Assembly (NCBI GenBank): GCA_030537525.1 | Contig: JAUNVU010000002.1 | Span: 1 to 64,000, forward strand | From: Eubacteriales bacterium | Lineage (GTDB): Bacteria; Bacillota; Clostridia; Saccharofermentanales; DTU023 | Direction: 5' to 3' | DNA length: 64,000 bases | Shown here: piece by piece, positions 1-64,000 of the stretch | Numbering within the stretch: the first letter of the stretch is position 1 | How the letters are laid out: every line of letters begins with the position of its first letter | The notes under the pieces: model-generated | The model's input: only the letters and a program-made list of their open reading frames with translations | Told to the model about the DNA's origin: nothing | Database searches by the model: none | Translations under genes and position numbers: made by a program

Positions 1-1796
1 TCTGCTGCAATAGCTTCAACTATTGATTCAGCACGGCCGTGGCCCTCTTCATTCAGTCCCTGAGCCATCGACAAGAAGTCGAGCACACTCATGGTGCCAA
101 GCTCGCCCTCATCACGGGAACGAACTGAGAGCAGACCCTGTTCGGCCTCGCGCTCGCCGACAATGAGCAAGAAGGGAATTTTCTCCTTCGTGCCCTGGCG
201 GATCTTATAGCCCAATTTCTCATCTCGCTTATCGACCGAAACCCTGATACCTGCTTGCTTGAGTTGCTTGTAAACCTCTTCGGCGTAGTCGTGCAATTTG
301 TCTGAAATCGGCAGGATCTTGACTTGTTCAGGTGCTAACCAGAAGGGGAACTTGCCTGCATAGTGTTCAATTAGGATGGCGATGAAGCGGTCTAGTGAAC
401 CATAAATGGCCCTGTGTAGGACTATCGGTCTATGCTTCTCGCCGTCGGCGCCAATATAGCTGGCCTCGAAGCGCTGTGGTAGCTGCAGATCTAATTGGAT
501 GGTGCCGCACTGATGGCTTCTACCGATGGCATCGAGGAGGTGGAAGTCGATCTTCGGACCGTAGAAAGCGCCGTCCCCTTCATTGATGGTGTAAGGAACA
601 CCAGAGCGATCCAGGGCAGATTGCAGACCTTCAGTTGCCATGGCCCATTCTTCTTCTGTACCCATGGAATCTTCTGGTCTGGTCGAGAGTTCAACCTTGT
701 AAGAGAAGCCAAATTTCTCATATATTTCACCGATTAGACGGATAATTGCCAGAACCTCATCGGAGATCTGGTCTGGACGCATGAAGATATGAGCATCATC
801 TTGGGTAAAAGCCCGGACCCGTACGAGACCATGCAGTGCGCCAGATAATTCATAGCGGTGCACGAGACCCATCTCACTTAGTCTAAGTGGTAGGTCACGG
901 TAGGAGTGCTGCTCATGATTATAGACTAAGAAGCAGCCAGGGCAGTTCATCGGCTTGATAGCGTAGGCCTGCTTATCGATCTCTGAGAGGTACATATTGT
1001 CCTTGTAGTGATCCCAGTGACCAGAGCGCTCCCAGAGCTGTTGGTGGAGCATGGTAGGAGTAGAGATCTCCAGGTAGTTCTCGCGACGAAGCAGCTCTCT
1101 CATATAGTCTTGTAGACGGTTGAAGAGAATCTTGCCATTTGGCAAGTAGAAGGGGAAGCCAGGACCCTCTTCCATTAAGGTGAAGAGCTTCAACTCGCGG
1201 CCAAGCTTGCGATGATCTCGCTTCTTGGCCTCTTCTAATTGCTTGAGATAATTTTTCAAGTCCTCTTTATTAAGCCAGGCTGTACCGTAGATTCTGGTCA
1301 GCATCTTGTTCTTTTCATCACCGCGCCAATATGCGCCAGCTAGACTCATCAATTTAAAACAGCCAAGATCCTTGGTATTTAAGACGTGGGGACCACCGCA
1401 GAGGTCGGTGAACTCACCTTGGGTGTAAAACGATATCGTCGTATCCTCTGGCATGTCCTCAATGAGCTCGCGCTTAAACGGCTCGCCTTGCTTATCAACA
1501 TAGGCGAGGGCCTCTTCACGAGGCAGGATGAAGCAAGTAACCTCATGTTTTTCCTTGACGATTTTCTTCATCTCGGCTTCTATTTTTGGCAGATCATCAT
1601 CGCTCAGGCTAACTGGGCAGTCGACGTCATAGTAGAAGCCGTTGTCAATGGCGGGGCCAATAGTCAGAGTAGTCCCAGGATAGAGGCGTTGCACGGCCTG
1701 AGCCAGGACGTGAGCTGTAGAATGACGAACTACCTTCAAGGCGTCTTCAGCTACTTCGATATGACCATCTGGGTATAGGGCTTTTACTTCTTTCAT
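1..1796 (-). CDS. thrS: Threonyl-tRNA synthetase, 3' end outside window
   Basis: Charges tRNA-Thr with threonine in the cytoplasm. Reading leftwards from ATG at 1796, about 598 codons stay open to the window edge, so only the extreme C-terminus is missing. The protein starts MKEVKALYPDGHIEV and moves within about 25 residues into the second editing-type domain (RHSTAHVLAQAV, then GPAIDNGFYYDV). Class II catalytic motifs follow (PMNCPGC, FTQDDAHIF), then the anticodon-binding region (LAPEQVKILPIS). The N-terminal TGS domain found in E. coli-type ThrRS is absent; the remaining layout is normal. Divergent from serS. The start codon is unusually far from its Shine-Dalgarno (see the hairpin entry). 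The leader is only about 75 nt, too short for a T-box. Function is near certain. Confidence 0.96.
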   Translation of the reverse strand, partial: MKEVKALYPDGHIEVAEDALKVVRHSTAHVLAQAVQRLYPGTTLTIGPAIDNGFYYDVDCPVSLSDDDLPKIEAEMKKIVKEKHEVTCFILPREEALAYVDKQGEPFKRELIEDMPEDTTISFYTQGEFTDLCGGPHVLNTKDLGCFKLMSLAGAYWRGDEKNKMLTRIYGTAWLNKEDLKNYLKQLEEAKKRDHRKLGRELKLFTLMEEGPGFPFYLPNGKILFNRLQDYMRELLRRENYLEISTPTMLHQQLWERSGHWDHYKDNMYLSEIDKQAYAIKPMNCPGCFLVYNHEQHSYRDLPLRLSEMGLVHRYELSGALHGLVRVRAFTQDDAHIFMRPDQISDEVLAIIRLIGEIYEKFGFSYKVELSTRPEDSMGTEEEWAMATEGLQSALDRSGVPYTINEGDGAFYGPKIDFHLLDAIGRSHQCGTIQLDLQLPQRFEASYIGADGEKHRPIVLHRAIYGSLDRFIAILIEHYAGKFPFWLAPEQVKILPISDKLHDYAEEVYKQLKQAGIRVSVDKRDEKLGYKIRQGTKEKIPFLLIVGEREAEQGLLSVRSRDEGELGTMSVLDFLSMAQGLNEEGHGRAESIVEAIAA

Positions 1797-1844
1797 CACT
1801 GTTTGCGGCAGTCTTCTTAAACGGACTTGCTGCCGCACTCCTTT
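1797..1844 (-). promoter_or_regulatory. Hairpin between Shine-Dalgarno and start codon of thrS
   Basis: On the minus strand a strong Shine-Dalgarno AAAGGAG (1844-1838) is followed at once by TGCGGCAG (1837-1830), an 18-nt loop, and the exact complement CTGCCGCA (1811-1804). Seven nucleotides then lead to the ATG at 1796. The linear SD-to-ATG distance of about 41 nt is too long for initiation, but folding the 8-bp stem leaves 7 nt, the ideal spacing. No other SD is visible near the ATG. The geometry resembles start sites where a hairpin brings the SD close, such as phage T4 gene 38. A role in thrS control is inference. Confidence 0.6.
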
Positions 1845-1877
1845 CTTTAGGTGCTAAGCGATATTTTTAGATTTATC

Positions 1878-1906
1878 ATTATACAGCATGCAATAGCTAT
1901 TGTCTG
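1878..1906 (-). promoter_or_regulatory. Promoter for thrS
   Basis: On the minus strand CAGACA (1906-1901, 4 of 6 to consensus) and a perfect TATAAT (1883-1878) are 17 bp apart. Transcription would begin near 1871, giving a leader of about 75 nt that contains the SD and hairpin. Confidence 0.55.
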
Positions 1907-1935
1907 TTATTTTGAATCAGATTTGCCATAGTCAA

Positions 1936-1964
1936 TTGTCTGAGATTGGGCTTTTTGCTAATAT
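1936..1964 (+). promoter_or_regulatory. Promoter for serS
   Basis: TTGTCT (1936-1941) and TAATAT (1959-1964) are 17 bp apart. An in-frame ATG at 1946 lies inside this promoter, which supports starting serS at 2036. Confidence 0.45.
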
Positions 1965-2035
1965 ATAGGAGAATTTTGCCAGTCTATATAGTTGTTTTGT
2001 CAGAAACTTTCATGATTGGCCAGTTGGAGGCTGTT

Positions 2036-3352
2036 ATGCTTGATATTAATCTTTTGCGCAAGGCGCCAGAAGAGGTGGCAGCTGCACTGAAGAAGCGCGG
2101 CTTTGAACTCGACTTTACGGAGTTTCTAAAATTTGATCAGACGAGAAGAGAGCTTCTGCATCAGACAGAAGAGTTGAAGGCAGAGCGAAATCGGCAGTCT
2201 AAAGAAATTCCGGCGATGAAGAAGGCGGGTGAGGACACAACGGCCTTACTTGCCGAGATGAAGGAACTTGCCGATAAGATCAAGGAAAACGACAGCAAGC
2301 TTACGAAGCTGAATGCAGAGCAGGAGGCCTTCGTCGCGGCTCTTCCCAATATTCCTGCGGAGGGTGTAGTTGCTGGTGGTAAGGAAGCTAATCAGGTGGT
2401 CAAGGAAGTTGGCAAGAAACCTGAGTTTGACTTTGAGCCCAAGCATCATGTCGACCTAGCTAAGGATCTTGCCCTAATTGATTACGAGCGAGGCGTTAAG
2501 CTCTCGGGCAATGGTTACTGGCTCTACACGGGTCTCGGTGCGAGACTCGAGTGGGCACTCTTGAATTATTTCATCGACAGTCATGTTCAGGCTGGTTATG
2601 AGATGATTCTCCCACCTCACATATTGCTCTACGACTGTGGGTACACGGCAGGTCAGTTCCCCAAATTTACCGAGGACAGCTTCGTCCTGGGTGGTCAGGA
2701 CAGTGTCTCGGCCAGGGATAAGGAACTTGGTAGAAGCTTCTCCCACTATCTGCTGCCGACTTCAGAGACGGCCTTGGTCAATCTATACAGAGATGAGATT
2801 CTGGACGAGTCTGTTTTACCATTGAAATACTTCGCCTACACACCTTGCTATCGTCGTGAGGCGGGCTCATATAGGGCAGAGGAGCGCGGTATGATCCGCG
2901 GCCACCAGTTCAATAAGGTGGAGATGTTCCAATTTGCCAAGCCGGAGGATTCACCAGCCGCACTCGATGAGCTAGTGGAGCGTGCCTGCAAGCTAGTTGA
3001 AGATCTTGGACTGCACTTCCGCTTGAGTCATCTCGCAGCAGGTGACGTCTCACACAGTATGCAAGAGACTTATGACGTTGAAGTCTGGATACCTTCGATG
3101 AATGACTACAAGGAAGTGTCCTCAGCATCTAATGCTGGCGACTACCAGGCTAGACGAGGACAATTACGCTTCCGCCGTGAGGGCGCGAAGAAACCTGAAT
3201 ATCTACACACCTTAAATGCTTCAGGGCTAGCTACAAGCCGTGTCTTCCCAGCTATTCTCGAGCAGAATCAGCAGGCGGATGGCTCGGTCGTAGTACCTGA
3301 GAAACTCAGACCATATCTTGGCGGATTAGAAGTAATTCAAACGCGGAGGTAG
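2036..3352 (+). CDS. serS: Seryl-tRNA synthetase
   Basis: Attaches serine to tRNA-Ser. The 438-residue protein has normal family length and order: start MLDINLLRK, an antiparallel coiled-coil tRNA-binding arm (about residues 25-100), the TSE loop (LPTSETALVN), class II motif 2 (CYRREAGSYRAEERG, about 270-285) and motif 3 (LNASGLATSRVFPAILEQ, about 393-410). I chose ATG 2036 because TTGGAGG lies 5 nt upstream, SerRS proteins start at MLDI, and an upstream in-frame ATG at 1946 falls inside the promoter. The next gene begins 3 nt after the stop, and its SD overlaps the end of serS, so the two are probably co-transcribed. Confidence 0.98.
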   Translation: MLDINLLRKAPEEVAAALKKRGFELDFTEFLKFDQTRRELLHQTEELKAERNRQSKEIPAMKKAGEDTTALLAEMKELADKIKENDSKLTKLNAEQEAFVAALPNIPAEGVVAGGKEANQVVKEVGKKPEFDFEPKHHVDLAKDLALIDYERGVKLSGNGYWLYTGLGARLEWALLNYFIDSHVQAGYEMILPPHILLYDCGYTAGQFPKFTEDSFVLGGQDSVSARDKELGRSFSHYLLPTSETALVNLYRDEILDESVLPLKYFAYTPCYRREAGSYRAEERGMIRGHQFNKVEMFQFAKPEDSPAALDELVERACKLVEDLGLHFRLSHLAAGDVSHSMQETYDVEVWIPSMNDYKEVSSASNAGDYQARRGQLRFRREGAKKPEYLHTLNASGLATSRVFPAILEQNQQADGSVVVPEKLRPYLGGLEVIQTRR

Positions 3353-3354
3353 CA

Positions 3355-4695
3355 ATGAAGAAGCGACGTGACGTACTCGTTATGGGTTTCGCCCTATTTG
3401 CGATGTTTCTTGGGGCAGGGAATATTATATTCCCGCCCTTTTTAGGTGCCATGTCGGGCTCGAAGTGGTGGCTATCTGGCCTCGGCTTCTTAATTACGGG
3501 CTCTGGTTTACCAGTTCTCGGCGTCATCGCAGTAGCCAAGGCGGGAGGCAAGGCCACTGACATTTCCAAGCGCGTGTCACCCAACTTCGCCTTGGTAATC
3601 AACTGTATTATTCTGACCTTTATTGGTCCGCTGTTTGCCATACCCAGGACGGCAGCGACAACAGTAGAACTCTCTATAAGACCATTTATGAGTGATCAGA
3701 TAGATCCTCAGACCTTGATGATAGTATCCTCACTCATTTTCTTTGGGATCTGTCTTTTCTTCATCTTGTCGTCAAGATCCGTAATGGATAGGATTGGTAA
3801 TTACTTGACTCCAGTCCTGATGTTCTTCTTATTAATTCTCATTGTGCTATCAATTTTCAAGCCGCTGGGTCAGCCAGGACAGCCTTTCGATGAGGCTGCA
3901 GAGTCTGGTTTCTTTCACCTCGGTTTCTCTACTGGCTATCAGACTATGGATGCACTAGGTTCTATAGTCTTCGGTGGTACGGTGGCCCTGTCTATTCTTC
4001 GGAAGGGCTATGATAAGCAGGAGACTAGGAGCATGTTGAAGGGTGTCGGAATTATTGCAGGTCTTGGCATCATGGTGGTCTACCTAGGCTTCATCTGGAT
4101 AGGGGCTTCCGGCTCCAGCACTTTACAGCAGTATAGCCAGCGCTCGGTTGTGACTACAGAAGCAGTGAAACTCCTTGCAGGCGGCTTTGGCCAGGTGCTC
4201 TTAGCCTTGATCATCTTCTTGGCCTGTCTAACCACAGCCATAGGGCTGCTCTTTACGGCTGGTGAGTATTTTAGTGATCTTGCGAAGGGCAAGCTCAGCT
4301 TCAAGCAGGTTGTCGTGATTCTGACGGGAATCTCCTACCTGATTTCCATTCTTGGCGTTGAGGGAATTATCAATCTCTCAACACCGCTTCTAGAGATTAT
4401 CTATCCACTAGTCATCATCTTGATCGCGCTCAATTTAATTGGCGACAAGATCAAGTATGATGAGTGCTTCCGTTGGGGAGTGATCATGGCTGTTCCCATG
4501 GGTATAGTCACGGCTATGCGGACAATTTCGATAACGAAGCCGACCGCAGAGGAAATTCTGACACATGTACCCCTAGGGCCGCAGGGTTTCGCATTCTTCG
4601 TCCCCGCAGTTTGTGGCTGTATTGCAGGCTGGCTATACGGCTATTATAAAGAACAGCGCACAGTCAAGCAGCGGACTGCTCGCAATATGTCTTAA
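3355..4695 (+). CDS. brnQ: Branched-chain amino acid carrier, LIVCS family
   Basis: Cation-coupled carrier for leucine, isoleucine and valine in the cytoplasmic membrane. The 446-residue protein is hydrophobic throughout, with about 12 predicted membrane spans, and begins with the family signature FLGAGNIIFPPFLG near residue 21. It ends in a short basic tail. GGAGG overlaps the serS stop and precedes the ATG by 5 nt, so translation is likely coupled to serS. It converges with the next gene with no space between them. The family is clear; the exact substrate is inferred from it. Confidence 0.92.
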   Translation: MKKRRDVLVMGFALFAMFLGAGNIIFPPFLGAMSGSKWWLSGLGFLITGSGLPVLGVIAVAKAGGKATDISKRVSPNFALVINCIILTFIGPLFAIPRTAATTVELSIRPFMSDQIDPQTLMIVSSLIFFGICLFFILSSRSVMDRIGNYLTPVLMFFLLILIVLSIFKPLGQPGQPFDEAAESGFFHLGFSTGYQTMDALGSIVFGGTVALSILRKGYDKQETRSMLKGVGIIAGLGIMVVYLGFIWIGASGSSTLQQYSQRSVVTTEAVKLLAGGFGQVLLALIIFLACLTTAIGLLFTAGEYFSDLAKGKLSFKQVVVILTGISYLISILGVEGIINLSTPLLEIIYPLVIILIALNLIGDKIKYDECFRWGVIMAVPMGIVTAMRTISITKPTAEEILTHVPLGPQGFAFFVPAVCGCIAGWLYGYYKEQRTVKQRTARNMS

Positions 4696-6255
4696 TTAGG
4701 GAATGGTGGCAGGTGGGATTGTCACCTGATGTCTGTTGACCGTGGGCTCGGGGCCAGTAAGTTCTACTTCTGCCTCGGGCCCTCTAAATGAGCCCAGAGG
4801 ATAGTCGGGATCAGGGCGCCAGAGCTGCCACTCGCGCAAACCCACGTCTCGCAGAGCTCGCATCTGCTCGCGAATCTCATGATCTGTGTAATCTATGTAG
4901 TAGCCAGGCGGTAGGTAGTTGGCGGTAAAAGCCTGGAGATAAGGCCGCATAGTTGCGTAACCTTTCTGGGCAAAGCCGTCGAGACCGGCCAGCATGGTGT
5001 TCTTCACCACGCCATAAGGTTCAAGGTCCGGCTTGTCGAAAAGAGTATCACCAATCTGCGATCCCTCACCATTGCCTGAGTAATGCAGTGAGCTGTTGGC
5101 AAAGTGAGAAGGATAGACCATGACGCCGATATTATCTATGCCCGTGAGGCCGATGCTCTTCCAGTGTTGTCCCAAGAGGAAGCCGTCAATATCTGAGAGC
5201 ATGATAGAGGCGAAGAGGTCGGCTCCTAGAGGCACCTTGAGCTTGTCCTGGATTTCGATGCGCGCCGTTTCTAGGAAGCGATTGATGACCCAATGGCGTT
5301 CAGGCAAGTCCTCATTTGAATAATTCTCTGAGAATAAGGCATCTAGTTCACCTTCGGGAGCTCCCGTGGGGAAGCGAATGTAGTCGAATTGGATCTCGTC
5401 GACACCGAAGGCGATGAGTTCCTTGCAAATATCGATAATGTATTGCCAGGCTTCTGGATTATAGGGGTTGACGAAGGAGGTTCCACCCTCCATAGGGTAT
5501 TTACAGACTTGCTTAGCCGTATTGCGGATACAGAGGTCTGGTCGACCATTCACCATCTGCTCATCCTTGAAGACGACAACACGGGCGATAACGAGGACGC
5601 CTTCGGCATGGCAGCGTCTACATATTTCTGCCCAGTCTAAACTGCCGACACTTGCGCCTATTTCAACAGCCAGTGGCACCTTGCTCTGGTAACTTAAACC
5701 GTAGCTCTCCTTGGCGTCTATGATCAGGGCGTTGACTTCGGTGGTCTTTGCAATCTTTAGGAAATAATCTAATAAATCATTATCTGGAGTGCGACAGTAG
5801 ATTCCACGTACGGGATGACGCTCATAGCTGGGATCGCTGAAGGTTTGAGGCAGCTTGCCAAAAAAGGCGTCTAATTGAGAAATTATTTCTGGATCGTCGG
5901 TGCTGTGCATCACGGCCTCGACAAGGCTGTCAGGAGGTACTTCTATGGATTCTCCTGGCAAGGTGGTATTAGCCTCTGAGGCCCTGATAGCTGCAAGTTG
6001 TCGTTCATGATAATAGTCTCTTAGATAGAGGGCCGCCAGCAGGCCGAACAAGATTATGGCGAGAGCAATAGAGAGTAGAGTTAAATTGCCGATCAGGCCA
6101 CGGCGTCGTGGCGGCATCTTGAGGAAGATCTTTTCTACTGCCTGGCGATCGGGTAAGACTTCTCGCGGGCTATGTTTTGCTGCATTGGCGGAGTCAGGAA
6201 ATTTCTTTAGTCGCTTCCTAGAGCCTCGCCTAGCTTGATTTGGCTGCCTCTTCAT
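4696..6255 (-). CDS. DUF4015-type putative glycoside hydrolase, membrane-anchored
   Basis: The 519-residue protein has a basic cytoplasmic N-terminus (MKRQPNQARRGSRKRLKKF), one membrane span near residues 54-79 and a large extracellular domain from about residue 149. This domain matches the DUF4015 putative glycosidase TIM barrel: RGIYCR, LIIDAKESYG, ARVVVFKD, FVNPYNPEAW, DEIQFDYIRFP, GADLFASI and GVMVYPSHF follow in barrel order. The acidic residues in DAKE and FDYIRFP are plausible active-site positions, but no substrate is established. ATG 6255 has AGAGG almost adjacent; an upstream in-frame ATG at 6273 lacks an SD, and a longer frame to 6348 would overlap the divergent gene. Probably acts on wall or surface glycans (inference). 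Confidence 0.8.
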   Translation of the reverse strand: MKRQPNQARRGSRKRLKKFPDSANAAKHSPREVLPDRQAVEKIFLKMPPRRRGLIGNLTLLSIALAIILFGLLAALYLRDYYHERQLAAIRASEANTTLPGESIEVPPDSLVEAVMHSTDDPEIISQLDAFFGKLPQTFSDPSYERHPVRGIYCRTPDNDLLDYFLKIAKTTEVNALIIDAKESYGLSYQSKVPLAVEIGASVGSLDWAEICRRCHAEGVLVIARVVVFKDEQMVNGRPDLCIRNTAKQVCKYPMEGGTSFVNPYNPEAWQYIIDICKELIAFGVDEIQFDYIRFPTGAPEGELDALFSENYSNEDLPERHWVINRFLETARIEIQDKLKVPLGADLFASIMLSDIDGFLLGQHWKSIGLTGIDNIGVMVYPSHFANSSLHYSGNGEGSQIGDTLFDKPDLEPYGVVKNTMLAGLDGFAQKGYATMRPYLQAFTANYLPPGYYIDYTDHEIREQMRALRDVGLREWQLWRPDPDYPLGSFRGPEAEVELTGPEPTVNRHQVTIPPATIP

Positions 6256-6268
6256 ACCTCTGTATAAT
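6240..6268 (+). promoter_or_regulatory. Promoter for the YigZ-family gene
   Basis: TTGGCT (6240-6245) and a perfect TATAAT (6263-6268) are 17 bp apart, 44 bp before the next start codon. It overlaps the start of the divergent gene. Confidence 0.6.
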
Positions 6269-6312
6269 AACATCGATCCGAAAAACTGAGAAGCGCAAGC
6301 AGAAAGTGTGAA

Positions 6313-6939
6313 ATGGAAGCTTATAACTCGCTTGAAAAATTTGCTCAAATAGAACTGATCGAGAAGAAGTCTCGCTTCATTGCTTGGGCTGCACCGCTAT
6401 CTACGGTGGACGAAGCTCAGGCCATGTTGGAAGATGCGAGGAATAAGTATCCTGATGCCACCCACCACGTTTCAGCTTGGCGTCTGAGCCTAGAAACATT
6501 CTACCAACGCTATTCTGATGATGGTGAGCCGAAGGGTACGGCAGGCTTGCCTGTTCTCGATGTCCTAACGAAGCAGGAATTAACGGAGTGTGGAATTATT
6601 GTAATTCGTTATTTTGGAGGAGTGAAACTCGGAGCAGGGGGCCTGGTTAGAGCCTATTCGGCAGCGGCCGCGGAGGCGGTAAGAGCTGCAAAAATAATTC
6701 GCTATGAGAAACGCAGCAGATACAAACTTACTGTATCTTATAGCCTAGCGGAGACAATTCACTACCAGTTGGCCCAATTAGCTTGTGCGCAAGGAGAGCA
6801 AAGTTACGGAATAAATGTAGAGTGGGTCATAGCGCCAAAGCGCGGAGCTGAAGAGAAGATTCTTGACCTGATCAAGGAAATCAGCTCAAATAGCGTTTTG
6901 ATAGAAGAGATACCAGCCCAATTTATGGCGGTGAAATAA
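6313..6939 (+). CDS. YigZ/IMPACT family protein
   Basis: The 208-residue protein belongs to the UPF0029/IMPACT family, related to E. coli YigZ and eukaryotic IMPACT. The diagnostic motif RYFGGVKLGAGGLVRAY is at residues 99-115, preceded by DDGEPKGTAGLPVL. The C-terminal DUF1949-like domain begins near residue 135. Family members are thought to bind nucleic acid or ribosomes; no biochemical role is settled. The ATG at 6313 has only a weak SD (GAAAG). Monocistronic, between its own promoter and a bidirectional terminator. Confidence 0.9.
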   Translation: MEAYNSLEKFAQIELIEKKSRFIAWAAPLSTVDEAQAMLEDARNKYPDATHHVSAWRLSLETFYQRYSDDGEPKGTAGLPVLDVLTKQELTECGIIVIRYFGGVKLGAGGLVRAYSAAAAEAVRAAKIIRYEKRSRYKLTVSYSLAETIHYQLAQLACAQGEQSYGINVEWVIAPKRGAEEKILDLIKEISSNSVLIEEIPAQFMAVK

Positions 6940-6945
6940 GTAGAA

Positions 6946-6977
6946 AACCCCACTCAACTGATCAGTTGGGTGGGGTT
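6946..6977. terminator. Bidirectional terminator
   Basis: A nearly perfect 16-bp inverted repeat (6946-6961 with 6962-6977, one G-T pair) separates two convergent genes. The minus-strand side is followed by TTTTCTACTTATTTC; the plus side is less T-rich. Confidence 0.8.
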
Positions 6978-7007
6978 AATTGTTTGATGTTGACTGACGA
7001 GAGCAGT

Positions 7008-8297
7008 TTAATACTTCTTAGCTCTAATTAAGAAGAGCATGAAGGCTGCAGTGAGCATCGTTAGAATGAAAGGAGTAAAGGATCTTTCACCAGTTGCAGG
7101 TATGCTGGTTCCTGCTTCATAGCTGGTCGGGGTATTTACTACTACATTAGGTTTAGGAGTGTCAATAGTGATCGGTTTCTGAATTGTACCAGCAGGCTGC
7201 CAAATGCTATGAGGTCTTCTAATCTTAGATTCGGTCGGCTTAGCGATTGTTTCGTTAGTTTCACTCTCACTTGGAATTGGTTTTTCTTCTTTTTCTTTTA
7301 CGCTTAAGGTGGCCTCTACTTTGTGTTGAAGACCTCCTCTGTCGGTAAGGGTGAAGGTGAGTATGTATTCACCCGCTTTAGATGTATCGTAATCACCATC
7401 AATAGTGACTGTATCAGCGCTGATCTCACCGTCCTCTTCATCAGTTGCGGAAACGATCATGTTTTTTAGATCAAATTCATCACCAGCTGTAATTTCGGCG
7501 TCATTAACTACTAATAAAGGAGCCTCATTCCATTTGGCGTAGAGTTTTATTGGCCTAATCTGGTAGGTTTTAACGTATAATTCAGGATTATCATTATAGA
7601 GAGGGTTTTCGTAATCCTCATAGCGATAAAGTTTGCCTAAGGATTTCCAGAATTCATACGCATTGTCAGCGCCTTCGAATTTATGTTCATGAATCTCATC
7701 ATCTTCCTCTTTGTGGTAGTACCAGCCAAGGAATTTTGCATTATCACGTCCAACTTCTGGATAGGTCTTTGTAGGAGCGTCCGGTATATCAATGGGTGAA
7801 TATTCCCAGCTGATATTTTTATCTTTGAACTCTGGATTTTCATCTGCCCCATTAGTTTCATACTTAAGCACGATGCTTCTTTCATATGAAATATAGATTC
7901 TGAAAGTATTGATTTCGTCATGTTTTTTTATAGGGTCGTCATCTTGCCAAACATGACCTTTACGGGGATCGGTTTTATAAGCATCAAATTTTAAGCCGAT
8001 GGGGTGAACAACGTAGTCTTCAATTTCATTTTTTATATCTTTAAATTTAGTTTCATTAGATAATTTTATTGTTTTTAGCAAAGCCCATCCTTTATCGGGA
8101 TTATCCTGACCTCCATTGTTGTATTCCTTATTATAAAGATCAGGACTACCCAATACGTATACAGTAACCTCCTTGGCTTCATCTGGCTCGGCACTGACTC
8201 TGGGCATTAATGAATTCGGAAACAGAATGCCGAAGCTAAAGAGGAGTGCAATAATCAGAGTTATTGCTGATTTGAATCTTAAGATATTCTTTTTCAT
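7008..8297 (-). CDS. Wall-anchored surface protein with IPATG sorting tail
   Basis: A 429-residue secreted protein. Residues 1-36 form a signal peptide ending near RVSA-EP. Residues about 140-257 resemble a Listeria-Bacteroides (InlB B-type) repeat (IVLKYETNG ... KFLGWYY ... IKLYAKWNE). Residues about 259-335 resemble a DUF5011/HYR Ig-like domain (ITAGDEFDLKNMI ... GEYILTFTLTD). A Pro/Thr-rich stalk leads to IPATG (399-403), a hydrophobic span and RAKKY. IPATG is a variant of the sortase LPXTG signal; no sortase lies in this window. SD AAAGGAGA is well placed. Likely an adhesin-like protein; the ligand is unknown. A relic of its 3' end lies upstream. Confidence 0.82.
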   Translation of the reverse strand: MKKNILRFKSAITLIIALLFSFGILFPNSLMPRVSAEPDEAKEVTVYVLGSPDLYNKEYNNGGQDNPDKGWALLKTIKLSNETKFKDIKNEIEDYVVHPIGLKFDAYKTDPRKGHVWQDDDPIKKHDEINTFRIYISYERSIVLKYETNGADENPEFKDKNISWEYSPIDIPDAPTKTYPEVGRDNAKFLGWYYHKEEDDEIHEHKFEGADNAYEFWKSLGKLYRYEDYENPLYNDNPELYVKTYQIRPIKLYAKWNEAPLLVVNDAEITAGDEFDLKNMIVSATDEEDGEISADTVTIDGDYDTSKAGEYILTFTLTDRGGLQHKVEATLSVKEKEEKPIPSESETNETIAKPTESKIRRPHSIWQPAGTIQKPITIDTPKPNVVVNTPTSYEAGTSIPATGERSFTPFILTMLTAAFMLFLIRAKKY

Positions 8298-8421
8298 AAA
8301 TTATCTCTCCTTTTATTATTTGTATGAAACACTAATATTTGCAGGACAGATTAACATATTATCAACTAAATTGCAAAAACTAGATAAGAACGTGCAGAAG
8401 ATTGTCAGGTCAAGGTCGATA

Positions 8422-8622
8422 TTAGCTTGATATTGATAAGATGATTGCAGGGCGCTTCTTAGCTCTGATTAAGAAAAGCATTAGGTCAGTGACGAATAGT
8501 GTTAGAGTAAGCAGAGTATATGCTCTTCTAATCTTAGATTCGGTACTCATGGTTAGATCTTTGAGCTTCGGGAAGAGATGTTTCCAGGCAGTGTCCAGAA
8601 CTGCCTGAACTTCAGTAAACAT
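8422..8622 (-). pseudogene. Relic of a second copy of the surface-protein C-terminus
   Basis: The frame encodes TESKIRR directly followed by a hydrophobic stretch ending MLFLIRAKK. Both pieces match the C-terminus of the surface protein next door. At DNA level 8524-8544 is identical to 7215-7235 (21 bp) and 8455-8481 matches 7014-7040 with two differences. The gap between these blocks is 43 bp here and 174 bp in the intact gene, so about 44 codons, including the IPATG signal, have been lost. No signal peptide or SD is visible. A decayed tandem duplicate is the simplest reading. Confidence 0.65.
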
Positions 8623-8960
8623 TTTCCCTTTAATCTTCTTCCTAGGACGATTTCTTTGATCTCGAGTTGGATTTTAGCTAAATCTGCTCCTTTAGTAGCG
8701 CTTGTTAGTGTTGCGTGCTTCTTTTTAAAAACTAATGAAGACGAGGTTATTGTCGCCATCAGCATCTGGATGGACACCCAATCTACTGTATGAATAATAT
8801 TCGTACAATTACCTATTCATGCATGACCGTATTCGATGTATTGATTTTAATGTATTGGCTATAATCATTAAGCTTAAAACCCAAGCTCACATCAGATGAG
8901 TAAATGCGTTATCATTAGTTTTAAGTGACGCTAAACAAATAATTTTTAGGAGGATACCTC
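8623..8960. other. Intergenic region upstream of yebC
   Basis: No intact gene seen. On the minus strand, 8790-8725 encodes a short peptide with a calcium-loop-like DADGDN, possibly more surface-protein debris. On the plus strand a perfect TATAAT (8860-8865) preceded by TTGGC is a likely yebC promoter; its -35 is poor. TAGGAGG (8947-8953) is the yebC ribosome site. Confidence 0.4.
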
Positions 8961-9683
8961 ATGGCAGGTCATTCTAAGTGGAATAATATAAAACGCAGAA
9001 AAGAAGCCCAAGATGCACAGAAGGGCAAGATCTTTACGAAATTTGGTCGAGAAATACAAATAGCCGTTAGAACTGGCGGCCCAGACCCAGAGACCAACGC
9101 TAGCCTCAAGGATGCCATTGCGCGTGCCAAGGCTAACAATATGCCAAACTCCAATATAGAACGATCGATACAGAGAGCGATGGGAGCTGGTAGCGACGAG
9201 CAGTTAGAAGATATTGTATATGAGGGCTATGGCCCAGGCGGTGTTGCCGTAATGGTGCGCTGCTTGACCGATAACAGAAATCGGACGGCGGGCGAAGTTC
9301 GCCACCTCTTTGACAAGTACGGTGGCAGCTTAGGTACTGACGGCTGTGCCAGCTTCCAATTTGAACGTAAAGGCTCATTTATTATTGAGCGCGAGGCCTA
9401 TCCAGACGAAGATACTGTATTCATGGCAGCCATGGAAGCTGGAGCGGAAGACTTTCAGGCTTCCCTAGAAGGATATGAGATCATCTGTGCACCAGAAGAC
9501 TATACTCAATTAAACAGTAAACTCAGCCCAGATTATGAATTCGTAGATATGAGCTTAGGTCCCATACCCATAACCACAGTCGAGCTTAAGGAGCCTGAGC
9601 AGGTAGAGCAGATGGAGAAAATGATCGAGAAGCTCGAGGACTGTGATGACGTGCAGGACGTCTATCATAATTGGGACGCCTAA
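8961..9683 (+). CDS. yebC: YebC/PmpR-family protein
   Basis: A 240-residue cytoplasmic protein of normal family length, starting with the hallmark MAGHSKWNNIKRRKEAQDAQKG. The middle and C-terminal domains are intact (GYGPGGVAVMVRCLTDNRNRT, then SLGPIPITTVEL). YebC proteins were described as transcription regulators, and more recently as ribosome-associated factors that help translate proline stretches. TAGGAGG lies 7 nt before the ATG. The next gene starts inside its last codons, so the pair is translationally coupled. Confidence 0.96.
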   Translation: MAGHSKWNNIKRRKEAQDAQKGKIFTKFGREIQIAVRTGGPDPETNASLKDAIARAKANNMPNSNIERSIQRAMGAGSDEQLEDIVYEGYGPGGVAVMVRCLTDNRNRTAGEVRHLFDKYGGSLGTDGCASFQFERKGSFIIEREAYPDEDTVFMAAMEAGAEDFQASLEGYEIICAPEDYTQLNSKLSPDYEFVDMSLGPIPITTVELKEPEQVEQMEKMIEKLEDCDDVQDVYHNWDA

Positions 9684-10765
9684 ATCTAATTGCAAAATTA
9701 GCTGAGCGAGCAAGAAACTGGCTCAGACCTCCAGGCCATGAAGAGCAGCTTAGAACAGGCCTGGAGAGGGCTGCTCGTGTCGAAAATCTGAGCAGTGCAG
9801 AGCAGGCCGAGGGCGGGTTTAAACCCTTCTCTCGCTTGGGGAAGCTTAGCATTCAAGAAGAACAGGACGATTTAAGCAAGCAGCTTCTTGGAGACGATGA
9901 TATTCTCGGAGCTATTCGGGTAACAGCCTTCGTAGGTCCCTCTGGAACAGGGAAGTCCACGCGGGCGCTCAAGATTGCCAGGACCGAAGAAATTTTCGAC
10001 ATTATCGACGACGGAATACTAATTTGCGGCTCGCGCATTGTTGCAGGAGCAACTGCTAAGCGAGCGGGCAGCAAGATTGAATCTGTGCGTCAGGCTATTT
10101 TTGCCGAACCAGTGCGCGCTGAAATTATGAAGCGCGCCCTGATTAAACGAGCTCCAAAAGATCTTTTGGTTTTGGGTACCTCGACAGATATGGTAGAGCG
10201 GATCTGCAATAATTTGTCATTGAACAAACCTGAGAAGTACATCATGATCGAAGATGTCACAACTGAAGCAGAGCGCAATCTTGCGAAATCTGTGCGCATT
10301 TCAGAAGGCAAGCACACAATTCCCGTACCGTCCTTGGAGATTAAGCACGAATTTTCAGGTTATTTAAGCGACCCCATACTCCGTTTGAAACGGCGCCTTG
10401 ACCGCGGTGGAAAGGATGCTCAAGCGATACGCCGAGAAGAACGTTCTGTAGTTCGTCCAACTTTCTCGGCACTAGGCACTTATTCAATTTCAGATCAGGC
10501 GATGGCACAGCTCTTAGATATCGAATTACGCACAATACCAGGTGTTAATAAATTATTAGATTTGCAGCTAGATAAAGAACCTTATGGTCTTTTCCTATAC
10601 ATCGATTTGGCTATATTATATGGTTACAATGCGCAAGAGGTCTTAAAAAATGCTCAGCAAGCTGCAGCGATTTGCCTCGAAAGATACACAGCGGTAAATA
10701 TTTTAGCTACTAATGTCAGAGCTTTAAAGTTGGTTAAATTAGAAAAACTTGATAGACAAATTTAG
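9671..10765 (+). CDS. P-loop protein with C-terminal Asp23-like domain
   Basis: A 364-residue protein with a charged N-terminus (about 1-80), a Walker A motif GPSGTGKST at 89-97, and an ATPase-like region (about 80-225) with hydrophobic strands DLLVLGT and KYIMIED. The C-terminal part from about 266 (YSISDQAMAQLLDIELRTIP ... NVRALKL) resembles the Asp23/Gls24 alkaline-shock fold. The start is TTG at 9671, overlapping yebC by 13 nt, with AGGA 12 nt upstream. No function is known to me. Coupling to yebC suggests a link to translation or stress, but this is inference. Confidence 0.7.
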   Translation: MGRLNLIAKLAERARNWLRPPGHEEQLRTGLERAARVENLSSAEQAEGGFKPFSRLGKLSIQEEQDDLSKQLLGDDDILGAIRVTAFVGPSGTGKSTRALKIARTEEIFDIIDDGILICGSRIVAGATAKRAGSKIESVRQAIFAEPVRAEIMKRALIKRAPKDLLVLGTSTDMVERICNNLSLNKPEKYIMIEDVTTEAERNLAKSVRISEGKHTIPVPSLEIKHEFSGYLSDPILRLKRRLDRGGKDAQAIRREERSVVRPTFSALGTYSISDQAMAQLLDIELRTIPGVNKLLDLQLDKEPYGLFLYIDLAILYGYNAQEVLKNAQQAAAICLERYTAVNILATNVRALKLVKLEKLDRQI

Positions 10766-10789
10766 AATATTCAAAAGTATTTATTCACT

Positions 10790-11551
10790 CTACTTAGTTT
10801 GTGTCTTCTGAATCTTGCCCACGATCTTGGCATTGATGCTAGCAGGCATGAGCTTAGTTAGGCTAATTGCCAATTTATTAAACAAGCCGGGTGCCAGATA
10901 CTTGCGAGCTCTTAGATCAGCTCTTAGGATATCGGCCGCAACCCTTGTGGGAGAGAGAGCCAGGGGTGCTATCTGACGTCCAGCTTTTAAGGCGAAGTTC
11001 GTCTTGAGAGCTCCAGGACAGACTAGTAGTACCTCGAGATCGCCTTCTTCACAAATGGCCGCAGCCCAAGAACTGAGAGCGGACTTGGCGGCATAGTACA
11101 GGGCGGTATAGGGTCCTGGTTGGTAAGCTCCAGAACTCGAGATGACAATTATTTTTTCAAGTTGAGGCAGGAGTCTAGAAGCCAATTCAATCTGACTGTT
11201 GAGATTGGCAAAGAGTAGATCTCGACTGGCTTCGGGACTAATTTCGGCGAAGCTTCTACTTTCTGAATAACCGACATTTAAGATTAGCTTCTCACAATTA
11301 ATATTTATATTTTGCAGCTGCTCGACTAAGTCCTTGGCAGAATCCAATCGACAAAAATCGGCACTCAGGGGGATGAATTTGCAGTGTGGAAATTCTTTTT
11401 TGAATTCCAGGCAGAGCTTATTTAGCTGTGCTGTGTCACGGCCGTGGACAAGTAGTAATTCGGACTGCGGTGCATAGGCGCGTACTAGAGCCTGACCCAA
11501 GCCGCCTGTAGCACCAGTTATTAGAGTATTTTGCACTATTTTTTTCTGCAT
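10790..11551 (-). CDS. Short-chain dehydrogenase/reductase
   Basis: A classical SDR of 253 residues with a Rossmann fold: TGATGGLG near residues 13-20 binds NAD(P), LNVGYS replaces the usual NNAG, the serine is in ISSSGAY and the catalytic pair is YYAAK. The C-terminus is basic with a possible amphipathic helix. The substrate cannot be told. No SD precedes the ATG; instead TATAAT (11563-11558) lies only 6 nt upstream, so a leaderless message is possible. It converges with the previous gene. Confidence 0.85.
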   Translation of the reverse strand: MQKKIVQNTLITGATGGLGQALVRAYAPQSELLLVHGRDTAQLNKLCLEFKKEFPHCKFIPLSADFCRLDSAKDLVEQLQNININCEKLILNVGYSESRSFAEISPEASRDLLFANLNSQIELASRLLPQLEKIIVISSSGAYQPGPYTALYYAAKSALSSWAAAICEEGDLEVLLVCPGALKTNFALKAGRQIAPLALSPTRVAADILRADLRARKYLAPGLFNKLAISLTKLMPASINAKIVGKIQKTQTK

Positions 11552-11630
11552 GAATCAATTATAGACGAAGAACTCGGCCTATGCTCAGGTATGATATTAT
11601 ATTCATATCAACTCTTATTACGGAGGCATT

Positions 11631-12569
11631 ATGGACAGATATAATACCCAGGATCCTAGAGAGCGCAAGTATACAGGTAGGTATGCTGGTCGCTATACGG
11701 GACAGCTGACAGGACAGCTCCCCGACTTATCCAATGAAGAGGTCTTTGACGAGAATTATAATCCACTAGACTACTACAAGGGGGAGGGGCCTTCACCAGC
11801 GGAACGCCGACCGGCGAGACCACAGAGAAGACGCTCAGATCCCAGACAGAGGCGGCCAGTGAATCGTCAGTCAGGAGCGCATAGAAATTATGGCGCGCCA
11901 CGCCAACAGAGGTCTAATACTGAGTTTCAATTGATTTTTAGGCGAGTGTTAATAGATTTCGTGGAGACGTTTAAGAATCTATTCTCAGCTCGTCCAGAAT
12001 CTGCCTATAGAGTTGAGATTTCCTGGCCTAGCCGTTTTATCTTCTTATTTGTTAATATCTTGATCTATGCCGCATATAACACGGTACAGCTAGCAGCTGC
12101 CCAGAAGGTATTTAAGAATTCCATTTTAAGTGATGGAGTTACGGATATTCTAAATTTTGGACATATTCTGCCGAGCTTGAGAAGTGATTCGATGAAGGGT
12201 GGATACTTCTTCCTTAACGCCTTCTTAATTCACATGCTCACGCTAGTGATTTTATTCCTGGCGCTCTACCTAGTATTTAATTTCATCTCTAGAGAGCAGC
12301 GCTCCTTGGATTTAGCTGGTAACAATCTGGCGATCGCTACTGTGCCACACAGCGTTACATTGATCGCTTTAATGCTGCTTGGCCTGGCCTATAAACCACT
12401 GCATGGCTATCTCAGCCTCTTGCCAGCTCTAGTTCTCTACTTGAATGTCTATATCGGCTTGCGTGAAGTCAATCGTGACGATGGTAAACTGGCCTATTGG
12501 CTCGGTATTCTCTTCGTCTTGCTCGCGCTATTCATGAAGGCCCTATTGCCTGCAATAATTCATTTCTAA
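11631..12569 (+). CDS. Uncharacterised membrane protein, Arg-rich N-terminus
   Basis: A 312-residue protein I do not recognise. Residues 1-95 are hydrophilic, rich in Arg, Tyr, Gln and Pro, with short repeats (GRYAGRYTGQLTGQL). Residues about 130-312 hold about five or six membrane segments, in a layout reminiscent of Yip1-like proteins. ACGGAGG lies 5 nt before the ATG. The MATE gene starts one nucleotide after its stop, so the two are co-translated; it may assist or accompany that exporter, but this is inference. Confidence 0.7.
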   Translation: MDRYNTQDPRERKYTGRYAGRYTGQLTGQLPDLSNEEVFDENYNPLDYYKGEGPSPAERRPARPQRRRSDPRQRRPVNRQSGAHRNYGAPRQQRSNTEFQLIFRRVLIDFVETFKNLFSARPESAYRVEISWPSRFIFLFVNILIYAAYNTVQLAAAQKVFKNSILSDGVTDILNFGHILPSLRSDSMKGGYFFLNAFLIHMLTLVILFLALYLVFNFISREQRSLDLAGNNLAIATVPHSVTLIALMLLGLAYKPLHGYLSLLPALVLYLNVYIGLREVNRDDGKLAYWLGILFVLLALFMKALLPAIIHF

Positions 12570-12570
12570 T

Positions 12571-13944
12571 ATGTCACAAACAGAGTTACGGAAACCCGTC
12601 TCAAAAGAGACGGGAGTAGATCTATTAAGCGGATCAATAAGGGGAGCCCTAATGAGGCTCTCCTTACCTATAATGGCAACCTCCTTTGTCTCTGTTGCCT
12701 ATAATCTGACGGATACTTTCTGGATTTCAGGACTAGGTGTGTCAGAGGTTGCTGGAGCTGGTACGGCAGGTCTCTTCCTCTGGTTTTCCGAGGGAATTAT
12801 CCTGCTTTCGAGGGTTGGCGGCCAGGTGTTTACAGCGCGTGAGCTTGGCGCTGGTCGTGTGCGAGAGGCCAGGGAGAGGGCTGCAGCCTCCCTGTCATTT
12901 GCCATTTTATTAGGCCTGTTGATGGCTGCCCTACTTCACCTGTTTAGAGCGCCGCTTATTTCATTGTTCAACTTGCCAAATAGCGAGACCATTGAGGCGG
13001 CTAGTACTTATCTTGGCATTACGGCCGTAGGGGTATTCTTCGCCTACCTTGCCAGACAGCTCACGGCACTTGCAATTAGTGCGGGTAATTCGAGGGCGCC
13101 ATTTAGGATTAATAGTAGTGGTCTTATCTTGAATATGATTCTCGACCCGCTTCTAATCTATTATCTCAAGCTCGGAGTGGCAGGTGCAGCCTGGGCCACA
13201 GTGATATCACAAATAGCTGTTGCCCTGCTTTTAGCCTTTACAATTTTAAGGCAAGAGCCCTTTACCAATCTGAAGATATTTAGATTGCGTGAGCAATTGC
13301 CGCTCTGGGCTAAGATGTTTAAACTAGGTTTGCCAGTCGCCATACAGAATATTGGCTTCGCCTCGATCTCCATGTATGTGGCACGCCTTATTGCAAGTTT
13401 TGGGGATCCAGCAATTGCTGCTCAGAAGGTCGGTGCGCAAATCGAATCTATTACCTGGCTGACCGCAGAGGGATTTGCGCAAGCCGTCACGACCTTCATC
13501 TCACAAAATCACGGCAATTCGAAGCCAGATAGGGCGCTCAAGGGCTATCACCAGGGCCTCTTGATGATCTCGGGTATCGGGATAGTGAATAGCCTCTTAT
13601 TATTTTTTGGCAGCAGCTTGATTTTCTCGATCTTCCTTCAAGAACCCATGGCGCTTGCTGAGGGCAGCCGCTACTTGAAGATAGTTTCGCTGTCTCAAGT
13701 ATTCATGTGTTATGAGATGCTAGCCTCCGCTGCCTATAACGGCTTTGGCCGTTCGCTCTTCCCCTCATTTGTCGTCATTTCAGGGATTTTCATGAGAATT
13801 CCTCTGAGTCATTTCCTAATTTCTCTAGGCTATGGCGTGGCGTCGATCTGGTGGGCTATCTCCCTGTCCTCTATAGTGGTTGGCACCATCTTGATCATTG
13901 CCTTTGAATTGTCGAAGAAGAAACTAGCTTACGAAGGCAAATGA
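12571..13944 (+). CDS. MATE-family efflux transporter
   Basis: A 457-residue multidrug and toxin extrusion-type protein with about 12 membrane helices in two similar halves. The first helix region reads LSLPIMATSFVSVAYNLTDTFWIS, the typical MATE opening (here written in part), and the second half opens GLPVAIQNIGFASISMYV. It exports drugs or metabolites in exchange for Na+ or H+. The substrate is unknown. There is no clear SD; the start follows the upstream stop by one nucleotide, indicating translational coupling. Confidence 0.92.
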   Translation: MSQTELRKPVSKETGVDLLSGSIRGALMRLSLPIMATSFVSVAYNLTDTFWISGLGVSEVAGAGTAGLFLWFSEGIILLSRVGGQVFTARELGAGRVREARERAAASLSFAILLGLLMAALLHLFRAPLISLFNLPNSETIEAASTYLGITAVGVFFAYLARQLTALAISAGNSRAPFRINSSGLILNMILDPLLIYYLKLGVAGAAWATVISQIAVALLLAFTILRQEPFTNLKIFRLREQLPLWAKMFKLGLPVAIQNIGFASISMYVARLIASFGDPAIAAQKVGAQIESITWLTAEGFAQAVTTFISQNHGNSKPDRALKGYHQGLLMISGIGIVNSLLLFFGSSLIFSIFLQEPMALAEGSRYLKIVSLSQVFMCYEMLASAAYNGFGRSLFPSFVVISGIFMRIPLSHFLISLGYGVASIWWAISLSSIVVGTILIIAFELSKKKLAYEGK

Positions 13945-13958
13945 AGAAATTAAAGAAA

Positions 13959-13992
13959 CCTCCAGCGGCCTAAGAAATTGGGCATCTGGAGG
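13959..13992 (-). terminator. Two-stage terminator hairpin downstream of tnaA
   Basis: CCTCCAG (13959-13965) pairs with CTGGAGG (13986-13992). Inside, GCCTAA and TTGGGC form a second stem capped by GAAA. On the minus strand it is followed by TTTCTTTAATTTCTTC, so it mainly ends the tryptophanase message. Confidence 0.7.
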
Positions 13993-14016
13993 GGGTTATA
14001 AGAGGGGAGGATCCCT

Positions 14017-15393
14017 CTATTTAATTGGTTCTAATTTAGCGGTAAAGTGTCGTAGCACGGGCGCTTGTTCGATTATTTTATAACCTTTGATCTGCTCCGC
14101 CTTTTCCTTAATTTTGGCAAAAGCCCGGATGATTTCATCCAAGTGTGCCTGCGTGTAGACGCGACGGGGCAGACAGAGTCTAGTAAACTCCATCTCAGCT
14201 TCGAGTTGCTCACCCGTCTCGGGATCGAGATCCAGCATGTAAGATCCGACATCACATGAGCGGATGCCCGATTCAAGGTAGAGCTCTAAAGCCAGCGCCT
14301 GAGCTGGAAATTCGTAGTACGGGATGTGGGGCAGCAATTCCCTGGCGTCGACGAAGATTGCGTGACCGCCACAGGGGTATTGAATGGGAATGCCAATTTC
14401 CTTTAGGCCCTCACCAAGGTATTCGACTTGCGCAATTCGATAGTGCAAGAAATTGGGATCTATGCCCTCATAGAGGCCGATTGCGAGAGCTTCCAGGTCG
14501 CGGCCAGCCAGACCGCCGTAAGTGATGAAGCCCTCCATGGGCACGGTATTGATCTTGACCTTCTCAAATAACTCACGATCTTCACGGATACCGATTAAGC
14601 CACCCATATTGACGATGGCATCTTTCTTGGCCGACATTGTAAAACAGTCAGCTAGCTGGAAGCAGGCCCGGACAATTTTTTTAATTGAAGCATCCTTATA
14701 TTCGGGCTCGCGCTGCTTAATAAAGTAGGCATTTTCAGCAAAGCGGGCAGCGTCAATTACCAAAGGTATTTTGTACTCCTTGGCGATTTCACTGACAGCC
14801 TTGAGATTGGCGAGTGAGACGGGTTGGCCACCGGCTGAATTATTGGTCAGGGTCATGATGATGACACCGACTTTTGCTGCGGCTTTTGCCAAATAGTCTT
14901 TTAATCGCTCGAGATCCATATTGCCCTTGAAGGGCGCATAGGTACCAGTCATTCTGGCTTCTTCACAGACGAGGTCAACTGCCTCGGCGCCAGCAAGTGT
15001 GACATGGCCTCTGGTTGTATCAAAGTGCATATTGGAGAGCGAAACCATGCCTGGTTTCAAGAAGATGGGGAAGAGGACCTTCTCCGCAGCGCGGCCCTGG
15101 TGGACTGGCTGCATATACTGATAATTGAAGATGTCTTGCACCGCTTCTTCCAGCTTGTAATAGCCAGCAGCTCCCGCGTATGACTCGTCACCTTGCATCA
15201 TGGCGGCCCACTGTGCGCTACTCATGGCACCAGTGCCGCTGTCCGTCAGAAGGTCGATAGACACCCACTCACTTCTCAGAGCAAAGAGATTATAATGCGC
15301 CTCCTTAAGATACCGCTCTCTCTCTTCACGAGTGGTGGCCATCAGGGGTTCGACCATCTTGATTCGGAATGGTTCCTTAACATAATTTGCCAT
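14017..15393 (-). CDS. tnaA: Tryptophanase
   Basis: PLP enzyme that splits L-tryptophan into indole, pyruvate and ammonia. The 458-residue protein has the family start ([11 protein letters not shown]), [33 protein letters not shown] and the PLP lysine in MSAKKDAIV (about Lys257). Two features favour tryptophanase over tyrosine phenol-lyase: the C-terminal RHFTAKL carries the tryptophanase His where the lyase has Phe, and RSCDVGS has Val where the lyase has the substrate-binding Arg. ATG 15393 has only AAGG close by; a TTG at 15441 would add 16 unlikely residues. No TnaC-like leader peptide is visible. It ends at a strong terminator. Confidence 0.9.
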
Positions 15394-15531
15394 GCCTTGA
15401 GTATAGCAAAAGCCTGGTTGAATTAAATCATACGTTTTCAATCTTGACTCTTACAAATTTGTAATTTCTTAAACGATAGTTCTATTGTTATGCTAAAATC
15501 AAGTCTGAAATTATAAGGGAGTTGAAGCAGA

Positions 15532-16314
15532 TTGAGACAGCATAACGCAGTGGAAAATCGTGAATTAGATTCAATTTCTGGCGTTCTGCCAGAAGGTTCT
15601 GACATTGTCATTGCAGTGCGTGATCTCTGGAAGATTTTCAGACTAGGGAAGACGGCGGTGAGAGCCCTCAATGGAGTCAGTTTCGATGTACTCCGTGGTG
15701 AGTTTCTGGCAATCGTTGGAACTTCTGGTTCAGGCAAGTCTACCTTGCTTAATATGCTTGCGGGATTGGAAGCGCCGACTAAGGGCAAGGTCTTCATTCA
15801 TCAGCGTGATATCACGAGAATGGACGAGCAACAGCTAGTTGGCTTCCGAAAAGAGCATATTGGCTTCATCTTTCAGAGTTTCAACTTAATCGCCAGCCAG
15901 ACGGCAGAAGAAAATGTCGAATTACCCTTGGTATTTAGAGGGGAGCGAAAGAGTCTTAGAAAGCGCAAAGCTAGGCGAATGCTACATTTCGTGGGGCTGG
16001 AGAAACGATTGCGCAATAGACCTTACGAGATGTCTGGTGGTGAGCAGCAGCGCGTAGGCATAGCAAGGGCGCTGGTTGTGCAGCCGGAGATCGTCTTCGC
16101 AGACGAGCCTACGGGCAACCTCGATAGTCGGACTACGGATGAGATATTGAGGCTACTACAGAGAATTTCCAAGGAACAGAATCAAACTTTAGTCATGGTT
16201 ACACATGATAATAATCTAGCACAGTATGCAGATAGAATATTCCGCATTGTTGACGGTCGCATTGTCGCCATTGAAGAGGGACAGAAGCGAATGGACAGAC
16301 AATTATTAAATTAG
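15532..16314 (+). CDS. ABC transporter ATPase, MacB/LolD type
   Basis: A 260-residue nucleotide-binding subunit: Walker A GTSGSGKST (63-71), Q-loop FIFQSFNL, signature MSGGEQQRVG (167-176), Walker B VFADEP and H-loop VMVTHD. Sequence and length fit the LolD/MacB/FtsE group that powers mechanotransmission-type ABC systems. The start is TTG at 15532 with GGGAG about 10 nt upstream, giving a short extra N-terminus. It opens a run with the CARDB-like protein (8-nt gap) and an FtsX-like permease (3-nt gap further on), so the three very likely form one machine. Confidence 0.92.
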   Translation: MRQHNAVENRELDSISGVLPEGSDIVIAVRDLWKIFRLGKTAVRALNGVSFDVLRGEFLAIVGTSGSGKSTLLNMLAGLEAPTKGKVFIHQRDITRMDEQQLVGFRKEHIGFIFQSFNLIASQTAEENVELPLVFRGERKSLRKRKARRMLHFVGLEKRLRNRPYEMSGGEQQRVGIARALVVQPEIVFADEPTGNLDSRTTDEILRLLQRISKEQNQTLVMVTHDNNLAQYADRIFRIVDGRIVAIEEGQKRMDRQLLN

Positions 16315-16322
16315 GGGGACGT

Positions 16323-18497
16323 ATGAAGATTCCAAAAAGAGCTAAGGTTTATAAAAATTTCTCTAGACAGCAGAGCTTGGTGGCTACAATTTTGGCCGTG
16401 CTCTTTTTCCTCTTGCCGCTGGGGCAGGTGTTTGCGACTCAACTGGAACAGCCTAGTGAGCGCATGAAGCCCTTTACTATTAATGACGATAAGATACCTC
16501 TGTTGGATTATGGGGATAATCTTTATAACCTAGAAATTTATTTTTCCAAGACAGTAACTAACGTAAAAGATAGTAATAATCAGTCTGTGACTGAAGTATT
16601 TGAGAATGTCACGATTAAATCGGCTAGCATAATAACGTCGAACGATCCCAAACAATTTCCTCTGCAGAAAGTAAGTGACACCAGCAAGTTCACAAATCCA
16701 GCAAAAAAGGCTAGCAATAATCAGCCGACTGAGCACGAGGCAGGTTTTGTTATATTTTCAAATTATCAAGTTAACCCGCTGGCTGAACCCGGAAGATATT
16801 ATATTCCCGTTGAAATTCACTACGAGGAAAATAAAATACTAAAAACCCAAATCGCCTACTTTACCGTCGATATCGGCGAGGCTGGACCGCCGGCAGGAGA
16901 AGGTGACGGCGAAGGCCAGAAACCTGAACCAACGAAGGATCCCAATAAGCCACCAGGAGAAGGCGTTGAGAAGCCAGCCCTACCAGACCCCGTCAATCGG
17001 AAGTCGATGTTGATGATCAAAGAAGGCACCGTGCCTCGACTAGAATTAGGTCAGGAATATCAGCTAGTCTTACCGATTATCAACCGCGGTGATCAGTATG
17101 TCCGTATTGTCAACATCACTCCACAGACCCCGCTCGATGACTCCTATCCCTTCGAGATTCTCCAATCCGACTACACGAAGCAGTTGGAATTATTATTGGC
17201 GCCACAAGGTGCACTGGGTCTCGACCTCTACGGTGTTAGCATTGATGCTGGTATTGACTTCGGCAAGATGTATGTGAAGTCCGACCTCAAGAAGGGCTAC
17301 TACAAGGTGGACTTCGTGGTCAAATTCCAGGACTTCATGACTAAAAAGGACATTATCTACTATAACGAGTACGAAGGACTCTACTACAGCCATGAAGGCT
17401 ACAAGATAGATTTACCAGAAGACTTCAGCGAGATCACCCTCTCCTTGATCGTCTACGTCAATGGTGTAGGTGAGGAGAAGCCGACAGATGATGTGAAGAT
17501 TCCGACGCCACGCCTGATTTCTACTGGCTTTACAACAACTCCAGAGAAGATTTACGGCGGCGACAACTTCACCTTGCGACTCATGCTGCAGAATACTTCG
17601 AGTGCCACCAATGTCCAGAATATTAGGATTAACTTCGACTCTGGTGATGGTACGCCTTTCTTACCAGTAGATGGTGCAAGCACGAAGTATATTCAAAATA
17701 TCCCAGCAGGTGGCACTTATGAGCTGATCTTAGAGCTGAAGGCGGCGCCTAATCTGGAAGAGAAGATCTATCCATTAAATTTGGCTTTTGAATATGAAGA
17801 TTATAAAACTGGCACCTACACGGCTAATGAGACACTGTCAATCCAGCTCTTGCAGGAGACCAGAGTATCGATTTCTAATATTCAGACCTACCCTGGCACC
17901 TTGATGAGCGGGCAGGAGGGCAGCCTGAACTTCTCCCTGATCAACAAGGGGAAGAAGACTCTGTCCAATGCGACTATTACTTTCCCAGAAGACAGTCCGT
18001 TGTCGGCTCAGGAGATGTTTCTTGGTAATGTTGAGCCAGGTGCCGCGAAAGATGTCGACATCACCGTCATGCCTACGCGTGAGAGCTTCGGTGAGCCCAT
18101 CGTCATGCTGCTCAATTACGAGGATGCTGATGGTAAGAAAGTCACCTTGCAAGAAGAGTTGACCTTTGACATCATGCCCGAAGAGAACTTTGATGATATG
18201 CCGCCGGATTTCCCGCCGGACGGCGAAATGCCAGGTTTTGAAGAAGAAGGTAGGAATTCGCTATTGCCGACCTGGGCCTGGATCGTCTTGATCCTGTTAC
18301 TGCTAATTCTTCTGATCACCTTGCTTACTGCCTTCCTCAGAAGACGTAAGCGCAAGCGTCAGGCAGAAGAAGATGCAGAGTTTTTTAAACAGCTAGACGA
18401 GGAGCGTCAGGCAAGAGCAAATGGTACGTCTGCACCAGTGTCGCCACCTCCGACTAAGCGAGTCCGCAAGAGCAGGCGCCCGCGCGTTAAGGAGTAG
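16323..18497 (+). CDS. Large CARDB-like membrane-anchored extracellular protein
   Basis: A 724-residue protein. A signal sequence (about 1-39, ending FATQL) is followed by an N-terminal beta domain, a Gly/Pro/Glu linker (about 188-220), and three or so Ig-like domains resembling CARDB/COG1361 (IKEGTVPRLELGQEYQLVL; FTTTPEKIYGGDNFTLRLML; IQTYPGTLMSGQEGSLNFSL). An acidic Pro-rich stretch leads to a C-terminal span (WAWIVLILLLLILL) and a strongly basic tail. It sits between an ABC ATPase and its permease, where Gram-negative MacAB systems have a MacA adaptor, so it probably serves as the extracytoplasmic partner (inference). Confidence 0.75.
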   Translation: MKIPKRAKVYKNFSRQQSLVATILAVLFFLLPLGQVFATQLEQPSERMKPFTINDDKIPLLDYGDNLYNLEIYFSKTVTNVKDSNNQSVTEVFENVTIKSASIITSNDPKQFPLQKVSDTSKFTNPAKKASNNQPTEHEAGFVIFSNYQVNPLAEPGRYYIPVEIHYEENKILKTQIAYFTVDIGEAGPPAGEGDGEGQKPEPTKDPNKPPGEGVEKPALPDPVNRKSMLMIKEGTVPRLELGQEYQLVLPIINRGDQYVRIVNITPQTPLDDSYPFEILQSDYTKQLELLLAPQGALGLDLYGVSIDAGIDFGKMYVKSDLKKGYYKVDFVVKFQDFMTKKDIIYYNEYEGLYYSHEGYKIDLPEDFSEITLSLIVYVNGVGEEKPTDDVKIPTPRLISTGFTTTPEKIYGGDNFTLRLMLQNTSSATNVQNIRINFDSGDGTPFLPVDGASTKYIQNIPAGGTYELILELKAAPNLEEKIYPLNLAFEYEDYKTGTYTANETLSIQLLQETRVSISNIQTYPGTLMSGQEGSLNFSLINKGKKTLSNATITFPEDSPLSAQEMFLGNVEPGAAKDVDITVMPTRESFGEPIVMLLNYEDADGKKVTLQEELTFDIMPEENFDDMPPDFPPDGEMPGFEEEGRNSLLPTWAWIVLILLLLILLITLLTAFLRRRKRKRQAEEDAEFFKQLDEERQARANGTSAPVSPPPTKRVRKSRRPRVKE

Positions 18498-18500
18498 CCC

Positions 18501-19874
18501 TTGCGTTTTAAGGATCTCATTGGAATCAGCCTGAGGAATCTCTGGCGCAGGAAGCTGAGAAGTTTCCTGACGATCTTAGGCGTCTTTATCGGAACAACTT
18601 CAGTCATCATGATGCTTTCGATTGGCTTTGGCATCCGTAAATCCTTTATGGATGACATCGATGAGGAGGGTGCCCTCACACGAATCGATATTCACTCGAT
18701 GGGCGGTGACTATTATGGCGGCCCGATGGGTGATAAGCCTGTGGGCTCAGATAGCGAAGAGAGGAAGCTTAACCAGAAGCTGATCGATGAGCTCGCTCTG
18801 ATTCCTGGCGTCAAAGAAGTTGTACCAGTGCTGGAAGTTGAGGCCATAGCGGTGCAGGGCAAGTACGAGACCTGGTTTAATATCCAGGCTATGCCTAAAA
18901 GTTATATCGAACGGCAAGATATTCCCTTCGTCGAAGGTGGATTTAGATCAGATATGACGATGCCACTGTATGTAGGCTATGACCGTCTCTCGAGCTTCCA
19001 TGATCCGAATGCCAATTATGCTAATCAGAGGCAGCATTTTGACGAGATCAATGTTGACCTCATCAACAAGGACGTCTATTTCTACTGGGATATTGATGCC
19101 TATTATTCCTCTCAGAACCCCGACTCTGGTATCTCCAAGCCCAAGCGCTATCCTTACAAGGCAGCGGGTTACATGGGATTTAAGCCAGAGGAGCAGCAAT
19201 ACTCACCCTATCAGTGGCAGACCTTAACCTATCTGGAGGACCTGGAGACAGAACTCCACAGAGTATTCAAGGGCAAAGCCTGGCCTGGGCAGCCCCGCCG
19301 GAAGAATGGCAAACCCAAGGGTGATCTCATCTATTCCAGCCTCATAGTCATCAGTGAGGGTTTGGATAAGACGAAGCCGCTGCTTAATCAATTCAAGGAA
19401 ATGGGCCTAGAAGCCCACTCAAGTATTGAATATATTGAGCGGATGGAAGAAGAAGGCAAGAAGGTCCAATTGGTCCTCGGTGCCATCGGTGCTATTTCTC
19501 TAATTGTCGCTGCTATCGGCATAGCTAACACCATGATGATGTCGATCTATGAACGAACGAAGGAGATCGGTGTATTTAAGGTGCTCGGCTGTTCACTCTA
19601 CGACATCATGGGAATGTTCCTGGCAGAAGCCGGTTTTATCGGCTTCTTTGGCGGCAGCATCGGTCTGATTTTTAGCCTAGTTGGTTCGAAATTGATCAAT
19701 ACATTTTCGAGTGGCGGTGGGATGACTGGTCGTGGTGGGACCATCTCTTACATTCCACCCTGGCTGATTCCCCTAGCTCTGATTTTCGCCATTATGATCG
19801 GGATGCTCTCAGGCTTAATGCCAGCTAGACGGGCAATGAAGCTATCTGCTCTTGAGGCGCTTAGAAACGAATAG
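18501..19874 (+). CDS. ABC permease, MacB/FtsX family
   Basis: A 457-residue permease with the MacB layout: helix 1 after ISLRNLWRRKLRSFLTILGV, a large extracytoplasmic MacB_PCD-like domain (about 50-315), and three C-terminal FtsX helices beginning LVLGAIGAISLIVAAIGIAN and ending GLMPARRAMKLSALEALRNE. The start is TTG at 18501 with GGAG 6 nt upstream. The extracytoplasmic part carries an unusual Tyr/Asp-rich stretch (YFYWDIDAYYSSQN). With the two upstream genes it forms a MacB-like transporter or signalling machine; the cargo is unknown. Confidence 0.9.
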   Translation: MRFKDLIGISLRNLWRRKLRSFLTILGVFIGTTSVIMMLSIGFGIRKSFMDDIDEEGALTRIDIHSMGGDYYGGPMGDKPVGSDSEERKLNQKLIDELALIPGVKEVVPVLEVEAIAVQGKYETWFNIQAMPKSYIERQDIPFVEGGFRSDMTMPLYVGYDRLSSFHDPNANYANQRQHFDEINVDLINKDVYFYWDIDAYYSSQNPDSGISKPKRYPYKAAGYMGFKPEEQQYSPYQWQTLTYLEDLETELHRVFKGKAWPGQPRRKNGKPKGDLIYSSLIVISEGLDKTKPLLNQFKEMGLEAHSSIEYIERMEEEGKKVQLVLGAIGAISLIVAAIGIANTMMMSIYERTKEIGVFKVLGCSLYDIMGMFLAEAGFIGFFGGSIGLIFSLVGSKLINTFSSGGGMTGRGGTISYIPPWLIPLALIFAIMIGMLSGLMPARRAMKLSALEALRNE

Positions 19875-19936
19875 CCTCTTGGCTTTACATATTTTTTCCT
19901 ATGGGTAAAAATAGAAGCTGTCATCAGGAGGCATAA

Positions 19937-20731
19937 ATGGATAAATATCAAGCACAGGTGCAGGCTAATGATCTGCGCTTAAATAGACTCGCAACACGCC
20001 CGTTTGCAGCATATATATCAGCGGCTTTTGCCGGCTTCTTCATCGCCATGGGTTTCCTCTTTTCTCTGTATACGAGGATCCATTTTGGGGACTCCCCCTT
20101 TACCAACTTGATCGCTTCAATGACTTTCCCGATTGGACTGTTGTTGGTGGTCTTTGCAGGTTCAGACCTCTTCACAGGCATGGTGGTGGGTATCAGTTTC
20201 TCGGCCTTTCAGCGACGTGATTCGGCCCTCAAGCTACTGCGCCTGACGGTGATGGCTTGGGTCATGAACTTCGTCGGTGCTGGCATCTTCGCAGTAATCA
20301 CCTATTTTTCGAGGACTGGCGGCAGCTCCATGGACAGCCTAATTCTCAAGGTGCTTTCAGGCAAGGTCAGTCTTGGCGTAAACGAGATGATCTTTCGCGC
20401 AATTCTATGTAATATCTTCGTCTGCTTGACGATTTGGGTACTAGGTGGCTTGAAGAATGAAGTCTCGAAAATTCTACTTTCCTTGGCCTTCATTGCCGCC
20501 TTCGTCTACCTCGGTCTCGAGCACGTCGTTGCCAATATGTTCATCATCAGCTACTCCTTCTTCTTCAAGGCGGCAGAGCAGGTGAGCCTAATCGGGAACG
20601 CCATCGCCATCACGGATATTTTAAGATCACTGTTCTTCGTCACTTTAGGAAATGTCATTGGCGGGGCCATCTTCGTGGCGCTACCTTACCACCTCATTTG
20701 GGGTAAAGAGTTTAAGGCGGAGAATAAATAA
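19937..20731 (+). CDS. Formate/nitrite channel family (FNT) protein
   Basis: A 264-residue channel with six membrane helices. Family signatures are present in order: AGSDLFTGM (usual form AGAELFTGN), AILCNIFVCLTIW, GLEHVVANMF with the conserved central His, and GNVIGGAIFV. FNT channels pass formate, nitrite, hydrosulfide or short acids. No pyruvate formate-lyase gene lies nearby, so the substrate is open. AGGAGG lies 6 nt before the ATG. The next gene starts directly after its stop. Confidence 0.88.
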   Translation: MDKYQAQVQANDLRLNRLATRPFAAYISAAFAGFFIAMGFLFSLYTRIHFGDSPFTNLIASMTFPIGLLLVVFAGSDLFTGMVVGISFSAFQRRDSALKLLRLTVMAWVMNFVGAGIFAVITYFSRTGGSSMDSLILKVLSGKVSLGVNEMIFRAILCNIFVCLTIWVLGGLKNEVSKILLSLAFIAAFVYLGLEHVVANMFIISYSFFFKAAEQVSLIGNAIAITDILRSLFFVTLGNVIGGAIFVALPYHLIWGKEFKAENK

Positions 20732-21952
20732 TTGACTTCCGATTTTCGCAAAATTAGTGCAGCAGAATATCGTGAGTACTTTGGCAAAAGCCTAGAACCA
20801 TCTCTACTCCAAGCTCCTGCCTGGCCTGATTTAAAGGAGGCCTGGGAGCCGCTACGCTTTGCCAGTTTTAGAGCTGGCGAGGCGGTGGCATTGGCGCAAG
20901 TCTTAATTCGCCGTTTTCCATTCGCTCAAGAATTCGCCTATCTTGCCATGGGTCCAACTCTGCTCGAGGCTGAGTGTACTGCGGTAGAGGCAGATCGTCT
21001 GGCCTGTCTTGAAGGGATAATTGATTATCTGAAGAGGCAGCGTAAGAACTGCTTTCTGTTCAAGGTGCAGACTCCGCGCCTCAGGAAGTGTTTTAGCCTT
21101 GATGAGGCGGAGCCAGAAGCTGATTTAGCGGCTGATAAAGCGTATTTAGAAGCCATGTCGAAGCTGGGCTTCAGGCACAGAGGGCTGTCCAGAGATCTGG
21201 AGAGCACGACACAGCCACGCTATCAAGCGCTCATCTATAAGACGGATTGGGAAGCTGGCAAGCACGCTAGACTTCGTTACAATCTCCGGCAACTCGAGAG
21301 GCGCTCTGTTACTGTATTTAAGTCTAGCGTGGCAGAGCTCGATTCTTTCATGCACTGTATTAACTGCACCGAAGAACGCCAGGAGATTGCCCTAAGAGAT
21401 AGACAGTATTTCGAACGCCTCATTGAGCTCTTCGGGCAAGAGGCTGAACTCTTTTTGGCTAGAATTGATGCACAAACTGGCAGAAAGAAGGCCAGTCGAG
21501 AGTTGGCTGAGTTAGAAGCTGAGCTTGCGGCCTGCCCAGAACATGCTAAGAAGAAGCGCAATCAGATTGAGGAGAGATTGAATTCTGCACGAAAGATCAG
21601 CGAGTTCTTTGCCGAGATTTCAGATGTCGATACGGCAGATATAGCAGCAGCCCTCCTAGTCAATTTAGGTCGAGTTAGTGAATTGCCCTATGCAGGAAAT
21701 GACGAACGTTTCTTTACTGTACCTGCAAGTTGGGGAATCTATAATGCGATTATTGAATCGAGCTTCGCCCACGGTGCCTGGCGCATCAACCTCGGCGGTT
21801 TAGACGGTAATTTCGCTGATGGCTTGACTCGCTTCAAGGCTCATTTCAATCCTCGAATTGAAGAAAATTATGGTGAATTTGACTTGCCACTCAAGGCAGT
21901 GAGAGCGAAGCTGTTCCAGAAGCTTCTGGAATATCGCAAGCGACATATTTAA
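20732..21952 (+). CDS. FemABX-family aminoacyltransferase
   Basis: A 406-residue member of the Fem family, which adds amino acids from aminoacyl-tRNA to the peptidoglycan stem. It has the twin GNAT-like domains, including PALIYKTDWEAGK-type region followed by RYNLRQLERR, and a charged helical-hairpin insertion (about 250-290, ELAELEAELAACPEHAKKK) typical of FemX. The C-terminal part has WGIYNAIIESSFAHGA and INLGGLDGNF, a known family pattern. The start is TTG immediately after the FNT stop, so translation is coupled. Likely builds the interpeptide bridge (inference). Confidence 0.85.
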   Translation: MTSDFRKISAAEYREYFGKSLEPSLLQAPAWPDLKEAWEPLRFASFRAGEAVALAQVLIRRFPFAQEFAYLAMGPTLLEAECTAVEADRLACLEGIIDYLKRQRKNCFLFKVQTPRLRKCFSLDEAEPEADLAADKAYLEAMSKLGFRHRGLSRDLESTTQPRYQALIYKTDWEAGKHARLRYNLRQLERRSVTVFKSSVAELDSFMHCINCTEERQEIALRDRQYFERLIELFGQEAELFLARIDAQTGRKKASRELAELEAELAACPEHAKKKRNQIEERLNSARKISEFFAEISDVDTADIAAALLVNLGRVSELPYAGNDERFFTVPASWGIYNAIIESSFAHGAWRINLGGLDGNFADGLTRFKAHFNPRIEENYGEFDLPLKAVRAKLFQKLLEYRKRHI

Positions 21953-21969
21953 AAGGAAGGTAGTAGCAA

Positions 21970-23247
21970 TTGAAAATACTGCATGCCCTGGCCCAGTTGC
22001 CGACCAGAACAGGTAGTGGAGTATACTTTAGAAATCTCTTACGAGAATTTTCAAAGCAAGCTGGCAGCAGACAGATAGCACTCTTTGCCGAACCATTAGC
22101 TCAGCCAGTTGACTTTTTAGACACAAAAGATCTTTACCCTATTGTCTTTGAAACTGAGGAGCTGCCCTTCCCCATGCCAGGGATGAGTGACGAGATGCCA
22201 TATAAATCTTCGGTTTATGGCGAGCTCAGCAAGGCAGAATGGACTAAATTAAAAAATGCTTATCGGGAGCAATTACTATTAATTAAAAAAGAGCATGATC
22301 CCGATATTATTATCTGTCACCACCTCTGGTTACTTGCCAGAACTTGTTTAGAGGTCTTCCCAGACAGGCCAGTCTATGGCATTTGCCATGGCACTGATAT
22401 AAGACAGGCGAGACAGCATCCTGACCTTGCTCGAGAATGGGTTGGCGAGCTATCAAATCTTCGACTTGTCTTCGCCTTATCCGAGGAGCAAATAGCGGCT
22501 ATAGAAGAATTGTATAAGCTAGATTCACAGCAGATTATAGTCACTGGTGGTGCCTATGACCAAGAGGTATTCTACCCCTTGCCAGAAGCCCAGTTACGAG
22601 CGCTGAAACGAGATAATTTAACGATTTCTGACGATTTTTCTAAAGAGGCTGAAATTTCTCCCTTTAGCTTCTGTTATGCAGGCAAGCTAGTCCGTTCTAA
22701 GGGCGTGTTTGAGTTACTCGCAGCCACTAAGAAGCTCCGTGCCGAGGGCTATAATATAGAGCTCAAGCTCATCGGACAGAGTAATCCTGAACTCACAGAA
22801 TATATAGAAGTCCTAGGCCTAGATAATTCAGTAGTCAAGGTCTACGACGTCAAGAGCCAGTCAGATCTGGCTGCTGAGCTGAGAGTGACTGACTGCTTCG
22901 TCTTTGCCAGTTATTATGAGGGCTTGGGTCTCATTGCCCTGGAAGCTCTTGCTTCTGGAATGCGCTTGGTTGTCAATCAATTACCTGCTCTCTGTGAGCA
23001 GTTAAATGTGGAATTGAAGGAGCAGGACTTCATCTCCTGGGTCAAGTTGCCAAGAATTGTCAATGTGGATGAAGCTGTAGACGAAGATATTCCAGCCTAT
23101 GTGGAGCGCCTGGCAGCGGCGATGATCGAGCAATATAAGCGCTCAGTAGGTGAAGATCTGGCGACTAGAGTAGCTCTTTTAGACAAGCTCTTGAGCACTT
23201 ATAGATGGTCATCATTAAGTGCCAGAATTTTCAATTTATTAGATTAA
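21970..23247 (+). CDS. Glycosyltransferase family 4
   Basis: A 425-residue GT-B-fold enzyme. The N-terminal acceptor domain opens KILHALAQLPTRTGSGVYF; the C-terminal donor domain holds FCYAGKLVRSKGVFELLAA, LKLIGQSNPEL and the EX7E-type region SYYEGLGLIALEALASGMRLV. Such enzymes transfer sugars from activated donors to lipids, teichoic acids or polysaccharide. Start TTG at 21970, with AAGGAAGG about 9 nt upstream. It follows a FemX-like gene, consistent with an envelope role. Its 3' end overlaps the convergent ispE by 17 bp. Confidence 0.88.
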   Translation: MKILHALAQLPTRTGSGVYFRNLLREFSKQAGSRQIALFAEPLAQPVDFLDTKDLYPIVFETEELPFPMPGMSDEMPYKSSVYGELSKAEWTKLKNAYREQLLLIKKEHDPDIIICHHLWLLARTCLEVFPDRPVYGICHGTDIRQARQHPDLAREWVGELSNLRLVFALSEEQIAAIEELYKLDSQQIIVTGGAYDQEVFYPLPEAQLRALKRDNLTISDDFSKEAEISPFSFCYAGKLVRSKGVFELLAATKKLRAEGYNIELKLIGQSNPELTEYIEVLGLDNSVVKVYDVKSQSDLAAELRVTDCFVFASYYEGLGLIALEALASGMRLVVNQLPALCEQLNVELKEQDFISWVKLPRIVNVDEAVDEDIPAYVERLAAAMIEQYKRSVGEDLATRVALLDKLLSTYRWSSLSARIFNLLD

Positions 23248-24157
23248 TTGGCGGCCAGTTTTCAATGGCTTGGGCTCGTATTAATAGATAGCCTTCGACA
23301 CGCGCTATGCTGGCGAAGGTTTCTTCGTCGATTACGTCACTGAAGAAGAAGGTGGAACCACTGCCGCTAAGCCCTAAATTCGCATCAGGGAAGTCGGCTA
23401 GGAGGCGGGCAAATCGATGCTGCTCATCTTCATATAAAAGACTAAAGTCATTGGAGTAGATTTCTTCCTTATTGCCCTTCAAGGCGGCCCGTTTGGCATC
23501 TAATCTAGCATAGGCCTTAGCTGTAGCTGTAAAATTTTGACTTAAGGCAAGTATGTATTTCTGTCTATTGCTTGCGCGAGGAAGAATTATCTCACCACGT
23601 CCTCTTATCCTGGCGGCCGTGCTAGCTCCGAGAAAGAAGGGGATGTCAGAGCCTAGGTTCGCAGCTATCTCCAGCAGTGCTTCTCGATAGGCTGCAGAGT
23701 TTAGATAGGATGCTGGCAGAAGTTTAAAATGATCGGCCATGGCAGTTAGAAGTTTCAAGCTAGCAGCGGCATCTGAGCTGCCACCACCCAGTCCAGCGCC
23801 AGTAGGTATGCTTTTAATCAGCATCCACTGGAACGAAAATTGTTCGCCACTGTTTAAGAATTTATCAGTCCAGGCGCGAGTTGCCAGTAAGACGAGATTT
23901 TCGTCTTGCTTGACTTGTTCCTGGCGAGCGATCTGGCTGTGGAGTTCACTGTGGCCAGCGAAGAATTCAGGACTGTACTTTATCTCCAAAGTAGAACCAG
24001 TACCAGGAGCTGCGGTTAACTGCAATTTGTCTGAGAAGTCGATAGCCTGAAATACCGAGTCGATTTCATGGAAGCCATCTGGACGCAGTTTTCTTGCCAC
24101 ACGCAAGCTGAGGTTGAGCTTCGCTGGGCAGTCTATAATACCTTGAAAATATTTCAT
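23231..24157 (-). CDS. ispE: 4-diphosphocytidyl-2-C-methyl-D-erythritol kinase
   Basis: GHMP-family kinase of the MEP isoprenoid pathway; it phosphorylates CDP-methylerythritol with ATP. At 308 residues it has normal length. The start CPAKLNLSLRVARKLRPDGFHEI carries the substrate-binding region (here written in part as two motifs: AKLNLSL and RPDGFHEI), the ATP-binding loop is PTGAGLGGGSSDAAAS (about 117-132), and the C-terminal motif is LGLSGSGSTFF. The SD is weak (AGAGG, 13 nt upstream). It overlaps the convergent glycosyltransferase by 17 bp with no terminator between them. Confidence 0.93.
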   Translation of the reverse strand: MKYFQGIIDCPAKLNLSLRVARKLRPDGFHEIDSVFQAIDFSDKLQLTAAPGTGSTLEIKYSPEFFAGHSELHSQIARQEQVKQDENLVLLATRAWTDKFLNSGEQFSFQWMLIKSIPTGAGLGGGSSDAAASLKLLTAMADHFKLLPASYLNSAAYREALLEIAANLGSDIPFFLGASTAARIRGRGEIILPRASNRQKYILALSQNFTATAKAYARLDAKRAALKGNKEEIYSNDFSLLYEDEQHRFARLLADFPDANLGLSGSGSTFFFSDVIDEETFASIARVEGYLLIRAQAIENWPPINLIN

Positions 24158-24201
24158 TTAAGAAAGAAGCCTCTGTTCTTGCTGTACCAGGCTTTTGCCA
24201 A

Positions 24202-25179
24202 TTAGGCCAAGAAGTCGGCGGAATCGCGCTCGAAGCCCTCACCTACGACTTCGTTGACTTCGTGGACGACGACGAAGGCGCGTGGATCAATTTCCTTGAC
24301 TATGGCCTTGAGTTTCGGGACCTGGCGCGAGGAGACTACACAGTAGAGCATATCCTTGTCGGCGCCGCTGTACATACCCTTGGCTGGCAAGAGGGTCACG
24401 GAGCGGTCCAATTCGGCAAAGACGGCGGACGAAATCGCTTCCTTCTGGTCGGAGATGATGTAGACGGCGCGCGAGAAATCCAAGCCCGAGATTGTGATAT
24501 CGGTGAAGCGGGCGGTAAACCACATGGCGATGAAGGAGTACATGGCAAGCATGATGGCGTGATTACCTTCGTCACGGTAGAAGAAGAGGGTGGAGGCGAC
24601 GATGATGACATCAAGTGCCATTAAGAGGTTACCGATGGTGAGATTTGGCCATCTGCGATGGAGGACAACGGCTAAGACATCGGTGCCACCAGTCGTATAG
24701 CCGCCGCGCAAGATAAGGCCCATGGAGATGCCGAAGAGAATGCCGCCAAAGAGGGCGAAGATTAGGGGGTCGGGCCGCTGGCCGTGATTTAAGGCGATGT
24801 CGAGGTAGTTTTCAAACCAGCCCTCGGTTAAGGGTCGTAGCACGTCGAGCACCAGTGAGTAGACGAAGGTACCGACAATAGAGCGCCAGACAAAGGAGAA
24901 GCCGATCTTGAGCCACCCGAGCAAGAGAAGCGGTATATTCAAGATAATGACCAGGGTACCGAAATTTAAGAAATCACCCTGTCCCGTCAGCTGATAGATG
25001 ATGGAAGCAGCGCCTGAGACGCCACCCATAGTAAACTTCGTTGGTACGAAGAAAATGTTGAGGGCAAAAGCCGAGAGTACGCTCCCGCCCAGTAGGTAGA
25101 TGATACCAAACCAGAATCTCTTGGTCTTAAAATTGGCAATGTAATTGCCAGCACTCTGCTTGATGGACTTATTTTTCAT
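24202..25179 (-). CDS. YitT-family membrane protein
   Basis: A 325-residue protein with five or six N-terminal membrane segments of the YitT/DUF161 type (GGVSGAASIIYQLTG; LRGGYTTGGTDVLAVVLHRR) followed by the cytoplasmic DUF2179 domain (about 230-320; RSVTLLPAKGMYSGADKDML). Function is not established for the family; some members have been linked to transport. SD AAAAGGGGG lies upstream of the ATG. It is divergent from trkA. One copy of the dispersed 10-bp motif lies in the 44-bp gap to ispE and another inside this gene at 25063. Confidence 0.88.
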   Translation of the reverse strand: MKNKSIKQSAGNYIANFKTKRFWFGIIYLLGGSVLSAFALNIFFVPTKFTMGGVSGAASIIYQLTGQGDFLNFGTLVIILNIPLLLLGWLKIGFSFVWRSIVGTFVYSLVLDVLRPLTEGWFENYLDIALNHGQRPDPLIFALFGGILFGISMGLILRGGYTTGGTDVLAVVLHRRWPNLTIGNLLMALDVIIVASTLFFYRDEGNHAIMLAMYSFIAMWFTARFTDITISGLDFSRAVYIISDQKEAISSAVFAELDRSVTLLPAKGMYSGADKDMLYCVVSSRQVPKLKAIVKEIDPRAFVVVHEVNEVVGEGFERDSADFLA

Positions 25180-25333
25180 TGTGGCCCCCTTTTCACCAGC
25201 TAATAATAACAGATAGATGCCTTTCGGCCATGCTTCTTCACTAAAGATACTGATTTAGCAAATCCGCTCTGGTATTTAATCTATGAAGAGCTATAATTTG
25301 CTAGTATTAGGGCTCAAGAAGGGGGATAGCTAG

Positions 25334-26689
25334 TTGAAGATAGTCATTGGAGGGGCTGGCAAGGTTGGCTCCTTGATTTTAAAAGAACTTGCAGCAGAAC
25401 AGCACGAGCTCATCCTCATTGAGCAGGATGCAGATGTCTTAGAAAATAATATCGCTCAGGCCGATATTTCTGGCCTAGTAGGATCTGTCACCTCGATTGA
25501 AGACCTGCAAGAGGCAGGTGTTGCAGATGCCGACTTCTTCATCGCCGTCACTGAAAATGACGAAACTAATATCATTGCGGCAATTATGGCGGATAGGATG
25601 GGAGCGGTGCAATCACTCGCTAGAGTTCGTAATCCGCAGTATTCTTCACAGATGACTTTCATTAGAGACTCTCTTGGCATCAATCAGATTATCAATCCAG
25701 AACTCGAGGCTGCCAGAGATATTGCGAAGATTCTCAAGTACCCTGCCGCGAAGTCGGTGGACAGTTTCTTCGGTGGTCGGGCGCTCGTTATTGAATTACG
25801 CTTGCCAGATAAGTCTAAACTCCATGGGCTGAAGCTTGTCGATTTCCGCAAGCGCCATCCAGAAATTCTCATAGGAACCATTTCCAGAAATGATGAAGTG
25901 ATAATTCCCCGTGGTCATGCAGAAATTAGAAGTGGTGATAGGCTACTCATTTTAGGAACCATTCGACCCCTTGACAGATTGTATCAAGATCTCGGCTTGA
26001 AGCAGTCTCCACAGCGCAATGCCTTGGCGGTGGGTGGTGGCAAGATTACGCACTACCTACTGAAGATGCTGCAGGGTTCAGGCACTAATTTCACAGTTAT
26101 TGAAAGAGATCGTAAGATTGCCGAAGAGCTCGCCGCTAATTTCTCTGAGCACCGCATTATTGTCGGTGATGGGACTGATTACAACGTCCTCGAAGAGCAG
26201 AAAATAGAGGGCTGTGACATCTTCCTGGCCATGACGGGAATAGATGAGGAGAATATACTGACTTCGCTATATGCGAAGCAGAGAGGTGTACCGCGCTATT
26301 TCACCAAGGTCAACCGCACAGCCATACTCAAGATAATTGGCAGTGACGCCCTTCAAGCGGTTATTACGCCGAAGCGTATCATAGCTGACAGAGTTCTGCG
26401 TCTGGTCAGGGCCACCCAGAACTCCGAGGGTTCTAATGTCGAGGCTCTATTTCGTCTGCTCGACAATGAAGTCGAAGCGCTTGAATTCATAGTTAAGGAC
26501 GATGCGAAGATTCTCGATACTCCACTGGCAAGCCTCAAGATTAAAGAAGACTGCCTCGTGGCTCTGATTTCACGTGGCCGTGAAATTATCATGCCTAGCG
26601 GCAAGGCCAGCATCCAGGCAGGCGATCACATTGTCGTCATGAGCAAGAAGTCCCAGCTCGAAGACGTCGACGACATCTTGGAGGATTAA
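25334..26689 (+). CDS. trkA: Trk potassium uptake regulatory subunit TrkA
   Basis: A cytoplasmic 451-residue protein with two RCK modules, each a nucleotide-binding half plus a TrkA_C half. The first dinucleotide loop is GGAGKVGSLI (about 6-15) and LIEQD binds ribose. The second loop is VGGGKITHYLL, which departs from the strict GxGxxG pattern. TrkA gates TrkH in response to NAD(H) or ATP/ADP. The start is TTG with GGGGG upstream; a perfect TATAAT at 25292-25297 marks the probable promoter. trkH begins 2 nt after the stop. Confidence 0.94.
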   Translation: MKIVIGGAGKVGSLILKELAAEQHELILIEQDADVLENNIAQADISGLVGSVTSIEDLQEAGVADADFFIAVTENDETNIIAAIMADRMGAVQSLARVRNPQYSSQMTFIRDSLGINQIINPELEAARDIAKILKYPAAKSVDSFFGGRALVIELRLPDKSKLHGLKLVDFRKRHPEILIGTISRNDEVIIPRGHAEIRSGDRLLILGTIRPLDRLYQDLGLKQSPQRNALAVGGGKITHYLLKMLQGSGTNFTVIERDRKIAEELAANFSEHRIIVGDGTDYNVLEEQKIEGCDIFLAMTGIDEENILTSLYAKQRGVPRYFTKVNRTAILKIIGSDALQAVITPKRIIADRVLRLVRATQNSEGSNVEALFRLLDNEVEALEFIVKDDAKILDTPLASLKIKEDCLVALISRGREIIMPSGKASIQAGDHIVVMSKKSQLEDVDDILED

Positions 26690-26691
26690 CT

Positions 26692-28140
26692 GTGATCAAT
26701 CGAAGGATGCTTTTATATATACTAGGTCGCATCTTGCATATAGAAGCGGCACTCCTCGTGCTTCCCCTGGGGATCAGCAGGATATATCGAGAGCCGTTGC
26801 GGATCAGTGCTATCTGGCTCTTGACGGCAGCACTCTGTCTCATTATTGGCACAATTTGTACTTGGCATAAACCAAAGGAAAGAAATCTCTATACCAGAGA
26901 TGGCCTGCTAAGCGTGGCTTTGGCCTGGTTATTACTATCGGTATTCGGAGCTCTGCCATTTTACTTGAGTGGGCAGATACCCGCTTTTCTCGATGCCTTC
27001 TTCGAAACTGTTTCAGGTTTCACAACCACGGGTTCGACTATACTGCAAGATGTTACTGTGCTAGACAAGTCTATGCTGTTTTGGCGCTCTTTCACCCACT
27101 TAATTGGCGGCATGGGTGTGCTGGTTCTGGCTCTGGCCATTGTGCCAGCTTCCGACTCTGATTCGGTGCACTTGATGAAGGCGGAAGTGCCTGGCCCGAC
27201 CTTCGGTAAGCTAGTTGCCAGAATGCGTGCAACGGCGAGAATTCTCTATTCCATATACTTGATCATGACCGTAGCCCTGATTGTCATTCTTTACCTACTG
27301 GGCATGCCACTATTCGATGCCATGATTCATTCTTTTGGTGCAGCTGGTACGGGTGGCTTCTCTTCACAAGCGGAATCGATCGCTTCCTTTAACTCGCCAG
27401 CCATAACCTATGTCACGGCCATTGCCATGCTGGCCTTCGGTGTTAATTTCAATCTTTACTATTTGATTCTCATTGGACAGGTCAGAAAAATATTTAAGAG
27501 TGAGGAACTTAAGGCCTACCTCTTAATTTATGCGACTGCGGTTCTACTTGTATTCTTTAATCTGTTGACATTTTTCTCAGATGTCACAACGGCCTTCCAG
27601 GAGAGCTTCTTTACTTGTGCCTCGATTATGACGACTACGGGCTACTCATCCGCTGACTTCGCACAATGGCCGCTATTCTCGCATGTGGTCCTCTTGCTTC
27701 TGATGTTCATCGGGGGTTCAGCTGGCTCTACGGCTGGTGGTCTGAAGGTTTCTCGTGTAGTTATTCTCGTTAAGATGGCGATCAAGGAAGTGCGTCAGAG
27801 TAGGGAGCCAAGAAGGGCTCTTGCCTTGTTATTTGATAAGAAGGCGGTTACTGAGCGGCAGCAGGCTAGGGTAAGTAGTTATTTCTTAGTCTATGTCGTG
27901 ATTTTTATGATTCTTTTATTCTTGATTGCGCTGGATTGCAAGACCTATGATGTGGCGTTTTCTGCGGTGGCTTCGACTTTCAATAATATAGGGCCTGGTC
28001 TATCTGTCATTGGCCCAACAGGATCCTTTGCCAGATTTAGTAATTATTCCAAACTGGTGCTGAGCTTCGCCATGTTGCTTGGACGCCTGGAAATTTATCC
28101 GATGCTGTATTTGTTTAGGGCGTTTAGGAATAGGAATTAG
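26692..28140 (+). CDS. trkH: Trk potassium uptake channel subunit TrkH
   Basis: A 482-residue K+ translocating subunit with four pore-loop repeats. The filter-type loops are visible as SGFTTTGSTI, GAAGTGGFSS, IMTTTGYSS and STFNNIGPGLS. Twelve or so membrane segments are predicted. Start GTG at 26692, coupled to trkA. The stop codon is immediately followed by a 17-bp copy of the tRNA-Gly 3' end (28141), so the gene marks the left edge of a small island. Confidence 0.95.
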   Translation: MINRRMLLYILGRILHIEAALLVLPLGISRIYREPLRISAIWLLTAALCLIIGTICTWHKPKERNLYTRDGLLSVALAWLLLSVFGALPFYLSGQIPAFLDAFFETVSGFTTTGSTILQDVTVLDKSMLFWRSFTHLIGGMGVLVLALAIVPASDSDSVHLMKAEVPGPTFGKLVARMRATARILYSIYLIMTVALIVILYLLGMPLFDAMIHSFGAAGTGGFSSQAESIASFNSPAITYVTAIAMLAFGVNFNLYYLILIGQVRKIFKSEELKAYLLIYATAVLLVFFNLLTFFSDVTTAFQESFFTCASIMTTTGYSSADFAQWPLFSHVVLLLLMFIGGSAGSTAGGLKVSRVVILVKMAIKEVRQSREPRRALALLFDKKAVTERQQARVSSYFLVYVVIFMILLFLIALDCKTYDVAFSAVASTFNNIGPGLSVIGPTGSFARFSNYSKLVLSFAMLLGRLEIYPMLYLFRAFRNRN

Positions 28141-28157
28141 TGGAGCGGGTGAGGGGA
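28141..28157. repeat. attL-like copy of the tRNA-Gly 3' end
   Basis: These 17 bp are identical to 30496-30512, the 3' end of the tRNA-Gly gene including its CCA. Identity stops sharply after the repeat apart from a shifted ATCG. Same orientation as the intact gene's end. Confidence 0.75.
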
Positions 28158-28340
28158 GATCGCAAGTGCTCCTTATCTAATATTTCGATGTTGTTCATAG
28201 GCATAAAGAAGCCTCCCAAACTGGGAGGTTGTCATATGAAGTTGTTGGTCTACGGGCTTAATTATGTGAGCCTTATTCTTTAATATCACGTACTAGGAGA
28301 TGGTTTTGCGATTTTAGTGATACTTAGTAAGTATTAATCT
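28158..28340. other. Gap between the att-like repeat and the NYN gene
   Basis: No gene seen. It contains the hairpin CCTCCCA-AAC-TGGGAGG (28212-28228), which could end trkH transcription; the following T-run is weak on both strands. Confidence 0.4.
28212..28228. terminator. Hairpin downstream of trkH and the NYN gene
   Basis: A perfect 7-bp stem with a 3-nt loop. On the minus strand it is followed by CTTCTTTATG, on the plus strand by TTGTCATATG. A modest bidirectional terminator. Confidence 0.5.
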
Positions 28341-29051
28341 TTATTTAAGAGGTTTATCTTTTCTGTGACTTTTTATTCGTCCTTTTTCTTCCTTAGAAGC
28401 GTACGCAGGATTATCAATTTGAGAATGCAAGCCATCAATATGCTCGAAAAGATCATCTTTGATGGGCATCCACATAGGATCCAAAATAAAATCCACTCCT
28501 TCACGCCTAGCTAGTTTTGCGGCAGGAACAAAGTCACTATCACCAGCGATAAGAATAATTTGATCCACTTGTTTCTTATAACACATAGATGCTATATCAA
28601 GTCCGATTCTCATATCTACACCTTTTTGTCTTATATCCAGCTGTACATCTCGCTCATCGAGTTCATCTAAGGTAATTTTGTTATTGAATAGATCTTTAAT
28701 TCTTTCGGGAGCAAGTTTCCATGTTGGATTTTCCTCATCAATTTTACCTTTCCTAAGAGCGAGTTTACGCTTTTTAGTTAGTTCTTTGAAAAAACCTAAC
28801 CTCCATTTAGCTCCTTCTGTCTTAATCATATGAACGGGTTTTTTAGATATAGGGTTTACTGCGTGTAGATTAGGCGGAGGGCAATCATAATAGAAAATCC
28901 TGTATAGTTTGGCATCTTCGCCAGCTTGTTCAAGGTGGGCTTTACAGTATCTGATCATCATTGTCGCTGCGTCTCGTGGATTCTGTTTGCCCCACACTAA
29001 CATTGCTCTGCGAGTATAAAAAGCCCCATCAATCAAAATAGCAACTTTCAT
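28341..29051 (-). CDS. NYN-domain (PIN-like) RNase
   Basis: A 236-residue protein with the NYN/LabA PIN-like nuclease fold. The metal-binding acidic positions are visible in VAILIDGAF (Asp8), KGVDMRIGLDIASM and LIAGDSDFVPAAKLARREG. The C-terminal 25 residues are charged and probably disordered. Relatives are single-strand or double-strand RNA nucleases; many occur near defence genes. The start is ATG 29051, with GGAG 5 nt upstream; a GTG at 29057 would overlap that SD. It lies alone in the tRNA-Gly island behind an unusually elaborate promoter and leader. A defence role is inference only. Confidence 0.8.
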   Translation of the reverse strand: MKVAILIDGAFYTRRAMLVWGKQNPRDAATMMIRYCKAHLEQAGEDAKLYRIFYYDCPPPNLHAVNPISKKPVHMIKTEGAKWRLGFFKELTKKRKLALRKGKIDEENPTWKLAPERIKDLFNNKITLDELDERDVQLDIRQKGVDMRIGLDIASMCYKKQVDQIILIAGDSDFVPAAKLARREGVDFILDPMWMPIKDDLFEHIDGLHSQIDNPAYASKEEKGRIKSHRKDKPLK

Positions 29052-29059
29052 AAACACTC

Positions 29060-29119
29060 CAAAAAAAATCCCTGACCTCCGGCGCCTCTGGAATTAGATG
29101 AGACACGTACTATCAGGGA
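29060..29119 (-). promoter_or_regulatory. Attenuator-like hairpin in the NYN gene leader
   Basis: On the minus strand TCCCTGA (29119-29113) and TCAGGGA (29075-29069) can pair across a 37-nt loop. The right arm is followed at once by eight T residues (29068-29061) and then by the SD and start codon. This has the form of an intrinsic terminator placed just ahead of the gene. Confidence 0.5.
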
Positions 29120-29126
29120 ATGGATT

Positions 29127-29179
29127 TCACAACTTACTTGTTGTGATTTAATAGTACGTTCGAAAAATCGAATTGTCAA
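29127..29179 (-). promoter_or_regulatory. Promoter with nested palindromes for the NYN gene
   Basis: On the minus strand a perfect TTGACA (29179-29174) and TACTAT (29156-29151) are 17 bp apart. The spacer contains TTCGA-AAAA-TCGAA (29159-29172). The predicted start region, near 29144, lies in TCACAAC-6nt-GTTGTGA (29127-29146). The -10 is also one arm of a 9-bp inverted repeat whose partner is 29105-29113. These look like operator sites for one or more repressors. Confidence 0.6.
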
Positions 29180-29714
29180 TTCTGCAAGTTTAATCTTAGT
29201 TATCTAATAAGAAACTCCTAGGCTCGGCCAATCCCGGATGGTGGGGGCGTACTGCTAAGAGTTAGTTAATCTAAAGCAATGCTTAAATCGCATTGTGCAG
29301 TTATGTTATATTACACAGACTAGAATAGCAACTATTTTGATAACGATTTTAGCATTGAAATAGCTAGTAAATAATGGATTTATGTTGCTACGTTGGGAAT
29401 TGATTGCTACTATGTGCAAAAGAGATAACTCGCGAAGGACAAACACTGGGTCTCATAATGAGGTAGACACGCAAGTGTTGAGCAATCCTATGTGCCTGGG
29501 GTTATCTTTTTTATGTCACTTGCTAAAGCTTCTAATAAATATCGTTGAGGACATTTGTCAAAAGGGTGTGTTTTAACGATGATAGAATAACTGTTAAATC
29601 CTATAATCCAGAATACAGGACCACCTAAATAAAGGGTATGAGTTAAAAATGATCGTATTATCAGAGAAGTAGTCGGCGTCGAAATGCCGATAAAATAAGT
29701 AACTGGAGGAAAGT
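29180..29714. other. Non-coding stretch between NYN gene and next gene
   Basis: No convincing gene. It holds several possible RNA hairpins: a 9-bp pairing AACTCCTAG with TAAGAGTT around 29212-29263, CAATGC/GCATTG at 29277-29295, an AACACT/AGTGTT pair enclosing CTCA/TGAG near 29441-29479, and TCGGC/GCCGA near 29674-29691. A perfect TATAAT (29602-29607) probably serves the next gene, leaving a leader of about 100 nt. No known riboswitch is recognised. Confidence 0.4.
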
Positions 29715-30458
29715 ATGAAAAGGAATCAATCTAGTCAGCAAAGACCGAGACAGCACGCTGCACCTCGACAGAGAGCACCTCAAAGAGGTAAAAGACCGCC
29801 ACAATGGCAACAAGCCCCTTACTATAATGAGCGAAAAAGAAAAAACACATTGCTATTCCCATTGATCGCAGTGTCAATTTTAGCATTGGTCTTCTTGGTG
29901 CTTTGGATTTCGAAGCCTGGTGGAGATGAAGCTCTGAAAGAAAAAATTTCTCAGCTAGAAAAGCAAAATAAAGAGTTAAGTGCGCAGCTAGAAGTCAACC
30001 CCGAAGCTCCCGTGCAGCCGGACCAAGAACAACCAGTTCAAGCTGTATCAAATACCAAGCAAGCATATGGTGCTAATCAAGATTGGATTGTAGACGGGCA
30101 GTGGCGGTTGCAAGTCCACTCAGCCATACAATCAGATGAGCGGAACGAATACTCTGACAAAAAACCTGGACAAGTCGTCATTGTTTCATATACGTATGAA
30201 AATTTGGGGTATGAGGGTGATATTATGGAGCTTTACCTTATTCCGGCACGAGCTACAAACGGGCTTAAGAAAATGGGTTATTCGTATCCCGTAACTGTGA
30301 CGATTATTCCTCAGCAAACGCCTGTAGGAGCACTTTGTGAGGGAGCACAGGAGGTTTTTGCCTTTGATGATGTTTCGGATGAGATAACTTTATATTTTGA
30401 AAAATATGACAACGCAGGAAACAAGCAAAAAGCTAGATTTACTCTGCCAATACAATAA
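29715..30458 (+). CDS. Membrane-anchored protein with extracellular beta domain, unknown
   Basis: A 247-residue protein with an Arg/Gln/Pro-rich N-terminus (1-44), one membrane span (45-65, TLLFPLIAVSILALVFLVLW), a short coiled coil (71-94, LKEKISQLEKQNKELSAQL), a Pro/Gln linker and a C-terminal domain (about 118-247) resembling the DUF4352/DUF5067 immunoglobulin-like fold (GQVVIVSYTYENLGYEG; ITLYFEKYDNAGNK). No signal-peptidase site is evident, so the domain is probably displayed outside on a membrane stem. TGGAGGAAAG is a good SD. It is the right-hand gene of the tRNA-Gly island; function is unknown. Confidence 0.7.
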   Translation: MKRNQSSQQRPRQHAAPRQRAPQRGKRPPQWQQAPYYNERKRKNTLLFPLIAVSILALVFLVLWISKPGGDEALKEKISQLEKQNKELSAQLEVNPEAPVQPDQEQPVQAVSNTKQAYGANQDWIVDGQWRLQVHSAIQSDERNEYSDKKPGQVVIVSYTYENLGYEGDIMELYLIPARATNGLKKMGYSYPVTVTIIPQQTPVGALCEGAQEVFAFDDVSDEITLYFEKYDNAGNKQKARFTLPIQ

Positions 30459-30490
30459 AACCCCTGAAAGCGCTGCTATTCAAGGGTTTT
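30457..30490 (+). terminator. Terminator after the island gene
   Basis: AAAACCC (30457-30463) pairs with GGGTTTT (30484-30490) and, after one mismatch, TGAA with TTCA. The 3' arm ends in four T residues. It overlaps the stop codon of the gene. Confidence 0.75.
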
Positions 30491-30495
30491 GAGGT

Positions 30496-30512
30496 TGGAG
30501 CGGGTGAGGGGA
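30496..30512. repeat. attR-like end within tRNA-Gly
   Basis: The 3' terminal 17 bp of the tRNA-Gly gene, identical to 28141-28157. Confidence 0.75.
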
Positions 30513-30569
30513 ATCGAACCCCCGTATTCAGCTTGGGAAGCTGATGTTCTACCATTGAACTACACCCGC
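30496..30569 (-). tRNA. tRNA-Gly, anticodon CCC
   Basis: A 74-nt cloverleaf on the minus strand with CCA encoded. Acceptor GCGGGTG pairs with CACCCGC, the anticodon stem TCAGC/GCTGA encloses the loop TTCCCAA, giving anticodon CCC (reads GGG), and the T arm is GGGGGTTCGATTCCCC. The discriminator is U, usual for bacterial tRNA-Gly. Confidence 0.95.
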
Positions 30570-30579
30570 ATACAAGTAG

Positions 30580-30609
30580 ATTTTATTGCTGTATGGAGTC
30601 TGCTGTCAA
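30580..30609 (-). promoter_or_regulatory. Promoter for tRNA-Gly
   Basis: On the minus strand TTGACA (30609-30604), an 18-bp spacer and TAAAAT (30585-30580), ending 10 bp before the tRNA 5' end. Confidence 0.75.
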
Positions 30610-30752
30610 TTAATACTTGGCTCGACCAGCAGGACAGAATAACAGGCCATCTAGCAGAGTGATACCCATTACCAGTCGACCATGAGATGATGTAGTATAA
30701 TAGTTGAGTATGTAAGGAAAGGGCTTCGCTACACGAAGTTATGGTATAGATT

Positions 30753-31055
30753 ATGACGTTTAATCAAATGGCGTTTTTCTTAAATAGCTTGCCAAACACG
30801 GGAGAGAAAAGTTATTTTCCCTATATCGTAGGCTTAATTGGGCTTGCGGTTACACTATTGTTGATCTCTTTCTTCCTACGTCGTAAGGGTTCGAGTGGTC
30901 CTAAGAAGCCCACAGGACCGAGAGCTGGTGGTCCCAAAGGAGGCGCCCAGAATAAGAAGGGTACCGTCATAATGAAGGACAAGAAGCCAGGAGCTAAGGC
31001 TAAAGGTCCAGGGCCAGGCCCGAAAGCGAACAAGCCGCCACAGAGAAAGAAATAA
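30753..31055 (+). CDS. Small LPNTG-type membrane protein with basic tail
   Basis: A 100-residue protein that consists of a sortase-like tail with almost nothing in front. Twelve residues (MTFNQMAFFLNS) precede LPNTGE (13-18); a membrane span (about 22-43) ends in RRKGSS, and a 55-residue Gly/Pro/Lys tail follows (KKPTGPRAGG ... NKPPQRKK). Normal sortase substrates end a few residues after the span. There is no signal peptide. The SD is poor; AAGGAAAGGG lies 30 nt upstream behind a small hairpin (CTTCG/CGAAG, 30724-30738). TATAAT at 30696-30701 is the probable promoter. Membrane-bound nucleic-acid binding or a small membrane factor are possible; function is unknown. Confidence 0.6.
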   Translation: MTFNQMAFFLNSLPNTGEKSYFPYIVGLIGLAVTLLLISFFLRRKGSSGPKKPTGPRAGGPKGGAQNKKGTVIMKDKKPGAKAKGPGPGPKANKPPQRKK

Positions 31056-31082
31056 TAAGTAATTAATTTGCAAAAAATAAAT

Positions 31083-31108
31083 AGCCCCTGGGCTTTAGCT
31101 CAGGGGCT
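31083..31108. terminator. Bidirectional terminator between LPNTG gene and fab operon
   Basis: AGCCCCTG (31083-31090) pairs with CAGGGGCT (31101-31108), extended inside by GGC/GCT pairs. The minus-strand side is followed by ATTTATTTTTTG, the plus side by TAGTCTTTATT. It ends the fab operon. Confidence 0.85.
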
Positions 31109-31114
31109 TAGTCT

Positions 31115-31576
31115 TTATTCTAGTGGTTTATTGAGGTAGATATTAACTTCTTTCATCAGCTCCTCAGAAACTATGGAGAGCATCTCTTCTAATTTATTGA
31201 CATCTTCTTCAGGAAAGCGCCTCTTAATTCGCTTGGCGAGAATTTTCGAGTAGCGCTCACTGGAACCATAGAGTTTGACAAATTTGTCTGTGACTTCTAG
31301 GTGGACAATCCGTCCGTCTTCTTGCGAAGGAACGCGTCGCACATAGCCCTTCTTTTCAAGACAGCGCACCTTATAAGCTGCATTTGGCTGTGAGACATTG
31401 ATAAAGCGGGCCAACTCAGTCAGATTAGGTCGACCGAGTCCATAAATCGCTTCTGCACAGAAGGTTTCAATGGCGGTAAGCGCATCCTCGTCACCTGATT
31501 CTAGTTTGCGAAAAATTCGCCGGTAGTAGTAGAGCTTAAATTTATTGTAGATAGCGTAAATACTTGCGTGTAACAT
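31115..31576 (-). CDS. MarR-family regulator, FabT-like
   Basis: A 153-residue winged-helix protein: the helix-turn-helix is NLTELARFINVSQPNAAYKV and the wing is YVRRVPSQEDGRIVHLEVT, flanked by dimerisation helices. In streptococci and lactobacilli FabT, also a MarR protein, represses the fab operon with acyl-ACP as co-repressor. Here the gene is the last of the fab cluster instead of an early one. It has its own extended -10 promoter 20 nt upstream and a GAGGGG SD. Probably the fatty-acid repressor acting at the palindromes near 42270 (inference). Confidence 0.75.
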   Translation of the reverse strand: MLHASIYAIYNKFKLYYYRRIFRKLESGDEDALTAIETFCAEAIYGLGRPNLTELARFINVSQPNAAYKVRCLEKKGYVRRVPSQEDGRIVHLEVTDKFVKLYGSSERYSKILAKRIKRRFPEEDVNKLEEMLSIVSEELMKEVNIYLNKPLE

Positions 31577-31595
31577 CTCTCAGTCCCCTCGCATG

Positions 31596-31604
31596 ATTAT
31601 AGCA
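31596..31604 (-). promoter_or_regulatory. Extended -10 promoter for the MarR/FabT-like gene
   Basis: On the minus strand TG-C-TATAAT (31604-31596) lies in the 46-bp gap after fabZ. The -35 is poor, as is common with extended -10 sites. Confidence 0.5.
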
Positions 31605-31622
31605 AATAAAACGCTGAAAACA

Positions 31623-32066
31623 CTATTCTTCGGTCATTAGGGCAAACATCAGCTCCGCCTTACAGGCGAGTTTACCGTCGATGCGAGCCTCGCCTTCTGC
31701 ATAGCCAATCGGCCCTTTTGTTCCAGTGAAGCGACAACTTAGCTCCAAGAGATCGCCAGGCTTCACTAAGGACTTAAAACGGACCTTCCCGAGACCGGCA
31801 AAGAGCGCTATTTTCCCCTTGTTTTCTTCGAGACTCAGTAGAGCGACGGCGCCGACTTGGGCAAGTGCCTCAACTTGCAGCACGCCAGGATAAATCGGCT
31901 GACCTGGGAAGTGCCCTTGAAAGATGGGATCATTGCCGCTAATCGCCTTGTGACCAACGGCAAATTGCCCAGCTTCACCGTCGACAATCTTGTCGATTAG
32001 GAGGAAGGGGTGGCGATGTGGTAGCACCGCCTGAATTTCTTGATAATTGAGTTCTAATTTTTCCAT
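31623..32066 (-). CDS. fabZ: 3-hydroxyacyl-ACP dehydratase FabZ
   Basis: Dehydrates beta-hydroxyacyl-ACP in the elongation cycle. A 147-residue hot-dog-fold protein with the family opening LPHRHPFLLIDKIVDG, containing the catalytic His, and the helix PGQPIYPGVLQVEALAQVGA with the catalytic Glu. It begins 2 nt after the fabF stop and is co-transcribed with it. Confidence 0.96.
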   Translation of the reverse strand: MEKLELNYQEIQAVLPHRHPFLLIDKIVDGEAGQFAVGHKAISGNDPIFQGHFPGQPIYPGVLQVEALAQVGAVALLSLEENKGKIALFAGLGKVRFKSLVKPGDLLELSCRFTGTKGPIGYAEGEARIDGKLACKAELMFALMTEE

Positions 32067-32068
32067 AA

Positions 32069-33310
32069 TTAATCCTTAAATCTGGCAAAAGCCAGGCTTG
32101 CGTTATGACCGCCAAAGCCCAGCGAATTGCTTACGGCATAGTCGATATCCAAGGGCTCGCCTGCACCAGCAAGATAGTCGAGGTCGCAGTCTTCAGAAGG
32201 CTTCTTCAAGCCCATGGTCGGTGGTGCGAACTGGTCGCGAATGGCGAGTGCTGTGACGGCTGCTTCAACACCACCGCTGGCCCCCAAGAGGTGGCCGATT
32301 TGGGACTTCGTTGAGGAGATCTTCAGCTTGCTTGCCTGCTCAGCGAAAGTCTGCTTGATGGCCAGAGTTTCGGCGCTGTCGTTTAAGGGAGTTGAAGTAC
32401 CGTGGGCATTGATATATTGAACGTCAGCAGGGGAAATCTGGGCGTCGGCCAGACAGAGTTGGAGACAGAGAGTGGCACCTTTTGCCTCGGGATCTGGTGC
32501 CGTCATGTGGAAGGCATCGCAGCTTGCGCCATAGCCTACCACTTCGGCAATGATTTCAGCCTGGCGGCGGCGAGCTGAACTGAGACTCTCAAGTAGTAGG
32601 ATGCCAGCACCTTCGCCCATGACGAAGCCGTCGCGTTCTTGGTCGAAGGGGCGGGAGGCGGTCTGAGTATCGCTGTTCGTGGACAGTGCGCGCAGGGCGG
32701 CGAAACCGCCAATACCTAGTTCAGTAATCGAGGCTTCACTGCCGCCTGCCAAGGCTAAGTCCAGGTAGCCGTCGCGAATCTTGTGAAAGGCCTCACCGAT
32801 AGAGTTAGTCGCTGCTGCGCAAGCTGTGACCACGGCCGTGCATACGCCGTGGAATTGACTGTCCATGGCAATGCTGCCAGCAGTAATATTGGCAATGCTC
32901 AGTGGAATGAAGAAGGGGGAGATTCTTGAAAATCCACGGTTTAGACCTGTCGAATGCTCTTTCTCGATAGTGCTGAGGCCGCCAATACCTGTGCCGACAA
33001 TGACCCCTGCTCGTTCACTCTGATAATCACTGCTTTTTAATTTGGCACTCTGGATAGCCTCGCGCGCAGCAACCACCCCGTATTGAGTAACGAGATCCAT
33101 GCGTCTGCATTCCTTCTTGCTGAAGTGCACAAGAGGGTCGAAGTTTCGGATCTCGGCAGCTACTGAGACATCGACATCGTCTAAATGGACCTTGGATAGT
33201 GGCTTGATGCCGATCTCACCATCCTTGATAGCTTGCCAGCTAGATATGGTGTCTAGACCGAGAGGGGTCACGAGACCGATACCAGTTATAACTACTCTTT
33301 CTCTTGCCAT
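32069..33310 (-). CDS. fabF: 3-oxoacyl-ACP synthase II
   Basis: Condenses malonyl-ACP with acyl-ACP in chain elongation. The 413-residue thiolase-fold enzyme has the full Cys-His-His triad: Cys164 (VVTACAAATNS), His303 (NAHGTSTPLND) and His340 (SQIGHLLGASGG). The opening ARERVVITGIGLVTPLG is canonical. AGGAG precedes the ATG. A copy of the dispersed 10-bp motif lies in its last codons (32084). Confidence 0.96.
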   Translation of the reverse strand: MARERVVITGIGLVTPLGLDTISSWQAIKDGEIGIKPLSKVHLDDVDVSVAAEIRNFDPLVHFSKKECRRMDLVTQYGVVAAREAIQSAKLKSSDYQSERAGVIVGTGIGGLSTIEKEHSTGLNRGFSRISPFFIPLSIANITAGSIAMDSQFHGVCTAVVTACAAATNSIGEAFHKIRDGYLDLALAGGSEASITELGIGGFAALRALSTNSDTQTASRPFDQERDGFVMGEGAGILLLESLSSARRRQAEIIAEVVGYGASCDAFHMTAPDPEAKGATLCLQLCLADAQISPADVQYINAHGTSTPLNDSAETLAIKQTFAEQASKLKISSTKSQIGHLLGASGGVEAAVTALAIRDQFAPPTMGLKKPSEDCDLDYLAGAGEPLDIDYAVSNSLGFGGHNASLAFARFKD

Positions 33311-33319
33311 TATTTTCTC

Positions 33320-34057
33320 CTAGCGATTGAGCCCGCCATCTACGGAGATGGTCTGGGCGGTGATGTAGTCGGCTGCAGGGCTGGCAAGGAAGGCGACCAG
33401 ATTGGCGACTTCTTCGACTTTGCCAAAGCGGCCGAGGGGTATTTCTTCACGGATCTTTTCTTGAATCTCAGCTGGCAGAACTGCAGTCATCTCAGTTTCA
33501 ATGAAGCCTGGGGCTACGGCATTGACAGTGATGCCACGAGAGCCAAGCTCTAGGGCCATGGACTTTGTCATGCCGATGAGGGCAGCCTTAGTGGCGGCAT
33601 AGTTGAGCTGTCCGGCATTGCCCTTGAGTCCGACTATGCTCGAAATATTGATAATCTTGCCCGAGCGCTGCTTGAGCATGGGTCTGGCAACGTCTCGCAT
33701 TAGGCGAAAGGCGGCCAACTGATTGACTCTATAGACTTCCTCGTAGTCTTCGTCACTCATTCTCATCAAGAGTTTGTCAACAGTGACGCCAGCATTGTTG
33801 ACTAAGACATCGATGCGTCCATGAGCTTCGAGGATGGTGGGAATGAGCTTGGCGATTTCCTCGGCTTTTGCCAAGTCGGCTTGAAGTAGATGAGTTTCAA
33901 CGCCACTTGCAGCTAATTCTTTCTGCAGTTTCTCAGCGGATTCGGCGCTGCGACCATAGTGTAGGTAGAGGATGCTTTCAGGGCTTGCGAGTTTCTTCGC
34001 TATGGCACGGCCGATGCCGCGGCTGGCCCCCGTGATGAGGATTACTTGCTTATTCAT
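33320..34057 (-). CDS. fabG: 3-oxoacyl-ACP reductase
   Basis: NADPH-dependent reductase of the elongation cycle. A 245-residue SDR with TGASRGIG (7-14), NNAG, the catalytic Ser in NISSIVG, and YAATK. The C-terminal TAQTISVDGGLNR is typical of FabG. Its start overlaps fabD by 8 nt. Confidence 0.95.
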   Translation of the reverse strand: MNKQVILITGASRGIGRAIAKKLASPESILYLHYGRSAESAEKLQKELAASGVETHLLQADLAKAEEIAKLIPTILEAHGRIDVLVNNAGVTVDKLLMRMSDEDYEEVYRVNQLAAFRLMRDVARPMLKQRSGKIINISSIVGLKGNAGQLNYAATKAALIGMTKSMALELGSRGITVNAVAPGFIETEMTAVLPAEIQEKIREEIPLGRFGKVEEVANLVAFLASPAADYITAQTISVDGGLNR

Positions 34058-35012
34058 TATTGTTCTCCATTCTTGCGATGAAATTTTCTAAACTATTTAG
34101 ATCTCGGATCTCGGCGAGTTCAAGTTCTCTGGAACGACGCCTGAGCAGGGGAAGTAGGACGGGTTTCGGGCTGATTTCGAGAAAGTTTCTGAAGCCCACT
34201 TCGATTAAATTGTCGAGCGCCTGTGCGGCGTGGGTGGGCGAGCTCATCTGCTGGCTCATGATGTCTGCCAAATAGATTCGCGCTTCTGTGCTAGGGGGAA
34301 TTTCCAGAAACTTTCCACTAATATTTAAAGGCAGCTTAAGCGCTGGCGGATGGGCCTCAAATTGTTTCAGAACAGCTGCCAGATTTGCGACATCTGGTGC
34401 GAAGACTGGGGAGTGGAAGGCTCCTTCGACCTTTAACTCTATAGCTCGCTTGGCGCCAGCTTCGAGGACGCGCTTGCGGAAGGCGTCAAGTTCTTTGACA
34501 GGCCCTGCCAAGACGGTTTGACGGCTATCGTTGAAATTGGCTGGTGATATTGCAGGCTCTGTTTCTAGTAACTCCATGATCTTAACGGCGTCTAAGCCAA
34601 TTACCGCCAACATTCCGTCAAGCTCACCTGCAGCCTGTCTCGCCGTGAGCCTGGTGGCCATAATTTCGGCTCTGGCGACGGCAATGTCCAGACAGTCTTC
34701 AGGAGCGTACACCGCAGCCGTAGCGAGGGCTGTGAACTCGCCAATACTGAGGCCGAAGGCGCCGCCGATCTCGAGCTTACTCTGCTTGAGAATGCTGAGT
34801 ACAGATAGCCCATAGAGCACTATGGCAACTTGCGCATTGATGGTCTTGTCGAGTTCCGCCCCGTCCAGCTCAAAGAGCTTGGTGTATTGCGGATACTTAT
34901 GGAAAAAGCCACGGTAATAGCTCAGTTCAGGATAGGCTTCGGCCAAGTCCTGGCCCATGCCGGGCAGTTGCGAGCCCTGGCCGCCGAAAAGTAGTATCCA
35001 TTCTCTATTCAT
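34050..35012 (-). CDS. fabD: Malonyl-CoA:ACP transacylase
   Basis: Moves malonyl groups from CoA to ACP. The 320-residue protein has the opening FGGQGSQLPGMGQDL, the nucleophile elbow GLSIGE with catalytic Ser, and the catalytic His in VEGAFHSPVF. The usual GHSxGE is GLSIGE here, a modest deviation. It overlaps its neighbours on both sides by 8 nt. Confidence 0.94.
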   Translation of the reverse strand: MNREWILLFGGQGSQLPGMGQDLAEAYPELSYYRGFFHKYPQYTKLFELDGAELDKTINAQVAIVLYGLSVLSILKQSKLEIGGAFGLSIGEFTALATAAVYAPEDCLDIAVARAEIMATRLTARQAAGELDGMLAVIGLDAVKIMELLETEPAISPANFNDSRQTVLAGPVKELDAFRKRVLEAGAKRAIELKVEGAFHSPVFAPDVANLAAVLKQFEAHPPALKLPLNISGKFLEIPPSTEARIYLADIMSQQMSSPTHAAQALDNLIEVGFRNFLEISPKPVLLPLLRRRSRELELAEIRDLNSLENFIARMENNNE

Positions 35013-36072
35013 GGGATCTATCTCCTATTTGCGGAAAAAATTCTCGGATGCGTTCACGAACCGAGACGATTTTTTTGAGGCCGTCAATTCTCGCTCCAGA
35101 AAAGAAGAGACCTGTCTGTGGATTGTCCGTTATCGCAGACTGTAGAGCCTCGTTAATACAGTATTTGGTAGTTCGAGGATCACAGGTCTTGAGGCAGTCG
35201 ACACAGTAGCGAGGTGGGATGCGCTTGACTTCATCTAATTTCCGCAGTAATGGTGACTGTATTGCGCGTGCTGGCATGCCTACTGGACTCTCGATTAGAC
35301 GGATATCCTCTTCTGTTGCGGAAATTAAAGCGTCCTTAAAGGACTGGGGAGCATCGCATTCAAAAGTGGCGATAAAAGGTGTGCCGACTTGCACGCCAGC
35401 AGCACCAAGTGCCTGTAGGTTTTCGACCTCAGTGGCAGTACGAATACCACCAGCGGCAAAAACGGGTAGCTCGATCTGGTGTTCACTGGTATATGACTTG
35501 CGCCAGGTGACTAGTTCTTTAAGCAGTTTTTCTAAATTTATTTGGAGGGGTTTGAGATCCGCCCACTTGAAACCTAGGTGACCGCCAGCCAGTGGCCCTT
35601 CGAGAACGAGGAAGTCAGGAAAGCGTTGGTAGCGTCGTCGCCAAGCTTCACAGATAGTTCTGGCGGCTCTGGCACTGGAGACTATGGGTGCGAGCAAGAT
35701 ATTTTTGTCCGCGACCAACTCGGGCAAGTTCAACGGCAGACCAGCACCACAGATGAGTGCATCGGCCTTGGCTTTTGCCGCTACCTGGACCATCTCCTTA
35801 TATTGATTGATGGCACACATGATATTGACTCCGATTAGGCCGTGACCGTTACTGAGTCGTCTGGCTTCCTCGATTTCAGCGGTGAGGGCGCGACTGTTGG
35901 CGGCGAGATTGTCTTGCTTGAAATCTGGCTCGCGGTAACCCGGATTGATTGCCGAAACCACACCCATGGCGCCTTCTTTCGCGACTGCTCCTGCGAGCTT
36001 AGATAGCGAAATGCCGATGCCCATGCCACCTTGAATTAAGGGAATACTTAGTAGTTTATTGGCTATTTTCAT
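35005..36072 (-). CDS. FabK-related flavoprotein, nitronate monooxygenase-like
   Basis: A 355-residue FMN-binding TIM-barrel protein. It opens PLIQGGMGIGISLSKLAGAV and has GPLAGGHLG and FAAGGIRTATEV as flavin-binding loops. The C-terminal part has a cluster of four Cys (YCVDCLKTCDPRTTKYC), which the adjacent FabK lacks. The family includes 2-nitropropane dioxygenase/nitronate monooxygenase and enoyl-ACP reductase II. Position inside the fab operon suggests a role in fatty-acid synthesis or its redox balance; it may be a second enoyl reductase or an unsaturation factor (inference). Confidence 0.75.
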   Translation of the reverse strand: MKIANKLLSIPLIQGGMGIGISLSKLAGAVAKEGAMGVVSAINPGYREPDFKQDNLAANSRALTAEIEEARRLSNGHGLIGVNIMCAINQYKEMVQVAAKAKADALICGAGLPLNLPELVADKNILLAPIVSSARAARTICEAWRRRYQRFPDFLVLEGPLAGGHLGFKWADLKPLQINLEKLLKELVTWRKSYTSEHQIELPVFAAGGIRTATEVENLQALGAAGVQVGTPFIATFECDAPQSFKDALISATEEDIRLIESPVGMPARAIQSPLLRKLDEVKRIPPRYCVDCLKTCDPRTTKYCINEALQSAITDNPQTGLFFSGARIDGLKKIVSVRERIREFFPQIGDRSHE

Positions 36073-37009
36073 CGCAGTCTCCTGGCGTGCAGAATTCCTT
36101 AATGGCAGTTTCTGCTTCGATAAAGAGTTGGGCTAAGCGCTCGGCGATAGGCACCGATTCTGCAATCAGAGCGGCGGACTGGCCCATCATATAGGCGCCA
36201 GTATCCTTGTCGCCGGTCTTGACGGCGCGACGCAGGGAACCCAAGAGAATTTTTTCGAGCTCGATTTTATCGGCGCCTTCGCGTTCTAGTTCCTGGTAGC
36301 GGTGGGTGAGGGGCGTTTTCAAGAGGCGGCAAGGTAAACCGTTTCTTCGGCCGATGACGGTGATTTGTGAGTCCTTGGCTCGGAGGACGGCAGAGCGATA
36401 GTTCTCGTGGATGGGACATTCGTCTGTGGCGAGGAAGGGTGTGCCAAGTTGAAAACCGCTGACACCGAGTAATTTGGCGGCTGCTAATTGTCGGCCATTG
36501 GCAATGCCGCCAGCTGCAATGACGGGGATTTCGAGATTGGCGGTCAGGAGTGGCCAGAGGACAAAGGAACTAACCTCGCCGATGTGGCCCCCAGCTTCCT
36601 GTCCCTCGGCAATGACGGCATCAGCACCGATGCCCTCCATACGCTTGGCCAGGTTTAGGGAGGGGACGACGGGGATGACTTTGCAGCCGGCTTCATGCCA
36701 CATTGGGATGTACTTACCAGGATTGCCAGCACCAGTGGAGATCAGGGGGACTTGTTCTGCGGCGAGCAGTTCTGCTATGGCCTCGACTTCTGGATTCAAG
36801 AGCATGAGATTGATGCCAAATGGCCGATCAGTTAATTCACGTATGCTCTTGATAGCGGCCTTTACTTCTATGGCACTCATGGCGCCTGTGCCGACCTGGC
36901 CAAGTGCGCCAGCATTGCTGACGGCAGCGGCGAATTCGGGGGTGGCGACGTGTGCCATACCTCCTTGGAGAATTGGATATTTGAGCTTAAATTGATTACT
37001 GAGCCACAT
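36056..37009 (-). CDS. fabK: Enoyl-ACP reductase II FabK
   Basis: FMN-dependent NAD(P)H enoyl-ACP reductase, the last step of each elongation round. The 317-residue protein has the typical opening KYPILQGGMAHVATPEFAAA, the loop EGQEAGGHIGE with the conserved catalytic-region His, and IAAGGIANGRQLAAA. No FabI or FabL is seen, so this should be the main enoyl reductase, making the organism unlikely to be triclosan-sensitive through FabI (inference). It overlaps the following FabK-like gene by 17 nt. Confidence 0.9.
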   Translation of the reverse strand: MWLSNQFKLKYPILQGGMAHVATPEFAAAVSNAGALGQVGTGAMSAIEVKAAIKSIRELTDRPFGINLMLLNPEVEAIAELLAAEQVPLISTGAGNPGKYIPMWHEAGCKVIPVVPSLNLAKRMEGIGADAVIAEGQEAGGHIGEVSSFVLWPLLTANLEIPVIAAGGIANGRQLAAAKLLGVSGFQLGTPFLATDECPIHENYRSAVLRAKDSQITVIGRRNGLPCRLLKTPLTHRYQELEREGADKIELEKILLGSLRRAVKTGDKDTGAYMMGQSAALIAESVPIAERLAQLFIEAETAIKEFCTPGDCDENSQ

Positions 37010-37940
37010 ATTTTTGATGTCCTTTCAAGATGAGATTGCCTGCTGTTAAACCAGCTCCGAAGCCGGCGATGAGGAGATTCTTTTTCCCTTCAAGCTGTCC
37101 TTGCTGATTGAGTTCGTGGATGAGGAGCGGAATGCTGGCTGCTGAAGTATTGCCGTAGTGCTCGAGATTATGGGCGAATTTAGTGAAGTCGAGTTTCAGC
37201 TGCTTGGCGGTGGATTTTAAGATTCTGAGATTGGCCTGATGCAAGATGTAGAGGTCGATGTCACTAGCTTTCATCTCGACTTTTGCGAGATTTTTCTCGA
37301 TTTCTTGCCTTAAGTTCGTGACAGCAAAGTGGAAGACGGCTCGTCCCGACATCTGGATTGGACCGTTCTTAGGAGCGAAGAGGAGGTCTGGAGAGCTCTC
37401 GCAATAGGCTTGAAATGAGCTCTGGCCGCCAGTATTTAGCCCCCAGAGATTAGCGGCAGCGGCATCGCCGAAGAGGACAGCTGTATTGCGATCGCTGAGG
37501 TCCAAAAGAGAGGAGAGCTTCTCCGCCCCAAGGATTAGGGCAAGTCCTTCCTTCGTCAGGTAGTGGCGAGCAATTTCTAAGGCGTAGAGGTAGCCGCTGC
37601 AGGCCGCATTGAGGTCGAAGGCCAGTACCGAGTGGGAGAGTCCTAACTCAGCTTGTAATAGTGGAGCGATGGCTGGCATGGTTTCTTCTGAACTCATACT
37701 GGCGACGATGACAAGTTCTATTCTGTCGACTTCGGCTTGTGTAAGTTCTGCGACTGCAGCTTTTGCCGCCTGAAGAGATAGTTCTAGCAGACTTTCTTCA
37801 CGGGCATGGTAGCGAGTTTCAATACCTGTGCGTTCGCGAATCCACTCGTCGGAGGTCTCGAGGTAATTTTCAAAGAAGTGGTTGTCGAGGCAGCGGACAG
37901 GAAGCGCTGCTCCTGTCTTGTAGAGGGCTAGTTGCGACAT
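36996..37940 (-). CDS. fabH: 3-oxoacyl-ACP synthase III
   Basis: Starts fatty-acid chains by joining acyl-CoA and malonyl-ACP. The 314-residue protein shows the triad Cys114 (NAACSGYLYA), His234 (LHQANLRI) and Asn264 (HYGNTSAAS). It overlaps accDA by 13 nt and the following fabK by 14 nt, so it is part of the same transcript. Confidence 0.95.
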   Translation of the reverse strand: MSQLALYKTGAALPVRCLDNHFFENYLETSDEWIRERTGIETRYHAREESLLELSLQAAKAAVAELTQAEVDRIELVIVASMSSEETMPAIAPLLQAELGLSHSVLAFDLNAACSGYLYALEIARHYLTKEGLALILGAEKLSSLLDLSDRNTAVLFGDAAAANLWGLNTGGQSSFQAYCESSPDLLFAPKNGPIQMSGRAVFHFAVTNLRQEIEKNLAKVEMKASDIDLYILHQANLRILKSTAKQLKLDFTKFAHNLEHYGNTSAASIPLLIHELNQQGQLEGKKNLLIAGFGAGLTAGNLILKGHQKYVAQ

Positions 37941-39580
37941 GGCAGGCCTCCTTGGTAGTAGTTCAGAAGGTCAGCTGTCAGCTGCTCTTTGAGACCGGTG
38001 AGGTCGTCGGGGAAGAGCTTGTCGCAGATGTCAAATTCGAGCATGTCTTCAGCGGTCAGGCGCATGAGCTCTGCGGCTTCGGGTGCCCGCTCGCGATCCT
38101 TCCACAAAATGACGGCAAAGCCCTCGGGGGAGAGCAGGGTGTAGACAGAATTTTCGAGCATGTAGAGGCGGTCGGAACAGGCCAAAGCCAAGGCGCCGCC
38201 TGAACCCGCCTCGCCCGAGATGACGGTGAGCAGAGGCACTTTCAGTTCGGCCATGAATTTGAGATTCTGAGCTATGGCCTCGCCCTGGCCGCGCTCTTCT
38301 GCGCCGATACCGGGATAAGCACCTGGCGTGTCGACGATGCTGAGAATTGGGCGACAACAGCGCTCAGCTTCGGCCATGAGGCGTCTGGCCTTGCGATAGC
38401 CCTCAGGCTCTGGCATACCGAAATTTGCGGCAATCTGAGACTTGAGGTCACAGCCCTTCTCCGTATAGATATAGGTAATTGGCAGTCCAGCTAGTCTGGC
38501 GATGCCGCCGCGGATAGCGAGATCGTCACCGTAGAGACGGTCGCCCGAAAATTCGACAATGTCCGTACAGAACCGTCGAACTATCTCAGCGGGCTTAATT
38601 CTGTCCTGGGCTCGAGCCTTGAGCACGCGTTCGAAGGGGCTGCTGTTTGAGCTTTGAGCGAGGCTATTCTCGACGGATTTACTGGCCTGTATTAATTGCT
38701 GAGCTTCGGCAAAAGCCTCGGGCCGTCTATGCAATGCCAATATTCTCTGGAGTTCAGATTTAAGCTCGCTTCGCTTGACAATGCGGTCGACGAAGCCGTG
38801 CTCACGGGCAAATTCAGCAGATTGGAAGCCTGCTGGCAATTCGCATTGGATGGTCTCGCGAATAACTCTTGGTCCAGCGAAACCAATTAGCGCGCCTGCT
38901 TCGGCTAAGGTGACATTGCCAAGAGAAGCAAAGCTCGCGGTGACGCCGCCTGTGCAGGGATCGCAGAGGAGCGCGATGTAGAGACCGCCAGCTCTTTGGA
39001 AGTCGCTAAGAGCAGCTGCGGTACGGCGCATCTGCAGCAGGCTGATGATTCCCTCTTGCATGCGGGCGCCACCGCTGACTGCAGCGATGATCAAGGGGAG
39101 TTTTGCATCTTTGGCAGCAGCAATGGCTGCGAGAATACGGTCGCCGACAATGCGACCCATAGAGCCCATGAGGAAGCGGCTCTCCATAGCGCCGAAGATG
39201 CAGGGTTCGCCATTGATTTCACCGCTGGCGAAGCTGATGGCCTCAGAGCAGCCGCTGAGCTTTTGGGCGCGCTCCCACTTCTCTCGATAACCGGGGAAGT
39301 TTAGGGGGTCAGAAAACTCAACAGGGCTGTCGATTAACTCGTAACCTGGATCTAGGCAGAGTTCCAGTCTCTCCTTGGCGGGAAGCCGGAGGTGGTGTTC
39401 GCAGAGTGGACAGCAGAAGTGATTTTGACTGAGCTGTAGGAAGGCGATGGGCTCGCCACAGGCTGGGCAGTGCTGAAATAGCTCATAGGCAATTTCTCTA
39501 GGCTCTGCTTCAGGCTTCAATCTGGTCATACCGCGGAGTACACGCAGCTGTTTTTTACGTTTATTAAATAATTCTTTCAT
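37928..39580 (-). CDS. accDA: Fused acetyl-CoA carboxylase carboxyltransferase (AccD-AccA)
   Basis: Transfers CO2 from carboxybiotin to acetyl-CoA. In most bacteria the beta (AccD) and alpha (AccA) subunits are separate; here one 550-residue chain carries both. Residues 1-270 are AccD, with a zinc ribbon at Cys38, Cys41, Cys57 and Cys60 and the SGGARMQEG loop. Residues about 310-550 are AccA, with FSGDRLYGDD, GMPEPEGYRKARRLM and the oxyanion region GEAGSGGALA. A Ser/Ala-rich stretch near residue 300 is the linker. It overlaps accC by one base and fabH by 13 nt. Confidence 0.93.
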   Translation of the reverse strand: MKELFNKRKKQLRVLRGMTRLKPEAEPREIAYELFQHCPACGEPIAFLQLSQNHFCCPLCEHHLRLPAKERLELCLDPGYELIDSPVEFSDPLNFPGYREKWERAQKLSGCSEAISFASGEINGEPCIFGAMESRFLMGSMGRIVGDRILAAIAAAKDAKLPLIIAAVSGGARMQEGIISLLQMRRTAAALSDFQRAGGLYIALLCDPCTGGVTASFASLGNVTLAEAGALIGFAGPRVIRETIQCELPAGFQSAEFAREHGFVDRIVKRSELKSELQRILALHRRPEAFAEAQQLIQASKSVENSLAQSSNSSPFERVLKARAQDRIKPAEIVRRFCTDIVEFSGDRLYGDDLAIRGGIARLAGLPITYIYTEKGCDLKSQIAANFGMPEPEGYRKARRLMAEAERCCRPILSIVDTPGAYPGIGAEERGQGEAIAQNLKFMAELKVPLLTVISGEAGSGGALALACSDRLYMLENSVYTLLSPEGFAVILWKDRERAPEAAELMRLTAEDMLEFDICDKLFPDDLTGLKEQLTADLLNYYQGGLPCRN

Positions 39581-40950
39581 TATCTCTCCATGAGGTCGGG
39601 GAAGTTCAAGAGACGTTCGAGATTGGCCTCAACGAATTCCGTGTGATAGTCGCCGCGGATGAATTCGGGCTCGAAGAGTAAGACGTAGAGGAGGCCCAAG
39701 TTGGACTCAACCCCCTCAATGATCGTCTCCTCGAGACAGCGGCGGAGGCGGCGGATGGCTTCGCTGCGATTTTTGCCATAGACGATCAGTTTGCCGAGCA
39801 TGGAATCGTACCAGGGTGAGACTTCGTAGCCGGGGTAGATGGCGGTGTCGAGACGGACGCCCAGGCCACCTGGCAGGACAAACTGCTCTATCTTGCCTGG
39901 GGCGGGGCGGAAGCTCTCGCGGGGATTTTCGGCGTTCAAGCGGCACTCAATAGCGTGACCTGTTAAGTGGATGGCCTCTTGAGCAAAGTTCAGCTCGGCG
40001 CCACCAGCGATGCGAATCTGTTCGCGGATTAGGTCGATGCCGCTGCGCCACTCGCTGACGGGGTGCTCGACCTGGATCCGCGTATTGACCTCGATGAAGT
40101 AGAAATTATTGTCAGAATCTACGATGAATTCGACAGTGCCCGCGCCGAGATATCCACTGGCCTCGCCTAATTTGACGGCTGCTGTCGTAAGTTGCTTGCG
40201 TAAATCGTCAGGTATATTGGCGGGCGATTCTTCGATCAGCTTCTGGCGCTTCCTCTGTAGGGAACATTCGCGCTCACCGAGATGGACGACTCGTCCCGCG
40301 TGGTCGGCGAGGATTTGCACCTCTACATGTTTGGGTTGACGGATTAATTTCTCGAGATAGAGTTCGTCCTGGCCAAAGGCCACCAAGGCCTCTTGACGGG
40401 CTTCGCCATAGGCGTTTGCCAGCTCGTCTTCTGAGTTGACGAAACGCATACCGCGACCGCCGCCGCCAGCACTGGCTTTGAGCAACACTGGATAGCCAAT
40501 TTCGGCAGCGATGGTTATCGCTTGTCGAACGTTCTCAAGAGCGCCAATTGAACCCGGCACTACAGGGATCCCAGCTTTCTGAGCTAGCTCGCGCGCCTTC
40601 GACTTGTCGCCAAGCAGCCTGATGGTCTCGGGTTCCGGACCAATGAAGACCAGTCCGGCTTGCTGACAGAGTTCGGCGAAATCGGCCTGCTCCGAGAGGA
40701 AACCGTAGCCTGGATGAATGGCGTCACAACCAGTTTGTAAGGCAGCCGTCAAAATATTCTTGTATTTCAGATACGAGTCTGCAGGCCTGGGGCCGCCAAT
40801 ACAGATTGCCTCGCTAGCCAGCTGGACATGCAGGGCATCCCGGTCGGCTGTCGAGTATACGGCCACGGCGTCGACACCCATTTCGCGGCAAGTCCGCATG
40901 ATGCGAATGGCGATCTCGCCCCTATTCGCGATTAGAATTTTCTTCAACAT
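39580..40950 (-). CDS. accC: Biotin carboxylase
   Basis: Carboxylates the biotin on AccB using ATP and bicarbonate. The 456-residue ATP-grasp protein is canonical: KKILIANRGEIAIRIMRT, the glycine-rich lid KASAGGGGRGMRF, EVQILAD, and the catalytic region EVNTRIQVEHPVSE. It overlaps accB by 29 nt and accDA by one base, showing tight coupling. Confidence 0.97.
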   Translation of the reverse strand: MLKKILIANRGEIAIRIMRTCREMGVDAVAVYSTADRDALHVQLASEAICIGGPRPADSYLKYKNILTAALQTGCDAIHPGYGFLSEQADFAELCQQAGLVFIGPEPETIRLLGDKSKARELAQKAGIPVVPGSIGALENVRQAITIAAEIGYPVLLKASAGGGGRGMRFVNSEDELANAYGEARQEALVAFGQDELYLEKLIRQPKHVEVQILADHAGRVVHLGERECSLQRKRQKLIEESPANIPDDLRKQLTTAAVKLGEASGYLGAGTVEFIVDSDNNFYFIEVNTRIQVEHPVSEWRSGIDLIREQIRIAGGAELNFAQEAIHLTGHAIECRLNAENPRESFRPAPGKIEQFVLPGGLGVRLDTAIYPGYEVSPWYDSMLGKLIVYGKNRSEAIRRLRRCLEETIIEGVESNLGLLYVLLFEPEFIRGDYHTEFVEANLERLLNFPDLMER

Positions 40951-41377
40951 TGCAATCTATCCTGAATATCACTTGGTCGAATTCGACAAAGTCGCCGTCA
41001 ATAACGTCAATCGAGGCAATCACGCCAGAACATGGCGCCTCGATATAATTCATCATCTTCATGGCTTCGATGATGCAAAGAGTGTCGCCCGCCCCCACTC
41101 GCTGACCGATGCTGACATAGGGCTCAGCACCAACTTCGGGCGCCTGGTAGAAGGTGCCGACGAGCGGGGCTTTTACCTCGACAAAATCTTCAACAAAATC
41201 ATTTGACGGTTTTACGACAGAGCTTTCGGGCTTGATTGTCTGGCAATAGCCTGGCTCAATTTGCTCCTGATTTTCAGCCTTTAAGCTGAGCGAAAATTCC
41301 CCATCCTTTAGCTCTAATTCAGTGAGGCCCTCCTGGCGAAAGGTCTTGATAATTTCTAATACTGTTTTAGCATCCAT
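40922..41377 (-). CDS. accB: Biotin carboxyl carrier protein
   Basis: A 151-residue carrier. The C-terminal biotinyl domain holds the target motif EAMKMM with Lys107, in a fold running VKAPLVGTFYQAP to FVEFDQVIFRID. The N-terminal helical segment MDAKTVLEIIKTF and a flexible middle are typical. The start lies inside the acpP 3' end (11-nt overlap). BirA, encoded just upstream of the operon, should attach the biotin. Confidence 0.95.
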   Translation of the reverse strand: MDAKTVLEIIKTFRQEGLTELELKDGEFSLSLKAENQEQIEPGYCQTIKPESSVVKPSNDFVEDFVEVKAPLVGTFYQAPEVGAEPYVSIGQRVGAGDTLCIIEAMKMMNYIEAPCSGVIASIDVIDGDFVEFDQVIFRIDCNVEENSNRE

Positions 41378-41612
41378 GTTCTAATTTCCTCTCTATGGCG
41401 TCTATGACCGAGCCGACAGTGGCAAAGTCCATGAGTTCGCTATCTTGCAGTTTGAGTTCAAAGCGTTCCTCGATGGCCGTGGCAAAGTCGACGGCATCCA
41501 GTGAGTCGAAATTGAGATCTTCGATCAGGAAGGCGTTCCGATTAATTTCGCTTTTTGGTAGGTCCAAGACTTCGTGAAGTATGGAGAATATAGTTTCTTT
41601 GACATTTGGCAT
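41367..41612 (-). CDS. acpP: Acyl carrier protein
   Basis: An 81-residue ACP with the phosphopantetheine attachment site in NFDSLDAVDF (Ser37). The four-helix pattern and acidic character are normal. Its start codon shares one base with the bioY stop, and its end overlaps accB by 11 nt. Confidence 0.95.
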   Translation of the reverse strand: MPNVKETIFSILHEVLDLPKSEINRNAFLIEDLNFDSLDAVDFATAIEERFELKLQDSELMDFATVGSVIDAIERKLEHGC

Positions 41613-42190
41613 TAGGCCACACTCCTATCTAGGTTTGCACCGATTAAGTTCTTCGCTGCTTGACGGATTGTTTTGACGGCTAGGACGAGCAGTGGGGCGA
41701 AAGCCACATCCTTGATAATTGTCTTTAAGAGCCCGATCGTGATGACCTGGTTTAGTGTTAGTGGATTATCTAGATAGAACATATTAATTAAATAGAAGTG
41801 GCTTAGACCGCTTAAATAGACGATTGTCGTGATGAAAAGGGCTAGAGACAGGTCGCGCTTGAAACTTGAGTTTGGCTGCCACAGCTTGGCTTTTGCCGCT
41901 AAAAAATTGGCAAGACAGAAGCCGTAAATGTAGCCAAAAGAAGGGAGCAGTAGGTAATGGGGTCCACCGCCGCCAGCGAAGACCGGGATGCCGATCAGGC
42001 CCATGATTAGGTAGATGAGGCAGGCTCTCGCAGTTGTCCTGGGTCCCAGTATCAGGGCAAGAATGACGATTATTGGCAGTTGTAAAGTAATTGCGATATA
42101 AGGTGTCGGGATCTTTAGCCAGGCGCCGACGGCTATTAGGGCGGCGGCAACAGCAGCGAAGACCAATTCTTTAGAAAAATTTGCTCTCAT
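41612..42190 (-). CDS. bioY: Biotin transporter substrate-binding subunit BioY
   Basis: The S component of an ECF-type biotin importer, with about six membrane helices in 192 residues. Hallmarks are the opening KELVFAAVAAALIAVGAWLKIP, the loop GIPVFAGGGGPHYLLLPSFGYIYGF, and a short cytoplasmic end. As the first gene of the carboxylase-fab operon it ties biotin uptake to fatty-acid synthesis. No EcfA or EcfT lies in the window. Start uncertain: ATG 42190 lacks a close SD, while a TTG at 42205 lies 2 nt after AAAGG. Evidence given in short motifs: AAVAAALIAVGAW, AGGGGPHYLL. Confidence 0.88.
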   Translation of the reverse strand: MRANFSKELVFAAVAAALIAVGAWLKIPTPYIAITLQLPIIVILALILGPRTTARACLIYLIMGLIGIPVFAGGGGPHYLLLPSFGYIYGFCLANFLAAKAKLWQPNSSFKRDLSLALFITTIVYLSGLSHFYLINMFYLDNPLTLNQVITIGLLKTIIKDVAFAPLLVLAVKTIRQAAKNLIGANLDRSVA

Positions 42191-42263
42191 GATGTAAATT
42201 CTCAAGACCTTTCCAGTTCGGGTACCGAATTTTAGTTAAAGTCATGACCATTTGGCGGAAACA

Positions 42264-42303
42264 ACTTAAAGATATTTATATAAATAATTTTAAGTAATGT
42301 CAA
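42264..42303 (-). promoter_or_regulatory. Fab operon promoter with palindromic operator
   Basis: On the minus strand a perfect TTGACA (42303-42298), 17-bp spacer and TATAAA (42280-42275). A 14-bp perfect palindrome TATTTATATAAATA (42273-42286) covers the -10, and a wider inverted repeat ACTTAAA/TTTAAGT (42264-42270 with 42289-42295) encloses it. A site of this kind is expected for a MarR-type repressor such as the FabT-like protein of this operon. Confidence 0.65.
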
Positions 42304-42376
42304 GAAAATAGCAGAATGAATCTCTGCCGCCTGGAAATAAGCAGCAAAGAAGAGGGTTCTTTTATCTGTTCTTGGA

Positions 42377-43033
42377 CTAGACTAGGCGGTCTTGAAATTC
42401 TTGCAGATCTTGAGCGTTGAGTTCGTTGAATAAGAGCTGCTGAAGCTTGGTAATTAGACGTTTATAAAATCTTTGGTCAACTGATTGCTCAGATGTTAAC
42501 AGATAGCCTGCGCGACCCTGCAAGTCAGCTGGGAAATCTTGAGCATAGAGATTGATACCAATTCCTACAATTAGATGTGAGTGGTAGCGTTCACAGAGGA
42601 TACCAGCGATTTTTCTACCATCCATGTAGATATCGTTTAATTGCTTAATCCTTAATTTGTGCTTGGCTTGTGGACCATCCAGAGCTTCCTTTAAAACTTC
42701 AAGTTCTCTAGCAAGGCCCAAGGCAACTCGTAAAACAGTTTTGAGATCGCGCTCTATAGTGAGATAATCCGCACCCCAGATAATGGAAAAATAAAGCCCA
42801 TTTGGTGGTGAGTAGAATTTCCTACCGTATTGGCCACGTCCAGAGGTCTGGCTATCCGCAGAAATAAGAGCTCGATTAAGCGGCTGCTTTGAGATGAGGC
42901 GAATTGCCTCCTGATTAGTTGAATCGATTGTCGTGTAATGCCAGTGTGGACAGGCTGGTAGAATCTCGCCTTGGAAGAAGTCCAGAGAGCCATTAAGCGC
43001 GTATTTATTTCTTAATTCTTTATCTACTGGCAT
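42377..43033 (-). CDS. birA: Biotin-protein ligase, catalytic domain only
   Basis: Attaches biotin to AccB through biotinyl-AMP. The 218-residue protein is a monofunctional ligase without the DNA-binding domain that some BirA proteins carry. The biotin-binding loop is GRGQYGRKFYSPPNGLYFS, and RKIAGIL with GIGINL follow. The usual KWPND motif reads KQLNDI, a notable substitution. SD weak (GAGATAG). Located directly upstream of the promoter for the biotin-dependent carboxylase operon. Confidence 0.9.
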   Translation of the reverse strand: MPVDKELRNKYALNGSLDFFQGEILPACPHWHYTTIDSTNQEAIRLISKQPLNRALISADSQTSGRGQYGRKFYSPPNGLYFSIIWGADYLTIERDLKTVLRVALGLARELEVLKEALDGPQAKHKLRIKQLNDIYMDGRKIAGILCERYHSHLIVGIGINLYAQDFPADLQGRAGYLLTSEQSVDQRFYKRLITKLQQLLFNELNAQDLQEFQDRLV

Positions 43034-43084
43034 CTATCTCACTATACGCTATTCTGGGCGATCCCATAAGCTCCGTAGTTGAGC

Positions 43085-43113
43085 TTGACAGCCCACAGTA
43101 AGGGTGATATTAT
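43085..43113 (+). promoter_or_regulatory. Promoter for tRNA-Thr
   Basis: TTGACA (43085-43090) and TATTAT (43108-43113) are 17 bp apart, 16 bp before the tRNA 5' end. Confidence 0.8.
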
Positions 43114-43129
43114 CTCGTTGCTTGAAAGT

Positions 43130-43205
43130 GCCTTTTTAGCTCAGTAGGTAGAGCGCATCCATGGTAAGGATGAGGTCGCCGGTTCGATCCCGGCAAAAGG
43201 CTCCA
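43130..43205 (+). tRNA. tRNA-Thr, anticodon GGT
   Basis: A 76-nt cloverleaf with encoded CCA: acceptor GCCTTTT pairs with AAAAGGC, anticodon stem CATCC/GGATG encloses ATGGTAA (anticodon GGT, reads ACC and ACU), and the T arm is GCCGGTTCGATCCCGGC. Confidence 0.96.
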
Positions 43206-43210
43206 GGAAG

Positions 43211-43242
43211 AAACCCTAGAAGTGTAGTGCTTCTAGGGTTTT
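43211..43242 (+). terminator. tRNA-Thr terminator, copy 1 of a 32-bp direct repeat
   Basis: AAACCCTAGAAG (43211-43222) pairs perfectly with CTTCTAGGGTTT (43230-43241) around a 7-nt loop, followed by TTATTTG. All 32 bp recur at 46480-46511. Confidence 0.9.
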
Positions 43243-43294
43243 TATTTGTTGATCAGAATTGCCTCTTATCGATACGTCCGTAGCTCACTAAATT

Positions 43295-43343
43295 TGAACC
43301 TAATTGGCTTGAAAACTTACACATCGGTTTAAACTTAGGTTCA
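43295..43343. promoter_or_regulatory. Inverted repeat upstream of the ABC operon
   Basis: TGAACCTAA (43295-43303) and TTAGGTTCA (43335-43343) are exact complements 31 bp apart, about 100 bp before the ATPase gene. Possible operator with DNA looping; no strong promoter is clear between them. Confidence 0.35.
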
Positions 43344-43447
43344 TGTTAATTTCAATGGTAATATGGGACTACACGTTATTAGTACATACAATCATCTAAT
43401 TGATGGCCACGAATTAAGAGACTATCTTATATTCGTTGAGAGATTTT

Positions 43448-44362
43448 ATGATAAAGCTAGAGAAAATTAGTAAAACTTATAAGACAAAACGTTCAGAGGT
43501 TGAGGCCCTGACGAACATTTCATTGACCGTCAAAAAAGGCCGAGTTGCTGGTCTTATTGGGCCAAACGGCGCTGGCAAGTCGACTCTGGTGAAGATAATC
43601 GTAGGTATTTTGCAACCGAGTTCAGGCTTAGTTAGAGTAGCTGATAAAATTCCCTATAGAGAGCGTCAAGAATTGGCACCACAGCTTGGCGTAATGTTTG
43701 GTAATCGGTCAAGTCTAATCTTCCAACTTCCATTAATTGATTCTGTGCTTTTGATGAAGGATATCTACGACCTGGATAATACAACGTATCGTAAAAGGTT
43801 AGATGAATATGTTTCAATCCTGGGACTGGCTGATTTATTAGATAAACGGGTACGTGAGATGAGCCTGGGTCAAAGAATAAAATCGGAATTACTAATCACT
43901 TTGCTGCACAATCCTAAAATTTTAATTTTTGATGAGCCAACACTTGGTTTGGATATAATTGCAAAACAAAGTTTCAGAAATATCTTACGTAATCTAGCAG
44001 CTAAAGAGGGAAAGACTATAGTTATTACCTCCCACGATTTGGTAGATATTGAGCAGAGTTGTGATGATGTTTTCCTGATAAATAAGGGCGAGCTATTACA
44101 GACCTTTGAACGTAAGATGTTTGAGCATGAAATAAGTGCTTATAGAGTGCTGACAGTCTCAAATGATATAGAGATACCGGCTGAAATAAGAGCCTACTTA
44201 CGAGAGAGTAATGATTTAAAACATAAGTTATTTTTGCCGAAGGGGGATCTGGATATGGTTATTAACGCCATCAGACTCACCAATGGAGCAGATATCAATT
44301 TTGAGGTTTCATCTCCCAATCTTGAGGACATGGTCTATGAGAATTATAAAGTGGAAAATTAG
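43448..44362 (+). CDS. ABC-2 exporter ATPase
   Basis: A 304-residue ATPase of the drug/antibiotic-exporter type (COG4586-like): Walker A GPNGAGKST, Q-loop region GVMFGNRSSLIFQLP, signature LSLGQR in the form MSLGQRIKSE, Walker B ILIFDEPTLGLD and H-loop ITSHDL. The C-terminal 80 residues are a regulatory extension. ATG 43448 has GAGAG 5 nt upstream; a TTG at 43436 is less likely. The first permease begins before this gene ends. Substrate unknown. Confidence 0.88.
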   Translation: MIKLEKISKTYKTKRSEVEALTNISLTVKKGRVAGLIGPNGAGKSTLVKIIVGILQPSSGLVRVADKIPYRERQELAPQLGVMFGNRSSLIFQLPLIDSVLLMKDIYDLDNTTYRKRLDEYVSILGLADLLDKRVREMSLGQRIKSELLITLLHNPKILIFDEPTLGLDIIAKQSFRNILRNLAAKEGKTIVITSHDLVDIEQSCDDVFLINKGELLQTFERKMFEHEISAYRVLTVSNDIEIPAEIRAYLRESNDLKHKLFLPKGDLDMVINAIRLTNGADINFEVSSPNLEDMVYENYKVEN

Positions 44363-45131
44363 ACTTATACTCCGCTACTTAGTTATTTCATACCGTAGTA
44401 AGATGGAATTTAAGAGTGAGTTTATTTCTTATCTGCTTTCTATGGTTCTAGAGTTTATTGCTATCGTCTTATTCTGGTTTTCATTAAAGAATTCGGGTGT
44501 AACCTTCGAAGGTTGGCAAAGCGAAGATATCATAGCGTTAAATGCATTTTTCCTAGTGAGCCAAGCAGTTGGTATATTCTCTTTTGGCTTCAGGGATATT
44601 GAATACAAAATTAACGATGGAAGTTTCGATAATTATTTGGCGAGGCCTCATTCGCCATTTTTTCTATTAGCTCTCGAACGTCTTAATCTCATTTATTTCC
44701 TTTTTAATTTTGTCGTAGGCATTAGTCTTATTACCTTCCTATACTTAACGTACTCAATTCAGCTGATCTCAGTATTTAAGGCATTATTTGTTTCCGTGAT
44801 AGGGACAGTTTCTCTTGAGCTTATCTACATGTCATTTAGCTTATTATCTTTTCGTTTTGGCAGGATATATTACGCTAGAGAATTGTTCTTTAGCTTTTCA
44901 AAAGCTGCTAGGTATCCGCTTGATATCTTTCCAACAAGTTTACTTCGGGTTTTCACCTTCTTGTTGCCAATCGTGTTTCTTGCAAGTTTTCCAGCAAGGA
45001 TTTTAATGGGAAGAATGTCAGATAGCACACAGGTCATACTTCTTAGCGTTCTAATCTTATCTATACAGTTGTTAATCTATCGGCTTTTGAAAGAAAGAGC
45101 CCTGAGAATTTACTCTTCCACAGGTAACTAG
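44337..45131 (+). CDS. ABC-2 permease subunit 1
   Basis: A 264-residue membrane protein with about six spans, similar to COG4587-type permeases (YRSKMEFKSEFISYLLSMVL; FRDIEYKINDGSFDNYLARP). The motif of a short amphipathic entry helix and a loop with GSFDNYLARP is typical. The start is ATG 44337 with GAGGA 9 nt upstream, overlapping the ATPase by 26 nt. Works with the next gene as a heterodimeric channel. Confidence 0.82.
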   Translation: MRIIKWKIRLILRYLVISYRSKMEFKSEFISYLLSMVLEFIAIVLFWFSLKNSGVTFEGWQSEDIIALNAFFLVSQAVGIFSFGFRDIEYKINDGSFDNYLARPHSPFFLLALERLNLIYFLFNFVVGISLITFLYLTYSIQLISVFKALFVSVIGTVSLELIYMSFSLLSFRFGRIYYARELFFSFSKAARYPLDIFPTSLLRVFTFLLPIVFLASFPARILMGRMSDSTQVILLSVLILSIQLLIYRLLKERALRIYSSTGN

Positions 45132-45133
45132 CT

Positions 45134-45919
45134 ATGAGTAAGGCATACTTTAGAAGATTAAAATTGAGCATCAAAGAAGAGGGTATTTTCGGTATTAACT
45201 TCTGCTTCAGTCTGCTACTTTTACCAGTACAGGCTATAATCGCATTTTTCCTATGGACTCAAGGGTTAGGACCTATGCAAATTGGAGGATTCTCTGCAAA
45301 TAGAATGGTTTTGTATTATATCTTTCAAAACATTCTAATGATTACCTATCAATCTGCTCTTTATGTTGCTTATGAGGTATCAAATGATATCTCTAGCGGT
45401 AATATTATAGTCTGGCTTTTCCGGCCAATATCCTACGCAAAATTAAAATATGCTGAGAAGTTTGGCTTTTTTATTCTTAGAATGGCCGTTGGATACCTAT
45501 CTTTTATCATCTTTTCAGTAATCTTGAAGCAGAATATTTCTATTATTCAATATTTTCTATCGCTTGCCTGCACAATTATTGGCTTTACACTATTATTTCA
45601 AATTCAGCTACTTATAGGTCTGTTGGCATTCCGTCTAAAAAACGTTCTTCAACTACGGGACTTCGTTATGGACATTCTATGGATATTAGGCGGAACTCTG
45701 CTTCCTTTAGATTTCTTTCCAGTATTTCTAAGAGACTTCCTGCAGTATACTGTGATTCCTCTGGTCTATTATTTACCTGGGAAGATACTTTTGACCCAAT
45801 TATCTACAGTCGAAACATGGGTCATTTTTGCTTCAGCAATATCACGCATTGTAGTTTACTCACTTCTAATTAAACTACTGTGGAGGCTAGACTCCATGAA
45901 GGCAAACCAAGGGGCATAA
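45134..45919 (+). CDS. ABC-2 permease subunit 2
   Basis: A 261-residue six-span permease, the partner of the previous one (COG3694-like). NDISSGNIIVWLFRPISYAKL corresponds to the same loop as in subunit 1 (shown in part as SGNIIVWLFRP), and GGTLLPLDFFP marks the last hairpin. It starts 2 nt after the preceding stop. The three genes form a complete exporter of the daunorubicin-like uncharacterised class. Substrate unknown; no biosynthetic genes lie nearby. Confidence 0.82.
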   Translation: MSKAYFRRLKLSIKEEGIFGINFCFSLLLLPVQAIIAFFLWTQGLGPMQIGGFSANRMVLYYIFQNILMITYQSALYVAYEVSNDISSGNIIVWLFRPISYAKLKYAEKFGFFILRMAVGYLSFIIFSVILKQNISIIQYFLSLACTIIGFTLLFQIQLLIGLLAFRLKNVLQLRDFVMDILWILGGTLLPLDFFPVFLRDFLQYTVIPLVYYLPGKILLTQLSTVETWVIFASAISRIVVYSLLIKLLWRLDSMKANQGA

Positions 45920-45983
45920 AAGACACCACTTCTTAAATTGAACACAAGAGACTCAGCATTTCGCACGTGGTGGAAATAGGAAT

Positions 45984-46400
45984 ATGTTAAAGCCCTATAG
46001 ATTGCCAAGAGGAGTTTATTCACATGAATCGGCACTTTTTTTACATGGTCTAAGCGATGAGAATCCTGCAAAACTGGTGCTCACTATTCCGTCTGGTTGG
46101 AATAGCTCCTTATTGAAAGAACATGACTTGTATACTTTCTACTATTTAAAGGATGAACTTTGGAAGTTAGGGCAGGTTAAGGTGGAAACACCTTATGGGA
46201 ATATTGTTACTGCTTATTGTAAAGAACGAACGATAGCCGAGATGTTGGCAAAACAAACACGTTGAGACCGAAACTTAATTCTGCAAGCGTTGGATATGGG
46301 GTTGAGAGAGAACAACCTGGATTCTCTTCAATTAGTAAATTACGCTAAGATTTTTAATGCTCTAGATATCATGAGAGCTTATTTAGAGGTTCTATTATGA
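45984..46400 (+). pseudogene. Type IV antitoxin AbiEi, truncated and interrupted by TGA
   Basis: The frame matches the central AbiEi domain (GVYSHESALFLHGLSDENPAK; TPYGNIVTAYCKERTIAEML, given here in part: GVYSHESALFLHGL, VETPYGNIV). A TGA at 46263-46265 stops it, but the same frame continues with family sequence to LEVLL and a second stop at 46398 (YAKIFNALDIMRAYLEVLL). The N-terminal winged-helix domain is absent, and no AbiEii nucleotidyltransferase toxin follows. AbiE systems give abortive infection against phage and stabilise mobile DNA. This copy looks dead. Confidence 0.75.
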
Positions 46401-46479
46401 TGTTTAGAAGTGCACTACGTGAGCCCAGTTTTATTTGAAACCAGTAAGTGTATCCTTAAAAACTAATTCGAAATTGAAA

Positions 46480-46511
46480 AAACCCTAGAAGTGTAGTGCT
46501 TCTAGGGTTTT
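46480..46511. terminator. Flavodoxin terminator, copy 2 of the 32-bp direct repeat
   Basis: Identical to 43211-43242. The same 12-bp stem with 7-nt loop. The minus-strand side is followed by TTTTTTCAATTTCG, so it ends the flavodoxin gene; the plus side ends the cassette. Confidence 0.88.
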
Positions 46512-46530
46512 CTGTTTGATCTTAAATTGC

Positions 46531-46950
46531 TTACTTAGCGAATGCTTCGCCCTTTTCCTTCAGCTCATCGAGGGCTGAGGGATCTGGTGTCTCATTGAAG
46601 GTGTAGATCTCTACGACATCGAGACCATCTTCTCTGGCTTGATCAGCGAAGGTTTCCATGTACTCGCCGCCGCCCCAGCCGTAGCTGCCAAATAGAAAGA
46701 CTTTTTTGCCTTCAAAAGCGGACTTGTTGTCATCATAGAATGGCATGAATTCGGACTCATCCATTTCTTCGGTACCCTGGGCTGGTGAACCAAGTGCGAA
46801 GGCATCGCAGCTTGCAACTTCGTCGCTATCTGCCTCGCTCACTTGATTGTAGACGAGTTCTGCGCCTGCAGCTTCTACGCCATCGGCGAAGGCTCTGGCC
46901 ATTTCTTCAGTGTTTCCAGAAGTAGTAAAGTAAAATACGCCAACTTTCAT
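46531..46950 (-). CDS. Flavodoxin
   Basis: A small FMN electron carrier of 139 residues. The phosphate-binding loop is TTSGNTEEMA (9-18), the first flavin loop is GSPAQGTEEMDES (an acidic, Gly-containing variant) and the second is GSYGWGGGEYM. It replaces ferredoxin in low-potential electron transfer, often when iron is short. AAGAGG lies 8 nt before the ATG; an extended -10 promoter is about 70 nt upstream. Confidence 0.93.
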   Translation of the reverse strand: MKVGVFYFTTSGNTEEMARAFADGVEAAGAELVYNQVSEADSDEVASCDAFALGSPAQGTEEMDESEFMPFYDDNKSAFEGKKVFLFGSYGWGGGEYMETFADQAREDGLDVVEIYTFNETPDPSALDELKEKGEAFAK

Positions 46951-47018
46951 GTAGTACCTCTTTTCAAATAAATAATATGTATTCTAATAATAAGTGCTAG
47001 GCTTTTGCCTGCCCATAG

Positions 47019-47047
47019 ATTATAGCAAAAACCCCAGATGAAGCCTG
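47019..47047 (-). promoter_or_regulatory. Flavodoxin promoter with inverted repeat
   Basis: On the minus strand TG-C-TATAAT (47027-47019) is an extended -10. Just upstream GGGGTTTTT closes a CCCAG/CTGGG inverted repeat, which could be an operator. Downstream in the leader one dispersed 10-bp motif (47000) can form a small hairpin. Confidence 0.5.
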
Positions 47048-47182
47048 GATAACTGGGCCTTTTCTGGAAATCGCAGCATATGTTACATCTCCTCGCTTAG
47101 AATTCATTGTGACAGGGCTTGCTTTTAGCTATTTGGTTGGCTCTCTGATATAATTCGACTAGTTATAATTGAGGAGGCCAAG

Positions 47183-47890
47183 ATGAGTGACCGCATCCTA
47201 ATCGTGGACGATGAGAGTAATATTGTCGAAATTCTCGAGGCTAATTTGCAGCGAGAGGGCTACAAGACGCTGGTCGCCTATGATGGTCACACAGCCTTGA
47301 AAATAGCTCTAGAAGAGAACCCCGACTTAATTTTATTAGATTGTATGCTGCCTGGTATCGATGGCTTCGATATCTGTAAGCGTCTGCGCGAAGAGCGCCG
47401 CCTGATGCCGATTATCATGTTGACCGCGAAGAGCGAGGAAATAGATAAAGTTCTAGGACTAGAGCTTGGTGCCGATGACTATATGACCAAGCCTTTCAGT
47501 GTCCGCGAGGTTCTGGCTAGGGTTAAGGCACAGCTTAGACGCAATCGCTTCGTCGATGAGCAAGATGGCGGCGGCAATAGGCGACTGTATTTCGGACAGT
47601 TAGTTATCGACGAAGACGCCTTTCAAGTCACCTATGACGATGTGGAGATCCCCCTTACTTTAAGAGAATTTGAATTAGTCTTGTTCCTGGCCAAACACGC
47701 GGGACAGGTGTTTTCACGTGAGACCCTGCTCGAAGAGGTTTGGGGCTATGACTACTTCGGAGATGTCAGAACTGTCGATGTTACTGTGCGCCGGACCCGA
47801 GAGAAGCTAGAACCAGACCAAGATAATTACCGCTATCTTCTGACTAAGCGCGGTGTCGGTTATTACTTTAATCGCGACTTAATGGTATAG
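47183..47890 (+). CDS. walR: WalR-like response regulator
   Basis: A 235-residue OmpR/PhoB-type regulator. The receiver domain has the acidic pocket DDE (9-11), phosphorylation site Asp53 and Lys103 (MTKPF). The C-terminal winged helix carries LREFELVLFLAKHAGQVFSR and VDVTVRRTREKL. Adjacent to a single-span kinase and murA, it most resembles WalR/VicR, which controls wall hydrolases. GAGGAGG is a strong SD; TATAAT is at 47149-47154. The WalR name rests on similarity and context. Confidence 0.85.
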   Translation: MSDRILIVDDESNIVEILEANLQREGYKTLVAYDGHTALKIALEENPDLILLDCMLPGIDGFDICKRLREERRLMPIIMLTAKSEEIDKVLGLELGADDYMTKPFSVREVLARVKAQLRRNRFVDEQDGGGNRRLYFGQLVIDEDAFQVTYDDVEIPLTLREFELVLFLAKHAGQVFSRETLLEEVWGYDYFGDVRTVDVTVRRTREKLEPDQDNYRYLLTKRGVGYYFNRDLMV

Positions 47891-47893
47891 AAA

Positions 47894-49243
47894 TTGCTTC
47901 CCCTCTGGCTGACACTTGCTGCAGGGCTTGGCTTCATTGTGGCCTGGCTTCTTGTAAAAGGAGAATACGACGCAGAGCGCCGCAGTTTAGAACGTCGTTT
48001 GAAACGTGCAGTAGCAGAGGCCAAATTCAAGGATTCATCGGCTGAGCGTCTGTTGGCAACTCTAGAACTCGGCGTCCTCTCGTATCACCAGGACGGGCAG
48101 CTGATCTCAGCTAACAGGGCGGCCAGAATCTTGATGCCAAGGCCGCCTCAGACCTTTCGTGACTTTCTGGAAATCTATGGCGATGATCCCGCCTTTCGTT
48201 CTTCTATTTGGCTTAATTCACCCCTTGCCGTCTCAATTTATCGTAAGGATAATATCAGTTTACGACTACAAGTTCAGACTCCTGAGATGGCCGCAGGTCA
48301 TATCGTTATTGTTCAAGATTATAGTGGTCAAGATAAGGAAGAGCGGATGCGGAAAGACTTCGTTGCCAATGTCTCGCACGAATTGAAAACGCCATTAACG
48401 ACGATTAAAACCTATTCAGAATCCCTGCTCGAGTGGGGCATTGATGAGAAGAGCAAAGAGGCGCTGAAGAAGGATATGCAGCGTATCTTTGATGATTCTG
48501 AGCGCATGGAAAAATTAATCTCCGACCTCCTATTATTATCGAGCCTTGACGGTCGTGGCCTCCACCTGAATATTGAGCAAGGCGATCTCTCCTGGGTTAT
48601 CAAGCAGACTTGTGAGAGATTACAGTATCAGGCTGAGGAGAGGGGTTGTAAGCTCAGCTGCCAGGTGATGAATAGAATTCCACCCATTTATCTAGATCGC
48701 AGCTCCATTGAACGAATTGCGACCAATCTGATTTCTAATGCCTTAAAGTATAGTCGGCCAGGCAAGTCAGTTGACGTCTTTATTGGCGCGGTGAGAGATG
48801 GTGTTTACTTTAAGGTGAAAGACGAGGGTTATGGTATCGGCCTTGAGGATCAAGAGCATTTGTTCGACCGCTTTTTCCGCGTGGATCAGACGGGTTCGAG
48901 GAGACATGGCGGCACAGGTCTAGGGCTGGCGATAGTAAAGGAATTAGTTGAGCTTCATCAGGGAAGAATAGATGTCAATTCGGTACTGGGCAAGGGTAGT
49001 GAATTTACGGTAATCTTGCCAAGCTCGCAGAAATTACTCTGTGACACATTGGAAGCCCTCCTGGAACAAAAGAGCTTAGATTCAATTGGAGAGTCGGCAG
49101 CAGCCGACCTATCTGAACTTGCTAGGAAACTTGGGATTGTGGCAAAATGGTCTTCCTTGAGCCCTCGCGAAATTAGGGAGCTAAAGGACATCGTCAGTGC
49201 CAGCTCAGTGGCTGAGTTTGCAGCCAAAAAACGGCAGAAGTAG
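47894..49243 (+). CDS. walK: WalK-like sensor histidine kinase
   Basis: A 449-residue kinase with one N-terminal span (about 5-22) and almost no extracellular part, a PAS-like region (about 50-145), HisKA with His162 in NVSHELKTPLTTI, and an HATPase domain (NLISNALKYS, DEGYGIG, GGTGLGLAIV). This layout resembles streptococcal VicK. About 75 residues extend beyond the catalytic domain (from about 375), helical and charged, which is unusual. TTG start, 3 nt after the walR stop. Confidence 0.88.
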   Translation: MLPLWLTLAAGLGFIVAWLLVKGEYDAERRSLERRLKRAVAEAKFKDSSAERLLATLELGVLSYHQDGQLISANRAARILMPRPPQTFRDFLEIYGDDPAFRSSIWLNSPLAVSIYRKDNISLRLQVQTPEMAAGHIVIVQDYSGQDKEERMRKDFVANVSHELKTPLTTIKTYSESLLEWGIDEKSKEALKKDMQRIFDDSERMEKLISDLLLLSSLDGRGLHLNIEQGDLSWVIKQTCERLQYQAEERGCKLSCQVMNRIPPIYLDRSSIERIATNLISNALKYSRPGKSVDVFIGAVRDGVYFKVKDEGYGIGLEDQEHLFDRFFRVDQTGSRRHGGTGLGLAIVKELVELHQGRIDVNSVLGKGSEFTVILPSSQKLLCDTLEALLEQKSLDSIGESAAADLSELARKLGIVAKWSSLSPREIRELKDIVSASSVAEFAAKKRQK

Positions 49244-49252
49244 GAGGTTGTC

Positions 49253-50527
49253 TTGTCCATTTATCGCATCCAAGGTGGAATACCACTACATGGTGAGGTG
49301 ACGATTAGCGGTTCAAAGAACGCAGCACTTGGCGTTCTAGCCGCTGCCATGGCAATTGATGGCCCCTCAGTTATCGAAAATGTACCCCGTGTTTCCGATA
49401 TAGAAACTTTATTGAGAATATTCTCTAAGCTTGGAGCAGATGTTGAGTGGCTGAGTCACGATACAGTAAGCATCGATCCAACGAAGGTGACTAGTCCAGA
49501 AGCCTTGATGCCAGAGGTTCATGAGCTGCGTGGTTCGTATTACCTACTGGGCGCCTTTCTTGGTCGCTTCAGTCGAGTTCGTCAGGCGCTGCCAGGAGGT
49601 TGTAATTTCGGCTCTAGACCAATTGACCTACACCTCAAGGGCTTCACAGCTCTCGGTGCCGCAAATCAGCGGATGACAGACGAGCAAATTGAGATCGAGG
49701 CAGAGCGCGGTCTCAAGGGAGCATCGATTTTTCTCAATGTAGTATCTGTCGGCGCCACCATTAATATCATGCTGGCGGCAGTTCATGCAGAGGGCGTCAC
49801 CGTGATCGATAACGCAGCTAAGGAGCCTCATATCGTTGATGTGGCAAACTTCTTGAACGCCATGGGTGCCGAGGTCAGAGGTGCCGGTACCGATGTCATC
49901 AAGATCAACGGGAAAGCGGTTTTGCCTGGTCGCAAGACCTACGCCATAATTCCTGATCAGATTGAGGCAGGTACCTTTATGATGATGGCACCGTTGACGC
50001 ACGGAGATATCAAGGTCAACAATGTAATTCCCACCCATATGGAGCCCCTGACCAATAAATTAATAGAGATGGGCTGCCTAGTGGAGGTTGGTGACGACTC
50101 CATTCGCACTGTTTTACGACCAGATGAAACCTATACAGCAACTACTTTCAAGACCATGCCATATCCTGGCTTTCCAACCGACTTGCAGCCACAGACGGTC
50201 GCCATGCTCTGTGGAGCAGAGGGATCAGGTCGGGTGATTGAAAATGTCTGGGACAATCGCTACCAGTATATTGAGCATTTGCAGAGAATGGGTGCCAATA
50301 TTATGTGTTCTGGTCGTCTGGCTATCATCCAAGGTGGTGTACCGCTGAAACCTGCGACTGTACCCTGTAGAGACCTACGAGCTGGTGCTGCCATGGTGAT
50401 GGCGGCCCTGGCGACTGAAGGCGAGTCTGTTATTGAGCAAATAGAGACTATTGAACGTGGCTACGAGAACTTTGTCCAGAAACTACAGGGTCTGGGAGCG
50501 AGAATTAGTGAAGAACGGTCGAAATAA
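49253..50527 (+). CDS. murA: UDP-N-acetylglucosamine 1-carboxyvinyltransferase
   Basis: First committed step of peptidoglycan synthesis: adds enolpyruvate to UDP-GlcNAc. The 424-residue protein opens YRIQGGIPLHGEVTISGSKN and has the catalytic Cys117 in LPGGCNFGSRP, the residue fosfomycin modifies; the enzyme should therefore be fosfomycin-sensitive in principle. PYPGFPTDLQPQ is also canonical. Start TTG with TAGGAGG overlapping the kinase stop. The pth gene begins inside its last codons. Confidence 0.96.
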   Translation: MSIYRIQGGIPLHGEVTISGSKNAALGVLAAAMAIDGPSVIENVPRVSDIETLLRIFSKLGADVEWLSHDTVSIDPTKVTSPEALMPEVHELRGSYYLLGAFLGRFSRVRQALPGGCNFGSRPIDLHLKGFTALGAANQRMTDEQIEIEAERGLKGASIFLNVVSVGATINIMLAAVHAEGVTVIDNAAKEPHIVDVANFLNAMGAEVRGAGTDVIKINGKAVLPGRKTYAIIPDQIEAGTFMMMAPLTHGDIKVNNVIPTHMEPLTNKLIEMGCLVEVGDDSIRTVLRPDETYTATTFKTMPYPGFPTDLQPQTVAMLCGAEGSGRVIENVWDNRYQYIEHLQRMGANIMCSGRLAIIQGGVPLKPATVPCRDLRAGAAMVMAALATEGESVIEQIETIERGYENFVQKLQGLGARISEERSK

Positions 50528-51095
50528 ATTAATCGTCGGTCTTGGTAATCCTGGAGATAAGTATGAGCTCAGTTGGCATAATCTGGGCTGGCTTGCCGTA
50601 GATCTTCTAGCAAGGAAGCGGCATCTAGCCATGCGGCGCCTACGCTTCGAAGCCTATTTTGATGATTATAGATTGAATGAGCAGAAAGTCTTCGTAATGA
50701 AGCCCCTCACCTACATGAATAATTCCGGGCGGGCAATTCGCCAGGCCCTGAATTTTTATAATTTGAAGCCCGAGGATATTATCGTCATCTACGACGATAT
50801 AGATCTCGATTTTGGCATCTTGAGAATTAGAGACCGAGGTAGTTCAGCTCATCACAATGGGATCAAATCTGTTATCTCTGAGCTCGGCAGCGAGAATTTC
50901 ACGAGGATTCGCCTAGGCTTTGGCCCGCAAGATAGAAGTCGTGAATTGATACCTCAGGTTCTCGAGTGGATACCGAAGGATAAGCAGACTGCCACCTTAG
51001 AATTGTTGGAGAAGGCAGTCATTGCAGCCGAGATGATTATAACTGAAGGTGTAGGTTACGCTCAGGCCAGAATGAATGGTCGTGTTGTGGAATAG
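50508..51095 (+). CDS. pth: Peptidyl-tRNA hydrolase
   Basis: Frees tRNA from peptidyl-tRNA that has dropped off ribosomes. The 195-residue protein has KLIVGLGNPGDKYELSWHNLG (in part: VGLGNPG and WHNLG with catalytic His), MKPLTYMNNSG, the catalytic Asp in IYDDIDLDFG, and SSAHHNGIKS. I chose GTG 50508 (GGGAG 9 nt upstream) because upstream residues do not match the family; it overlaps murA by 20 nt. Confidence 0.95.
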   Translation: MKNGRNKLIVGLGNPGDKYELSWHNLGWLAVDLLARKRHLAMRRLRFEAYFDDYRLNEQKVFVMKPLTYMNNSGRAIRQALNFYNLKPEDIIVIYDDIDLDFGILRIRDRGSSAHHNGIKSVISELGSENFTRIRLGFGPQDRSRELIPQVLEWIPKDKQTATLELLEKAVIAAEMIITEGVGYAQARMNGRVVE

Positions 51096-51146
51096 CTTAG
51101 GCAAAGGCCTAGTGGAATAGCGTCTAAGAGATAGCTAGGAGGAATT

Positions 51147-54100
51147 ATGAAACGACATCCGCTCATCGAGCAGATGGCAAAGAGTCCAGAGATTGCTGAT
51201 TTGACACATTTCCTGCTGGCTAAGAATTCTTCAAAAAGAGCTAATCTCGCCGGTTTTTCAGAAGCTGCCGAGGCTCCGCTTGCCCTCGCTATTGCCGAAG
51301 CCATAGAGGATTTATCTGGCGCTAAAGAGTTACCACCAGTCCTCCTCTTTCCCGATGAGTTATCGGCCAGGCGGCTACGGGTAGATCTTGAATCTCTTGC
51401 TGGATTCAAGTGCCTAGAAATTCAAGCTGTAGATCCTGACATCACGCCAGCTGCTGCCCGCTCAAGACTGGATGAACTGGAGCTCATTGCCAACTTGGCG
51501 GACTTGGCCACAGGAGACTATGGTGCGATCATTGTCACTGCAGATGCGCTAGGTGATAACCTGCCTGCCCCAGAGCGCTTTGCCAATAATTATTTAGAAT
51601 TTACGGTTGGTGGAGAGTTTGTAATTGAAAAACTCTGTGAGCAATTGCTAGAACTTGGCTATGAAGCCAGTCCAGAAGTCGACGCACCAGCTCAATTCTC
51701 TTGGCGCGGTGATATTGTTGATATTTCAGTACCACGTCGTTTCGGTGAATTGAGTATTTACCGGCTGAGTTTCTTTGATACGGAAATTGACGATATCAGA
51801 TTGGTTGACCCCGATACTCAACGTTCTATTTCCTCGCTCCCGAAGGTGCAGGTAGGTCCTGCAAGATTGCTCTACTTATCTGAAGCGGAAAGACTATTAT
51901 TGGCCGAGAAGATACCAGAGGCTGTACGTGAGTTCAAGAAGCAATATCTGGCTAATGGTGGTCGTCCAGAAGACTTAAAACGCTTAGAAGCTGAAGTTGA
52001 AAATGATCTTGTAGCACTCAATAAGGGGGACTATCAACCGGGCCTCCTGCGCTGGCTGCCCCTGCTTAACCTGGCTAAGCACAGCATATTGGACTACACC
52101 AGAGAACTTGGACTGCCCCTCTTTGTCTTCGATCTAGCCAGACTGCGAGAGCGACTGGATCAGGCACAGGCCAATTGGCTGCTAGAGCTAAAGGTCGGTA
52201 TTGAGGATCTGCGCTTCCTACCCTCGGTGGCAGAGCTTAGGCCAGAAGTTCCAGAGATCTTAAAAGGTATAAATAGTTATTCCGATTTTGCGCCCTTGCT
52301 CTCTTTAAGTCAGTTATCGGCGTCAAGCGGTTTCGTCGGTGCTGAGAAATTTAAGCTCACAATCCGCACAGGCGAGTCTTATAGGCAGCGATTTAGCGAG
52401 CTCAGGTCAGAGCTAGAAAATCTTGGTAAGAATGGGGTTCATACCTATCTATTCGCGGGCAAAGCCGAGGTTGCAGATAAACTAAATACGGAATTTATAA
52501 GCCTGAAAAATCTTACGGTTGTACCAGAGTTTCTAGCTCGCGGCTTTTACTGGCCAAAGGCAGGACTCAATGTCATAGGCACGGATGATCTCTTCGCCAA
52601 GGAGCGGAGCCGGCGGAAAAAAGAGCAGCGAGGCACGCCTATTCGCTATTTTACGGATCTTGCTGAAGGTGACTTGCTGGTTCACGAAGACCATGGCATA
52701 GGCCGCTTTATTGGCTTGAAGACCCTTGATACCTCAACTGGACGTAAGGATTATATCGAAATTGAATACGCCAAAGAGGACAAACTATTCTTACCTCTCG
52801 AAGCACTCAACAAGATTCAGAAGTATCTCGGCGGCGGCGAAGAACAAGTCAGACTCTCAAGACTTGGCGGTTCAGAGTGGGAGCGGCAAAAGACGAGGGC
52901 GAGGGAGTCAATTAAAAAATTAGCCTTTGATCTCGTAGAACTCTATGCCAAGCGACGAGCCATCAAGGGTCATAAATTTCCACCAGATGGGAGTTTCGAA
53001 GTAGAATTTGCCAATCGCTTCCCCTATATCGAGACACCAGACCAGGTTTTGGCCATGAGCGAAATTCGGGCCGATATGGAATCTGATAAAGTTATGGACC
53101 GCTTACTCTGCGGTGATGTTGGCTTTGGCAAGACAGAACTTGCCTTCCGCGCCCTATTTAAGGCTGTGGTAGACGGTCAGCAGGCGGCCTTCTTGGCGCC
53201 GACCACGGTGCTGGCTCAACAGCACTATCAAAACTTCGTGGAGCGCTGTGAGGGTTTCCCCTTGCGCATTGAGTTGCTCTCACGACTAGTGCCATTGAAG
53301 AAGCGTAGGGAGATACTCGCTGCAGTTGCCAGAGGAGAAGTGGACGTCTTGATTGGCACGCACTCGCTTTTGAATAAGGATTTGACCTTCGACCGCTTGA
53401 AATTATTAGTGGTAGATGAAGAGCAGCGTTTCGGCGTTGGCCACAAGGAGAGCTTGAAAGAACGCTATCCAGATATTGATGTCTTGAGCCTCTCCGCTAC
53501 GCCGATTCCACGTACACTGCATATGTCGCTGGCGGGTATTCGCGATATTTCGATTCTGGAACGTGGACCTGAGGACAGAAGACCAGTTCGCACCTATGTC
53601 ATGGAATACGATTTTGCCTTAGTCAGTGAGGCAATCTTGCAAGAACTCGCACGTGGTGGTCAGATCTTCTACCTGATCAATAATGTCAAAGCAGTCGAAA
53701 AGAAGGCCTTGGAACTTGCCGAAGCTATGCCAGGTTTACGTGTCAAGTATGCCCACGGCCAGATGCCAGAGCGCGCACTTGAAGAAGTCATTATGGAGTT
53801 CGTCGAAGGGAAGTTCGACCTGCTAGTCTGCACTACAATCATAGAAAATGGTATCGACTTGCCAAATGTCAATACCATGATCGTGGAAGATGCCGAGCGA
53901 CTGGGTCTTTCACAGCTCTATCAAATTCGAGGTCGAGTTGGCCGTTCTGGCCGTCAGGCCTATGCCTATATCACCTATAGGCCCGAACGCATCCTGACTG
54001 AGATAGCCGAGAAGCGCCTGGCGACAATTCGAGACTTTACCGAACTTGGCTCAGGCTTCAAGATAGCTCTACGTGACCTTGAGGTACGAGGTGCTGGCAA

Positions 54101-54695
54101 TATTCTAGGCGGCGAGCAACATGGTCAGATGGCTCAAATTGGCTATGAGCTCTATTGTAGAATGCTAGATGAAGAGATAGCCGCTCTGCGTGGTGAGCAG
54201 CAAATTAGCAAGGCCCCAGACGAAATCGAAGTCAAACTGGACTTCAAGATTGATGCTTTAATTCCCCAGGCTTATATTCGAGATTCCGTACAGCGTATGG
54301 CGATCTATAGACGCTGCTTGAAAATTGCTGACAGTCAGGAACTCACAGATCTTTATGATGAGTTGCTAGATCGCTTCGGCGAGCCGCCACGGCAGGTGGA
54401 AAATCTCTTGGACTTAGCTTATTTGCGAGGTCGTGCCAAGCATCTAAAAATCACTGAGATCCGGCGCTTAGTTGAAGAAGTCCGCCTCAATCTTGTCACA
54501 GATGAAAATCTACCAATGGCCGCGATATCAGCAGTTTTAGCTGTTGGGGAGCGAAATGGCTCCATGTATCTGTCAGCAGTAGGTAAGCCGCAAATGGTCT
54601 TGCGCAGAAGCTTTGCCTCGGATAGAGAGGCGCTTACGGCCCTCAATCAGCTCTTTAAGGCCGCTGAGCAGGTGGAAGATAAGTCTATTGTATAA
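51147..54695 (+). CDS. mfd: Transcription-repair coupling factor Mfd
   Basis: An 1182-residue translocase that removes RNA polymerase stalled at DNA damage and recruits UvrAB. Domains run in order: UvrB-like modules (1-about 400), RNA-polymerase-interacting domain (about 505-570, GDLLVHEDHGIGRFIGL), helicase core with Walker A GDVGFGKTE (about 654) and DEEQ box, the TRG motif region, and the C-terminal domain. SD TAGGAGG. It closes the walRK-murA-pth run, as in many Bacillota. Confidence 0.97.
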   Translation: MKRHPLIEQMAKSPEIADLTHFLLAKNSSKRANLAGFSEAAEAPLALAIAEAIEDLSGAKELPPVLLFPDELSARRLRVDLESLAGFKCLEIQAVDPDITPAAARSRLDELELIANLADLATGDYGAIIVTADALGDNLPAPERFANNYLEFTVGGEFVIEKLCEQLLELGYEASPEVDAPAQFSWRGDIVDISVPRRFGELSIYRLSFFDTEIDDIRLVDPDTQRSISSLPKVQVGPARLLYLSEAERLLLAEKIPEAVREFKKQYLANGGRPEDLKRLEAEVENDLVALNKGDYQPGLLRWLPLLNLAKHSILDYTRELGLPLFVFDLARLRERLDQAQANWLLELKVGIEDLRFLPSVAELRPEVPEILKGINSYSDFAPLLSLSQLSASSGFVGAEKFKLTIRTGESYRQRFSELRSELENLGKNGVHTYLFAGKAEVADKLNTEFISLKNLTVVPEFLARGFYWPKAGLNVIGTDDLFAKERSRRKKEQRGTPIRYFTDLAEGDLLVHEDHGIGRFIGLKTLDTSTGRKDYIEIEYAKEDKLFLPLEALNKIQKYLGGGEEQVRLSRLGGSEWERQKTRARESIKKLAFDLVELYAKRRAIKGHKFPPDGSFEVEFANRFPYIETPDQVLAMSEIRADMESDKVMDRLLCGDVGFGKTELAFRALFKAVVDGQQAAFLAPTTVLAQQHYQNFVERCEGFPLRIELLSRLVPLKKRREILAAVARGEVDVLIGTHSLLNKDLTFDRLKLLVVDEEQRFGVGHKESLKERYPDIDVLSLSATPIPRTLHMSLAGIRDISILERGPEDRRPVRTYVMEYDFALVSEAILQELARGGQIFYLINNVKAVEKKALELAEAMPGLRVKYAHGQMPERALEEVIMEFVEGKFDLLVCTTIIENGIDLPNVNTMIVEDAERLGLSQLYQIRGRVGRSGRQAYAYITYRPERILTEIAEKRLATIRDFTELGSGFKIALRDLEVRGAGNILGGEQHGQMAQIGYELYCRMLDEEIAALRGEQQISKAPDEIEVKLDFKIDALIPQAYIRDSVQRMAIYRRCLKIADSQELTDLYDELLDRFGEPPRQVENLLDLAYLRGRAKHLKITEIRRLVEEVRLNLVTDENLPMAAISAVLAVGERNGSMYLSAVGKPQMVLRRSFASDREALTALNQLFKAAEQVEDKSIV

Positions 54696-54773
54696 GCCTT
54701 GAAAAAAGCCAAGTTCTTGCTTGAATAGCTTATTGAATTTTGCCAGAATAAAGGCGGCCAGGGGCTATTTCGT

Positions 54774-54801
54774 CTTCTGGTCAAATATCTCCGACCAGAA
54801 G
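54774..54801 (+). promoter_or_regulatory. Perfect hairpin in the aspA leader
   Basis: CTTCTGGTC (54774-54782) and GACCAGAAG (54793-54801) are exact complements around a 10-nt loop, 10 nt before the aspA SD (TGAGGTC). No T-run follows, so it is not a terminator; it may control translation or RNA stability, or be an operator. Confidence 0.5.
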
Positions 54802-54823
54802 TCGGTAAAATGAGGTCAAATAG

Positions 54824-56212
54824 ATGAAACGCATCGAGCGAGATAGTGTTGGGGAGATGGAAATTGCCCCCAATGTCTACTATGGTGTCCAAAGTCTCAG
54901 AGCTAGAGAAAATTTCCACATGACAGGTCAGCATCTACGTCCTGAACAGATTGTAGCACTTGCCGAAATTAAGTTAGCAGCGGCTAGAGTTAATTGTCAG
55001 GTTGGACGCCTCAGCCAGGAAAGAGCTGAGGCCATTGAGCAAGCCTGCCAAGAAATAATCGATGGCAAATTACATGCTGAGTTCATCACCGATCCAATCC
55101 AGGGTGGAGCGGGAACGTCAGCTAATATGAATGCCAACGAGGTCATTGCTAATCGCGCTGGTGAGATTCTTGGTGCCGAACTCGGCTCCTATTCTGAGGT
55201 TCACCCGAATGATCACGTCAATTTGGGACAGTCTACAAACGACGTCTATCCGAGCTCAGGCAAGCTCGCTGCCTTGAAATTACTGGATGTAGCGCTACCG
55301 AAGCTAGAAGCCCTAGAGGCGGCTTTGGCCACCAAGGCAGACGATTTCAAAGACATCCTAAAGGTTGGTAGAACGCAGCTGCAAGATGCAGTTCCTATCA
55401 CCCTCGGACAAGAGTTCAGGGCGTATACCACAGCTGTTGGTCGCGGTATCAGCAAGATCAAGCAGGCCAGAAAGGCTCTTTACAGCATGAATCTCGGCGG
55501 CACCGCAATCGGTACGGGTATCACGGCGAGTCCAGATTATATACGTCAAGTTGTACCCGAATTAGCGAAAGTCACAGCCTATCCACTAGAACAATGTGCA
55601 GACCTCGTCGATGGTACCCAGCATATTGACGTCTATATCGAGTTATCTGCTGCTCTCAAACAATGCGCCGTCATCCTCTCAAAACTATCAAATGATCTTC
55701 GTTTGATGAGTTCAGGCCCAAGAGCTGGTATCGGCGAGCTCAAACTACCAGCTAAGCAGAATGGTTCTTCCATCATGCCAGGAAAGATCAACCCCGTTAT
55801 TCCAGAGGTCGTAAGCCAGGTCTGCTTCGCCATCTGCGGTAATGATGTGACTGTAGCCATGGCAGCCGAGGGCGGTCAGCTAGAACTCAACGCCTTCGAA
55901 CCAGTGCTCTTCTTCAAACTACATGAGTCCATCCAGCTGCTAGGTAATGCGGCAGAAACTCTTGATATCAACTGCATTAGAGATCTTCAAGCTGATGAGG
56001 CCAAGGCCAAGGCGCTGCTCGACATCTCGCTTGCCACAATTACCGCACTGGCACCAGAAATAGGCTATGCCCATACTGCCGATATAGCAGAAGAAGCGAT
56101 GGCTAAGGGTGAAACCATCTGGCAGATTATTGACGAGCAAGAAGATCTCAAGGATCTGGACTTAGACCACATCCTGGATGCCAGAAGAATGACTGATCCA
56201 TTCCACGAATAA
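54824..56212 (+). CDS. aspA: Aspartate ammonia-lyase
   Basis: Converts L-aspartate to fumarate and ammonia. The 462-residue protein belongs to the fumarase/aspartase superfamily with the flexible-loop signature GSSIMPGKINPV (about 313-324). Features typical of aspartase, not fumarase, are YGVQSLRARENF and QGGAGTSANMNANEVIANRA. Leads an operon with a YhaM-like protein (8-nt gap) and tcdA. Likely feeds fumarate or ammonia to anaerobic metabolism. Confidence 0.93.
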   Translation: MKRIERDSVGEMEIAPNVYYGVQSLRARENFHMTGQHLRPEQIVALAEIKLAAARVNCQVGRLSQERAEAIEQACQEIIDGKLHAEFITDPIQGGAGTSANMNANEVIANRAGEILGAELGSYSEVHPNDHVNLGQSTNDVYPSSGKLAALKLLDVALPKLEALEAALATKADDFKDILKVGRTQLQDAVPITLGQEFRAYTTAVGRGISKIKQARKALYSMNLGGTAIGTGITASPDYIRQVVPELAKVTAYPLEQCADLVDGTQHIDVYIELSAALKQCAVILSKLSNDLRLMSSGPRAGIGELKLPAKQNGSSIMPGKINPVIPEVVSQVCFAICGNDVTVAMAAEGGQLELNAFEPVLFFKLHESIQLLGNAAETLDINCIRDLQADEAKAKALLDISLATITALAPEIGYAHTADIAEEAMAKGETIWQIIDEQEDLKDLDLDHILDARRMTDPFHE

Positions 56213-56220
56213 GGTAAATA

Positions 56221-57186
56221 ATGGCAATTATCAATTTAAAAGAAGCAAGTGAAGTAGATCGCATCTCCGAAGGTGCCGTCCTGATCAATGAGGAGCCAGT
56301 GCTTCGGCAAGGTAAGCACAAACCCTTCATGATTGGAACTTTTATCGGACCCGACGGCAATTCAGAATTTCGCATCTGGGAAGAACAAATCTATCAGAGT
56401 GTGGTTGAAAATGGCACAGGCATCTACGATGCCTCAGTCGTTGGTTCAGAATACAACGGCAATTACTATCTGACGGTCAGGCGAATTCGTCCAACTTTAG
56501 AAGACGGACTTGAGCGCAGTGATTTCTTACCACAGATACCCAAGTTGCAGATTAAGAAGCACTGGCAGGAGGCTAATCTAGCCCTTAAAGAACAGGGCCT
56601 CACAGAGTCAGCCATGTTCATTGCCAAGGAGATCCTAAACGATCCCGAAGTAGTCTCCCGTTTCTTCGTAGAGGGAGCTGCGATCTACCACCACGACAAT
56701 AAAATTGGCGGACTGGCCAATCACAGCTTCAAGATGCTGCGCATCTTGGCAGCGGTAATTGCCAACTTACCAGCTCTTAGAAAATCTTGTGACTTACTCT
56801 ATCTCGGCGTGCTCCTACACGATATTGGAAAGATCCACGAATACGACAATTTGGCACCGAGCGAATTCTGGTATGCCAATCATCGCGTACGTGGCATTGA
56901 ATTTCTGACGAAGTACAAGGAGCTCATAGTCGAGCGCTATGATGAGGCCTTCTATCGTCAATTGCAGGCGATAATCATTGGCCACCACGGCGAATATGGC
57001 GATCGCCCAACCACTGTAGCGACAGGCATAGTTCACTACATCGACACGTTGGAGAGTCAAGTCACAGGTCTCCTCGAGAAGCAGCGAGACACCCCAGGTG
57101 TCAAGATTCGTAACGAGTGGGGCTTCTTAGAAGCCATCCCGCTAGACGACGAATTCTATTTCGAGGAAGAAGCAATTGAAAGATAA
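56221..57186 (+). CDS. YhaM-like OB-fold/HD-domain 3'-5' exoribonuclease
   Basis: A 321-residue protein with an N-terminal OB-like domain (about 20-110) and a C-terminal HD phosphohydrolase domain: GGLANHSFKML, the HD motif LLHDIGKIHEY, and GHHGEYGDRP. YhaM proteins of Bacillota degrade RNA or DNA from the 3' end; other HD members cleave nucleotides. Length and domain order match YhaM. It overlaps tcdA by 11 nt. Confidence 0.85.
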   Translation: MAIINLKEASEVDRISEGAVLINEEPVLRQGKHKPFMIGTFIGPDGNSEFRIWEEQIYQSVVENGTGIYDASVVGSEYNGNYYLTVRRIRPTLEDGLERSDFLPQIPKLQIKKHWQEANLALKEQGLTESAMFIAKEILNDPEVVSRFFVEGAAIYHHDNKIGGLANHSFKMLRILAAVIANLPALRKSCDLLYLGVLLHDIGKIHEYDNLAPSEFWYANHRVRGIEFLTKYKELIVERYDEAFYRQLQAIIIGHHGEYGDRPTTVATGIVHYIDTLESQVTGLLEKQRDTPGVKIRNEWGFLEAIPLDDEFYFEEEAIER

Positions 57187-57883
57187 CGAAAACATCTACC
57201 AGAGAACAGAACACCTCTTTGGTGCTGAGGGCCTGGCGAAAATTCGCCAGGCTCATATTCTACTTCTGGGCATTGGCGGTGTGGGTGGAGCTGTGTTCGA
57301 GGCGCTGGTCCGCGCAGGTGTCGCGAAATTGACGGTGGTTGACGGTGACAAATTCAGCAAGAGCAATCTCAACCGTCAACTTTTAGCAAATAGAGAGACC
57401 ATTGGGCGGTCAAAGGTCGCAGTTGCCAAGGAAGTGGCAGCCAGCATCAACCCTGAGGTAGAAATAGAAGCCATAGAGCAGCGTCTGGACAGAAGCAGTG
57501 CACAGCATTTGATTGCAGAGCGCGCAGCAGACTTCGATATTTTGATAGACTGCATAGATGATATAGAGGCAAAAGCCGCGGCCGTCAAAGCCGCCACCAA
57601 TACGCCACTGACCATTTTGGTATCGGGTGGGGCGGGGAATAGGACGCGGCCAGAGGGTGTACGTATTGACTATTTAGAGAATGCCTTCAGTGATCCCTTC
57701 TTGAAGAAGTTTCGCAAGAGCTTGGGCGATTACCCTAAAGGGCGGATCTATACTATTTTTAGTCCGTTCAAGGCTATGCCCAAAAGAGACGGTATGATAG
57801 CCTCATCGCCTTATCTGCCGAATATTCTGGGTTTCACCTTGGCTGGTTTGGCATTAGAAATTTTAACTGATATCAGAAATTAG
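57176..57883 (+). CDS. tcdA: tRNA threonylcarbamoyladenosine dehydratase
   Basis: An E1-like ATP-dependent enzyme that cyclises the t6A modification at tRNA position 37. The 235-residue protein has the adenylate-binding motif GIGGVGGAVFEALVRAGV and DGDKFSKSNLNRQLL, and a conserved acidic DDIEAK. The catalytic-type C-terminal region is short. Start TTG at 57176, with GAGGA 7 nt upstream and inside the preceding gene. Confidence 0.9.
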   Translation: MKDNENIYQRTEHLFGAEGLAKIRQAHILLLGIGGVGGAVFEALVRAGVAKLTVVDGDKFSKSNLNRQLLANRETIGRSKVAVAKEVAASINPEVEIEAIEQRLDRSSAQHLIAERAADFDILIDCIDDIEAKAAAVKAATNTPLTILVSGGAGNRTRPEGVRIDYLENAFSDPFLKKFRKSLGDYPKGRIYTIFSPFKAMPKRDGMIASSPYLPNILGFTLAGLALEILTDIRN

Positions 57884-57948
57884 TAATTAAATACATAGCT
57901 TCCTATTTTCGTATATAATCATGATTAAATATACAAAGGGGTGTTTTT

Positions 57949-59583
57949 ATGCGGAGAATTTTTGCCTTCTTCATGCTCTTAGCAATAGTCTTAGGCTGCG
58001 CTCCTGTTTTTGCTGATTATAAACAGGCTAATTATTCTAGCAGAATCGAAATACTAGACCCTATCGAGGCAGATATTATTAATGTAGATTTTAATATCTC
58101 AAGTAATACTTATGAGGGAAGCTGGTCTTTTCTTAATTGGTCTTATGGAGAAGCTGGTTTTTCGAGCGGCAAGCAAAGAGAGGTATTTTTCAAGCTGAAA
58201 TCTATTGGCAAGAAAAAGGCGACTCTTGAATGGGCTCGTGGGGAATATGAGCTTGAATCGCGTGGGAGTAAACTCTTTTGGACTAAGGAGTGGCGATGGA
58301 CTTCAGATACCTGGTATAGCTTACGTTTGCAGACAAAATACCAGAGCAAGCGAACATATTTAACTCTCTGGGTAGCTCGTCATAGCAGCGAGCCAGGAAC
58401 ATGGAAGAAATTAGCTGTCTTTAGTTATAAGGGACGTATTCCTCTACCAAAACTTGATAGTATTAAGCATAGCGCATACGTAGACAGTAAGTCTGAGCTC
58501 ATTACATTTATTGATGCGATTAATGTCCGTCAGGCGTCAGATCGCCAATGGAAACCTATTAGTAGAGTCGTTCTCGATGGAACTAAGAAATTTGGCTTGC
58601 CCACACACCGTGTCCATTCCTATCAGGATGATTTTCAACGATATCTCATTATTGCCTGCAATCGCGACAAAGATGAACGGAAATCTGCTGTTACAGCATT
58701 CAAGCAAAAAACTGAGCCTCTTGATCCTAAATTTATAGTTGAACCAGTTACGGAATTAGCTAGGTCGCTTGCTTCTTTCGACTTGCATGGTCCTCAGATT
58801 GTTCTCAATTATCAGTCACCGTATTACGGCAGCATTATCCAGGCAGAATGGAAATGTACAAAAGAGGAAAGAGGTTCTTATTGGGCTCCTCTTACCTGGG
58901 ATGAAGGTTATTGTGGCTTCCAGAAACTAGGGGATGGAAGCAGGGTCGTTATTTTCTCTCTGTGGGATCTTGCGGACGGTACAAGGGCGGAATTTATAAA
59001 CACTAAGAATACTTATTACCATGGGGTGTTTGATAATGAGGACTGTGGTGTACAGATGATTGCCAAATACCCATGGTTTGAAAATAAGTGGTATACAATT
59101 CGTGTCCAAGAATGGCATTTTAATGGCGAAACTTATCTTGCTTGCTGGGTGAGGTCTAAGGATCAAGAATGGTTCAATGTGGGTGTTTACAAGTATCCCA
59201 AGATGGTGAACCAGTTAGGTAATGTGGGCGCGTTTATTGAAGACTTTGCTTTCCATAATAGTGCCATATCGGCAAAATATCGAAATACATATATGAGACT
59301 TTTAGATGGCCAGACATGGTTAGCGCTCAATCATTTCAATGTGGGTAATCAGCACACGATCTCTGACGTATATGAGGACCCTATGCTACTCGACATTCCC
59401 TATAACTTTTCTCTTTCTCTAAGTAAAGATCAGTCTACGATTAAGGTCACGACTGGTGGAGAAGAGGATATCAATGCTGTAAACTATTTTAATTTTTCCA
59501 ATATGTATTTTCTAAGGCAAAAGCCAGAGCCGCGTTATAAGGAATGGATTCCGATGAAAAAACTAATCAAGAAGAAATCCTGA
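57949..59583 (+). CDS. Secreted protein with two DUF3472-like domains
   Basis: A 544-residue secreted protein. A signal peptide (about 1-22, ending PVFA) precedes two similar domains (about 40-210 and 285-465). Each has an FxxxxW..GY/EAGF.. opening, a VFFxLK / VIFSLWD strand, a Trp-Tyr-xx-R motif (TWYSLRLQ and KWYTIRVQ) and a YLxxWVxxx strand (YLTLWVARHS and YLACWVRSKD). This pattern resembles DUF3472, a beta domain of unknown, perhaps glycan-related role. The gene is AT-richer than its neighbours. TATAAT at 57914-57919; GGGG SD. The dispersed 10-bp motif at 59516 lies in a different reading frame from most copies. Confidence 0.7.
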   Translation: MRRIFAFFMLLAIVLGCAPVFADYKQANYSSRIEILDPIEADIINVDFNISSNTYEGSWSFLNWSYGEAGFSSGKQREVFFKLKSIGKKKATLEWARGEYELESRGSKLFWTKEWRWTSDTWYSLRLQTKYQSKRTYLTLWVARHSSEPGTWKKLAVFSYKGRIPLPKLDSIKHSAYVDSKSELITFIDAINVRQASDRQWKPISRVVLDGTKKFGLPTHRVHSYQDDFQRYLIIACNRDKDERKSAVTAFKQKTEPLDPKFIVEPVTELARSLASFDLHGPQIVLNYQSPYYGSIIQAEWKCTKEERGSYWAPLTWDEGYCGFQKLGDGSRVVIFSLWDLADGTRAEFINTKNTYYHGVFDNEDCGVQMIAKYPWFENKWYTIRVQEWHFNGETYLACWVRSKDQEWFNVGVYKYPKMVNQLGNVGAFIEDFAFHNSAISAKYRNTYMRLLDGQTWLALNHFNVGNQHTISDVYEDPMLLDIPYNFSLSLSKDQSTIKVTTGGEEDINAVNYFNFSNMYFLRQKPEPRYKEWIPMKKLIKKKS

Positions 59584-59628
59584 TAGCTTGAGGATTCTAG
59601 CTCAAGTAAATTTTAGCTAGTCTGAAAA

Positions 59629-59654
59629 AAGAGCCCCGTGATGTCGGGGCTCTT
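59629..59654. terminator. Bidirectional terminator
   Basis: AAGAGCCCCG (59629-59638) pairs perfectly with CGGGGCTCTT (59645-59654). Followed by CTTTTC on the plus strand and by TTTTCAGAC on the minus strand. Serves both convergent genes. Confidence 0.9.
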
Positions 59655-59675
59655 CTTTTCTCAGCTTATTTTCAA

Positions 59676-62297
59676 TTACATTAGTTTTAGGAGTTTCTGC
59701 AAGCTCTCCTTGGCGTCACCAAGCAGTAGCTGGACGTGACCAGCGCCCGTCTTCGCCTCATCGTATAGAGGATTTGGTACGCCTGCGTAGCCTGGCTGCT
59801 CATCGAAGTTCATGATGATCAAGTGCTTGGAATCGGCAACGGAAAGGACTGGCATGCCATAGATTGGTGTGCCCTCAGCGGTATTGGCCGCGGGGTTAAC
59901 AACGTCGTTGGCACCGATGATGATGCAGAGATCACAGTTCTTGAACTCGGGATCTATTTCTTGCATCTCCTTAAGTTTGTCGTAGGGGACGTCAACCTCT
60001 GCTAGGAGTACGTTCATGTGACCTGGCATACGTCCGGCAACAGGGTGGATGGCGAAGTCGACTTCTTTACCCTGGCCTTCTAATTCGTCCATCAATTGTT
60101 TGACAAGAGATTGGGCTTGAGACAAGGCCATGCCGTAGCCTGGGACGATGATTACCCGCTTAGCTTCTGCTAGCCAGTTTTTAAGCTCTGTATCGCCGTT
60201 GGTGGCTTCTGCTGTTGCGGTAACTTTTTCTTCGCTAGGTTCGGCTTTTGCCTCGCCTGCTTCCCTGTAATCCTTCTTCAGTTCGCGGAGACTGTCCTTG
60301 GCGTCACCGAGCATCAGGTGGACCTTGCCTGATCCAGACTTGGCTTCTTCATAAAGAGGGTTTGGTACGCCAGCATAGCCAGGTTGCTCGTCGAAGTTAC
60401 AGATGATGATGTGCTTGGCATCGGCAATGGAGAGTACGGGCATGCCGTAGATTGGCGTGCCCTCAGCGGTATTGGCTGCGGGGTTGACTACGTCGTTGGC
60501 ACCGATGACGAGAACGAGGTCAGTATTCTTGAATTCTGGATCGATTTCTGCCATCTCATGTAATTTGTCATATGGAACGTCGACTTCAGCTAGGAGCACG
60601 TTCATATGGCCTGGCATCCGGCCGGCTACTGGGTGAATGGCAAACTCAACTTCCTTACCATCTTGCTCTAGTTCATCGGCGATCTCTTTGACCACGGATT
60701 GAGCCTGAGATAAGGCCATGCCGTAACCTGGGACAATAATGATTTTCTGGGCGTCTCTGAGACAGCGTCCAGGACCTGCCGCAGTTTCTGTGGCCTCTGT
60801 ATTAGTTGTAGCTGATGCAGCTTCACCAGCTGAGTCGGCAGCTCTAAATTCTTGACGAAGTTTCTGTAAGCTCTCTTTCGCATCGCCGAGGATTAAGTGG
60901 ACATGGTCACCTTCCTTGGCTTCTGCATATAGCGGGTTAGGTACACCAGCGTAACCTGGTTGCTCGTCATAGTTACAGATGATGATGTGCTTGGCATCGG
61001 CGATGGAGAGGACTGGCATACCGTAGATTGGTGTGCCTTCTGCAGTATTGGCGGCGGGGTTTACAACGTCGTTGGCGCCAATTACTAGAACTAGGTCAGT
61101 ATTCTGGAAGTCACCGTCAATATTATCCATCTCGTAGAGTTGGTCATAGGGAATATCGACTTCTGCCAGCAGCACGTTCATGTGACCAGGCATACGACCA
61201 GCCACTGGGTGGATGGCGAAGCGGACTTCTTTACCTTCGCTACTGAATTCATCTGCTAGCTGCTTGACTGCGGACTGAGCTTGTGAGAGAGCCATACCAT
61301 AGCCTGGAACGATGATGACCTGCTTAGCTTGGCGCATAATTTCACCAATAGAGAGGGCTTCAGGAACGTCCTGGGTTTTTGCCTCTTCTGCTATTGGCTT
61401 GGGAGCTTCGCTAGGGGTTGGAGCTGGCTTCGCTGCTTGGGGAGCGGAGGTCTTGCCGAGCAAGATATCCAGCAAGTGGCGATTCATGGAGCGACACATG
61501 ATCTGGGTTAAGAGTAGACCAGAAGCACCAACGATGCCGCCGACTGCGACCAAGAGGAGGTCGCCAATCGCCATACCGGCAATTGAGCCAGCGACGCCTG
61601 AGAAGGAGTTTAAGAGTGAAATCGTGATCGGCATATCGGCGCCGCCAACGCGGATGGCGAAGATATAGCCAAAGAGATTGCTAAAGAGCACTGCGAGAAT
61701 GATCAAAATAGTTTTAGCGATGCCCGTCTCGAATTGAGGGAGAAGGAAGGCAAAAACCGAGAGTGCCGATAGCAATAGGGTCAGACTGCTCCAGAGCTGG
61801 TGCCCAGGCAGGATAACCGGCTTCTGATTCATCAGGCGGTGGAGTTTGGCGGCGGCTACAGCGGAGCCAGACCAGGTCAGACCACCGACCATGATGGCCA
61901 GGCCTGCAGTAAAGGTTGAGAAGGGATTGAGCTGCCCTTCTTGGACTACTAGAGTTAAGATACCAGCCAGCATCGAGGCGAGGCCGCCAAAGCCGTTTAA
62001 GAGGCCAACCATCTGTGGCATCTGAATCATGGCGACCTTCTTCGCGAGGTAGAGTCCTAAGAGACAGCCAATTAACATGCCGACCCAGAGTTCGACTACG
62101 GTAAAGATATTGAAATACCAAAGAGTTAGAGCTATGGCTGCCAGCATGGAAGCGGCGCCGAGCAGATTACCGCTGGCTGCCTTCTCAACTTTCGACATTC
62201 TGGAGATGCCGACTAGGACTAGAATTGAGAGGATGGCAGAAATGCCATAGTAGATAAGTTGACGGGGGTCAGAGCTTAAAGATAATAGGTATACCAT
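59676..62297 (-). CDS. pntB: Transhydrogenase beta subunit with three NADP(H)-binding domains
   Basis: The 873-residue protein is nearly twice the usual length (about 460). Residues 1-280 form the membrane proton channel with about nine spans. Three copies of the soluble NADP(H)-binding domain III follow at about 317-482, 511-676 and 704-872, separated by Ala/Glu/Thr/Pro-rich linkers. Each copy has GYGMALSQAQ (332, 524, 720), HPVAGRMPGHMNVLLAEV (363, 555, 751), GANDVVNPAANTAEGTPIYG (407, 599, 795) and GYAGVPNPLY. In all three, the KRS motif that holds the NADP 2'-phosphate in E. coli and R. rubrum reads DEQ. The copies differ at many positions, so this is no assembly echo. Start overlaps the pntAB stop by one base. 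Confidence 0.93.
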   Translation of the reverse strand: MVYLLSLSSDPRQLIYYGISAILSILVLVGISRMSKVEKAASGNLLGAASMLAAIALTLWYFNIFTVVELWVGMLIGCLLGLYLAKKVAMIQMPQMVGLLNGFGGLASMLAGILTLVVQEGQLNPFSTFTAGLAIMVGGLTWSGSAVAAAKLHRLMNQKPVILPGHQLWSSLTLLLSALSVFAFLLPQFETGIAKTILIILAVLFSNLFGYIFAIRVGGADMPITISLLNSFSGVAGSIAGMAIGDLLLVAVGGIVGASGLLLTQIMCRSMNRHLLDILLGKTSAPQAAKPAPTPSEAPKPIAEEAKTQDVPEALSIGEIMRQAKQVIIVPGYGMALSQAQSAVKQLADEFSSEGKEVRFAIHPVAGRMPGHMNVLLAEVDIPYDQLYEMDNIDGDFQNTDLVLVIGANDVVNPAANTAEGTPIYGMPVLSIADAKHIIICNYDEQPGYAGVPNPLYAEAKEGDHVHLILGDAKESLQKLRQEFRAADSAGEAASATTNTEATETAAGPGRCLRDAQKIIIVPGYGMALSQAQSVVKEIADELEQDGKEVEFAIHPVAGRMPGHMNVLLAEVDVPYDKLHEMAEIDPEFKNTDLVLVIGANDVVNPAANTAEGTPIYGMPVLSIADAKHIIICNFDEQPGYAGVPNPLYEEAKSGSGKVHLMLGDAKDSLRELKKDYREAGEAKAEPSEEKVTATAEATNGDTELKNWLAEAKRVIIVPGYGMALSQAQSLVKQLMDELEGQGKEVDFAIHPVAGRMPGHMNVLLAEVDVPYDKLKEMQEIDPEFKNCDLCIIIGANDVVNPAANTAEGTPIYGMPVLSVADSKHLIIMNFDEQPGYAGVPNPLYDEAKTGAGHVQLLLGDAKESLQKLLKLM

Positions 62298-62596
62298 TAT
62301 GCTTCGCCTCCCTTCTCAGTCTTCTTAAACATCTTCAGCATGCGATGCGTAACGCCAAAACCACCGACCACATTCAAGGTGGCAAGGATGATGGCAATTA
62401 TGCCGATCAGCTTCGAGCTGAGGGCCACAGCAGCTGCGGTAGCCGAAAGACAGCCGAGCAAGGTAACGCCCGAAAAGGCGTTCATTCCGCTCATCAGGGG
62501 GGTATGCAGCAAACTTGGAACCTTCGTGATGATCTTGTAGCCAAGTAAAGCCGCCGCAATAAAGACTATTAGTAAGATAGCCTGGGTATAAGTCAT
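62297..62596 (-). CDS. pntAB: Transhydrogenase alpha subunit, membrane part
   Basis: A 99-residue protein with three membrane spans, matching the separate alpha-2 subunit of three-gene transhydrogenases as in R. rubrum. Typical stretches are LLGYKIITKVPSLLHTPLMS (in part: KVPSLLHTPLMSG) and NAFSGVTLLG. Together with the membrane domain of PntB it forms the proton path. GAGGAGG lies 6 nt before the ATG. Confidence 0.93.
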   Translation of the reverse strand: MTYTQAILLIVFIAAALLGYKIITKVPSLLHTPLMSGMNAFSGVTLLGCLSATAAAVALSSKLIGIIAIILATLNVVGGFGVTHRMLKMFKKTEKGGEA

Positions 62597-62618
62597 ATCT
62601 GCCTCCTCAATTTGAAGA

Positions 62619-62643
62619 CGGAGGCCCGCTTGGCGGACCTCCG
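62619..62643 (-). promoter_or_regulatory. Hairpin between pntAA and pntAB
   Basis: CGGAGG (62619-62624) pairs with CCTCCG (62638-62643), then, after one mismatch, CCGC with GCGG around TTG. No T-run follows on the minus strand; it may protect the pntAA mRNA end or set the ratio between the soluble and membrane subunits. Confidence 0.5.
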
Positions 62644-62668
62644 GCCATGATAATTAATTTTCTCTATT

Positions 62669-63826
62669 CTATAGGCCCATGGCCTTGCGTGCTCCCTTAT
62701 GCACTACCTCGCCATTATGGGTTGTCAGAGACTTCGCAATGATTTCATCGCTCATATCGAGTTCAATCTTGTCATCCTTGATTAGGTACTTGACGAAGTT
62801 TGCAACGTTTTGCGCAAACATCCAGGTGGCACTGGTTGGCAGCATGCCTGGAATATTCTTAATACCGACTAAGGTGACGCGATGCTTGTCCTCGACTGTA
62901 CCTGCTGGGGTAATTGCGCAGTTGCCGCCTTGGTCAATTGAGATATCGACAATGACGGATCCTGGCTTCATACTCTTGACCATTTCCTCTGTGATGAGGA
63001 CGGGTGCCTCTTCACCTGGTACTAGGGCCGAGCAGAAAATAATGTCCATTTCGGGAACGACCTCAGCGAGGACCTGACGCTCTTTCTCCAGCAGCTCAGG
63101 CGAGAGGGCAAGGGCGTAGCCGCCTTCACCGACTGCGGCTTCTTGTGGAATGCCAAGCTCGATGATCTTGGCACCGAGAGAGCCCGCTTGCTCAGCGGCG
63201 TCTGGACGGATATCAGCGGCGTGGACAACTGCGCCGAGGCGCTTGGCTGTGGCTATGGCCTGGAGGCCGCCAACGCCAGAGCCGATGACCAGGACATTGA
63301 CTGGCTTGATCATGCCGACTGCTGAGAAGATCTGTGGCATGAAGCGTGGTAGGTAGTTACCCGCGAGCATGATGCCCTTATAGCCTGCGCAGGTTGACAT
63401 TGAAGTCAGGGCGTCGAGGTTCTGCGCACGAGAAATTCGGGGAATGCCGTCAAGGGTCAAAGATATGACACCCTGTTTGGCGAGCATCTTGACCATTTCA
63501 TGATTGACAGGAGCTGCGGGATGAATGAAGGTGATCAGATATTGACCTTCGTGCATCATCTCGACTTCATGCTTGCCCTTGTCGTGGTTGAATAAAGGTT
63601 CTTTGACCTTGAGAATGAGGTCGGCGCGCTCATACACCTCAGCGGGATCGTCGACGATCTCTGCACCAGCGGCAGCGTAATCCTCATTGTGGTAGAAGGA
63701 ACCTTCACCAGCGTTGTTCTCGATCAGGACCTTAAGGCCCATCTCGACCATTTGTTTTACGGTATCTGGGGAAGCAGCAACACGAGCCTCCGATGGCATA
63801 ATTTCCTTAGGAACTCCAATAATCAT
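62669..63826 (-). CDS. pntAA: Transhydrogenase alpha subunit, NAD(H)-binding part
   Basis: The soluble domain I that binds NAD(H) and exchanges hydride with domain III of PntB. The 385-residue protein has IIGVPKEIMPSEARVAASPD, the loop RISRAQNLDALTSM, and the dinucleotide loop VIGSGVGGLQAIATAKRLGA (all in part: IGSGVGGLQAI). Alanine dehydrogenase is related but lacks the RISRAQ loop. ATG 63826 has GGAGG 6 nt upstream; four codons upstream an alternative start would overlap the SD. Confidence 0.94.
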   Translation of the reverse strand: MIIGVPKEIMPSEARVAASPDTVKQMVEMGLKVLIENNAGEGSFYHNEDYAAAGAEIVDDPAEVYERADLILKVKEPLFNHDKGKHEVEMMHEGQYLITFIHPAAPVNHEMVKMLAKQGVISLTLDGIPRISRAQNLDALTSMSTCAGYKGIMLAGNYLPRFMPQIFSAVGMIKPVNVLVIGSGVGGLQAIATAKRLGAVVHAADIRPDAAEQAGSLGAKIIELGIPQEAAVGEGGYALALSPELLEKERQVLAEVVPEMDIIFCSALVPGEEAPVLITEEMVKSMKPGSVIVDISIDQGGNCAITPAGTVEDKHRVTLVGIKNIPGMLPTSATWMFAQNVANFVKYLIKDDKIELDMSDEIIAKSLTTHNGEVVHKGARKAMGL

Positions 63827-63860
63827 AGTTACCTCCAAATAAAGACGTATGCTTGTGCAT

Positions 63861-63889
63861 ATTCTAACAAGAAAGAAAGTGCTTGTGAA
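63861..63889 (-). promoter_or_regulatory. Promoter for the pnt operon
   Basis: On the minus strand TTCACA (63889-63884) and TAGAAT (63866-63861), 17 bp apart, each 5 of 6 to consensus. TGCTTGTG recurs at 63850 and 63880, exactly 30 bp apart, flanking the -10; this could be a regulator site. The rest of the window to 64000 is AT-rich with nothing else recognised. Confidence 0.6.
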
Positions 63890-64000
63890 GACTGCAGTAG
63901 AAATGCCTAAAATATAGCTGGTAAATTTGTCGAAAAGAACAAAAAGAGCAGAGAATAAGCATTTTTGAAATTAAATTTTTTTGCTTAAAGCACTTACTAT

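What the first reader, a model, noticed from the sequence alone, without database searches (positions are those of the whole stretch)
28141..30512. Mini-island in tRNA-Gly with 17-bp att-like repeats and no integrase
The 17 bp right after the trkH stop (28141-28157) equal the 3' end, with CCA, of the tRNA-Gly gene 2.36 kb away (30496-30512), in the same direction. This is the footprint left by a tyrosine recombinase at a tRNA gene. The interval holds two accessory genes (NYN RNase, membrane-anchored unknown) and a hairpin-rich non-coding block. Without an integrase, it may be a satellite-like element moved by another phage, or a trimmed remnant. The small size and a nuclease behind heavy control fit a defence or hitch-hiking unit (inference).
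Basis: partly seen in the sequence, partly recalled or inferred. Interest (0 to 1): 0.7.

Follow-up and report, generated by a model that had tools for sequence, protein, structure and literature searches.

The report
Prophage-derived RNA–nuclease mini-island at tRNA-Gly
A 2.4-kb foreign DNA block next to a tRNA gene carries an RNA-cutting enzyme behind a previously uncatalogued folded RNA, and the same RNA–enzyme pair turns up across bacteria in prophages and in tiny repeat-bounded islands that carry no integrase, which suggests a portable phage-borne control-and-toxin (or defence) unit.

Summary
The 17-bp copy of the tRNA-Gly 3' end after trkH is exact, occurs nowhere else in the 1.0-Mb assembly, and is not chance (about 2e-7). 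Both genes between the repeats belong to phage families. The NYN nuclease is PHROG 5783; in other genomes its next gene is a tyrosine or serine recombinase in about half of 73 loci, and a cI-type repressor often precedes it. The membrane protein's relatives lie between cI and integrase in phiEf11 and phiRM10.

The "hairpin-rich block" contains two copies of a covariation-supported, terminator-shaped RNA (14/14 pairs with compensatory changes). This RNA precedes NYN in 75 of 78 relatives with upstream sequence, and in phages. No Rfam family reaches it at gathering score.

The RNA–NYN unit is tightly flanked by direct repeats of at least 16 bp in 13 of 71 loci, against 2 of 782 control segments. 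Three further integrase-less islands sit at tRNA-Met, tRNA-Pro and the tuf 3' end.

Two weaknesses remain: no empty site was found, and the 36 bp abutting the tRNA are shared with the sister species. Function is inferred: a prophage-borne RNase restrained by its leader RNA.

The parts
28141..28157 (+). left direct repeat (att-like), directly after the trkH stop
   Evidence: exact copy of 30496-30512; only two copies in the genome
28212..28228 (-). intrinsic-terminator-like hairpin downstream of NYN
28341..29057 (-). NYN-domain nuclease, 238 aa (phrog_5783); acidic residues D10, D58, D148, D154, D173, D175, D193 invariant in 28 relatives
   Evidence: Pfam, PHROGs, alignment, AlphaFold mean pLDDT 87.8
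29060..29120 (-). proximal copy of the terminator-shaped leader RNA (model R1), followed by a T run and the NYN ribosome-binding region
   Evidence: R1 41.1 bits, E=4.6e-8 (it is a member of the model's seed); fold z=-3.8
29127..29146 (.). palindrome TCACAAC-N6-GTTGTGA upstream of the proximal RNA (possible operator)
29151..29179 (-). promoter-like TTGACA-17-TACTAT in front of the proximal RNA
   Evidence: consensus match only
29206..29263 (-). distal, consensus-like copy of the same RNA
   Evidence: R1 57.1 bits, E=1.8e-12 (seed member); weak Rfam TEG147 match
29277..29295 (.). palindrome upstream of the distal RNA copy
29423..29512 (+). possible DUF3800-VII-like RNA ending in a T run (below gathering score, uncertain)
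   Evidence: 27.7 bits vs cut-off 36.2; fold z=-0.9
29715..30458 (+). membrane-anchored beta-sandwich protein of the phage lysogeny-module type (phrog_806)
   Evidence: PHROGs E=7.5e-11; phiEf11 44% and phiRM10 33% identity, both between cI and integrase
30459..30495 (.). terminator hairpin 3' of tRNA-Gly, shared with the sister species
30496..30512 (+). right direct repeat = 3' end of tRNA-Gly
30496..30569 (-). tRNA-Gly (anticodon CCC), intact
   Evidence: ARAGORN, Rfam

Best explanation
The interval is a mini-island made of prophage lysogeny-module genes, bounded by att-like copies of the tRNA-Gly 3' end, with no recombinase of its own. Its core is a portable unit: promoter, palindrome, terminator-shaped RNA, NYN ribonuclease. 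Elsewhere this unit lies between the repressor and the integrase of prophages, or alone in repeat-bounded mini-islands at tRNA and tuf 3' ends. Shown: repeats, gene families, RNA structure by covariation, linkage of RNA and NYN, recurrent direct-repeat borders. Inferred: (1) the island arose by recombinase-type insertion of a prophage or its derivative, and the integrase has been lost or acts in trans; (2) transcripts from the promoter mostly stop at the RNA, which is itself a terminator, so NYN is kept low and is made on read-through, with the RNA bound or cut by NYN as feedback or antidote; (3) the RNase serves the prophage, most likely by degrading RNA of competing phages or of the infected host. 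Estimated probability: step 1 about 0.8, step 2 about 0.5, step 3 about 0.4.
For: Repeat unique and non-random. Both genes are phage families whose relatives sit in lysogeny modules. RNA: 93% of cells paired, covariation 0.679 vs 0.269 in shuffles, all 14 pairs with compensatory changes. The RNA precedes NYN in 75/78 loci, 19 of which were not in the seed, and in phages Javan85, DO134P1, Bacchus and Mcat4. Direct-repeat borders in 13/71 loci vs 2/782 controls, p=3e-13. Sister islands L113, L089, L093. Lower GC than flanks in 14 of 15 repeat-bounded cassettes. In G001 a degraded prophage lies on the same side of tRNA-Gly.
Against: The terminator abutting the tRNA is shared with the sister species, so it may be native rather than element DNA. 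No empty site or second att copy was found in relatives. The window island is larger (2.36 kb) than the 0.9-1.4 kb cassettes and holds an extra gene and a second RNA copy. The RNA also occurs without NYN, before integrases or other effectors, so it is not purely NYN's leader. Repressor and integrase are both missing here. No functional data.
Confidence: 0.66

Rival explanations
1. Passive remnant: an ordinary prophage at tRNA-Gly lost everything except two lysogeny-module genes between attL and attR; the island no longer moves and has no special biology.
For: Both genes are typical lysogeny-module genes; a degraded prophage lies beside tRNA-Gly in the sister species; integrase and repressor absent.
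Against: Repeat-bounded RNA-NYN units without integrase recur at unrelated sites in distant phyla with nearly constant size; random decay would not be expected to keep exactly this pair. NYN keeps all acidic residues and the RNA copies keep their structure.
Confidence: 0.4
2. Non-autonomous cassette: the RNA-NYN unit (with extra cargo here) is mobilised in trans by phage recombinases, which use tRNA or gene 3' ends as attachment sites.
For: Four integrase-less islands at tRNA-Gly, tRNA-Met, tRNA-Pro and tuf 3' ends; cassette GC below flanks; many cassettes sit beside a recombinase gene.
Against: No common terminal sequence; repeat lengths and sequences differ (15-115 bp, several are terminators), so one recombinase cannot serve all; no trans-mobilisation observed.
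Confidence: 0.3
3. The left repeat is the end of a decayed second tRNA-Gly gene, so the interval is not an insertion.
For: The native-looking terminator still abuts the tRNA; faint similarity beyond the 17 bp.
Against: No tRNA fold or tRNA call remains on the left; phage genes and low GC lie between the copies; parallel islands have the same layout.
Confidence: 0.14
4. RNA and NYN form a type III-like toxin-antitoxin pair: the RNA is an antitoxin that binds the NYN toxin, and the terminator sets the RNA excess.
For: Order promoter-RNA-terminator-RNase gene as in ToxIN (established knowledge); RNA tightly linked to NYN and more rarely to other toxin or defence genes (Schlafen AlbA_2, RelB-type); two RNA copies here and in L042.
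Against: Usually a single RNA, not a repeat array; the toxin matches NYN, not a ToxN family; the RNA can stand alone before integrases; no neutralisation data.
Confidence: 0.25

Closest known systems
Phage morons and lysogenic-conversion genes next to cI (e.g. lambda rexAB)
   Same: own promoter and terminator, inserted between repressor and integrase or N region, expressed from a prophage; NYN follows the repressor in phages 2B8, Brookers and Javan85
   Different: carries a conserved structured RNA in the leader and is often bordered by direct repeats; also found alone at tRNA and tuf 3' ends
tRNA-targeted genomic islands and phage satellites (PICI, P4-like)
   Same: direct repeat of a tRNA 3' end, small size, phage-related
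   Different: no integrase, no packaging or capsid-interference genes; 0.9-2.4 kb only
Type III toxin-antitoxin systems (ToxIN, CptIN, TenpIN)
   Same: small RNA with a terminator directly upstream of an RNase gene
   Different: NYN (PIN-like) instead of the ToxN fold; no repeat array; antitoxin action not shown
Rfam TEG147 (RF03535), Staphylococcus aureus small RNA
   Same: AGUA/GA internal loop, terminator-like stem; only Rfam model that touches the RNA (25.6 and 33.2 bits)
   Different: below its gathering score of 56.1; Rfam describes it only as an S. aureus RNA
DUF3800 motif RNAs (Rfam RF02967 and relatives)
   Same: structured RNA beside a putative nuclease gene; the association of DUF3800 with ncRNAs and its RNase H-like fold are stated in PMC10910872
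   Different: different nuclease; the window match is below cut-off and lies on the other strand
CRISPR-associated NYN ribonuclease and Rae1/YacP
   Same: NYN/PIN-like fold
   Different: no CRISPR locus seen in the interval; relation to these subfamilies not tested in detail; no detectable sequence match in PDB

Membership tests
Integrative element at a tRNA gene | direct repeat of the tRNA 3' end at the far border | tested here: met
   17 bp exact, unique in genome
Integrative element at a tRNA gene | own integrase | tested here: not met
   no recombinase between the repeats
Integrative element at a tRNA gene | empty site in relatives | tested here: inconclusive
   flanks rearranged in G001; degraded prophage beside its tRNA-Gly
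Pfam NYN (PF01936) | score above gathering | tested here: met
   40.5 bits vs 24.2
Pfam NYN (PF01936) | conserved acidic catalytic residues | tested here: met
   seven Asp invariant in 28 relatives
Pfam NYN (PF01936) | ribonuclease activity | not testable with these tools
   no assay
Phage satellite (PICI / P4-like) | packaging, capsid-size or helper-control genes | tested here: not met
   only NYN and a beta-sandwich protein
Type III toxin-antitoxin | RNA plus terminator directly upstream of the RNase gene | tested here: met
   75 of 78 loci
Type III toxin-antitoxin | ToxN/AbiQ-fold toxin | tested here: not met
   the only Pfam match is NYN
Type III toxin-antitoxin | RNA neutralises the toxin | not testable with these tools
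   needs expression and binding assays
Rfam TEG147 | gathering score | tested here: not met
   25.6 / 33.2 bits vs 56.1
Rfam DUF3800-VII | gathering score | tested here: not met
   27.7 vs 36.2 bits
Known anti-phage defence system (PADLOC) | match to a described system | tested here: inconclusive
   weak NYN nuclease model hit, E=9.5e-6; no complete system

The most novel reading that the evidence does not exclude
The RNA (R1) and its effector genes form a new class of minimal, integrase-less mobile cassettes. A terminator-shaped RNA with a conserved AGUA/GA internal loop controls exchangeable toxic or defence effectors (NYN, more rarely Schlafen AlbA_2, AAA_21, RelB-type modules). The unit spreads among prophages and into tRNA and tuf 3' ends by recombinases acting in trans, and the RNA senses phage infection or neutralises the effector.
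Probability: 0.25. Interest if true: 0.88.

Novelty: new variant of a known kind. Interest (0 to 1): 0.7.

Why it matters
A covariation-supported RNA family that is essentially absent from Rfam, tied to one nuclease family across many phyla, phages and plasmids, gives an immediately testable RNA–RNase control system in prophages. The repeat-bounded units show that such pairs can be carried and kept as about 1-kb modules without their own recombinase. That bears on how prophage defence and toxin genes spread and on why remnants at tRNA genes keep particular genes.

Tried and rejected
Left copy as a decayed tRNA: no tRNA call and only faint extra similarity. Satellite reading: no helper-interference or packaging genes. 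Rfam names: TEG147, DUF3800-VII and the other weak hits are below cut-off; a gathering-level scan of 14 loci named nothing at the RNA. G007's partial tRNA copy looks like a contig-end overlap, not an att site. An empty-site search around L089 and L113 was not possible because the tool refuses those loci as centres. Searches for the TEG147 sequence in phages and plasmids and for viral relatives of the membrane protein by peptide pattern found nothing. The PDB sequence search and Foldseek gave no informative match for NYN. Literature searches found no paper on NYN with superinfection exclusion, type III TA, or integrase-less tRNA islands; the few NYN-plus-prophage papers were not about this. The RF02967 search in 59 relatives rang nowhere, controls included, so it is uninformative.

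Full report
OBSERVATION. The two 17-bp copies are exact and in the stated places. The right copy is the encoded 3' end, with CCA, of an intact tRNA-Gly(ccc). They are the only two copies in the 1.0-Mb assembly, and a same-strand copy so close is expected about 2e-7 times by chance. The interval is poorer in G+C (39.4%) than the window (47.6%). It holds a NYN-domain gene, a structured non-coding block and a membrane-anchored protein, and no recombinase.

GENES. The NYN protein belongs to phrog_5783 (E=1e-79) and the C-terminal part of the membrane protein to phrog_806 (E=7.5e-11). I fetched 80 NYN relatives, 50-58% identical, from Clostridia, Actinobacteria, Planctomycetes, Spirochaetes, Fibrobacter, Bacteroidales and Neisseriaceae. 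Among the genes directly downstream in 73 loci, 24 are tyrosine integrases and about 14 serine recombinases. Upstream genes are often cI-type HTH or S24 repressors. In phages NYN follows the repressor (Javan85, 2B8, Brookers). The membrane protein's relatives in phiEf11 and phiRM10 lie between cI and integrase. So both genes in the window come from prophage lysogeny modules. NYN is patchy: 4 of 398 genomes sampled over the phylum, and absent from the sister species.

THE RNA. Directly upstream of NYN almost every relative has a 59-nt, terminator-shaped RNA. Its outer stem is 8-12 bp and followed by a T run; then come a conserved AGUA/GA internal loop, a 2-bp helix, and an inner hairpin with an AUA-containing loop (alignment A1). 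Of 831 pair cells 93.1% are paired; all 14 pairs show changes on both sides; covariation is 0.679 against 0.269 in shuffles and at most 0.21 in slid controls. Some relatedness among sequences is not removed by the shuffles, but the slid controls keep it. Model R1 finds the RNA in 19 NYN loci not used to build it and in phage and plasmid loci; in all, 75 of 78 loci with upstream sequence carry it. The window has two copies, 29060-29120 and 29206-29263. Kallipyga gabonensis, the closest NYN relative (58% identity), also has two. A palindrome lies just upstream of both window copies and of many relatives; arms of at least 6 bp occur in 42 of 70 against 16-31 in shuffles, which is moderate support for an operator. 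The resemblance of AGUA/GA to the bulged-G (loop E / sarcin–ricin) motif is inference from the letters.

The RNA is not exclusive to NYN. It also precedes a Schlafen AlbA_2 gene (L149), an AAA_21 ATPase (L141), a RelB-type toxin–antitoxin pair (L152) and an XRE plus RelB-type cluster (L140). In viral contigs L154 and L155 it stands without NYN upstream of an integrase or recombinase-like gene, and in L042 a second copy lies between NYN and the integrase.

REPEAT-BOUNDED UNITS. Testing the tRNA repeat in relatives showed two parallel islands: L113 (tRNA-Met, 30-bp repeat, 874-bp period, only RNA plus NYN inside, NYN stop abutting the repeat) and L089 (tRNA-Pro, 17 bp). An unbiased search found 15 loci with exact repeats of 15-70 bp around RNA–NYN. 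Some extend further when mismatches are allowed; L093 is 115 bp at 97% and duplicates the 3' end of tuf. With a fixed criterion (at least 16 bp within 420 bp) 13 of 71 units are flanked, against 2 of 782 same-size segments in the same loci (p=3e-13). The fixed criterion was chosen after seeing the first cases, so the p-value is somewhat optimistic, but the effect is large. Several repeats are terminator hairpins beside an integrase gene in prophages; no common border sequence was found.

WHAT THE WINDOW ISLAND IS. It fits the same picture: RNA–NYN bounded by a tRNA-3'-end repeat with no integrase, plus a second lysogeny-module gene. In the sister species G001 a degraded prophage (portal, minor head, scaffold) lies on the same side of tRNA-Gly(ccc), so the site may attract phages in this genus. 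A real difficulty is that the 36-bp terminator directly beyond the tRNA is shared with G001. In a clean insertion element DNA should lie there and the native terminator beyond the far copy, but trkH is there instead. Either both elements carry that terminator or the junction has been rearranged. I could not decide, and no empty site was found.

MECHANISM. Most likely (inference) transcription from the promoter in front of the RNA mostly ends at the RNA's own T run. Read-through makes a small amount of NYN RNase, which acts back on the RNA or is held by it. Position in lysogeny modules suggests service to the prophage, such as exclusion of other phages. Type III-like neutralisation and autoregulation both remain open. 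Because repressor and integrase are missing here, the island is either a remnant in which this pair was selectively kept or a unit that depends on recombinases in trans.

NOVELTY. NYN nucleases, morons and tRNA islands are known. The leader RNA is essentially uncatalogued (TEG147 below cut-off; nothing at gathering score in 14 loci), and the repeat-bounded RNA–NYN unit was not found in the literature searched. The literature held is partial.

Noticed in passing
L149, L141, L152, L140: The same RNA precedes other effectors: Schlafen AlbA_2, AAA_21 ATPase, RelB-type toxin-antitoxin genes.
   Followed up: partly
L042 5944-6002; L154; L155: The RNA also stands near or directly before an integrase gene, without NYN in the two viral contigs.
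   Followed up: partly
window 29423-29512 (+): Weak DUF3800-VII-like RNA with its own T run, on the strand opposite to NYN; no DUF3800 gene seen in the interval.
   Followed up: partly
L178 (G001:C30) 1837-4718: Degraded prophage head genes beside tRNA-Gly(ccc) in the sister species.
   Followed up: yes
L137 (G046:C9): The best-scoring RNA copy (79 bits) is followed by a truncated NYN and then a serine-recombinase-like gene.
   Followed up: no
L093 401-515 and 1513-1627: The 3' end of tuf serves as an att-like repeat for an integrase-less RNA-NYN island.
   Followed up: yes
plasmid hits H16-H45: NYN of this family on plasmids (Campylobacter pTet, Xanthomonas, Aeromonas, Thermus); RNA weak in Xanthomonas (26.8 bits), marginal in Thermus and Aeromonas, and not detected in Campylobacter.
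   Followed up: partly
L087 194-279: skipping-rope RNA (RF02924) upstream in an NYN-bearing locus.
   Followed up: no
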